Assembly (NCBI GenBank): GCA_947474395.1
Contig: CANJID010000043.1
Coordinates: 1 to 33,631, forward strand
DNA length: 33,631 nt
From: Caulobacterales bacterium
GTDB lineage: Bacteria > Pseudomonadota > Alphaproteobacteria > Caulobacterales > Caulobacteraceae
Direction of reading: 5' to 3'
In this document: piece by piece, positions 1 through 33,631 of the stretch
Layout of the letters: each line of letters begins with the position of its first letter
Position numbering within the stretch: position 1 is the first letter of the stretch
The notes under the pieces: generated by a model
Seen by the model: only the letters and a program-made list of their open reading frames with translations
Databases searched by the model: none
Told to the model about the DNA's origin: nothing
Program-made: the position numbers and the translations under genes

Positions 1-666
1 CGCCTCGGTCTGGCGGTCGAAGTTGTTGAAGATGTCGGCCATCATCTCGTGGCTGTCGCGCTTGGAGGTGCGCGCCAGGTTCGACATGAACTCGGTCCGC
101 AGGGTCTGCTCGATCTTGTCGAGGATCTCGCGCTGCACCGGCTCCATGCGCAGCATCCGCTGGACGCACTCGAGGGCGAAGTCCTCGGGCAGGGAGGCCA
201 GCACCCGGGCCGCGTGCTCGCCCTTGATCTTGGACAGCACCACCGCGACGGTCTGGGGGTATTCGTTCTTCAGGTAATTGGCGAGCACGGCCTCGTTCAC
301 GTTGCCGAGCTTGTCCCACATGGTCCGACCCGCCGGACCGCGGATCTCCTCCATCAGGGTGTCGACCTTGTCGGTCGGCAGGAAATTGCCCAGCAGGCGC
401 TGGGTCTGCTCGAAGGAGCCCATGATCGCGCCCGTCGAGGACAGGCCCGAGACGAACTCGACCAGCAGGGATTCCACCACGTTGGACGAGACCGTGCCGA
501 GGCCGGACATGGCCTGGGAGATCTCCTTGATCTCGTCCTCGTCCAGGGCCTGCCAGATGTTCTTGTGCTCCTCGCCCAGGGCGAGCAGGACCACGGCCGC
601 CTTCTCCGGACCGTTCAGCCGCTTGGCGTCCTCGATCGCGCCCTTCTTTCGAGCCGCGGTGGCCAT
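1..666 (-). CDS. fliG: Flagellar motor switch protein FliG (partial, 3' end outside window)
   Basis: The reverse strand from 666 to the left edge reads open for 222 residues and matches the N-terminal and middle domains of FliG, the switch-complex protein that links the MS ring to the stator and sets rotation direction. The EHPQ-type motif of the middle domain appears as EYPQ at about residues 135-138. Typical FliG proteins are about 340 residues, so roughly the C-terminal third (charged torque helix) is missing only because the window ends. The ATG at 666-664 overlaps the fliF stop in TGATG, so the two are translationally coupled, as expected for proteins that assemble together. Identification is firm. 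Confidence 0.95.
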
Positions 667-2327
667 CAGGACTCGTGGAGCCAGCTACGGAGGATGGAGA
701 CCGATTCCTCGGGGTGCTTCTCGACGAACTCGGCCACCTGCTTGACCGAGGAGGCCTTCACCTGGCCCTCGATCTTGGCGATGTCGATCCGGCCTTCGAG
801 TTCGCTGGGCCCGGCTCCGCCGAGGAAGCCCTGTCCGCCCTGCTGGTCGTAGCCGATCTGGGCCTGCTGCCCGCCCGGCATCATCATCTGCAGGGCCGAG
901 GCCGGGGCGCCCGCGGCGCTGGCCAGGGCCGGCATGCCCATGGGGGCGGCCCCGCCGCCCTTCAGCATCGGGCGGATCACGAACAGCAGCAGCAGGATCG
1001 CGACAGCCAGCAGCACCACCAACTCCACGACCCGCATGATGTCGTTCTTGTCGAAGGAGAAGGGCGAGGCCGCCGACACGCCCTCGGCCGCTGCGGCCGG
1101 ACGGTTGAACTGCATGGGGACCACGCTCACCTGGTCGCCGCGGGCCTGGTCGAAGCCGACCGCGGATTTCACCAGCTGCTCGATGCGGCGGACTTCCTCG
1201 GCAGAGCGCGGCGTGAAGGCGCCCGGCTTGCCGGCCGCGCCGGCGGCGGTGATCCCGTCCACGGCCACCGCCACCGACAGCTTCTTGATCGTGCCCGGCT
1301 CCTGCACCTCGGTGCGGGTGGTGCGGGAGATTTCGTAGTTGGTGGTCTCCTCGTTGCGTCCGGAGTTGGAGCCGGTCTGGCCCTGGCCCGTGCTCGGCTG
1401 GGCGTTGGGGATGTTCTGGCCAGCCGAGACCGAGCCGTTGGCGCCGGGCTTGTTCTCGCTGGCGTTCTCGGCGTTGGTCTGGGTCGAGCGGACCACCTGC
1501 CCGTCGGGGTCGAACTTCTCTTCCTGGGTCGTGACCCGGGTGAGGTCCACGTCGGCGGTCACCTGAACCCGGGCCTTGCCCGGGCCGACCACGCCCTCGA
1601 CGATGTCCTTGACGGTCTGGCGGATGCGCTCCTCGACCTCGTTGCGCTTGGCCGAGGAGGCCGAGCCCGCGCCGCCGTCGTCGTCCCCGCCCGCCAGGAG
1701 TTCGCCCGCCTGGTCGACCAGGGTGACGCGCTCCGGCTTCAGGCTCGGGACCGCGCCGGCGGTCAGGTTGCGGATCGCCCGCACCTGGTCGGGGGCGAGG
1801 CCGCGGCTGGACAGGGCGACCATGATCGAGGCCGAGGGCGCCTCGACCTCCTCCTCGAACAGCTGGCGCTTGGGCAGGACCAGGTGCACCCGCGCGGAGG
1901 TCACCCCCTGGATCGAGCGGATGGTGCGGGCGAGCTCGCCCTCCAGCGCCCGCTGGCGGTTCAGGGTCTGGACGAAGTCGGTCTGGCCCAGCGCCGGGGC
2001 GTTGTCGAAGATCTCGTAGCCGACCGAGCCCGCGGTCGGCAGGCCCTTGGACGACAGCATCAGCCGGGTCGCCGCCACCTTGTCGCGGGAGACCATGATG
2101 GTCGAGCCGTCCCCCTTGGCGTCGTACTTCACCCCCGCCTGGTCGAGGGCGGCGGTGATCTGGGAGGCTTCCTTGAGGTCGAGGTTGGCGTAGAGCAGCG
2201 AATTGGGCTCGCCGCCCATCTTCAGCATCAGGGCGGCCAGCACCGCGGCTATACCAGCCGAAGCGCCAAGCACGGCGGCCATACGGCCGAAGCCGAATCC
2301 CTGCAAAGCCCGTACAAACGACTCCAC
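666..2327 (-). CDS. fliF: Flagellar MS-ring protein FliF
   Basis: The 553-residue product is FliF, which builds the inner-membrane MS ring, the first assembled part of the basal body. There is a transmembrane helix near residues 17-36, ring-building motifs in the periplasmic part (for example the [14 protein letters not shown] and [12 protein letters not shown] stretches), a low-complexity Gly/Asn/Thr region near residues 280-325, a second transmembrane helix near 430-452, and the FliG-binding tail ending in [13 protein letters not shown]. Length is normal for alphaproteobacteria. It is the first gene of a minus-strand operon continuing into fliG. A CtrA-like box about 105 bp upstream fits the early-class control known for fliF in Caulobacter. 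Confidence 0.97.
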
Positions 2328-2669
2328 GCGCCCTGTCCCCTTTGGAAGGCTTCTAGGGCGCAGTCCGCGCCTACGGGCTAGGCCCGCGATCGGTGCGAAC
2401 CTGCTAGGCAGGATTTACCCAGCGCATGGTAAATTCGAGATTAACCGGCGACCGCGGGTCGCCGCCGCGATGGCCAAGGGCGCCTAGAACGAAGGCGGCG
2501 TGGCCGCAATATCGCCAAGGTCGGGATCAATCCTCGCGAAGTGACGATCGCGCTCTGCTTCGCTTGCGCCCCCTGGGCCGAGTCATCTACTAGGCCCTCT
2601 CAGCGACGTCCTGACAGCCGCTTAGATCGCTTGCGCGCACTCCCAAGTTGATTAAAAAGGACCCGTGGC
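2328..2669. other. Intergenic region between divergent fliF and an unknown gene
   Basis: This 342-bp gap separates fliF (leftward) from the unknown membrane-protein gene (rightward). It contains the CtrA-like box at 2430-2444 and, at its right end, a purine-rich ribosome site (AAAAGGA at about 2655-2661) that supports the ATG at 2670. I see no RNA gene, no repeat and no convincing sigma-54 promoter in it. Confidence 0.5.
2430..2444 (-). promoter_or_regulatory. Candidate CtrA binding site upstream of fliF
   Basis: On the minus strand the sequence reads TTAA, seven bases, then TTTAC, against the CtrA consensus TTAA-N7-TTAAC (one mismatch). It lies 103-117 bp before the fliF start. In Caulobacter, class II flagellar operons including fliF are controlled by CtrA. 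The match is seen in sequence; binding is inferred. Confidence 0.5.
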
Positions 2670-3839
2670 ATGAATCGGCCAGTCGGCCAGGGGGGCTCAA
2701 TGGCAGATGGACAAGGCGGGGCGGTGCGCGCGAGCGGCGACCTCCCCGACCCGAGTCTCATCGCCGGCGCCGACGAGTTTCTCCACGCCAGAATCCTTGC
2801 CCGGCCCGACGGTTTTTTTATCCTGGAACTCAACTTCAGGTCGAATTCAAGCGTCAATTTCGCCGATGATCTGGATGAGTTGGCGCTGCTCGTGTGCATG
2901 GTCGCCAAGCAAAAGCTCGGACACATTCACTACTGGCATGCGGCGCCCGAACGAGCTCGAAAGCAACTTCTGTCCCCAGACGTAGCTCTAAAGGTCCACC
3001 CGATACACCTCCCGACTTCCGAGTGGGTGAAGTGGTTTGAAGGAAACGACCTCAAGACCGACGCCCTTCGGAGGGGCGTTTGCGTGCTCCCCAGACGAGC
3101 GCCCTCCGGCGCCCAGCCGCGATTGGCGCTCGTCGCTCTTCGCCGAAGCTTTCTGAAGGCGGCAGACGCCGTAACCGGCATGCTCCACTCGCACCGCCAG
3201 TCGGAAAGGAACAATAGCGCAAGCGCCTTTCCTTTGCTTTTATCCTATATTATCAGCGGCATATTAGTCGCTTTCGCTCACTTTGTTATATTTCGGATTC
3301 CGAATACACACATTTCCGAAATTGTCCCCGTTGAATTAATAATATTCATACTGCTTGGTTTGCCCCCGGTTCCCCTTTGGCAGCTGTTCAGATGGGATTT
3401 GCCGAGAATTCGACTGATACGCCAAGCTCAGGGATTTTTTGTCTCAGCGAATTTGCTCAACCAAGCCATTGCAGGAATCAAGATCGAGACCGGATCGCCG
3501 CCGCAGAAGTTCGAAACCATCGACGATTTCTCGGATCTGATCGATGATTTCGACATCAGAATGCAGGGCGAGCTGCACCGCGTCGCCATGAAGCAATTCG
3601 TGAGCGGACTGATAATTGCGGTTGCGGGGGTGCTCTTCGCCGTCATCCAATTGCGGCCGCCGACTCCCGCCGGACCCGCGCCTGCCGCGCAGGCGGCGAC
3701 AGCGGCTTCGTCCGCTGCGCGCGCCCCAACCGTGCAGCAGGGACCTCCCCCTTCAGCAGGTGCGGGCGCCAACCCGCGGACCACCACCGCCGAAAGTGGA
3801 ACGGCCGCCCCAGCGGTTGCCGGGACGGCCGTCCGTTAG
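2670..3839 (+). CDS. Unrecognised membrane protein with three predicted helices
   Basis: The 389-residue product is not one I recognise. The first 185 residues are soluble. Hydrophobic segments follow at about 188-208, 218-238 and 309-327, with a soluble stretch rich in aromatic and acidic residues between the second and third, and a Pro/Ala/Thr-rich tail of about 60 residues. The start is chosen because AAAAGGA lies 8 bases upstream of this ATG. The stretch around 3220-3440, coding for the first two helices, is clearly AT-richer than all neighbouring genes and uses rare codons such as tta, ata and aat, which hints at acquisition by transfer. It is transcribed against the flagellar genes on both sides, so a flagellar role should not be assumed from position alone. 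Confidence 0.75.
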   Translation: MNRPVGQGGSMADGQGGAVRASGDLPDPSLIAGADEFLHARILARPDGFFILELNFRSNSSVNFADDLDELALLVCMVAKQKLGHIHYWHAAPERARKQLLSPDVALKVHPIHLPTSEWVKWFEGNDLKTDALRRGVCVLPRRAPSGAQPRLALVALRRSFLKAADAVTGMLHSHRQSERNNSASAFPLLLSYIISGILVAFAHFVIFRIPNTHISEIVPVELIIFILLGLPPVPLWQLFRWDLPRIRLIRQAQGFFVSANLLNQAIAGIKIETGSPPQKFETIDDFSDLIDDFDIRMQGELHRVAMKQFVSGLIIAVAGVLFAVIQLRPPTPAGPAPAAQAATAASSAARAPTVQQGPPPSAGAGANPRTTTAESGTAAPAVAGTAVR

Positions 3840-3858
3840 CTCGACTTCTGGTCGCGGG

Positions 3859-4137
3859 TTACCGGTACTGTTGGATCCGCGTGGTTCGAAGGCCGGCCAT
3901 CCCGAACTTGTCGATGGCCTCTTCCCAGGTGCCGAATTCCTCATTGGTTAGCTTGTAGCGGTCGCAAGCATCGTCAAGGGACAGAAGTCCCCCCCGCACG
4001 GCCGCCACGACCTCGGCCTTACGCCGGATCACCCAACGTTGGGTGTTGGAGGGCGGCAGGTCTGACAGAGTCAGGGGCGCGCCGGTCGGCCCTATCACGT
4101 ACTGTTCGCCTTTGTTGTTCAGGCGCTGTTGAAGCAT
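3859..4137 (-). CDS. sciP: SciP, CtrA-inhibiting cell-cycle regulator (DUF1153)
   Basis: The 92-residue product carries the strongly conserved core NTQRWVIRRKAEVVAAVRGG, then GLLSLDDACDRY and GMAGLRTTRIQQYR, which mark the DUF1153 helix-turn-helix family. In Caulobacter crescentus this protein (SciP) binds CtrA and DNA and blocks CtrA-driven transcription of flagellar and other genes in swarmer cells. Length is normal. The ATG is preceded by a strong AGAAGGGAG ribosome site. It lies 164 bp downstream of the flgD/flgE fusion on the same strand, as in Caulobacter, where sciP is next to flgE. Its presence next to a CtrA-type fliF promoter is consistent with local feedback (inference). Confidence 0.9.
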   Translation of the reverse strand: MLQQRLNNKGEQYVIGPTGAPLTLSDLPPSNTQRWVIRRKAEVVAAVRGGLLSLDDACDRYKLTNEEFGTWEEAIDKFGMAGLRTTRIQQYR

Positions 4138-4301
4138 GGCTTTACTCCCTTCTCATCACCGTATGGGTGCAAGATAGGCCGGCCTGCCATAACAGCGGCT
4201 TAATCCGGATAGTAAAAAAAACCCTACCGTTCTGTCTCTTTTTGAAACAAACTCGGCGTCTAGAGTCTTCGAGCGCGTTGTCTTTCAGTCAACCTTTGTT
4301 A

Positions 4302-5549
4302 TTAGCGCTTAATATTTATAAGCTCCTCAAGCATCTGGTCGGCTGTGGTGATGATTTTCGCAGAGGCCGAATAGGCCCGCTGAGTGGTGATAAGTCCCGT
4401 GAACTCCGAGGACAGGTCCACGGTCGAGGCTTCCAGCGTTGAGGGCGACAGAATACCTGCCCCGCCGGAGCCCGGCGGCTTCAGGTTGAAGGTGCCGCTG
4501 TCCAGGGACACCCGATAGGCGTTCCCGGACTGCGCCCGCAGGCCGTCAGGATTGGAGAAGGTGGCCAGGGCGATCTGCGCGATCTGCCGCGACACGCCGT
4601 TGTCGAAGTTGGCGGTGACGAAGCCATTGTCGTTGATGTCGATGTTGGTCAGGTTGCCAAAGGCCGTACCGTCGGCCTGGATCGACTGGGTCACCGAGGT
4701 GGAGTCGAACTGCGTGATGCCCCCCGGCAGCATGCCGAGCTGCACTTCGATCTGCTGGTCGTCGATGCCGAGGGCGGTGTCCCACTTGATCGCGCTGGCG
4801 GCCGGAGCGGCCGAGCCTGAGGCGGCGAAGTCGAGGACCGGGGCGTCCCAGTCGGCGAACAGGGCCGTCTGGCCGGGGCCCGCCACCCAATTCTTGTCCA
4901 GCTTGCCGCCGGGCGTGAAGGGGACGGTGCCGACGGCGAGCTGGCCGTTGACCAGCGGGGCCCCCACCTGGACGTCGGTCGCCGGGACGGCGCGGATTTC
5001 CGCGTACCACTCGTTCGGGACGTCGCTCTTCAGGAAGTCGATCTCCAGGGTGTCCTTGCCGTTCCAGGTGAAGTCATGCTCGCCGGCGCCGCGTTCCGGG
5101 GCCGCGCCGCTCCAGACGATGCGTCCGTTGGCGTCGGAGATGCTCAGCGTCGCCGCGGTGGCGGCGGTGTCGAGGTCGTAGATCCACTTGGCCGAGCCGC
5201 CGTCGAGGTTTGCCGACGGGGTCTGGGCGGTGACCGTCTTGCCGATCAGGCCGACCCCCTCGGTCAGGCCGCCCTGGCCCTGGTTCACCAGGCTCTGCAG
5301 CAACTGGTTGGACAGGAGCTGCTGCTGCACGCCCGTCATCTGCACGAGCTGCTGAGTGAAGGCGTTGGTGTCGAGCGGCGCGGTCGGGTCCTGGTTCTTC
5401 AGCTGCGTGGTCAGGAGGGTCAGGAAGGTCTCGTAGCTGGAGGCGAGGTTCTTCTGGCCGGCGACCAGGCTGCCGTTGGCGCCGCTCGCGCCGGCGACGA
5501 CCTGGCTGGGCTGCTGGTTGGAGAGGTAGCCGGCGATGTCGACGCTCAT
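4302..5549 (-). CDS. flgD-flgE: FlgD-FlgE in-frame fusion (hook cap front joined to hook protein back)
   Basis: Residues 1 to about 166 are FlgD, the hook-cap scaffold: a conserved N-terminal segment with SSYETFLTLLTTQLKNQDP and QLVQMTGVQQQ, then the start of the C-terminal beta domain ending in DFTWNGKD. From about residue 167 (TLEIDFLKS, near 5040-5054) the sequence becomes FlgE, the hook subunit: a D2-like beta region, then DGLRAQSGNAYRVS and the C-terminal D0 helix ending QRAYSASAKIITTADQMLEEL. The end of FlgD and the whole FlgE N-terminal half, including its D0/D1 helices, are absent. Caulobacter FlgE is nearly 600 residues, so roughly 1 kb appears deleted (inference). A good GGAGGG ribosome site precedes the start, 13 bp after fliK. 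The product is unlikely to make a hook. Confidence 0.85.
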   Translation of the reverse strand: MSVDIAGYLSNQQPSQVVAGASGANGSLVAGQKNLASSYETFLTLLTTQLKNQDPTAPLDTNAFTQQLVQMTGVQQQLLSNQLLQSLVNQGQGGLTEGVGLIGKTVTAQTPSANLDGGSAKWIYDLDTAATAATLSISDANGRIVWSGAAPERGAGEHDFTWNGKDTLEIDFLKSDVPNEWYAEIRAVPATDVQVGAPLVNGQLAVGTVPFTPGGKLDKNWVAGPGQTALFADWDAPVLDFAASGSAAPAASAIKWDTALGIDDQQIEVQLGMLPGGITQFDSTSVTQSIQADGTAFGNLTNIDINDNGFVTANFDNGVSRQIAQIALATFSNPDGLRAQSGNAYRVSLDSGTFNLKPPGSGGAGILSPSTLEASTVDLSSEFTGLITTQRAYSASAKIITTADQMLEELINIKR

Positions 5550-5562
5550 GGTTCGGCCCTCC

Positions 5563-7101
5563 TCAGATGCGGATGTCGAGGCTGTCGGCGCTTGCGCCCG
5601 AGAGCCCGTAGGAACGGTCGGCCTGGACCGCGGCGCGGGCCGCGGTCTCTATGGTCGCGGGGCCGCCCTCAAGGCTGAAAGGCGCGGGCGCCCGATCGGC
5701 GAAGGTCTGGCCGCCGCCGGTGTTCTGGCCCGCCAGGTCCGTGCCGGCGCCGGTGTCGAAGCTGAGACCCCCAGACGCGAGGTCGAAGCCGGCCTGTTCG
5801 AGGGCCGACTGCAGCTCGCCGGAGCGGGCCTTCAGCTCGGCGGCGGTCTGGGGCTTCTCGAAAGCGAAGGCGGCGCGGATCTGGCCCTGGCGGCCGATCT
5901 CCACCGAGACCGTCACCTGGCCGAGGCCGGCGGGGGATAGCTGGACGTCGAAGCGGCTCGCGCGCCCGTCGATCTGCCGGGCCATCTGCGCGGCGAGGGC
6001 GGGGATGGTGGTCGGGCCGGCGCGGACGGCCGGGGCCTGGGCGTTCGCGAGAGCGGCGGAGAAGGATGTGCGCACGCCCGCGTCGGCGGCGGTCGAGGTC
6101 GATCCTCCCGCCTCCGTCGAAGCGGCGAGGGCGCTTTCTCCGTCGCCGCCGAAGCCCTGTTCCTCGGGACTCTTGGCGTCGTCGCCGGCCGCGGGGGCCA
6201 GGATGGCGACGTCGTCGGCGGCGACCGGCGCCCCATCAGACGAGACGCGGGCGGCGAGGCCCGGCTTGACCGCGACGTCGCCGAGCGGGACGGCCTTGGC
6301 GGTGACAGTGGTCCTGGAGCCGGCCGTGGCGAGGGCGGCGAGCAGGGGCGCGGCGACGGCGGGCGCGGCCGTCGGGGCGGTGGACGGCGCCGGAAGGTCC
6401 TTGTCCGGGGCGGGGGCGGCGGCCGCAGCCGCGGCGGCCTGGGCCTGGGCCTGGGCCTGAACCTGAGCCTGGGCGGCGAGCACGGCGGTCGGAACGGGCG
6501 GTGTCGGCGAGGCGGCGGGGGCCGGCGGAGGCGCATTCACGGCGGGTGCGGCCTTGGCGGTGTCGGGAGCCGGCGCGGCCGCCTGGGCGGGAACCAGAAT
6601 GGCGGCAAGGAGGGCGGCGGGGTCCGCCGGCTGGTCGGCGGCGGCCTTGGACGCGGCCTCGTCGAGGGCGGTCTTGGCCTTGGTTTCCGCCTTGGCCTCG
6701 GAAACGGTTGCTGACCGCGCGGTCGCGGCTTCGGCGAGCAGCTGCGTGGAGGGAAGCGCGACGACGCCGGCGGCGGTCTGGCCGGCGGCCTTGGCGTCGG
6801 CCGTCTTCACTTGTGTGGCGAGGAGGGCGGGGTCGATGGCCGGCAGCCCGGTCGTCGTTGCGGCGGCGGCGGCGGCGGCGGTCGCGGCAGCCGTGGCGGC
6901 GTCGGCGGTCAGGGCCAGGCCGAGCCCTCCCGTGGGGGCGGTTCCAAACAGTCCGGCGCCGGGAAGCGCCACGCCGGCCTGACCGGCCACCCCGGCCCCG
7001 CCGCCCATGAGCTGGGCGAAGAGGCCGTCGGCGTTCGCCGCACCCGTCTGGGGCGGCGCCGCGAGGGGCGCGATCAAGGCGATAAGGGCGTCTGCTTGCA
7101 T
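5563..7101 (-). CDS. fliK: Flagellar hook-length control protein FliK
   Basis: The 512-residue protein has the usual FliK plan: a long, poorly conserved Ala/Pro-rich N-terminal part and a conserved C-terminal Flg_hook domain at about residues 385-455, with LSPAGLGQVTVSVEIGRQG and the following ELQSALEQAGFDL helix. FliK measures the hook and switches the export gate to late substrates. The middle contains an Ala-Gln repeat (around 6438-6473) and long alanine runs encoded by GCG/GCC tracts. It is the first gene of the leftward hook operon, driven by the sigma-54 promoter at 7176-7191, and is followed after 13 bp by flgD/flgE. The family is variable, but context and the C-terminal domain make this call secure. 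Confidence 0.92.
   Translation of the reverse strand: MQADALIALIAPLAAPPQTGAANADGLFAQLMGGGAGVAGQAGVALPGAGLFGTAPTGGLGLALTADAATAAATAAAAAAATTTGLPAIDPALLATQVKTADAKAAGQTAAGVVALPSTQLLAEAATARSATVSEAKAETKAKTALDEAASKAAADQPADPAALLAAILVPAQAAAPAPDTAKAAPAVNAPPPAPAASPTPPVPTAVLAAQAQVQAQAQAQAAAAAAAAPAPDKDLPAPSTAPTAAPAVAAPLLAALATAGSRTTVTAKAVPLGDVAVKPGLAARVSSDGAPVAADDVAILAPAAGDDAKSPEEQGFGGDGESALAASTEAGGSTSTAADAGVRTSFSAALANAQAPAVRAGPTTIPALAAQMARQIDGRASRFDVQLSPAGLGQVTVSVEIGRQGQIRAAFAFEKPQTAAELKARSGELQSALEQAGFDLASGGLSFDTGAGTDLAGQNTGGGQTFADRAPAPFSLEGGPATIETAARAAVQADRSYGLSGASADSLDIRI
6438..6473. repeat. Hexanucleotide tandem repeat (cctggg) inside fliK
   Basis: Four near-perfect copies of cctggg followed by diverged copies encode the alternating Gln-Ala stretch of FliK. 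Such tracts are prone to slippage in multiples of six, which would keep the reading frame. A neighbouring GCG-rich tract at about 6861-6890 encodes polyalanine. Confidence 0.7.
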
Positions 7102-7175
7102 GCGTCCGGCCGGTGAAGTGGACGGCCTTCAGGCCAGGTCGGGGCGCTTGCTGCGCTCTTCGAAACCATAACCAA

Positions 7176-7191
7176 GCAACCTGCGGGCCAA
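7176..7191 (-). promoter_or_regulatory. Sigma-54 promoter for fliK-flgD/flgE
   Basis: The minus strand reads TTGGCCCGCAGGTTGC, an exact match to the Caulobacter flagellar sigma-54 form TTGGCCCG-N4-TTGC with correct GG to GC spacing. Transcription would begin about 12 bases downstream (near 7164), leaving a leader of roughly 60 bases before fliK. Confidence 0.85.
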
Positions 7192-7206
7192 CCCGCCTAA
7201 ACCATG

Positions 7207-7219
7207 CAAGCCATTGTAA
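7207..7219 (-). promoter_or_regulatory. Possible IHF site (imperfect)
   Basis: The plus strand CAAGCCATTGTAA matches the reverse complement of the IHF consensus WATCAANNNNTTR except at two positions. It lies between the fliK promoter and the upstream ftr-like element, where DNA bending would be useful. The match is weak on its own; position adds some support. Confidence 0.3.
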
Positions 7220-7265
7220 TTGCTAAGGGTCGCCCTCCTTTGCCCCCTGGCCTATGGCGCCGGGT

Positions 7266-7284
7266 CACGGCGGTTCTTGCCGGG
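7266..7284 (-). promoter_or_regulatory. FlbD/ftr-like enhancer element B
   Basis: The minus strand reads CCCGGCAAGAACCGCCGTG, nearly the same as the element at 7434-7451. It is about 80 bp upstream of the fliK promoter and about 45 bp upstream of the flgK promoter. In Caulobacter the sigma-54 activator FlbD binds paired ftr elements in the equivalent divergent region; the assignment here is by resemblance and position. Confidence 0.5.
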
Positions 7285-7326
7285 CCGGAGCGGCGCATGG
7301 GGCCAAAACCTGCCGACCTTCGCAGG

Positions 7327-7341
7327 TGGCGCCAGTCTTGC
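7327..7341 (+). promoter_or_regulatory. Sigma-54 promoter for flgK-flgL
   Basis: TGGCGCCAGTCTTGC has the TGGC and TTGC blocks at the right spacing for sigma-54 polymerase. The start of transcription would be near 7353, giving a leader of about 150 bases that contains the IHF match and ftr-like element A, so activator sites appear to lie downstream of the start, as described for some Caulobacter flagellar promoters. Confidence 0.75.
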
Positions 7342-7389
7342 GCCGTATGTACTCGTGATGATTCCGCGCGCAAAGACCGATCGCAGTAA

Positions 7390-7402
7390 AATCAATGGCT
7401 TG
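7390..7402 (+). promoter_or_regulatory. IHF binding site match
   Basis: AATCAATGGCTTG fits the IHF consensus WATCAANNNNTTR at every defined position. It lies between the flgK sigma-54 promoter and ftr-like element A, the arrangement expected for IHF-assisted looping of an activator onto sigma-54 polymerase. Confidence 0.6.
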
Positions 7403-7433
7403 GCTCCTGGCCACGTTGGATTCCGCGCCTGCG

Positions 7434-7451
7434 CCCGGCAAAATCGCCGCG
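7434..7451 (+). promoter_or_regulatory. FlbD/ftr-like enhancer element A
   Basis: CCCGGCAAAATCGCCGCG resembles the element on the other strand at 7266-7284 in 15 or so positions. It sits about 95 bp downstream of the flgK promoter GC element and 50 bp before the flgK start codon. Assigned from similarity between the two copies and from known flagellar promoter design in Caulobacter. Confidence 0.5.
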
Positions 7452-7501
7452 ACGTTCCCGCCGCGCCCGGCCGGGTTTGCCGCCGGCGGAGGCCCTGAGC
7501 C

Positions 7502-9588
7502 ATGACCCTGAGCGCAATATCCGCCTCGGCTATGACCGGCCTGCAGACCGCCCAGACCGGGCTGCGCACAGTTTCGGACAACATCGCCAACGTCGACACC
7601 AAGGGCTACGTCCGCAAGGTCCTGGACCTGCAGTCCAATGGAGCCACCGGCGGGGTCTCGGTCCAGGCGGTGCGCCTGGTCGCCGACCGCTTCCTGCAGT
7701 CCGCCAGCCTCGGCGCCGCGGCTGGCGCGGGCCGCGCCGGGGTGGTGGCCGACATCATGGACCAGGCCCAGGCCCTGTTCGGCGACCCCTCGACCGACTC
7801 ATCCTTCTTCGCGAGCCTGGATCGGGTGTTCTCGGGCTTCGCCTCCCTGACCTCCCTGCCCCCGACCAACGCCGCACGGGCCGGGGCGCTGGCCCAGGTC
7901 TCCGACTTCTTCAACCAGGCCCGCGTGGTGTCCGACGGCTTCGCCGCCCTCGACGACCAGGCGGATGCGCGGATCCGCGACGGGGTCCAGACCATCAACA
8001 ACCTCGTGTCGCAGATCGCCCAGCTGAACCAGGAGATCTCGCGCACCCTCATCTCCAAGGGCGATCCCACGGGCTCGCAGAACCAGCAGAGCGAGCTGAT
8101 CGACCAGCTGTCGCAGCTGATGGACGTCAAGGTCGGGCCGGGCGACGCCGGCGGGGTGACGATCCGCGCCTCCGACGGCCTGATCCTGGCCGGCAACGGC
8201 GCCGCGACCCTGTCCTACGACTCCACCGGTCCCCTGGGCGAGATCACCGTCACACCGCCGGGGGGCCAGCCCCAGTCCCTCGGCGAACGGCTGACCAGCG
8301 GACAGATCAAGGGCCTGCTCGACCTAAAGAACAAGGACCTGCCGGCGCTCGGGGGCCAGCTCGCCGAACTGACCTCCAAGGCCGCCGACGCCCTGAACGC
8401 CGTCTCCAACGCCTATTCGGCCGTGCCCCGCCCACCCAGCTCAACGGTCGCACCACGGGCCTGGACCTGCCCACCGCCGTCTCCGGCTTCACCGGCACGA
8501 CCACCGTCGCCATCGTCGACGCCGCCGGGGTGATCCAGAAGCGCGTGGCGATCGACTTCACCGCCCTGACCATGAGCGTCGACGGCGGACCGGCCGGCGC
8601 CTTCACCTCCGCAACCTTCCTGGCGACCCTGAACGCGGGCCTCGGGGCCTTCGGCAGCGCCAGCTTCACCAGCGGGGCCCTGTCGATCTCGGGGGCGGGC
8701 GGGAACGGCGTGGCGGTGGCGGACGATCCCACCACCCCGAGCGCCAAGGCCGGACGCGGCTTCTCGGCCTTCTTCGGCCTGAACGACCTGGTGCGCTCGC
8801 CGATCCCGACCAACTACGACACCGGGCTGAAGTCGACTGACCTCTCCGGCCTGACCGGCTCGATCACCCTGCGCCTGACCACGGCCAAGGGCGGCTGGCT
8901 GCGCGACGTCACGGTCCCCGCCCCCGTCGGCGGCACGGTCGGCGATTTCGTCAACGCCCTGAACGGCAGCAGCATCGGCGTGTACGGCTCATTCAGCCTC
9001 GACGCCAACGGCCAGATGTCCTTCGCCTCCAACCCGGGCTCGGGCGTGTCGATGGCGGTCGAGACCGACACCACCACCCGCGCCCCCAACGGCGTCAGCG
9101 CCAGCGTCCTTTTCGGCATAGGCGCGCAGGCGCGCAACAAGCGCACAGCGTCCTTCTCCCTGCGCAGCGACATCGCCGGGGACGCTTCCCGCCTGCCGCT
9201 CGCCAAGCTCGACCTGACCGCCGCCTTGGGGACCTCGTCCCTCGCCGCCGGGGACACCCGCGGGGCCGACGCCCTGTCCCAGGTGATGCAGGCGTCCGTG
9301 AAGTTCAGCGCCGCCGGAGACGCGGGAGCCACCACCCAGACCCTCAGCGACTATGCGGCGGGCCTGTCCGGCGTCATGGCCCGCAAGGCCGCCGCCGCCG
9401 ACCAGGCCAGGACCAGCGCCGAGGCCGTCGCCAGCGAGGCCAACACCCGCCGCTCCACCGTCGAGGGGGTCAACCTCGACCAGGAGCTGATCCAGCTGAC
9501 CACCTACCAGCAGGCCTACAGCGCCTCCGCGCGGCTGATGCAGGCGGCCAAGGACATGTACGACATCCTCTTGCAGATGAGCCGATAG
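7502..9588 (+). pseudogene. flgK: Flagellar hook-filament junction protein FlgK, interrupted by a one-base frameshift
   Basis: The first frame starts at ATG 7502 with SAMTGLQTAQTGLRTVSDNIANVDTKGYVRK (the flagellar rod/hook N-terminal helix, shown by its core DNIANVDTKGYVRK) and gives FlgK sequence to about residue 308 (NAYSAV). It then becomes out-of-frame translation and stops at 8533. The correct continuation lies one base back, starting PPTQLNGRTTG near 8429 and running to 9588, ending in the C-terminal helix LIQLTTYQQAYSASARLMQA. Joining the frames gives about 695 residues, a normal FlgK length. The lesion is a missing base within the C-rich run at 8426-8433. FlgK is the first hook-associated protein; flgL follows after 4 bp. 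A real mutation or a sequencing error are both possible; no slippery heptamer is visible. Confidence 0.9.
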
Positions 9589-9592
9589 GCCG

Positions 9593-10522
9593 ATGGACCG
9601 CATTTCCACACAAGCCGCCCAGCAGGCCTCCCTGCTGAACATATTGAACGCCCAGTCCCGGCAGACCTCCGCCCAGGTGCAGGTGGCGACCGGCAAGGTG
9701 GCCAGCGACCTGAAGGGCTACGGCGCCCACGCCGACACCCTGACCGCCGTGCGCAGCCTGGACGCGCGCATGACCACCCACATCGACAACGCCAAGGCCC
9801 TGTCCTCCACCCTGACGGTGCAGGATGGGGCGCTCACCCAGGCCGCCGACGCGGCCCAGGGCGCCCGCCAGGCCATCGCCGAAGCCATCGCCACGGGCAG
9901 CACCGAAGGGCTGATGGCCGCCTTGCAGGGCAAGCTGGCCCAGGCCGTCGACGCCATGAACACGGAGTACCAGGGCCGCTACCTCTTCGCCGGCGGCCAG
10001 AGCAGCACCCGGCCGGTGACCGCGGTCAACCTGTCCGACCTGCCCGTGCCGCTCTCGACCGCCGCCTTCTTCGCCAACGACCAGCTGCCCGCCTCCAGCC
10101 GGCTGGACGACAACACCGTGGTCACCACCGGTTTCCTGGCCAGCGACCTCGGCGTGCCCCTGTTCGACGCCCTCAAGGCGGTCCAGGTGCTCCACGCGGG
10201 CGGCTCCGGCCCCCTCAGCGGCTCCCTGACCCCGGCCCAGACCACCGCCCTGCAGGGCGTCCTGACCAGCCTCGACACCGCCTGGGACGGGCTGAACCAG
10301 GCCGTGGCCCAGAACGGGGTGATGCAGAACCGGGTCTCCACCACCCAGAAGGCCCTGACCGACCGCCAGACCGCCCTGACCGCGGTCCTCGGCGACATGA
10401 CCGAGGTCGACATGGCCGACGCCGTTTCACGCCTGCAGCTCGCACAGACCGCCCTGCAGGCCTCGACACAGGCCTTCTCCGTGCTGCATGGGTCCACATT
10501 GTTGGACCTCCTCTCCCGCTAG
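9593..10522 (+). CDS. flgL: Flagellar hook-associated protein 3, FlgL
   Basis: The 309-residue product begins with the flagellin-like helix MDRISTQAAQQASLLNIL and has the conserved EYQGRYLFAGGQSSTRPV segment of FlgL near residues 125-142, and a C-terminal helix (LQLAQTALQASTQAFSVL). FlgL is the second hook-filament junction protein and seats the filament on FlgK. It is intact and of normal length. It starts 4 bp after the flgK stop and shares the flgK sigma-54 promoter, so a polar effect of the flgK frameshift on its translation is possible. Confidence 0.93.
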   Translation: MDRISTQAAQQASLLNILNAQSRQTSAQVQVATGKVASDLKGYGAHADTLTAVRSLDARMTTHIDNAKALSSTLTVQDGALTQAADAAQGARQAIAEAIATGSTEGLMAALQGKLAQAVDAMNTEYQGRYLFAGGQSSTRPVTAVNLSDLPVPLSTAAFFANDQLPASSRLDDNTVVTTGFLASDLGVPLFDALKAVQVLHAGGSGPLSGSLTPAQTTALQGVLTSLDTAWDGLNQAVAQNGVMQNRVSTTQKALTDRQTALTAVLGDMTEVDMADAVSRLQLAQTALQASTQAFSVLHGSTLLDLLSR

Positions 10523-10559
10523 CCACGGAACGCAGGCCCGCCTCGAAGGCTTTCTCTGA

Positions 10560-11162
10560 ATGATGACCCTCAAGGCCCTGCCGAATCTCCTCACCGCCCT
10601 CAGGATCGTGCTCGCGGTGCTGGTGTTCCTCGGCCTCTGCGCCGCGGCCGACGCCCTGCCCTTCCAGGACGACCTCACCGACCTCGCGGTCCGGCGCGAT
10701 CTGCTGCTCCTGTGCGCCGCCGCCTTCGTGTTCGGAGCGATCACCGACTATTTCGACGGCTGGCTGGCCCGCAAGCTCGACGCCCAGTCCCCCTGGGGGG
10801 CCATGCTCGATCCGATCGCCGACAAGATGGCCGCGGCCGGCGCCATCCTCGGCCTCGTCGCCCTTGAGCCCAACGGCACGGTGACCCTGGCGGGGGGGAT
10901 CATCCTGTTCCGCGAGTTCTTCGTCTCGGGCCTGCGCGAGACCGGCGCGTCCCGGGGCCTGGCCTTGCCGGTCAGCCAGCTCGCCAAGTGGAAGACCACC
11001 GCCCAGCTGGTGGCGCTCTCGGCCGAGATGATCTCGGCGGCCTACGGCGGCGGCAATGTCCGCGTCTTCGCACACGCCCTCTTGTGGATCGCTGCCGCCC
11101 TGACCCTCTGGACCGGCGCCGAATATGCCGTCGCCGCGGCCAAGGGCCTCAAGAAAACCTAG
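10560..11162 (+). CDS. pgsA: CDP-diacylglycerol--glycerol-3-phosphate 3-phosphatidyltransferase PgsA
   Basis: The 200-residue membrane protein has the complete CDP-alcohol phosphotransferase signature: Asp63, Asp66-Gly67, Arg71, Gly80, Asp84 and Asp88 in TDYFDGWLARKLDAQSPWG followed by AMLDPIADK. It makes phosphatidylglycerolphosphate from CDP-diacylglycerol and glycerol-3-phosphate, the committed step to phosphatidylglycerol and cardiolipin, and has several hydrophobic helices. Two adjacent ATGs (10560, 10563) are possible starts; a GAAGG lies upstream. It follows flgL by 37 bp and may partly depend on read-through, though as an essential gene it should have its own promoter. It ends 3 bp from the end of the convergent GNAT gene. 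Confidence 0.92.
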   Translation: MMTLKALPNLLTALRIVLAVLVFLGLCAAADALPFQDDLTDLAVRRDLLLLCAAAFVFGAITDYFDGWLARKLDAQSPWGAMLDPIADKMAAAGAILGLVALEPNGTVTLAGGIILFREFFVSGLRETGASRGLALPVSQLAKWKTTAQLVALSAEMISAAYGGGNVRVFAHALLWIAAALTLWTGAEYAVAAAKGLKKT

Positions 11163-11165
11163 CTG

Positions 11166-11660
11166 TCACGCCAGCCGCTTCTCCATCCTGAAGTTGCGGA
11201 ACGAGCGGCCGTTGAACTGCACGGTCTGGGCCGCGATCACTCGATAGCCGCTGGCCTCGAAAGCCGGGCGGGCAGTCAGGCTGGCCTCGGTGTAGAGCCG
11301 CCTCAGCTTCTTGGCCCGCGCGGAGGCCTCCGCCGTCGCCAGCAGGGCCGTGGCGACGCCCCGCCGATGATGGTCGGGGTGGACGTAGAGCATGTCGAGG
11401 TGGCCGTTAGGCTCCAGGTCGGTGAAGCCCGCGGGCTCGCCGGCGACCTCCGCCACCCAGGTCAGACGCCCGGTCCGCCGGGCCGACCAGCCGGTGAAGT
11501 CGATCTCGTCGGGGGCCCAGGCCTCGACCTGTTCCTGGCTGTAGTCACGCCGCGCGCCGATGCGAACCGCCGCCCGGAAGATCGCCAGGATCACCCCGGC
11601 TTCGGATGGGGCATACGGGCGGACGACGACGGAGGCGGGGGCCGCGGTCACGACCCCCAC
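11166..11660 (-). CDS. GNAT-family N-acetyltransferase
   Basis: The 164-residue protein has the GNAT fold marks: the N-terminal VVVRPYAPSEAGVILAIFRAAV strand-helix (core RPYAPSEAGVILAIF) and the acetyl-CoA loop LYVHPDHHRRGVATALL (R/Q-x-x-G-x-A type). It transfers an acetyl group from acetyl-CoA to an unknown amine. It starts 7 bp after the ilvE stop and is very probably in the same transcript. The fold is clear; the substrate cannot be read from sequence. Confidence 0.85.
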   Translation of the reverse strand: MGVVTAAPASVVVRPYAPSEAGVILAIFRAAVRIGARRDYSQEQVEAWAPDEIDFTGWSARRTGRLTWVAEVAGEPAGFTDLEPNGHLDMLYVHPDHHRRGVATALLATAEASARAKKLRRLYTEASLTARPAFEASGYRVIAAQTVQFNGRSFRNFRMEKRLA

Positions 11661-11667
11661 CCTCGCC

Positions 11668-12555
11668 TCAGTTCAGTTGCAGCTGGCCGCGCACCAGCTT
11701 GGAGTAGTCGTCGGCCAGGGAGAAGGTGATGTTCCCCGGGGTGAAGCGATGCTCCCCGATCTCCGACACCGCCGTCACCTCCGCCGCCGTCCCGGTGATG
11801 AAGCACTCCGAGAAGGTCGGCAGCTCGTCCGGCATGATGTGCCGCTCGATCACCTCGAAACCGCGCGCGCGGGCGAGGTCGATCACCGTGTGGCGGGTGA
11901 TCCCGTCGAGGAAGCAGTCGGGCGTGGGCGTATGGATCGCCCCGTCGCGGATGAAGAAGACGTTGGCGCCCGTCGCCTCGGCCAGATAGCCGCGGTAGTC
12001 GAGCATCATGGCGTCGGCGTAGCCCTTGCGCTCGGCCGCGTGCTTGGAGACCGTACAAATCATATAGAGGCCCGCCGCCTTGGCCGCCGAGGGGGCGGTT
12101 TCCGGCGAGGGCCGCTTGTAGGGCGCCCAGCACATGCGGATGCCCTTGGCCTTGGTCTCGGGATCGAAGTAGCTCGGCCACTCCCACACCGCGACCGCCA
12201 CGTGGGTCCTGGTCTCCATGGCGGCGACCCCCATCTGCTCCGGCCCGCGCCAGGCGAAGTTGCGCACATAGGCGTTCTTCAGCCCCATGCGTTCGGCGGT
12301 TCCGTTGCAAGCCCGGTTGATCTCCTCCACGCTATAGGGGATCTCGAAGTCCAGGATCTCGGCCGACCGGAACAGGCGCTTCGTATGCTCCTCGAGCTTG
12401 AAGATCTTGCCCTCGTACATGCGCGCGCCCTCGAACACGCACGACGCATAGTGCAGGGCGTGGGTCAGTACGTGCACCTTCGCCTCGCGCCAGGGCGTGA
12501 ACTCGCCGTCCAGCCATATCCAGCCGTCGCGATCGTCGAAGGGAACCAGAGCCAT
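11668..12555 (-). CDS. ilvE: Branched-chain amino acid aminotransferase
   Basis: The 295-residue fold-type IV PLP enzyme transaminates leucine, isoleucine and valine with 2-oxoglutarate. The PLP lysine is Lys159 in PSAAKAAGLY. Other family marks are HALHYASCVFEGARMY near residue 32, EATGANVFFI near 190 and ITGTAAEVTAV near 255. Length is typical (about 290-310). It is transcribed leftward, divergent from the MarR gene across a 74-bp gap, with the GNAT gene directly behind. Nothing in it looks damaged. A D-amino-acid transaminase is the main alternative within the fold but fits less well. Confidence 0.92.
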   Translation of the reverse strand: MALVPFDDRDGWIWLDGEFTPWREAKVHVLTHALHYASCVFEGARMYEGKIFKLEEHTKRLFRSAEILDFEIPYSVEEINRACNGTAERMGLKNAYVRNFAWRGPEQMGVAAMETRTHVAVAVWEWPSYFDPETKAKGIRMCWAPYKRPSPETAPSAAKAAGLYMICTVSKHAAERKGYADAMMLDYRGYLAEATGANVFFIRDGAIHTPTPDCFLDGITRHTVIDLARARGFEVIERHIMPDELPTFSECFITGTAAEVTAVSEIGEHRFTPGNITFSLADDYSKLVRGQLQLN

Positions 12556-12629
12556 CTTGTGTATTCCACCGCTATGGGAAGCCGGTCTTTAGACTTTGCA
12601 GGACGGCCGGCGTCAACCGGGGGGGAGAA

Positions 12630-13130
12630 GTGAGCCTACCCGCCACCCCGCTGGGCGCCGAAGCGCGGCTGATCCTGCGCGAGGAGGAGCTCGACGCGTC
12701 GCTGGAGCTGCTGTTCCTGGCGGAAGCCGCCCTCTGGGCCTCGGCGGACGCGGCGCTGGCGGCCGAGCCGGGCAGCCTGGGGCGCGGCCACTACCGCGCG
12801 GCCTTCCTCCTGAAGCGCCGCCCCGGCATGGGCGTGCAGGAACTGGCCCGCCTTACCGGTCTTTCCAAACAGGGCGCGAGCCGCACCCTCGGCGACCTGG
12901 AGCGCGCCGGCTACGTCGCCAAGGCCGCCGGGGACGAGGACGCCCGCCGCCGCCCCGCCGCCCTCACCGAGGCGGGCGCCGCCTTCGAGGCCCGCGTCTC
13001 CGAGCGCCTGCGCATGCACCTCGCCCGCGCCTACCGCACCGGCGGGCTGGACGCCGTCCCTGGAGCCCGGCGCATCCTCGCCGCGCTGGCGGGTCCCCGC
13101 AGCCGGGGCGCCCGGGAGGACCGCCCGTGA
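12630..13130 (+). CDS. MarR-family transcriptional regulator (PetP-like)
   Basis: The 166-residue protein has a winged helix with MGVQELARLTGLSKQGASRT as its recognition part and LGDLERAGYVAKAAGDEDAR as the wing. It starts at GTG 12630, directly behind a GGGGGGAGAA ribosome site, and overlaps the next gene through GTGA at 13127-13130. A MarR protein ahead of an OmpR-type regulator recalls petP-petR of Rhodobacter, which controls cytochrome genes there. The wing is unusually rich in Asp/Arg. Ligand and targets are unknown; autoregulation or action on the divergent ilvE gene is possible. Confidence 0.85.
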   Translation: MSLPATPLGAEARLILREEELDASLELLFLAEAALWASADAALAAEPGSLGRGHYRAAFLLKRRPGMGVQELARLTGLSKQGASRTLGDLERAGYVAKAAGDEDARRRPAALTEAGAAFEARVSERLRMHLARAYRTGGLDAVPGARRILAALAGPRSRGAREDRP

Positions 13131-13822
13131 CCGCCCGCCCCAACGCCGCCCCGGGCCGCCACCTCCTCGTGGTAGATGACGACGACCGCATCCGCGACCT
13201 CCTCAAGCAGTTCCTCTCCCGCGAAGGGTTCCGGGTGACCACCGCCGCCGACGCCGCCGCGGCCCGGCGCCTGCTGGAGCTGCTCGATTTCGACCTGATG
13301 GTGGTGGACGTGATGATGCCCGGCGAGGACGGCCTGTCCCTTACCCGCTGGATCCGCGAGCACCGCGCCGCCCCCGTGCTGCTGCTGACCGCGCGGGGCC
13401 ACGCCGACGACCGCATCGCCGGCCTGACGGCGGGGGCCGACGACTACCTCTCCAAGCCCTTCGAGCCCCGCGAACTGGTCCTGCGCATCGAGGCGATCCT
13501 GCGCCGCGCCGGGGCCCGCCCGGCGGCTCAGCAGATCGTCGGCCTCGGCCACCACGCCTTCGACATCGAGCGGGGCGAGCTTTCCCGCGACGGCGCCCCG
13601 GTGCGCCTGACCGAGAGCGAGGCCCTGCTGCTGACCCGCCTGGCCCAGAACGCCCACACCCCCATCGACCGCACCGAGCTCGCTCGCGACACCGCCGATC
13701 CCACCGGCCGGGCCGTGGACGTCCAGGTCACGCGCCTGCGCCGCAAGATCGAGGCGGACCCGCGCAATCCCCGGTACCTGCGCACCATCCGGGGGGTCGG
13801 CTACATGCTGGCGCCCGACTGA
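13127..13822 (+). CDS. OmpR/PetR-type DNA-binding response regulator
   Basis: The 231-residue protein has a receiver domain (residues about 12-125) with the acidic pocket DDDD at 17-20, phospho-acceptor Asp61 in VVDVMMPGEDG, the conserved Thr in LLLTARG and Lys110 in LSKPFEP, then an OmpR-type winged helix ending TIRGVGYMLAPD. The receiver resembles PetR of alphaproteobacteria closely (MMPGEDGLSLTR, GADDYLSKPFEPREL). The GTG start overlaps the MarR stop and its stop overlaps the kinase start (TGATG), so all three genes are coupled. It should be phosphorylated by the kinase that follows. Target genes cannot be deduced here. Confidence 0.92.
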   Translation: MTARPNAAPGRHLLVVDDDDRIRDLLKQFLSREGFRVTTAADAAAARRLLELLDFDLMVVDVMMPGEDGLSLTRWIREHRAAPVLLLTARGHADDRIAGLTAGADDYLSKPFEPRELVLRIEAILRRAGARPAAQQIVGLGHHAFDIERGELSRDGAPVRLTESEALLLTRLAQNAHTPIDRTELARDTADPTGRAVDVQVTRLRRKIEADPRNPRYLRTIRGVGYMLAPD

Positions 13823-15174
13823 TGGCGAAGTTCTGGCGCATTCCCCGGCGGCTGTGGCCGCGGCTTTTAAAGCGGTACCTGCCGCAGAGGCTGCTCGGCC
13901 GCTCGATCCTGATCATCGTCCTGCCGGTGGTGCTGATGCAGGGCGCCGTCACCTGGGCCTTCTTCGAGGCCCATTGGCAGACGGTGACCCGCCAGCTCTC
14001 GGAAGGCCTGGCCAGCGACGTGGCCTGGGACCTGGCGTCCTATGAGGCGAGCCCGACGCCGGTGACCCTGGCCCAGATCGCCGAGCGGGCCGAGCGCACC
14101 CAGTCCCTCTCCATCGTGCTGCAACCGGGCGCCGACATGCCGGTCGGGCGCCGGGATTCCCTCCTGCCCCAGTTCGACGACGCCCTGCGCCAGGCCCTCG
14201 GCGACCGGCTGGAGACCGACTACTGGGTCGACACCACCCGCTACCCCGCCTACGTCGACATCCGGGTCAAGGCGAGCGACGGGGTGTTCCGCATCATCGC
14301 CCCGCGCGACCGGGCCTTCCCGGCCAGGGGCTACACCTTCGTCATCTGGCTGACCGGCGCGACCCTGCTCTTGACCACCATCGCCCTGCTCTTCATCCGC
14401 AACCAGGTGCGGGCCATCGAGCGCCTGGCCGAGGCGGCGGACGCCTTCGGCCGCGGAGTGGAGGCGCCCACCTTCAAGCCCCACGGCGCCCGCGAGGTGC
14501 GCCAGGCGGCGACCGCCTTCATCGCCATGAAGGAGCGGATTCAGCGCCACATCGACCAGCGCACGGCCCTGCTGGCCTCGGTCAGCCATGACCTGCGCAC
14601 CCCGCTCACCCGGCTGAAGCTGGAGCTCGCCCTCTCCAAGCCCTCCCGCCAGGTCGCCGCCATGAAGCGCGACCTCGACGAGATGGAGCACATGATCGAC
14701 GAGTACCTCGCCTTCGCCCGCGGCCAGGGCGGCGAGGCGGTGGAATGGGTGGGGCTGCGCGGCCTGATCGACGAGGTCAGCGAAGGCGCGGAGCGCGCGG
14801 GGGCTCAAGTGCATGTGACGGCGGACCCGTCGCTGGCCGCCTCGGTCCGGCCCAACGCCTTCAAGCGGGCCCTGTCGAACCTGGTCATGAACGCGGCCGT
14901 GCACGGCGAGCACGTCACCGTCTTCGCCCGGGTCGGCGCAAATGGCGGGGTGGAGATCCTGATCGACGACGACGGACCGGGCATCCCCCCCGACCGCTAC
15001 GAGGAGGCGTTCAAGCCGTTCTCGCGCCTGGACGAGTCCCGCAACCAGAACCTGAAGGGGGTGGGCCTGGGGCTGGCCATCGCCCGCGACGTCGCGCGCG
15101 GCCACGGCGGGGACGTGACCCTGGACAAGAGTCCCCTGGGCGGCCTCAGGGCCGTGGTGCGCCTGCCCGGCTGA
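13822..15174 (+). CDS. EnvZ-type sensor histidine kinase
   Basis: The 450-residue inner-membrane kinase has transmembrane helices at about 29-48 and 172-192 flanking a periplasmic sensor of about 120 residues, then HAMP, the phospho-acceptor His256 in SVSHDLRTPLTRLKLEL, and a catalytic domain with N box (NLVMNAAVHG), G1 box (DDDGPGIP) and G2 box (GVGLGLAIA). It pairs with the upstream response regulator, whose stop codon it overlaps by one base. The HDLRTPLTRL motif is of the EnvZ class. The signal sensed is unknown. No defect is seen. Confidence 0.92.
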   Translation: MAKFWRIPRRLWPRLLKRYLPQRLLGRSILIIVLPVVLMQGAVTWAFFEAHWQTVTRQLSEGLASDVAWDLASYEASPTPVTLAQIAERAERTQSLSIVLQPGADMPVGRRDSLLPQFDDALRQALGDRLETDYWVDTTRYPAYVDIRVKASDGVFRIIAPRDRAFPARGYTFVIWLTGATLLLTTIALLFIRNQVRAIERLAEAADAFGRGVEAPTFKPHGAREVRQAATAFIAMKERIQRHIDQRTALLASVSHDLRTPLTRLKLELALSKPSRQVAAMKRDLDEMEHMIDEYLAFARGQGGEAVEWVGLRGLIDEVSEGAERAGAQVHVTADPSLAASVRPNAFKRALSNLVMNAAVHGEHVTVFARVGANGGVEILIDDDGPGIPPDRYEEAFKPFSRLDESRNQNLKGVGLGLAIARDVARGHGGDVTLDKSPLGGLRAVVRLPG

Positions 15175-15217
15175 CGGGAGCGTGGCCGCGAAGCCACAAG
15201 CTTGGCCTTAAGGGTTC

Positions 15218-15259
15218 GTTCTGGGTTTGTCTGTATGAGTGATCCTTGCAACCCAGAAC
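15218..15259. terminator. Inverted repeat after the kinase gene, possible terminator
   Basis: GTTCTGGGTT at 15218-15227 and its exact complement AACCCAGAAC at 15250-15259 can form a 10-bp stem with a 22-base loop, 43 bp after the kinase stop codon. There is no T-run after it, so it may be a Rho-assisted terminator, an RNA-stability hairpin or a protein site. Confidence 0.4.
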
Positions 15260-15283
15260 CGGCTTGCCCACCTGACCGGGACC

Positions 15284-15376
15284 ATGAAAGCAGCCGCTCT
15301 TCTGATTTCGCTGATGACCCTCGCCGTCATTCTCGCCGCCGTCTGGATCGCTCCGGCGCAGACCGCCTATTCCTGA
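15284..15376 (+). CDS. Possible 30-residue single-helix membrane peptide
   Basis: An ATG at 15284 opens a 30-codon frame encoding MKAAALLISLMTLAVILAAV, then WIAPAQTAYS, a single hydrophobic helix with one N-terminal lysine, either a small membrane protein or a short secreted peptide. A GGGA precedes the ATG by only 2 bases, which is poor spacing. Its end overlaps the end of the convergent oxidoreductase gene by 10 bp. Chance cannot be excluded; I give it because its composition is typical of genuine tiny membrane proteins. Confidence 0.3.
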   Translation: MKAAALLISLMTLAVILAAVWIAPAQTAYS

Positions 15377-16497
15377 GGCGCGTCCGCGACCCCTAGCAGG
15401 GTCGCCACCTCTTCGCCAATCGCCAGGGATGACGTGAGCCCCGGGCTCTCGATGCCGAACATCGTGACCAGCCCGGCGATTCCATGCGCCTGCGGCCCGT
15501 CGATGCGGAAGTCCGGCTGCGGCTCGTCGGGCCCGTGGATCTTCGGCCGGATGCCGGCGTAGTCGGGCGCGAGCGTCCCGTCCTTCAAGCCAGGGAAGAA
15601 GTGGCGGATGTACTGGTAGAAGCCGGCCGCCCGGCTGGGATCGACCGTATAGTCGACCTCCTCCACATACTGCAGGTCCGGACCGAACCGCGCCTGGCCG
15701 CCGAGGTCCCGCCGGTAGTGCGTCCCCAGCGCCCCGTGGATCGGCGGCGGATAGACCAGGCGTTTGAACGGCGCCTTCTCCGTCAGCAGGAAGTAGTTGC
15801 CCTTGCCGAGCCAGCGGCGGGGAATCTGCGCCTTCGGATAGCCCTCGATGGCCGCCGCGGCCTCCTGCGCGCCGAGCCCCGCCGCCGTGACCAGGAGGCG
15901 GGTGGTCAGGACCGCGGGGTCCACGCCGCCGGTGCGAATTTCGAATCCGCCCCCGGGGAGCGGCTTGGCGGTCTCGAAGGGCGAGGACAGGGCGACCGCG
16001 CCGCCGTGGGCCTCGATCTCTCCCTGAAGAGCCAGCATATAGCCGTGGCTGTCGAACACCCCGCTCTCGGGCGACAGCACCGCCTCCACACAGCGCAGCT
16101 CGGGCTCCATCGCCTTGGCCTCGGCGGCGGTCAGGCGCCGCAGCCCCTCCACCCCGTTGATCCGGCCCTGCTCCGCTATGGCCTCGACGTGGGCCACCTC
16201 GCTCTCGTCGGTCGCCACGATCAGCTTGCCGCAGCGGTCGAAGGGGACGTGGTGCTTTTCCAGGAAGGCGTAGAGCATCCGCCGGCCCTGGACGCAGAGC
16301 CGCGCCTTCAAGGACCCGGTGACATAGTAGAGCCCGCCGTGGATGACCTCGGAATTGCGCGAGGAGACGCCCTCGCCGATGTGGCCGCGCCCCTCCACCA
16401 CCACGGTGGACAGCCCCCGCCCGGTCAGGGCGTAGGCGGTCGCCAGGCCCACCGCGCCTGCGCCCACAACAACCGCATCGAAATCGAAATCCGCCAC
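15367..16497 (-). CDS. lhgO: FAD-dependent oxidoreductase, L-2-hydroxyglutarate oxidase-like
   Basis: The 376-residue DAO-fold enzyme starts with the FAD-binding VVVGAGAVGLATAYALTGRG and has SSRNSEVIHGGLYY, typical of the L-2-hydroxyglutarate oxidase/dehydrogenase family, plus VTAAGLGAQ and, near the end, a GIESPGLTSSLAIGEEV segment that contacts FAD in this family. It would oxidise L-2-hydroxyglutarate, a damage product, back to 2-oxoglutarate, passing electrons to quinone or oxygen. Length (about 370-400) is normal. It stands alone on the minus strand; the gap to divergent pirin is about 120 bp. Related glycerol-3-phosphate or 2-hydroxyacid oxidases are less likely. Confidence 0.85.
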   Translation of the reverse strand: MADFDFDAVVVGAGAVGLATAYALTGRGLSTVVVEGRGHIGEGVSSRNSEVIHGGLYYVTGSLKARLCVQGRRMLYAFLEKHHVPFDRCGKLIVATDESEVAHVEAIAEQGRINGVEGLRRLTAAEAKAMEPELRCVEAVLSPESGVFDSHGYMLALQGEIEAHGGAVALSSPFETAKPLPGGGFEIRTGGVDPAVLTTRLLVTAAGLGAQEAAAAIEGYPKAQIPRRWLGKGNYFLLTEKAPFKRLVYPPPIHGALGTHYRRDLGGQARFGPDLQYVEEVDYTVDPSRAAGFYQYIRHFFPGLKDGTLAPDYAGIRPKIHGPDEPQPDFRIDGPQAHGIAGLVTMFGIESPGLTSSLAIGEEVATLLGVADAPQE

Positions 16498-16620
16498 GTC
16501 CTCAGTTCACCGGGCCGGCGCGGGGGCCGCAAGCTCTAATCGAGGCGACCTCGCGGTTCCCCTCGCCGCGCGCCGGGGCCATAACGGCCCAGCTGCCGGA
16601 TTGGATGCGAGGAGACCTCC

Positions 16621-17511
16621 GTGATCGAGCGTGTGATCGATTCCCGCCGCAGGGACCTGGGCGGCTTCGAGGTGGGGCGGGTGCTGCCCTTCCCGAGCCG
16701 GCGGATGGTCGGGCCCTTCATCTTCCTGGACCATGTCGGCCCGGCGCGTTTCGAGCCCGGCGGCGGCATCGACGTGCGGCCCCACCCGCACATCGGCCTC
16801 TCCACCCTCACCTACCTGTTCGAGGGCGAGATCCTGCACCGGGACAACCTCGGCTACACCCAGACCATCAAGCCCGGCGAGGTGAACTGGATGACCGCCG
16901 GCAAGGGCATCGTCCACTCCGAGCGCACCGAGCCCTCGCTGCGCGCCACCGGCCAGGCGATGCACGGCATGCAGGCCTGGGTCGCCCTGCCCCGCGAGGA
17001 GGAGGAGATCGATCCCGGCTTCTGGCACCACGAGGAAGAGGACCTGCCGACCTATGAGAGCGGCGGCCTGTGGGCCCGGCTGGTGGCGGGCTCGGCCTAC
17101 GGCGCGACGGCCACGGTGAAGACCCACTCGCCCCTGTTCTACGTCCACTGGGAGCTGCAGCCGGGAACGGTCGCCAGCCCGCCGGCCGACTATGCCGAGG
17201 CCGCCGCCTTCGTCGCCCACGGTCAGGTCGAGATCGACGGCCAGATCATCAACGAGGGCCAGATGGCGGTGTTCGCGCCCGGCCCCCGCCCGACGGTGAA
17301 GGCGATCACCCAGGCGACGGTGATGCTGCTGGGCGGCGATCCCATCGGCCAGCGCTACATCTGGTGGAACCTGGTCTCGTCCAGCGTGGACCGGCTGGAG
17401 CAGGCCAAGGCCGACTGGGCCGCCGGCCGCTTTTCCCTGCCGCCGGACGACAACCAGGACTTCATCCCCCTGCCCAACGACCCCATGCCCAAGCCTGAGC
17501 CGATGAGCTGA
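16621..17511 (+). CDS. Pirin-family protein
   Basis: The 296-residue bicupin has the four metal ligands of pirin: His55 and His57 in RPHPHIGLSTLTYLFEG, His99 and Glu101 in GKGIVHSERT. A second cupin half holds the family segment PLFYVHWELQPG and ends with SSSVDRLEQAKADWAAGRF. Bacterial pirins act as quercetin dioxygenases or redox-linked metabolic modulators; which applies here is not visible. The GTG start at 16621 has a GAGGAG ribosome site just upstream. It ends 8 bp before the hairpin repeat at 17520. Confidence 0.9.
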   Translation: MIERVIDSRRRDLGGFEVGRVLPFPSRRMVGPFIFLDHVGPARFEPGGGIDVRPHPHIGLSTLTYLFEGEILHRDNLGYTQTIKPGEVNWMTAGKGIVHSERTEPSLRATGQAMHGMQAWVALPREEEEIDPGFWHHEEEDLPTYESGGLWARLVAGSAYGATATVKTHSPLFYVHWELQPGTVASPPADYAEAAAFVAHGQVEIDGQIINEGQMAVFAPGPRPTVKAITQATVMLLGGDPIGQRYIWWNLVSSSVDRLEQAKADWAAGRFSLPPDDNQDFIPLPNDPMPKPEPMS

Positions 17512-17519
17512 ACCAAAAT

Positions 17520-17616
17520 CCGCTCATCCCGGCGAAGGCCGGGACCCAGGTTTTTTATCGTAAGGCGAGCGGGTTTCAGAAAAGGCCTGGGCCCCGGCCT
17601 TCGCCGGGGTGAGCGG
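17520..17616. repeat. Long hairpin repeat between convergent genes, probable bidirectional terminator
   Basis: A 31-base arm (17520-17550; core CCCGGCGAAGGCCGGGA) is answered by its reverse complement (17586-17616; core CCCCGGCCTTCGCCGGGG), matching at 29 of 31 positions, around a 35-base loop that starts with a T-run. Similar CCGGCGAAGGCCGGG elements are scattered in intergenic regions of many alphaproteobacterial genomes. It lies between the ends of the pirin and esterase genes and could stop transcription from both sides. Confidence 0.8.
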
Positions 17617-17627
17617 GTTGGTTTGAA

Positions 17628-18530
17628 TCAGGTCGCAAAAACTCGCTTCAACCACGCGCTCGCCTCCGCCACGGCGCGGCGGCTGGGCTCGCTGTCCATG
17701 CCGAAGAAGCCGTGGATGGCGCCCTTGTAGTCGCTGTGGGTGGAGGCGACCCCCGCATCCGTCAGCTTGGCGTGGTAGCGCGCGCCCTGGTCGTAGAGAG
17801 GGTCGAACTCGGCGGTGATGACGAGCGCCGGCGGCAGGCGGCCGTGGTCCTTGGCCAGGAGCGGCGAGGCGTGCGGATGGGCGGCGTCGGCCCCATCGCC
17901 GAGATAGGTGGTCTCGAACCAGGTGATGTCCGGCGTGCGCAGGAAATAGCCGTCGCCGTTGGAGACCATGGAGCCCTCGACGGGGCTCGCCATGTGGCTC
18001 ATCGGATAGACCAGGAGCTGGCCCGCGAGCGGGGCCGCCCCCTCGTCGCGTAGCCGCAGGGCCGCCACGGCCGCGAGGTTGCCGCCCGCGCTGTCGCCGC
18101 CGACGGCCACGCGGCCAGGATCGCCGCCGATCTCGCCGGCATGCTGGAGGACCCAGCGCGCCACGGCGGTGCAGTCGTCGGTGGCGGCGGGGAAGCGGTG
18201 CTCGGGCGCGAGGCGATAATGCACCGCCACCACGAGGCAGTCGGCCCCGGCGGCCAGGTTGCGGCAGCCGCCGTCATGGGTGTCGAGATCGCCGACCACG
18301 AAGCCGCCGCCGTGGAAATAGACCAGCACCGGCAGGACCGCCCCCGCCCGCGGCCGATAGATGCGCACCGGAACGCCGGCCAGGACGCGGTCCGTCACCT
18401 CGGCCATCTCGGCGCCCTCCGCGCGGGGCAGGCGCGAGCCGTCGCGCAGCAGCTCGATCGGGATCTGGCTCAGCGGCGGACCGCCCTTCATCTCCTCCAG
18501 AAAGGGCTGCAGGTCGGCGTGGACGGGCAT
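17628..18530 (-). CDS. Alpha/beta hydrolase, hormone-sensitive-lipase (HSL) type esterase
   Basis: The 300-residue enzyme has the oxyanion-hole motif HGGGF at residues 73-77, nucleophile Ser147 in GGDSAGGN, and the other triad members Asp243 (EFDPLYDQG) and His273 (GAIHGFFGM). These are the marks of HSL-family carboxylesterases that cleave short-chain esters. There is no signal peptide, so it is cytoplasmic. Length is typical. The gene is monocistronic, convergent with pirin, and divergent from the SnoaL-like gene across 169 bp. Natural substrate unknown. Confidence 0.9.
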   Translation of the reverse strand: MPVHADLQPFLEEMKGGPPLSQIPIELLRDGSRLPRAEGAEMAEVTDRVLAGVPVRIYRPRAGAVLPVLVYFHGGGFVVGDLDTHDGGCRNLAAGADCLVVAVHYRLAPEHRFPAATDDCTAVARWVLQHAGEIGGDPGRVAVGGDSAGGNLAAVAALRLRDEGAAPLAGQLLVYPMSHMASPVEGSMVSNGDGYFLRTPDITWFETTYLGDGADAAHPHASPLLAKDHGRLPPALVITAEFDPLYDQGARYHAKLTDAGVASTHSDYKGAIHGFFGMDSEPSRRAVAEASAWLKRVFAT

Positions 18531-18699
18531 GGGACTGGCCTCCGGAACGCGGCTCTAAAGGCCTGCTGGAGCGAAGCTAGATCAGGGCCGCGGGCCTTGC
18601 AGCATTTTCCGCAAGCTCCCCGCAACCGCGTCGCCCCCGCCATTAACGGTGCTAGGTTGGCGGCAATCACGGCGCATGCCGGAACAAGGGAGGACAAGA

Positions 18700-19323
18700 A
18701 TGCAGAAGGGATATCTGGCCATGCTGGCCTGCGCCGCCGCCATCGCCATTCCGGCCGCCGCCCAGATCGGCGCGCCCGGCGCCACCGACTGGGTCAAGAA
18801 AGTGCAGCCGGCCGCGGCCAGCCCGTTCTCGCCCGTGATCCCCAAGGGCCGCGCCGACGACTACGTCGCGATCCAGAACCTGATGGGCACCTACCTGGTC
18901 GCCCTCGACGCCGGCGACCTCGACACCTATGCGGGGGTCTTCGCCCCCAATGCGGACATGTACTGGATCGGCGGGGTCGAGCACGGCCGCGAGGCGATCC
19001 ACAAGAACCTCGCCAGCTTCGGCACCGGCCGGCAGAAGCTGCCCAAGGACGCCACCGAGCGGCCGCGCTTCATCCACACCCTGGGCAGCCAGCGGATCGA
19101 CTTCACCGGGCCCAACACCGCCCACGACGTCGGCATGTGGCTGGGCTTTTCCAACCAGACCCCCGACAAGAGCTTCAAGACCGCCGAGTTCGGCCACTAC
19201 GAGGACAAGTACGTGAGGCTGAACGGCCGCTGGTACTTCCAGGAGCGCCGCATCTTCAACGAGCGCCTGTCCAACAAGGGCCTGTACTATCCGGAACTCG
19301 GGGAGACCGATCCGCGCAAGTGA
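18700..19323 (+). CDS. Exported SnoaL-like (NTF2-fold) protein
   Basis: The ATG at 18700 is chosen over an upstream in-frame ATG because GGGAGGA precedes it and because it then starts with a clear signal peptide ([20 protein letters not shown], cleavage likely after AAA-Q). The mature 185-residue protein has the SnoaL/NTF2 arrangement: helix [20 protein letters not shown], the strand DMYWIGG, then [12 protein letters not shown]. Such domains are small-molecule isomerases, hydrolases or binding proteins. No catalytic residues can be assigned. It is convergent with the VOC gene, 16 bp away. Confidence 0.8.
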
Positions 19324-19339
19324 CGCGAAGCCTTCCCGC

Positions 19340-19852
19340 TCAGAACATCTGCACCACGACCCCGTCCGGGTCGCGCACGTAGAAGCCGTATTCGGTGTTC
19401 TGGGCGGGGGTCAGGCCGTGGGCCTGCAGTGTCGGCGTCATGGCCTGGGCGTTGAAGTTCTCCACCTTCAGGCACCAGTGGTCGACCGTGCCGTAGGGCT
19501 GCTGTTGGCGCAGCGAGACAAGCACGGGACCGACGCCGGGGCGGGCGGGGGGCGGCGCGCCGGGCGCGGGTTGCTTGCCCAGGCGAACGATCTTGTTCGC
19601 CGTGTCCTCGCCGATGACCCGGAGGCCGAAGACCCGGGTATAGAAGTCCGTCGAGCGCTTCAGGTCGCTTGCCAGCACCGAGGCGTGGTCGATCCCCGTG
19701 GCCACCAGGGGCGGCGGGGCGGCGGGCTGGGCGAAGGCCGAGGCGGCGCCGCCACCGACGGCGGCCAGCGCAGAGAGCCCGGCCACCAGGTCGCGCCGGG
19801 ACAGCTTCCCGCCTTCATAGCGGTCGATCAGATCGGAAATGACGAGATCCAC
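19340..19852 (-). CDS. Tat-exported VOC (glyoxalase/bleomycin-resistance fold) protein
   Basis: The 170-residue protein opens with a twin-arginine type leader ([17 protein letters not shown], with cleavage likely after AFA at about residue 41) and then one VOC domain: [20 protein letters not shown] and later [16 protein letters not shown] and [15 protein letters not shown]-type end (here [16 protein letters not shown]). His of GIDHAS, His of VDHWC and a C-terminal polar residue are the usual metal positions, though the final Glu is not evident (DGVVVQMF has Gln). It may bind a ligand rather than catalyse. Function unknown. Confidence 0.8.
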
Positions 19853-19912
19853 GGGCAGCCTCCGACACTTGCGGCTCTGGGGCCGCCTGGTCGGGAGCCT
19901 ATCCCCTTCCGT

Positions 19913-21091
19913 CTATTGGTCCAGGGTCGAAGCCACCGCCGTCGTGCCCGCGATGAAACCACCGCCGAGGACGCGGCTGGGGCGGTCGGCGGCGTAGAGC
20001 ACGCAGGCCTGGCCGGGGGAGACGCCTTCCTCCGGCGCGTCGAACACGACGGCGGGGACGCCGTCCAGCATCGCCAGTCGGACGGGGACCGGATCGCGGG
20101 TCGAGCGGACGCGGGCCAGGGCGGGCAGGCCCATCGCCGCGGCGTCCTCGATGGTCGGCTGGTCGCCGAGCCAGTTGGTTTCCTTCAGCGTCAGGGAGCG
20201 GGTCAGCAGGGCCTCGCGCGGCCCCACGATGACGCGCCTGGCCTCGGGCTCGATCCGGACCACGAACAGGGGATCGCCCACGGCGACGTTCAGCCCCCGG
20301 CGCTGGCCGACGGTGAAGCGGGTCACGCCGGGGTGGGTCCCCAGCACCCGGCCGTCCAGGTGCACGATCTCGCCCGCCCCCGCCGCATCGGGGCGCAGCT
20401 TGTCGATCAGGGTCGAGTACTTGCCCTCGGGGACGAAGCAGATGTCCTGGCTGTCCGGCTTGTCGGCCACCGCGAGACCAAGGTCGGCGGCGACGCCCCG
20501 CACCTCGCTCTTGGGCAGGCCGCCCAGGGGGAAGCGCAGATAGGCCAGCTGCTCGCGGGTGGTGGCGAACAGGAAGTAGCTCTGGTCGCGCGACGGGTCG
20601 GCGGCCCGGTGCAGCTCGGGACCGTTCGGGCCCACCTCGCGGCGGACGTAGTGGCCGGTCGCCAGGGCTTCGGCGCCGAGTTCACGGGCGACGTCCAGCA
20701 GGTCGCGGAACTTGACCGTCTGGTTGCAGCGGATGCAGGGGATCGGCGTCTCGCCGCGCAGGTAGGCGTCGGCGAAATCCTCGATCACCTCCTGGCGAAA
20801 GCGGCTTTCGTAGTCGAGCACATAGTGGGGCGCGCCAATGGCTTCGGCCGCCGCGCGGGCGTCGCGGATGTCCTGGCCGGCGCAGCAGGCGCCCGCCTTC
20901 TTGGCCGCCTTGCCGTGGTCGTAGAGCTGCAGGGTGACGCCGACCACCTCGTAGCCGGCGCGCTTGAGCAGGGCCGCGGTGACGGTGGAATCCACCCCGC
21001 CCGACATGGCCGCGACCACGCGCGCGCCGACGGGCAGGCCGACGGCGACCTTGCTGGCGTCAAGTGCATCGATGGCGGTGTCGAGGGGCAT
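19913..21091 (-). CDS. mnmA: tRNA-specific 2-thiouridylase MnmA
   Basis: The 392-residue enzyme thiolates U34 of Glu, Gln and Lys tRNAs. Seen in order: PP-loop SGGVDS at residues 30-35, the catalytic pair Cys122 (PIPCIRCN) and Cys218 ([12 protein letters not shown]), the ATGHYVR motif near 144-150, FTVGQRRGL, and the C-terminal substrate-binding beta domain ending in [10 protein letters not shown]. Length is typical. It needs a sulfur carrier, in alphaproteobacteria usually IscS/SufS-linked, not encoded here. The gene is divergent from the DUF1348 gene. Firm identification. Confidence 0.96.
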
Positions 21092-21193
21092 GGGGCGCTA
21101 TTTAGGCTCACCCAGGCCGAAACGCGAGTTTCACCCGCCGAAGCCGGCCCTATACCGTGTCAGCCGCTCGTCCTTCAGCCATCGAGGCCGCCC

Positions 21194-21655
21194 ATGCGTC
21201 CGCCCATGCCGCCCTTCACCCGTGAGACCGCCGCCCAGAAGGCGCGCATGGCCGAGAACGCCTGGAACACCCGCGACGCCGAGAAGGTGGCGGGCGCCTA
21301 TACCGCGGACAGCCGCTGGCGCAACCGCTCGGAATTCCTCGAAGGCCACGCCGCCATCATCGCGTTCCTGACCCGCAAATGGGCGACCGAGCACGAGTAC
21401 CGCCTGATCAAGGAGGTCTGGGCCTTCGACGGCGCCCACATCGCCGCCCGCTTCGCCTACGAATGGCATGACGGCGCCGGGAACTGGTTCCGCAGCCACG
21501 GCAACGAGCAATGGGCGTTCGACGAGGCCGGGCTGATGCGCCGCCGCGAAGCCAGCATCAACGACGTCCCGATCACCGAGGCAGACCGCAAATTCCGCTG
21601 GCCCCTGGGGCCCCGGCCGGAGGATCATCCCGGCCTGTCGGACCTGGGGCTTTAG
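21194..21655 (+). CDS. DUF1348 (NTF2-like) protein
   Basis: The 153-residue protein matches the DUF1348 family: [20 protein letters not shown] at the start, [39 protein letters not shown] and the end [20 protein letters not shown]. These are cytosolic NTF2-fold proteins, conserved and of unknown function. ATG 21194 is favoured by GAGG seven bases upstream; ATG 21206 is an alternative. It is followed after 1 bp by yccF, so the two are likely cotranscribed. Confidence 0.87.
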
Positions 21656-21656
21656 A

Positions 21657-22049
21657 ATGCTGCGGCTGATCCTCAACATCCTGTGGTTCGTGCTGGGCGG
21701 CTGGATCTCGCTGCTGGCCTGGCTGCTGGCCGGGGCGATCCTGGCGATCACCATCGTCGGCCTGCCGTGGACGGCCGCCGCCTTCCGCATCGCCGGCTTC
21801 TCCGCCGCCCCGTTCGGCCGAACCCTGGTCGCCAAGGGCGCGCTGACCGGCGAGCGCCCGAGCGGGATGCTCGACCTGATCTTCAACGTGATCTGGTTCG
21901 TCTTCGCCGGCTGGTGGCTGGCGCTGCACCACATCGTCCTGGCGCTGGCCCTGTTCGTGACCATCATCGGCATCCCCTTCGGGATTCAGCACCTGAAGCT
22001 GGCCCTGACCGCCCTCGCCCCGGTCGGGACGCGGGTGGTCGAAACCTGA
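21657..22049 (+). CDS. yccF: YccF-domain inner-membrane protein
   Basis: The 130-residue protein contains two copies of the YccF repeat: LILNILWFVLGGWISLLAWL then TIVGLPW, and LIFNVIWFVFAGWWLALHHI then TIIGIPFG. Four hydrophobic helices are expected. YccF proteins are widespread and of unknown function. It overlaps nothing but begins 1 bp after the DUF1348 stop (tag-a-atg), indicating coupling, and ends 6 bp from the end of convergent uvrC. Confidence 0.88.
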   Translation: MLRLILNILWFVLGGWISLLAWLLAGAILAITIVGLPWTAAAFRIAGFSAAPFGRTLVAKGALTGERPSGMLDLIFNVIWFVFAGWWLALHHIVLALALFVTIIGIPFGIQHLKLALTALAPVGTRVVET

Positions 22050-22055
22050 CGCCCG

Positions 22056-23930
22056 TCAGCTCTTGCGGAAGAAGCCGTGGATGCGCTCGGCGAGGGCCTG
22101 GCTGACCCCGTCCACCGTCAGCAGGTCCTCCACCGTGGCTCTGGAGACACCCCGCGCGGAGCCGAAGGCGTGCAGCAGGGCCCGCTTGCGGCCCGGCCCC
22201 ACCCCCTCGATCTCGTCGAGCGGGTTCTTGGTCATGTCCATCTTGCGGCGGACGCGGTGGCTGCCGATGGCGAAGCGGTGCGCCTCGTCGCGCAACCGCT
22301 GCAGGTAGTAGAGCACCGGGTCGCGCGGCTCGAGCATGAAGGGCGCGCGGCCGGGGATGAAGAAGTGCTCGCGCCCCGCGTCCCGGTCCGGGCCCTTGGC
22401 GATCCCGGCCACCACGATGTCGTGCAGGCCGAGGTTGATCATGGCCTCGCGGGCGGCGGCGAGCTGGCCGGCGCCGCCGTCGATCAAAACAAGGTCGGGG
22501 CGGGGCGGCGTCTCGCCCTCCTCCTCCTCCTTGACCAGCCGTCCGAAGCGGCGAGCCAGGACCTGGCGCATCATGCCGAAGTCATCCCCCGGGGTGATGT
22601 CCGTGCCCTTGATGTTGAACTTTCGATACTGGTTCTTCTGGAAGCCTTCCGGTCCCGCCACGATCATGCCGCCGACGGCGTTGGTGCCCATGATGTGGGA
22701 GTTGTCGTAGACCTCGATCCGTTCGGGGGCGCCCTCCAGGCCGAACACCTCGCACACTCCCGCCAGCAGTTTCGCCTGGGCCGAGCCCTCGGCCATGCGC
22801 CTGCCTAAGGCCTCGCGGGCGTTGGTCAGGGCGTGGTCAACGAGCTGGCGCTTCTCGCCCCGGCGGGGCACGGCGAGCTCCGCCTTGCGGCCCGCCTTGA
22901 TGGAGAATGCCTCGGCCAGCAGCTCGGCGTTGGGAACCGCATGGCTCAGCAGCATCAGGCGCGGGATCGGCTTGTCCTCGTAGAACTGGCCGAGGAAGGC
23001 GTCGAGGATGTCCGGGTCCTCGTCGGAGCGGTCCACCCGCGGGAAGTAGGCGCGGTTGCCCCAGTTCTGCCCAGCCCGGAAGAAGAACACCTGCACGCAG
23101 GCCTGGCCGCCCTCCGAGTGCAGGGCGAAGACGTCCGCCTCGTCCACGGTCTCGGGGTTGATGCCCTGCTCGCCGGTGATGGAGGCCAGCGCCCGGATGC
23201 GGTCGCGGATGCGGGCGGCGGTCTCGAACTCCAGCTCGTCGGAGGCGGTCTGCATCTCGCGGGACAGGCGGTCGCGCACCGCCTGGCTCTTGCCGGTCAG
23301 GAAGTCGTGCGCCTCCCCCACCAGCTCGGCGTAGCCCTCCGGCGTGATCAGGTCGACGCACGGCGCCGAGCAGCGGCGGATCTGGTGCAGCATGCAGGGG
23401 CGGGTGCGGCTGTCGAACACGCTGTCCGAGCAGGACCGCAGCAGGAAGGCCTTCTGCAGGGTGTTCAGCGTCCGGTTCACCGCCCAGGCCGAAGCGAAGG
23501 GGCCGAAGTAGTCCCCCGGAATCGTGTGCTGGCCCCGGTGCTTCAGGATCTGCGGCAGCGCGTGGTTTCGGCGAAGCAGGATTTCCGGGAAGCTCTTGTC
23601 GTCGCGCAGCACCACGTTGAAGCGGGGCTTCAGCCGCTTGATCAGGTTGGATTCCAGCAGCAGGGCGTCGGCGTCGGTCTTGGTGGTGATGAACTCCATC
23701 GACCGGGTCAGGCTGACCATCAGGCCGATGCGGTTGGTGTGGAAGCGCCCCTGCGCGTACTGCACCACCCGCTTCTTCAGGCTGCGGGCCTTGCCGACGT
23801 AGAGCACTTCCGCGTCCTCGCCGATCATCCGGTACACCCCCGGCTTGTCGGGCAGGCGCTTCACCTCGTCGGCGATCAGGGCCGCCCCGATGAGGGCGGG
23901 CGTCCCGGCTATGACGGACTCGTCGGACAT
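22056..23930 (-). CDS. uvrC: UvrABC excinuclease subunit C
   Basis: The 624-residue protein makes both incisions in nucleotide excision repair. In order: GIY-YIG nuclease (PGVYRM ... [14 protein letters not shown], residues about 28-55), a cysteine-containing linker ([11 protein letters not shown] ... [15 protein letters not shown]), a UVR motif that binds UvrB ([13 protein letters not shown]), the RNase H-like nuclease with [14 protein letters not shown], and C-terminal helix-hairpin-helix motifs. All expected regions are present and length is normal. It stands alone between yccF and a divergent GNAT gene; no SOS box was recognised in the 52-bp gap. Confidence 0.97.
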
Positions 23931-23982
23931 GCTCTGGATATAGGCTGCGGCGCTTCACGCGCGAAGGCGGGAACGAGAAGCA

Positions 23983-24516
23983 ATGAGGATCGAGACGCCG
24001 CGCCTCGTGCTCCGCCCCTGGCTGGAAGCCGACCGGGACGCCTTCGCCGCCCTGCACGCCGATCCTGCCGTGATGTGGGATTACGGCGGCTCGCTGCCCC
24101 GCGATATGTGCGACCAGAAGTTCGATCGCTATCGCGCCGCCTTCGACGGGCATGGCTACGGCCGCTGGCTGGTCGAGACCCTCGCCGGTGAGGTCGTCGG
24201 CTACGTCGGCAATATGCCCAGCCGTCCCGACCACACCCTCGGCCCTCACGTCGACATCGGCTGGCGGCTGGCGCAGTCCGCCTGGGGACAGGGCTATGCG
24301 ACGGAGGCCGCCCGCGCCGCCCTGGACGACGCCTTCGGACGCTGCGGCCTGACGGAGGTCCTGGCCTATACGGCCCCCGACAACCTGCGGTCCCAGGCCG
24401 TGATGCAGCGGCTGGCCCTGCGCCGCGACGAGAGCCGCGACTACACCGGCCATGACGGGGTCAAAGTGCGGCGGACCTGGGTCTGGGTGGCGCAGCCAGG
24501 AGCGGCGCAGGCTTGA
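23983..24516 (+). CDS. GNAT acetyltransferase, RimJ/RimL type
   Basis: The 177-residue protein starts MRIETPRLVLRPWLEADRDA, the typical N-terminus of ribosomal-protein/aminoglycoside-type GNAT enzymes, and has DIGWRLAQSAWGQGYATEAA as the acetyl-CoA loop and AYTAPDNLRSQAVMQRLAL (NxxSxxVMxKLG-like). Substrate unknown. The start has a weak GAGAAGCA upstream. Its stop overlaps the TTG start of the Lgt-like gene (TTGA), so it may be the first gene of the operon that follows, though its role in it is unclear. Confidence 0.87.
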   Translation: MRIETPRLVLRPWLEADRDAFAALHADPAVMWDYGGSLPRDMCDQKFDRYRAAFDGHGYGRWLVETLAGEVVGYVGNMPSRPDHTLGPHVDIGWRLAQSAWGQGYATEAARAALDDAFGRCGLTEVLAYTAPDNLRSQAVMQRLALRRDESRDYTGHDGVKVRRTWVWVAQPGAAQA

Positions 24517-25241
24517 TCCACGTCCCCACCGCGCCCTGGGCCCACACGCTCTTCGACCTTTTCGCCTGGGGGTGCGGCATGGCCCTCGGCTGGGGGCTGT
24601 TCCGCTGGCGGTTGCAGGGGGCGACCGAGCGGCTGGCCGTGAAGGTGGGGCCGGGCTACTTCGCCGCCCTGGCGATCGGGGCGGCGACGGCGGCCTGGCT
24701 GGCGGGGTCGCTCAACACCCTGCAGGGCCCGGCCCCCGCCCTCTCCCACAGCGTCGTCGGGGCGCTGGCGGGCGCCATCGCCGGGGTGGAGATCTACAAG
24801 GCGATCAGGGGCGTGAAGGGCTCCACAGGCGGGGTCTTCGTCGGCCCCTTCGCCCTCGGCGTCGTCGTCGGCCGCTGGGGCTGCCTGTTCGCGGGCCTCG
24901 CCGACCGCACCTACGGGACGCCCACCACCCTGCCCTGGGGCGTCGATCTCGGGGACGGCGTCCCGCGCCATCCGGTGCAGGTCTATGAGTCCCTCGCCAT
25001 GGCCCTGTTCCTGGCAGTCTACCTCGCCGCCCTGGCCAAGCGCGCGCCCTGGGCCATGCGCCGCGCCTTCTACGCCCTGTGCCTCTGGTACGGGGCCCAG
25101 CGCTTCGTGTGGGAGTTCCTCAAGCCCTATCCTGCGGTTATGGGACCGTTTAACCTCTTCCACCTGATCGGGGTGGGGCTCGCAGGTTATGGATGGTTCT
25201 GCTTCGCCCGTGACCGGTCCAGGCAGCGGGCCGGAGCCTGA
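24513..25241 (+). CDS. Lgt-family (prolipoprotein diacylglyceryl transferase-like) membrane enzyme
   Basis: The 242-residue polytopic protein has the layout of Lgt: a His-bearing loop (LSHSVVGALAGAIAG, His79), the signature loop VVVGRWGCLFAGLADRTYG, and HPVQVYES (His153). Lgt moves a diacylglyceryl group from phosphatidylglycerol to lipoprotein cysteines. Here the arginine of the signature is kept (Arg121) but the asparagine of GRxGNF is replaced by Cys124, and the chain is shorter than the usual 270-300, so it is probably a paralogue and not the housekeeping Lgt. It starts at TTG 24513 overlapping the GNAT stop, and overlaps the radical SAM gene by up to 53 bp. Confidence 0.82.
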   Translation: MIHVPTAPWAHTLFDLFAWGCGMALGWGLFRWRLQGATERLAVKVGPGYFAALAIGAATAAWLAGSLNTLQGPAPALSHSVVGALAGAIAGVEIYKAIRGVKGSTGGVFVGPFALGVVVGRWGCLFAGLADRTYGTPTTLPWGVDLGDGVPRHPVQVYESLAMALFLAVYLAALAKRAPWAMRRAFYALCLWYGAQRFVWEFLKPYPAVMGPFNLFHLIGVGLAGYGWFCFARDRSRQRAGA

Positions 25242-26640
25242 GGCCCGCAAGGTCGCGCCCTACCTCTTCCTCGGCCAGACCACGAGCCTGTGCGAGACCT
25301 GCCTGGAGCTGGTCCCGGCCAAGGTCATCGCCGAGAACGGCAAGGTCTTCTACCTCAAGCGCTGCCGCGACCACGGGGTGCAGAAGACCCTGATCGCCGA
25401 CGACGTGGCCTACTGGAAGAGCCAGCGCGACTGGCTGAAGCCCGGCGACCGGCCGCTCGACGTCCACACCCGCACCGAGCACGGCTGCCCCTACGACTGC
25501 GGCCTCTGTCCCGACCACGAGCAGCACTCGTGCCTGGCCATCATCGAGGTCAACGAGGCCTGCAACCTCTCCTGCCCGGTCTGTTTCGCCGACAGCTCCA
25601 CCGCCCGCACAGGCCACCGCCCCCTGGCCGAGATCGAGCGCATGCTGGACGTGATCGTCGCCGCCGAGGGCGAGCCGGACCTGGTGCAGCTGTCGGGGGG
25701 CGAGCCCACCATCCACCCGCAGTTCTTCGAGATCCTGGACGCGGCGCGCGCCCGGCCGATCCGCCACCTGATGATCAACACCAACGGCCTGCGCATCGCC
25801 CGCGAGCCGGGCTTCGCCGAGCGCCTGGCCGACTACATGCCGGGCTTCGAGGTCTATCTGCAGTTCGATTCCCTGCGCCGCGACGCCCTGATGGCCCTGC
25901 GCGGCGCCGATCTGACCCGCGTGCGCATCGAGGCCCTGGAGGCGCTGGAGCGGGGAGGCGTCTCCACCACCCTGGTCGTCACGTGCAAAAAGGGGCTGAA
26001 CGACGACGAGATCCCGGAGATCGTCCGCTTCGCCCTGCAGTGGCGCTGCGTGCGGGGCGTGACGTTCCAGCCGATCCAGGACGCGGGCCGCAACGACGGC
26101 TTCGAGCCCAAGGACCACCGCATCGTCCTGACCGAGATCCGCCGCAGGATCGCCGAGGCCGGGGTCTTCGCCCTGGAGGACCTGATCCCCCTGCCCTGCA
26201 ATCCGGACCAGATCTGCATCGGATACGGCCTGAGGAACGGGACGGAGGTCATGCCGGTCACCGCCATGATGCCGCGCGAGCTGTTCGTGGCCGCCGTCCC
26301 CAACACCGTCACCTTCGAGGCCTATCCCGAATTGCAGCAGCGCGTGTTCGAGCTCCTCTCGCTCTCGACCGCCCAGGGCGATACCTCGGACAAGCTCGCG
26401 GCCCTGCTCTGCTGCCTGCCCGAGGCCGCCGTGCCGCAGGACCTCGGCTACGAGCACACCTTCCGCGTGGTGGTCTCCCAGTTCCTGGACCGCTTCAACT
26501 TCGACCTCGGCACGGTGAAGCGCTCCTGCGTCCACTTCGTGGAGCCGGACGGCCGCATCATCCCCTTCGACACCTACAACACCTTCTACCGGCCCGGCGC
26601 GGCGGGGGCGGCGGCGCTGGCGAGGGGGCGGGTGAGATGA
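25189..26640 (+). CDS. Radical SAM protein, COG1964/tetraether-lipid-synthase-like
   Basis: The 483-residue enzyme has the radical SAM cluster Cys125, Cys129, Cys132 (EACNLSCPVC) and SAM-binding LSGGEPTIHP. Extra cysteines lie before it (CETC at 35-38, Cys59, Cys100, Cys104, Cys107, Cys115) and after it (LPCNPDQIC, LLCCLPEA, RSCVHFVEPDGRIIPFDTYN), as in the COG1964 group that includes archaeal tetraether synthase Tes, which carries several auxiliary iron-sulfur clusters. Tes joins lipid tails by radical carbon-carbon coupling. Whether this bacterial member does that is not known; partner genes point to a lipid substrate. GTG 25210 is an alternative start. It overlaps both neighbours. Confidence 0.85.
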   Translation: MDGSASPVTGPGSGPEPEARKVAPYLFLGQTTSLCETCLELVPAKVIAENGKVFYLKRCRDHGVQKTLIADDVAYWKSQRDWLKPGDRPLDVHTRTEHGCPYDCGLCPDHEQHSCLAIIEVNEACNLSCPVCFADSSTARTGHRPLAEIERMLDVIVAAEGEPDLVQLSGGEPTIHPQFFEILDAARARPIRHLMINTNGLRIAREPGFAERLADYMPGFEVYLQFDSLRRDALMALRGADLTRVRIEALEALERGGVSTTLVVTCKKGLNDDEIPEIVRFALQWRCVRGVTFQPIQDAGRNDGFEPKDHRIVLTEIRRRIAEAGVFALEDLIPLPCNPDQICIGYGLRNGTEVMPVTAMMPRELFVAAVPNTVTFEAYPELQQRVFELLSLSTAQGDTSDKLAALLCCLPEAAVPQDLGYEHTFRVVVSQFLDRFNFDLGTVKRSCVHFVEPDGRIIPFDTYNTFYRPGAAGAAALARGRVR

Positions 26641-26906
26641 GTGAACCTGATCGGTCCACGGCGGTCGGCGCGGCCGTCCTGCGCTTCTTCGGCGCGGCCC
26701 TGATGGCGATCGGCGGCCTGATCGCCATCCTGTCTGGCCTTTGCACGGCGTGGGTCGGTTTGCAGTTTCTCACCGGCGACATGGCCGGAGGGAATTTCGG
26801 CCAGACGCTTGGTCTGGTGGCCGTCTTCGGCGGCATTCCCATAGCGGTCGGTGTCGGGCTCTATTTCCTCGGACGGTGGATCGGCCGAAAGGCAGAGCGC
26901 CCATGA
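26637..26906 (+). CDS. Small two-helix membrane protein, tandem copy 1
   Basis: The 89-residue product has a short polar head, helix RFFGAALMAIGGLIAILSGL followed by CTAW, a glycine-rich loop, a second helix (LGLVAVFGGIPIAVGVGLYF) and a basic tail. It starts in an ATGA overlap with the radical SAM stop and stops in an ATGA overlap with copy 2. The likeness to copy 2 (RFFG, LMAIGGL, SGLCT, two helices at the same spacing, equal length) shows tandem duplication. Function unknown; the tight coupling suggests a membrane subunit or anchor for the enzymes upstream. Confidence 0.8.
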   Translation: MSEPDRSTAVGAAVLRFFGAALMAIGGLIAILSGLCTAWVGLQFLTGDMAGGNFGQTLGLVAVFGGIPIAVGVGLYFLGRWIGRKAERP

Positions 26907-27172
26907 CCTCGTCAGAACCCCCCAAGCGCACGGGACGGGTTCTCGCCCGGTTCTTCGGCGGGCTCCTGATGGCGATCGGAGGATTGCTCGCCGTATCGAG
27001 CGGCCTCTGCACCCTGGCGTTTATCGGCGCATCCGCCTGGCCCAATTCCGGCATGGGGATGGCCATGGCCCCCATCGCCCTGCTGTTCGGGGCCGTTCCG
27101 ATGGCGACCGGCGCCGGGATATTCTTCGCCGGTCGGGCCGTCTACCGAGGCTGGCCCCACGTGAGGCCGTGA
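26903..27172 (+). CDS. Small two-helix membrane protein, tandem copy 2
   Basis: Also 89 residues, with helix RFFGGLLMAIGGLLAVSSGL followed by CTL, a Gly/Met-rich loop and a second helix (IALLFGAVPMATGAGIFF). It shares the pattern RFFGxxLMAIGGLxAxxSGLCT with copy 1 and overlaps it by 4 bp. It is the last gene of the operon; the convergent Nudix gene ends 5 bp away. Not recognised as a characterised family. Confidence 0.8.
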   Translation: MTSSEPPKRTGRVLARFFGGLLMAIGGLLAVSSGLCTLAFIGASAWPNSGMGMAMAPIALLFGAVPMATGAGIFFAGRAVYRGWPHVRP

Positions 27173-27176
27173 CGCC

Positions 27177-27650
27177 TCACCAGTGCGGATGAGCCGCCTC
27201 ATCCGCCGCCAACGCCTCGGCAATGCGGCGGCGGGTGGGCTCGGTGATCCCCTCAGGAAGCGCGGCGGGGTCGAACCAGCCGATCTCGTGGATTTCGCCG
27301 CGGGAGGTCGCCTTGCAAGGTCGCCAGGACTCGATGCGGTAGACGAGGACGTGATCGCCCCGGAAGCGGGCGTGGTTGGAATGCAGGGAGAGCAGGCGCG
27401 CCCGGCCGACCAGCTCCACCCCCGCCTCCTCCACAAGCTCGCGGGCCAGGGCCTCCTCGGCCGTCTCGCCGCGCTCCACCCCTCCGCCGGGCATGTGCCA
27501 GCCGTGGGTGTAGGTGTGCTGGATCAGGAGCACGCGACCGTCGGCGTCCGTCACAAGGCCGCGCACGCCGAGGGTCAGCCCACGGCTCATCCGCCAGAAC
27601 TGGCGGAACAGGGGTGTCAGGACGGGATGGAGCCGGCGGCGCCAGGGCAT
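27177..27650 (-). CDS. Nudix hydrolase
   Basis: The 157-residue protein has a complete Nudix box GX5EX7REUXEEXGU starting at Gly56 (GGVERGETAEEALARELVEE, then AGVEL), so it should hydrolyse a nucleoside-diphosphate-linked compound using Mg2+. The N-terminus is basic (MPWRRRLHPVLTPLFRQFWR) and might associate with the membrane. The substrate cannot be predicted. It faces the small ORF and SDR gene divergently across about 85 bp containing a GC-rich imperfect hairpin (27672-27694). Confidence 0.88.
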   Translation of the reverse strand: MPWRRRLHPVLTPLFRQFWRMSRGLTLGVRGLVTDADGRVLLIQHTYTHGWHMPGGGVERGETAEEALARELVEEAGVELVGRARLLSLHSNHARFRGDHVLVYRIESWRPCKATSRGEIHEIGWFDPAALPEGITEPTRRRIAEALAADEAAHPHW

Positions 27651-27736
27651 GCCGACCTATAAGCGCGAGCCCCGGCCTTGCCGCAAGGGGCCGGCGCGGC
27701 TATGCCGAGGGCCTTCGCTTACGGAGCCTGACGCCC

Positions 27737-27817
27737 ATGGCCGCGATCCTGCCGATCCTGATCTTCATCGTCGCCACCGCCGCGGTGAACTTCTACGAGT
27801 TCGGCCGTTTCGACTGA
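27737..27817 (+). CDS. 26-residue membrane peptide upstream of the SDR gene
   Basis: ATG 27737 opens a 26-codon frame: MAAILPILIFIVATAAVNFY then EFGRFD, one hydrophobic helix with a charged C-terminal tail. A GGAG lies 10 bases upstream and the stop is 7 bp before the SDR GTG start, so it could be translated in the same message. The composition (uninterrupted helix, polar end) is not that of a random GC-rich frame. It may be a genuine tiny membrane protein or a leader peptide. Confidence 0.5.
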   Translation: MAAILPILIFIVATAAVNFYEFGRFD

Positions 27818-27824
27818 GCTGACC

Positions 27825-28574
27825 GTGAGAGGCGCGGCTCTCGTCACCGGCGCCGGCCGCCGGATCGGCCGCGCCCTGGCGCTGGCCACCGCCGAAGCCG
27901 GCTATGACGTCGCCGTCCACTACCGCAGCGACGGCCGCGACGCCGAGGCCACCGTCCGCGACATCCAGGCCATGGGTCGCCGCGCCGAGGCCTTCTCCGC
28001 CGACCTTTCCCGCGAGGACGAGGCCGCCGCCCTGGTCGGCCGGGTCGCCGCCGCCCTCGGCCCCCTGACCCTCCTGGTCAACAACGCCTCCCACTTCGCC
28101 GACGACCGCGCGGGAAGCCTCTCCCGCGCGAGCTGGGACGCCCACATCGAGACCAACCTGCGCGCCCCCATCGTCCTGGCCGAGGCCTTCGCCGCCCAGG
28201 CGCCCGTTTCCGGGGACCTGCTGATCCTCAACATCCTCGACCAGAGGGTGTGGAAGCCGAACCCGCACTTCTTCAGCTACACCCTGAGCAAGAGCGCGCT
28301 CTGGACCGCCACGCGGATGCTGGCCCAGGCGCTGGCGCCCCGCATCCGGGTCAACGCCATCGGGCCGGGGCCGACGCTCGCCTCGCCCTACCAAGCCGAG
28401 GGCGAGTTCGACGCCGAGGCGGCCGCCACCCTCCTCGGCCACGGGGCGCAGCCCGCCGACATCGCCGCCGCCGCCCGTTATCTGATTGACGCGTCGGCGG
28501 TGACCGGCCAGATGATCGCCGTCGACGGCGGTCAGCACCTGGCCTGGAAGACCCCCGACATCATCGAGGATTGA
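27825..28574 (+). CDS. SDR oxidoreductase, pteridine-reductase/FolM-like
   Basis: The 249-residue short-chain dehydrogenase has TGAGRRIG at residues 8-15, the TGxxxRxG variant found in pteridine reductases and FolM and not the usual TGxxxGxG, with NNAS (NADPH site), a YxxxK pair (SYTLSKSAL) and AIGPGPTL. It would reduce dihydromonapterin or dihydrofolate using NADPH. The link to folate is strengthened by the overlap with folB (TTGA at 28571-28574). It starts at GTG 27825. Substrate choice is inferred from motif and neighbour. Confidence 0.87.
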   Translation: MRGAALVTGAGRRIGRALALATAEAGYDVAVHYRSDGRDAEATVRDIQAMGRRAEAFSADLSREDEAAALVGRVAAALGPLTLLVNNASHFADDRAGSLSRASWDAHIETNLRAPIVLAEAFAAQAPVSGDLLILNILDQRVWKPNPHFFSYTLSKSALWTATRMLAQALAPRIRVNAIGPGPTLASPYQAEGEFDAEAAATLLGHGAQPADIAAAARYLIDASAVTGQMIAVDGGQHLAWKTPDIIED

Positions 28575-28987
28575 GCGTCCCCTTGGCCGTTTCCCCCGCC
28601 GACATCCGACCCGTTCCCGCGCGCCAACCCAAACTGTCGGGCCTGACCGTCTTCGTGCGCGCCATCCGCCTCGACGCGGAGATCGGCGTTTACGCCCAGG
28701 AGAAGGGCCGCACCCAGCCCCTGGTGGTGGACGTGGAGCTGACCCTCGACCCGACGCCCGTCGGCGGCATCACCGACACCGTCAACTACGAGACCGTGGT
28801 GACCAAGGCCAAGGCCCTCGTCTCCGCCGGGCACATCGACCTCGTGGAGCATTTCGCCCAGGACCTGGCCGCGGCCCTGCTGGAGAACGGCCGGGTGATG
28901 AGCGCGCGTGTGCGGGTGGAAAAGCCCGAGGCCCTGTCCGCCTTCGCCGCCGCCGCCGGGGTGGAGATCACCGCCTTTCGGCCCTGA
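28571..28987 (+). CDS. folB: Dihydroneopterin aldolase FolB
   Basis: The product (138 residues from TTG 28571; a second in-frame TTG at 28583 is possible) has the FolB pattern: VFVRAIRLDAEIGVYAQEKG, LVVDVEL, DTVNYETVV, HIDLVEHFAQDLAAALLE and ARVRVEKPEAL. It converts 7,8-dihydroneopterin to 6-hydroxymethyl-dihydropterin and glycolaldehyde in folate synthesis. The Glu after DAEIGVYAQEKG and the Lys of VEKPEAL are the usual active-site residues. It overlaps the SDR stop by 4 bp, giving a two-gene pterin operon. Confidence 0.92.
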   Translation: MSVPLAVSPADIRPVPARQPKLSGLTVFVRAIRLDAEIGVYAQEKGRTQPLVVDVELTLDPTPVGGITDTVNYETVVTKAKALVSAGHIDLVEHFAQDLAAALLENGRVMSARVRVEKPEALSAFAAAAGVEITAFRP

Positions 28988-29103
28988 GGCTTTGGCGCCC
29001 CTGATCCCTCGCCGCTTGGCGCCGGGCGGACTCGTTCCCATCTCATTGGCTTGGCCGGGCGGGTCATGCGACCCTCGCCCGCTAGCCGCCAGGGATGCCC
29101 GGA

Positions 29104-29523
29104 ATGACCGATCCGCTCGCCCTCGACCGCGACCCGCCCCCCACCGCGGCGACGCACGACGACAAGATCCTGCCCACCGCCATCTACGTCCTCTACCTGG
29201 TGGGGATGTTCAACGGCCTGACCATCCTGGTCGGCCTGGTCATGGCCTATGTCCTGAAGGAGGGCTCGAGCGAGAAGGCCCTCAGCCACTACGTCTTCCA
29301 GATTCGCACAGTCTGGGTGGGGATCGCCTGGGCCATCATCGCCAGCCTGCTGTTCCTGGTGGGCTTCCCCCTGACCCTGATCGGCGTCGGCTTCCTGCTC
29401 TGGGGCCTGGGCTGGGTCATCGTCGCCCTGCTGGGCGTCTGGTTCGTGGTCCGCTGCGCCGTGGGCCTGGCCTACATCCTGAAAGACGAGGCCTATCCGC
29501 GGCCCCGCAGTTGGCTGATCTAG
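29104..29523 (+). CDS. DUF4870-type membrane protein
   Basis: The protein (139 residues from ATG 29104; an upstream ATG at 29095 adds three) has a polar N-terminus, then three or four hydrophobic segments: ILPTAIYVLYLVGMFNGLTI, VWVGIAWAIIASLLFLVGFP and GWVIVALLGVWFVVRCAVGL. The pattern with SHYVFQIRTVW matches the DUF4870 group of small inner-membrane proteins. Function unknown. AGGGA eight bases before 29104 favours that start. It probably shares a transcript with the following GNAT gene, 10 bp on. Confidence 0.8.
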   Translation: MTDPLALDRDPPPTAATHDDKILPTAIYVLYLVGMFNGLTILVGLVMAYVLKEGSSEKALSHYVFQIRTVWVGIAWAIIASLLFLVGFPLTLIGVGFLLWGLGWVIVALLGVWFVVRCAVGLAYILKDEAYPRPRSWLI

Positions 29524-29533
29524 GAGTTCTGTG

Positions 29534-29806
29534 ATGTCCGATGTCGTGGACAACGCCGCCCGCGGGCGCTTCGAGCTGGTGGAGGAAGGCCTGACCGCCT
29601 TCGCCGACTATCGCCGCGAGGCGGGCCGGCTGGTCATCCCCTATGTGGAATCGCCCCCGCCGCTACGCGGCAAGGGCACGGCCGGTCGGCTGATGGAGGG
29701 CGTGCTCGCGGCCGCCCGCGCGGAGGGGCTGAAGGTCACGCCGATCTGCGGCTACGCGGTGGCCTACATCCGCCGGCACAAAGAGCACCACGACTTGTTG
29801 GCTTAG
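29534..29806 (+). CDS. Small GNAT-like acetyltransferase (YjdJ type)
   Basis: The 90-residue protein matches the short GNAT family with the core FADYRREAGRLVIPYVESPP, LRGKGTAGRLMEGVLAAARA and CGYAVAYIRRHKEHHDLL. The acetyl-CoA loop RGKGTAG is present, but the chain is far shorter than classical GNATs, as is normal for this family. ATG 29534 is chosen because GGAG lies 7-8 bases upstream; GTG 29531 is possible. Its end overlaps the end of the convergent autotransporter gene by 4 bp. Substrate unknown. Confidence 0.88.
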   Translation: MSDVVDNAARGRFELVEEGLTAFADYRREAGRLVIPYVESPPPLRGKGTAGRLMEGVLAAARAEGLKVTPICGYAVAYIRRHKEHHDLLA

Positions 29807-32800
29807 AATTTCATCCGAACGGTGGCGCGGACGTTGCCGCTGGCCACCTTCTTGCGCATCTGCGCGCCCGCCTCGAGCACCAGCCGCAGGTAGTCCGCGT
29901 CGGCCACCAGGGCGATGTTGGCGATCGGGCCGGACCCCGTCGCCGCATTGGGCTCAAGGGTGAAGGAGGAGCCACCGGCGAAGCGCACCACCGTGTCGCC
30001 GGCCTGGCCGGACGCCACCGTGCGGTAGCCGAACTCGATCTGCGGGCGCCACTTGACCTGGGAGCCGAAGGTCATGCCGGCGACGATGCTGGCGGTGGCG
30101 CTCAGGGCGCTGCCGTTGCGGTCATCGAAGGCGAGGTCGAAGGCCGCGTTGCCCGAGTTCTCGGTGTGGGCGTTCTCGTGCAGGCGGAAATAATCCGCGT
30201 GCGCCTGCGGCCGCAGGTAGAACCGGCCCTGCCGCATCTCATAGGCGACGCCGAAGCGGCCCTGCAGGCTGTAGCCGCCCCAGGAAGCCTTGTTGGCCCG
30301 GATCACGGTGTTCACGCCGGTCGTGGCGTCCGGGAGCATCAGCTGCCGCGTGCTCTTGAAGCTGGCGTAGCCGCCCGACCCGCTGGCGTCGAGGGTCAGG
30401 CCCTTCCACTGGCTGCGCCAGTAGAGGCCGGCCTGGAGCTGCGTCACCGCCAGGAGGTTGTTCCCCGGCAGGGTGTTGTCGTAGGTCCGCCCGGTGACAA
30501 AGGCCGCGGTCAGGCCCACCGAGCCGATGTTGGAATCCGCTTCCAGCCCGCCGACCAGGCCGAAGCCGGAGGAGCGGTAGGCCGAGGTGGCGCCCTTGGA
30601 ATCCTGCATGCCGTAGGCGATCTCGCTCGCCCACATGCCGCCGGCCTCCGCCGTGTCGGGCTCGCCCGCCGACTTGGCGATCGCCTCGGCCGCCATCTGG
30701 GCTGAGAAGAAGGCGGCGCCCGAATGCTCGGGCAGCAGCTGGTCGTAGATCGAGGCGAGGCCCGCGTAGTTCTGCTGGCTCAGCACCGCGGACTGCAGGG
30801 TCGTGTCGTTCGGCAGGGCCGCGTAGATGGCGTTGGCGGCGGCGGCCTCGGAGCGGTTCAGCCCCATCTCGGTCGCGGTCTTGCGGCGCAGGCCCAGGGT
30901 CACCGTGCCGGCGGCCGGCGTGACCGCCAGGGTCGCCTGGTAGAGGTAGGGGATGGCGGTGATGAGGTTGGCGCCGCCGGTCGAGGTCAGGTTCGGCGAG
31001 GAGATGATGGTGTAGCTCTGGGGTCCCTGCAGCAGGGACTTCAGCGCCACGCCGAACTGGGCCCCATTGCCGATGCTGACGGGGCCTGTTGCCGAGTAGC
31101 GGGTCGCCACGTTGTTGGCCGGGTCGGCGGTGATGATCAGGGTCGAGGCGGCCCCGAGGGTCAGGGTGCTCAGCCCCAGGGTCGCCGTCGAGGTGTTCTG
31201 CAGCACGCCGTTGTTGACGTTGATGCTCAGCGGGCCGGCGCCGTGCGCCAGGGTCCCGATGAAGGTCGCGGCGTTGTCGATCAGGAAGCTGGAGGCGGCG
31301 GTCCCGGAGCCGAAGTTCAGGTTCCCGGCGATGGTCCCCGCCAGGAGCTGCACCGAGTTGGGCCCGGAGCCCAGCAGGATGTCGCCGGAGATGGTCGGGG
31401 TGACGGCGGTGATGGTCGCGACGGCGGTGTCGACCGCGCCGGAGACCGAGCCGTAGGTCAGGTTCGGGCTCGGGTTGGTCTGCTGCACGAAGCTGACGCC
31501 CGTGGTGTTGGCGCGCAGGTCGAGGGCGATGGTCGAGCCGCCCGGGGTCGCGGCGGTCACCGGCGTGAGGCCGGTGACGATGTTGCCTTGGTTGACGACG
31601 GTGGTCAGGGTCCCGGAGCGGTCGACCACGGCGACCGCGTTGGCGGTGTCGCCGACGGCGGCCGCGGTGATGCCCCCGGTCAGGGTCAGGTTGTTGACCG
31701 TCGAGCCCGCGTCGATGGCCAGGCCGTAGGCGGTCACGGCGCTGGTCGAGGCCAGCACCTGACCGGACAGGCTGCCGTCGATGCGCACCTGCGGGACCAC
31801 GCTGTTGCCGGTGATGTACATCGCCGTGGCGTTGGCGCTGTAGGCCGAGGCGGCGACCGAGCCGAAGATGCTCGCCCCGCCGGCCAGGATCGCCTTGCCG
31901 CCCGGCAGGCCGATCTGGATGCCGGTGCTGCTGAAGGTGTCGTACTGGCCGTTGGCGTTGATGCTGCCGCGCATCATCAGGCCGTAGGCGTTGCTGCCCG
32001 TGCCGAAGGCGCCGATGTTTATGGTCTGGCCCGCCGCGCCGATCAGCAGGGCGGGGGCGCTGCCGATGCTGGTGAGCTGGCCGGTGGTCTCGGATCCGTC
32101 CGCGGCGCCGTCGCCGTCGACGTCCGCGATGCTGCCGCTGACCGTGCCGAGCGGCGGGGCGGAGACATAGATCCCCCCGCCCACATTGGCGGCGATCACG
32201 GCGGCCGCGCCGCCCTGCTGCACGTCCTGCGGGGTGGCCTGGATCAGCGCCAGGGCCGTGGCGACCTGGGGCCGGACGTTGGTGCTGTAGCCGGTGGTGG
32301 CCACGGAGGAGAGGATGCTGACCCGCCCGGTGACGGGGGCGGTCACCGACAGGCCGACGGAATTGGAGCCGACCACCGAGACCGCGCCGGTGAGCTGGAC
32401 GTTGCCGGCGACCGGGCCGGCGATGTTCACCGCCGCGCCGTTGTCGCCCTGCAGGGTCACGCCGGCGATGCTGATCGACCCGGTCAGGGGGGCCTCGATC
32501 GACAGGCCGTAGGAGTTGTTGCCCTTGACCGAGATCGAGCCGCCGCTGGTGATATTGCCGGTAAAGGTCCCGGGGCCGGTGAGGCGGATGGCGAATCGCC
32601 CGGCGCCGGCGGCGAAGGGCGCCTCGACGATGCCGTCGGCGTTGATCGTGTCGGTCGGGGCGTAGGTCTCGTTGAAGGTGATGGTGCTGCTGGTGGCGCC
32701 CAGATAGCTGCCGGTGTTGCCGCCGAGGATCAGCACGCCCACCGAGCCGTTCACGTCCGTGGTCGTGATCGCGCCGTTCTGGGTGACGGTGTTGTTGCTG

Positions 32801-33006
32801 TTGAGCGTGATCGCCGGCCCCGCCGCGGGCAGGGTGATCGAGCCGGCGGTATCCAGGAGCAAATTGTCGGGGGCGCCGTTGGTCGCGGTGGCGGTGGCCA
32901 CCGGCGCGGTCGTCGCCGTGTTGATGGTCGCAGCCGAGGCCGCATCGCCAAGAGCCAGGGCGCACAGCGGCGCCAAAGCCGCCGAGAGGGTCAAGCTCTT
33001 AGACAT
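29803..33006 (-). CDS. Autotransporter (type Va) outer-membrane protein
   Basis: The 1067-residue protein has a signal peptide (MSKSLTLSAALAPLCALALG, cleavage after ASA near residue 25), a long Gly/Ala/Thr/Asn-rich beta-helix passenger up to about residue 780, and a beta-barrel of about 270 residues ending in the outer-membrane signature VRATVRMKF with terminal Phe. The passenger has repeats of the type NSYGLSIEAPLTGSISI / NSVGLSVTAPVTGRVSI. Residues 295-306 form the EF-hand-like loop DVDGDGAADGSE (32089-32124). No protease triad is evident, so it may be an adhesin or surface-structure protein; the cargo function is unknown. Confidence 0.92.
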   Translation of the reverse strand: MSKSLTLSAALAPLCALALGDAASAATINTATTAPVATATATNGAPDNLLLDTAGSITLPAAGPAITLNSNNTVTQNGAITTTDVNGSVGVLILGGNTGSYLGATSSTITFNETYAPTDTINADGIVEAPFAAGAGRFAIRLTGPGTFTGNITSGGSISVKGNNSYGLSIEAPLTGSISIAGVTLQGDNGAAVNIAGPVAGNVQLTGAVSVVGSNSVGLSVTAPVTGRVSILSSVATTGYSTNVRPQVATALALIQATPQDVQQGGAAAVIAANVGGGIYVSAPPLGTVSGSIADVDGDGAADGSETTGQLTSIGSAPALLIGAAGQTINIGAFGTGSNAYGLMMRGSINANGQYDTFSSTGIQIGLPGGKAILAGGASIFGSVAASAYSANATAMYITGNSVVPQVRIDGSLSGQVLASTSAVTAYGLAIDAGSTVNNLTLTGGITAAAVGDTANAVAVVDRSGTLTTVVNQGNIVTGLTPVTAATPGGSTIALDLRANTTGVSFVQQTNPSPNLTYGSVSGAVDTAVATITAVTPTISGDILLGSGPNSVQLLAGTIAGNLNFGSGTAASSFLIDNAATFIGTLAHGAGPLSINVNNGVLQNTSTATLGLSTLTLGAASTLIITADPANNVATRYSATGPVSIGNGAQFGVALKSLLQGPQSYTIISSPNLTSTGGANLITAIPYLYQATLAVTPAAGTVTLGLRRKTATEMGLNRSEAAAANAIYAALPNDTTLQSAVLSQQNYAGLASIYDQLLPEHSGAAFFSAQMAAEAIAKSAGEPDTAEAGGMWASEIAYGMQDSKGATSAYRSSGFGLVGGLEADSNIGSVGLTAAFVTGRTYDNTLPGNNLLAVTQLQAGLYWRSQWKGLTLDASGSGGYASFKSTRQLMLPDATTGVNTVIRANKASWGGYSLQGRFGVAYEMRQGRFYLRPQAHADYFRLHENAHTENSGNAAFDLAFDDRNGSALSATASIVAGMTFGSQVKWRPQIEFGYRTVASGQAGDTVVRFAGGSSFTLEPNAATGSGPIANIALVADADYLRLVLEAGAQMRKKVASGNVRATVRMKF

Positions 33007-33495
33007 TCAGGGTCTCGTCACTCACTCAGGCTCGCCCCGTCCCCACCCCGTCGGCTCGCCCACGAGGGCGACCCTTGGAGCACTATAGATTAAACCGGGT
33101 CGCGTCGAGCCTTCGAAGCCTGCCGCGGAGAGGCCGGCGAAGGGTCGCAGGAAACAGGCTTTCCGACCCGGTTCAAGTGATTCGCCGGGGGCGGGAAAAA
33201 TTTCCCCCGCCTACCTCAAATTTGGCGAATTGCCGGCTTATCCACTGGTTTCGACCTTGGCTGTGAACGGCTCGATCCTGCAGTTTTGCCAAATGGTTAA
33301 GAGATTTCCGGCCCAATCCTTGCTGCGGTGCACAATGAATTCGGTCGTTTTGACACAATCTCGCCACAATCGGCCGCTTAACAGGCCCCGCTGCTGTGAG
33401 AAGTTACCAGCCGAACCTCCGCCACTAGGACCAGTTGAGTCCGGGGCGTGAACGTCGGGGGGCGATATCGCCCTCGCCGAAGAGGACGTGAAGCA
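33007..33495. other. Intergenic region between the autotransporter and the right-edge gene
   Basis: About 490 bp without a supported gene. It holds the possible autotransporter promoter, a 10-bp inverted repeat (AACCGGGTCG at 33093-33102 and CGACCCGGTT at 33164-33173), a CtrA half-site-like ATGGTTAA at 33293-33300, a TTGACA at 33350-33355 without a clear partner, and GANTC sites (33179-33183, 33436-33440) of the type methylated by CcrM in Caulobacter. It is less GC-rich than the coding DNA around it. No RNA gene was recognised. Confidence 0.5.
33082..33110 (-). promoter_or_regulatory. Possible promoter for the autotransporter
   Basis: On the minus strand, CTCGAC and TATAGT are 16 bases apart, resembling -35 and -10 elements, ending about 76 bp before the autotransporter start. 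The spacing is acceptable and the -10 match is good; the -35 is weak. Confidence 0.35.
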
Positions 33496-33631
33496 TTGTT
33501 GATTCTGACACAGGCACGCGCCGCGGATGCGCGTGCACTGGTCGGCGCCGCTGCGCTAGGATCCCTTGTGGGCCTGGCGATCGGTGGCGCTTACCTCGCG
33601 GGCGGCTTGGCCCGTGCGACAGTTGCGCAAG
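33496..33631 (+). CDS. Start of an unrecognised membrane protein (partial, cut by window edge)
   Basis: An open frame runs to the right edge and encodes MLILTQARAADARALVGAAA then LGSLVGLAIGGAYLAGG, so a hydrophobic helix near the N-terminus is likely. TTG 33496 is proposed because AGAGGA lies 9 bases upstream; GTG 33448 in the same frame is an alternative that would add 16 mostly basic residues. Only about 45 codons are visible, too few to name the protein. Confidence 0.45.
   Translation, partial: MLILTQARAADARALVGAAALGSLVGLAIGGAYLAGGLARATVAQ

Follow-up and report, generated by a model that had tools for sequence, protein, structure and literature searches.

The locus

The window, a stretch of 33,631 nucleotides from a Caulobacterales bacterium (contig CANJID010000043.1 of assembly GCA_947474395.1), holds four genes in a chain, an Lgt-like diacylglyceryl transferase, a radical SAM protein and two small membrane proteins designated S1 and S2 (Table 1). 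An earlier sequence-only reading had described four genes overlapping by 4 to 53 bp, and all four reading frames were found again, with overlaps in order of 53, 4 and 4 bp. The TTG start of the Lgt-like gene agrees with the starts in its close relatives. The GNAT acetyltransferase gene just upstream was dropped as a candidate partner because it recurs in only two loci when neighbouring reading frames are clustered, and it is probably not part of the system.

Table 1. Genes at the locus, with positions in the window and the basis of each assignment
Feature	Position	Strand	Basis
GNAT acetyltransferase, 4 bp overlap with the Lgt-like gene	23983..24516	+	PF13302 over cut-off
Lgt-like diacylglyceryl transferase, TTG start	24513..25241	+	PF01790 over cut-off; model matches 5azb
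Radical SAM protein, Tes/TrsS superfamily, own clade	25189..26640	+	PF04055, 7tom match, tree, ligand table
S1, small two-helix membrane protein, invariant Cys36 (codon 26742-26744)	26637..26906	+	Alignment A3
S2, tandem homologue of S1, invariant Cys36 (codon 27008-27010)	26903..27172	+	Alignment A3

The Lgt-like protein

By family profile and predicted fold, the product of the first gene is a divergent Lgt, as had been proposed. It scores 62.8 bits against the Pfam LGT family (PF01790; cut-off 24.9) and lies below the cut-offs of the NCBIfam lgt equivalogs, reaching 23.1 of the 118.9 bits required by TIGR00544 and falling far short of two further models. Its predicted structure (pLDDT 95.7) matches E. 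coli Lgt (5azb) with a Z of 13.4 in a second structure aligner, the next best match scoring 4.9; Foldseek alone returned no PDB match at E 0.001, and phmmer with the single sequence as query found no Lgt structure. Profile A1, built from the Lgt-like alignment, did find the Lgt structure, but its 37 rows include housekeeping Lgt, so that the independent evidence for identity is the Pfam score and the fold match. The genome also has a separate housekeeping lgt, as the sequence-only reading had wished to see confirmed, and its product is 19% identical to the Lgt-like protein. In the best Lgt tree the Lgt-like rows do not form one clade (2 changes), and a single clade is not rejected (AU p 0.236). 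The rows labelled canonical in this tree are simply the top PF01790 scorers (L284, for which no hit was obtained, is not among them), and some are probably paralogues, 5 of the 13 carrying Cys at the N146 position.

The residues of the catalytic site are largely retained, with equivalents of R143, R239 and Y235 present in 44/44 Lgt-like relatives and that of E202 in 41/44. In one study of Lgt (PMC4728403), R143 and R239 are assigned to activation of the lipid C3-O bond and the HGGL motif, including H103, is proposed as the acceptor site. The replacement of the signature Asn by Cys, on which attention had first been fixed, is real, since Cys occupies the N146 position in all 44 relatives; it is no mark of this system, however, because the same change is common elsewhere in PF01790 (5/13 top-scoring proteins and 5/7 other paralogues). 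By these alignments the change specific to the Lgt-like protein is the loss of the acceptor-site His, which is found at the H103 position in 0/44 relatives compared with 8/13 top-scoring PF01790 rows. A new E93/K96 pair appears in 43/44. The protein thus resembles Lgt in fold, in R143, R239 and Y235 and mostly in E202, but differs in the missing acceptor His, the Cys at N146, E93/K96 and its linkage to a radical SAM gene. The suggestion that it uses a different acceptor is probably correct.

The radical SAM protein

The second protein scores over cut-off for PF04055 and for the HMPTM zinc-ribbon model. Its best NCBIfam match is TrsS (NF045646; 299.5 bits over nearly the full length, cut-off 490), followed by Tes (NF045702; 263.9 bits, cut-off 450), neither cut-off being reached. 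The predicted model superimposes on Tes, the archaeal tetraether lipid synthase also called GDGT-MAS (7tol, 7tom), with a Z of 36.9 over 412 residues against 7tom, compared with 18.6 against SuiB, one of the peptide-acting radical SAM enzymes among the matches listed. It has the Tes fold and three of the four Tes metal sites: the ligands of the rubredoxin site, the N-terminal cluster and the radical SAM cluster are invariant or nearly so in alignment A2, the H62 position being Cys in the archaeal rows among those listed. The comparison of these motifs was made without ten broken, cut or duplicate sequences (L002, L003, L018, L025, L026, L027, L076, L087, L091 and L093).

The description of this protein as Tes-like holds for the fold and for membership of the Tes/TrsS superfamily, but by phylogeny and residue comparison the protein is not Tes. 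The subfamily forms its own clade (support 100/99) outside both TrsS and the Tes clade (100/100). Tyr459, fully conserved in Tes (11/11 rows), has no equivalent in any of 38 subfamily rows, and Met439, also fully conserved in Tes, is Met in 22/38 and Ser in the window protein; according to PMC9433317, the M439A variant of Tes remains active. The C-terminal cluster site differs as well. Equivalents of C455 and C470 are kept in TrsS (11/11 rows) and occur in 0/38 subfamily rows, which have instead a remodelled C-terminal cysteine set of C337, C408, C409 and C447 (36 to 38 of 38). TrsS, a radical SAM (seleno)protein, is the best NCBIfam match but a separate clade, and no Lgt-like neighbour was seen at TrsS loci. 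Tes homologues in a broad sense, found in bacteria and in one case in metagenome-assembled genomes of marine group II, have been proposed to account for bacterial branched tetraethers (Zeng et al., 2022; PMC8941075). The present clade may be among them, although it is not Tes; the passages that describe those homologues mention neither a diacylglyceryl transferase nor a small membrane partner.

The small membrane proteins

S1 and S2 are mutually homologous proteins of 89 residues, with no match over cut-off in Pfam or NCBIfam. Their Cys is invariant in the S1/S2 family (63/63 rows of alignment A3) and in three further alignable types of small protein (17/17, 18/18 and 6/6), all of these being counts over rows that are related to each other. 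In S1 and S2 the Cys follows an N-in hydrophobic helix and lies on the outer side by charge count. The lipobox has the consensus [LVI][ASTVI][GAS]C; the S1/S2 family has Leu at -1 in 46/63 and Gly at -2 in 62/63, which is no canonical lipobox in the 63 rows. Two intact homologues from genomes that do not carry the enzyme pair (L264 and L265) have no Cys at that position when aligned by eye. L265 has other Cys residues, and the orphans that lack the Cys number only two. Types 2 and 3 are probably homologous to S1/S2 (hhalign probability 92.2 and 95.5), while type 4 showed no detectable homology to S1/S2 by the same comparison (4.3). Of 101 Cys residues, 90 lie at a helix end, with 59.7 expected; since this test is permissive, the argument that the Cys is an acceptor rests on its invariance.

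Small proteins of this kind are often tandem, fast-evolving and partly unrelated in sequence between types. Clustering of neighbouring reading frames missed most of them because the types are too diverse for BLAST, and a hydrophobicity scan recovered those that clustering had missed (the scan was made without L003-L021, duplicates of the family search, and without L002, L018, L026, L027 and L093). A small Cys-bearing membrane protein lies beside the pair in 60/82 subfamily loci, as against 3/61 loci of the Tes/TrsS type, and a small membrane gene follows the radical SAM gene in 54/82 subfamily representatives and in 0/61 others. The looser search, from which the 60/82 comes, gave four of the 61 control loci with a small membrane reading frame, three of these with Cys, which look like chance frames. 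Among the 60 positives, L098 rests on a doubtful frame, and better candidates lie in its gap; in L226, L228, L096 and L098 the two enzyme genes are apart and the gap is filled by small membrane proteins. In 18/82 representatives no small Cys protein turned up close to the pair (22 by the looser search, less L096, L100, L226 and L228, where one was seen by eye); among these 18 are some of the marine archaea, some Acidobacteriota and most genomes of the Myxococcota type. The two 89-residue proteins had been taken as devices to hold a complex in the membrane. They are membrane proteins, but they look more like cysteine acceptors than mere anchors, because the Cys is invariant and most other lineages have similar proteins accompanying the pair.

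Co-inheritance and distribution

Conserved co-occurrence of the radical SAM protein with Lgt relatives had been anticipated, and it is found both within the family and far beyond it. Among 149 family genomes, 25 have either enzyme and 23 have both (Fisher p 9e-25), the exceptions being one genome with a broken radical SAM gene only and one with a decayed Lgt-like gene only. In a broader survey of genome contigs an Lgt-like reading frame is present in 78/80 loci, and the remaining two end at a contig edge; beside Tes, TrsS and other relatives such a frame occurs in 1/79 loci, that of the sister lineage L235 (of 83 loci, four with cut or broken copies of the subfamily gene were not counted). The two proteins also diverge in step, their pairwise identities being correlated with an r of 0.92 (0/2000 permutations as high). 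The two enzyme genes share a locus in several bacterial phyla as well as in marine group II archaea, and the pair occurs in culturable Sphingomonas, Novosphingobium, Paenibacillus and Bradyrhizobium; culturable carriers of the operon include Novosphingobium nitrogenifigens DSM 19370 (L057) and the Caulobacter isolates of L031, L032 and L034. In a set of control genomes the TrsS model gave hits in three archaea only. By these genomic comparisons the first two genes are one inherited unit, joined in most lineages by small Cys membrane proteins. That the genes are functionally unlinked neighbours is very improbable, given that they are inherited together in the set of 149 genomes and adjoin each other in different phyla.

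Proposed mechanism and alternatives

The interpretation favoured here, tentatively and at somewhat less than an even chance, is of a three-part membrane system in which the Lgt-like enzyme would lipidate the Cys of the small protein and the radical SAM enzyme would alter or cross-link the lipid. The Lgt-like enzyme would bind phosphatidylglycerol from the outer side of the membrane, or perhaps an archaeal equivalent in archaea, and would pass the diacylglyceryl group, as Lgt does, to the invariant Cys near the outer helix end of the small protein, which would stay uncleaved. More speculatively, the radical SAM enzyme might act at the inner face on a lipid tail, either still free or already attached, removing hydrogen and then coupling or modifying that tail as Tes does, with the outcome of a small protein carrying a modified or membrane-crossing lipid. 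It is possible, if rather doubtful, that this would amount to a new kind of lipidation, in which Lgt chemistry on a transmembrane Cys outside any lipobox is combined with radical C-H welding or sulfurising of the attached tail, possibly yielding a protein-borne membrane-spanning lipid in bacteria of many phyla and in marine archaea. Counting against the three-part reading are the departure from a canonical lipobox before the Cys, the 18 representatives in which no small protein turned up, the sequence differences between small-protein types and a C-terminal cluster site unlike that of Tes. The sequence-only reading as a whole is partly supported by these results, its radical modification or cross-linking of membrane lipids or lipoprotein acyl chains being a putative step.

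An unlikely alternative, though one with several observations in its favour and the one closest to the sequence-only reading, is that the pair makes or edits free membrane lipids, such as phospholipids coupled tail to tail or altered in some other way, and that the small proteins merely anchor or organise a soluble radical SAM enzyme. The Tes fold with most of its metal sites, the retained donor-site residues of Lgt and the 18 loci in which no small protein lies near the pair are consistent with this, but it leaves unexplained why the Cys is invariant in all four small-protein types and absent from the two orphan homologues, and the equivalents of Tyr459, C455 and C470 are missing from every subfamily row. 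It is improbable that the small protein is instead a peptide substrate, cross-linked or given a thioether by the radical SAM enzyme at or near its Cys, in the manner of peptide natural products, while the Lgt-like protein adds lipid or only holds the substrate; the fold is much nearer to lipid-acting Tes than to SuiB, and the charge count places the Cys of S1 and S2 on the outer side, which a cytosolic enzyme would not face. In favour of this reading, the proteins are small, evolve fast, often come in tandem and have a fixed Cys, and their genes adjoin that of a radical SAM enzyme. Quite improbable, too, is an ordinary second Lgt serving some lipobox proteins, with a regulatory or indirect tie to the radical SAM gene. 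The proposed acceptor-site His is lost throughout, a housekeeping Lgt is present and gain and loss are strictly tied to the radical SAM gene, against which stand the Lgt fold, the catalytic Arg and three marine archaeal genomes in which the Lgt-like protein is the sole PF01790 protein found and a lipobox-like reading frame lies nearby.

Significance

A search of the open-licence PMC literature returned no description of the trio of Lgt-like protein, radical SAM protein and small Cys proteins. To our knowledge there is no earlier known system that links diacylglyceryl transfer of the lipoprotein type with radical SAM lipid chemistry, and if the three-part system proposed here is real, it would join the two, with the single Cys of an 89-residue protein as a concrete candidate acceptor. 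The lipids of marine group II archaea are themselves debated. The separate standing of this subfamily is a warning that bacterial and marine-archaeal 'Tes homologues' may not all be tetraether makers, which bears on the climate proxies that are based on tetraethers.

Operon layout and genomic setting

The array of four overlapping genes described by the sequence-only reading was confirmed at its original positions, with successive overlaps of 53, 4 and 4 bp, and a GNAT gene in turn overlaps the Lgt-like gene by 4 bp. When neighbouring ORFs were clustered, the GNAT gene recurred beside the pair (Lgt-like plus radical SAM gene) at no more than two loci. No promoter-like site was found in 23700-27400, and the same interval holds one terminator-like site, with no excess over shuffled sequence. 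The source genome is 3.58 Mb, and the nearest named loci with the pair belong to Caulobacter and Phenylobacterium.

Coordinates of the operon genes and of two further ORFs
Feature	Position	Strand	Remark
Lgt-like gene	24513-25241	+	prolipoprotein diacylglyceryl transferase relative (PF01790)
Radical SAM gene	25189-26640	+	Tes/TrsS superfamily
S1	26637-26906	+	89-residue two-helix membrane protein, Cys36
S2	26903-27172	+	89-residue two-helix membrane protein, Cys36
1067-aa ORF	29803-33006	-	resembles an autotransporter-type surface protein (by eye)
Lipobox-like ORF	L266:5658-6293	-	marine group II archaeal locus; ...FSTISAGC

Inheritance of the pair as a unit

The neighbourhood survey suggested by the earlier reading recovers the pair across bacterial phyla and in marine group II archaea. 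Among 149 genomes of the family the radical SAM gene is present in 24, the Lgt-like gene, scored as present from about 200 bits upward (76 is the most that an ordinary Lgt reaches), in 24, and both in 23 (Fisher p 9e-25). In the one genome with only the radical SAM gene (G107; L026, L027) that gene is broken, and the one with only the Lgt-like gene (G119; L263) has no radical SAM gene and matches the Lgt-like and S profiles only in part; both are operon copies in decay. On genome contigs, 78 of 80 radical SAM loci carry an Lgt-like ORF and the remaining two end at a contig edge. Within the subfamily, the radical SAM clade of the window's gene, the Lgt-like gene lies at most 1.5 kb away in 11 of 12 Acidobacteriota hits (one fragmentary) and 2.5 kb upstream in the twelfth; it is also present at 16/16 hits from the family of Paenibacillus flagellatus (L092) and at 12/13 from the marine group II order, the thirteenth ending at a contig edge. 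In the phylum of locus L105 (Myxococcota by NCBI name) the pair is adjacent in only 3 of 10 hits, and of nine genomes eight have an Lgt-like match of at least 138 bits, sometimes on a different contig, the ninth reaching 64 bits. Beside Tes (archaeal tetraether synthase), TrsS and other relatives an Lgt-like gene was seen at 1 of 79 loci, a sister lineage (L235); at L255 (genome G789) the radical SAM gene and a distant Lgt-like gene are 1.1 kb apart.

Over 36 loci, the pairwise identities of one protein track those of the other (r 0.92). The radical SAM protein of one Caulobacteraceae genus is only 51-53% identical to the window's and the nearest kin of both genes lie outside Alphaproteobacteria, so that the pair seems to move between lineages together. 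Genome comparison thus shows the Lgt-like and radical SAM genes to be a single unit.

The Lgt-like protein

A second, full-scoring Lgt is encoded on another contig of the same genome, and the window's gene is therefore not the housekeeping one, a point that the earlier reading had left for checking. The protein scores above the Pfam LGT cut-off and reaches none of the NCBIfam lgt cut-offs; the best structural match of its model (mean pLDDT 95.7) is E. coli Lgt in complex with phosphatidylglycerol (5azb; Z 13.4, rmsd 4.1 over 219 residues), and the runner-up reaches Z 4.9. Read against the residue roles given in PMC4728403, the 44 relatives examined retain the equivalents of R143, R239 and Y235 throughout, E202 in 41, and Glu or Asp at E243 in 43, whereas none retains H103, which belongs to the HGGL motif that the paper proposes as acceptor site. 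The previously noted change from Asn to Cys at N146 is real (44/44) but not diagnostic, since Cys occupies this position elsewhere in PF01790 too, in 5 of the 13 top-scoring proteins and in 5 of 7 paralogues. The residue pattern suggests a retained donor site and an altered acceptor site. Genomes G157 and G158 have seven PF01790 matches each, some possibly pieces of one gene.

The radical SAM protein

Against known structures, the sole profile match at E 1e-10 is tetraether synthase (7tol), and the model (mean pLDDT 79.9; weak at 1-13, 106-113, 134-137, 370-373 and 391-414) matches 7tom at Z 36.9, with MoaA far lower at Z 18.8. Of the Tes sites described in PMC9433317, the protein has the rubredoxin motif together with the N-terminal and radical SAM clusters, but its C-terminal site differs. 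The equivalents of Tes C455, C470 and Tyr459 are found in 0/38 subfamily rows versus 11/11 Tes rows each, and the Met439 position is Met in 22/38 and Ser in the window; the subfamily rows keep C447 (38/38), C337 and C409 (37/38 each) and C408 (36/38). In a tree of 80 proteins all 38 subfamily rows form a single clade (100/99), separate from Tes (100/100) and TrsS (100/99). Archaeal rows nest within bacteria in this tree, which suggests acquisition by transfer. Possible selenoproteins, Tes/TrsS-type radical SAM frames that contain a single in-frame TGA, occur at L235/L255 (G789), G792:C121, G776:C101 and G718:C11.

Zeng et al. (PMC8941075) applied a loose threshold and reported 456 homologues of Tes in bacteria, with proposed roles in branched tetraethers, and one homologue, 28% identical, among 231 marine group II MAGs. 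The non-Tes clade is present in 13/193 genomes of the marine group II order, and that single homologue may therefore belong to it. No description of the trio of Lgt-like, radical SAM and small protein was found in the open-licence papers searched. In G159, G161 and G162 no PF01790 match other than the Lgt-like gene was found, and L266 has a lipobox-like ORF; these marine group II archaea (L104, L106, L107, L266) may use the Lgt-like gene for lipoproteins.

The small membrane proteins

In the S1/S2 family a single Cys is invariant in 63/63 aligned copies, and 62 of them have Gly at position -2. The family occurs in 21 of 149 family genomes, 18 of them with the radical SAM gene (Fisher p 2e-15), and 6 of 24 radical SAM genomes gave no S-family match. 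The three S genomes without the radical SAM gene are the decayed G119 and two with intact orphans (L264, L265); by eye, both orphans lack Cys at the invariant position, though L265 has Cys residues elsewhere. In other lineages, too, a hydrophobicity scan revealed small membrane proteins encoded immediately 3' of the radical SAM gene, many of them overlapping it by 4 bp. They comprise a Reyranella type (...LTLGC...; Cys 17/17), a Rhizobiales type (Cys 6/6), a Bacillota/Acidobacteriota type (FLLNAAC; Cys 18/18) and, in some marine archaea, an EF-hand protein ending in LFGFC. Just past the small proteins of Reyranella-type loci such as L068, L073, L078 and L079 lies a rhomboid-like membrane ORF, named by eye, whose cluster spans 13 loci.

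With loci clustered at 90%, a small membrane gene lies -40 to 300 bp from the radical SAM gene in 54 of 82 assessable subfamily loci (53 with Cys near a helix end) versus 0 of 61 others; looser limits give 62 (60 with Cys) versus 4 (3 with Cys). At four loci where the enzymes lie apart, tandem small membrane proteins occupy the gap; a motif of this kind is present in both proteins at L226, L228 and L096 and in two of the four at L098. With L096, L226, L228 and L100 added, the count is 64/82; none was found near the pair in the other 18, a set that takes in most loci of Myxococcota type along with several from Acidobacteriota and some from marine archaea. At L256 (G258), Myxococcota-type, the two enzyme genes are on separate contigs, and a diverged S-family protein (...AAPGAC) is encoded some 145 bp away from the Lgt-like gene. 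The Cys stands at a helix end in 90/101 cases against 59.7 expected; location alone is weak evidence, and invariance is the strong part.

Proposed mechanism

By charge count, S1 and S2 are predicted to have both termini inside, with Cys36 where helix 1 ends on the outer side, the side to which the Lgt cavity opens (PMC4728403). On this geometry we propose alkylation of Cys36 by the Lgt-like enzyme, which would attach a diacylglyceryl group, and modification or coupling of a lipid tail by the radical SAM enzyme. Conservation, predicted topology and the two orphan homologues point to the Cys as the putative acceptor; homology to Tes is the one indication that the radical step may fall on the lipid tail.
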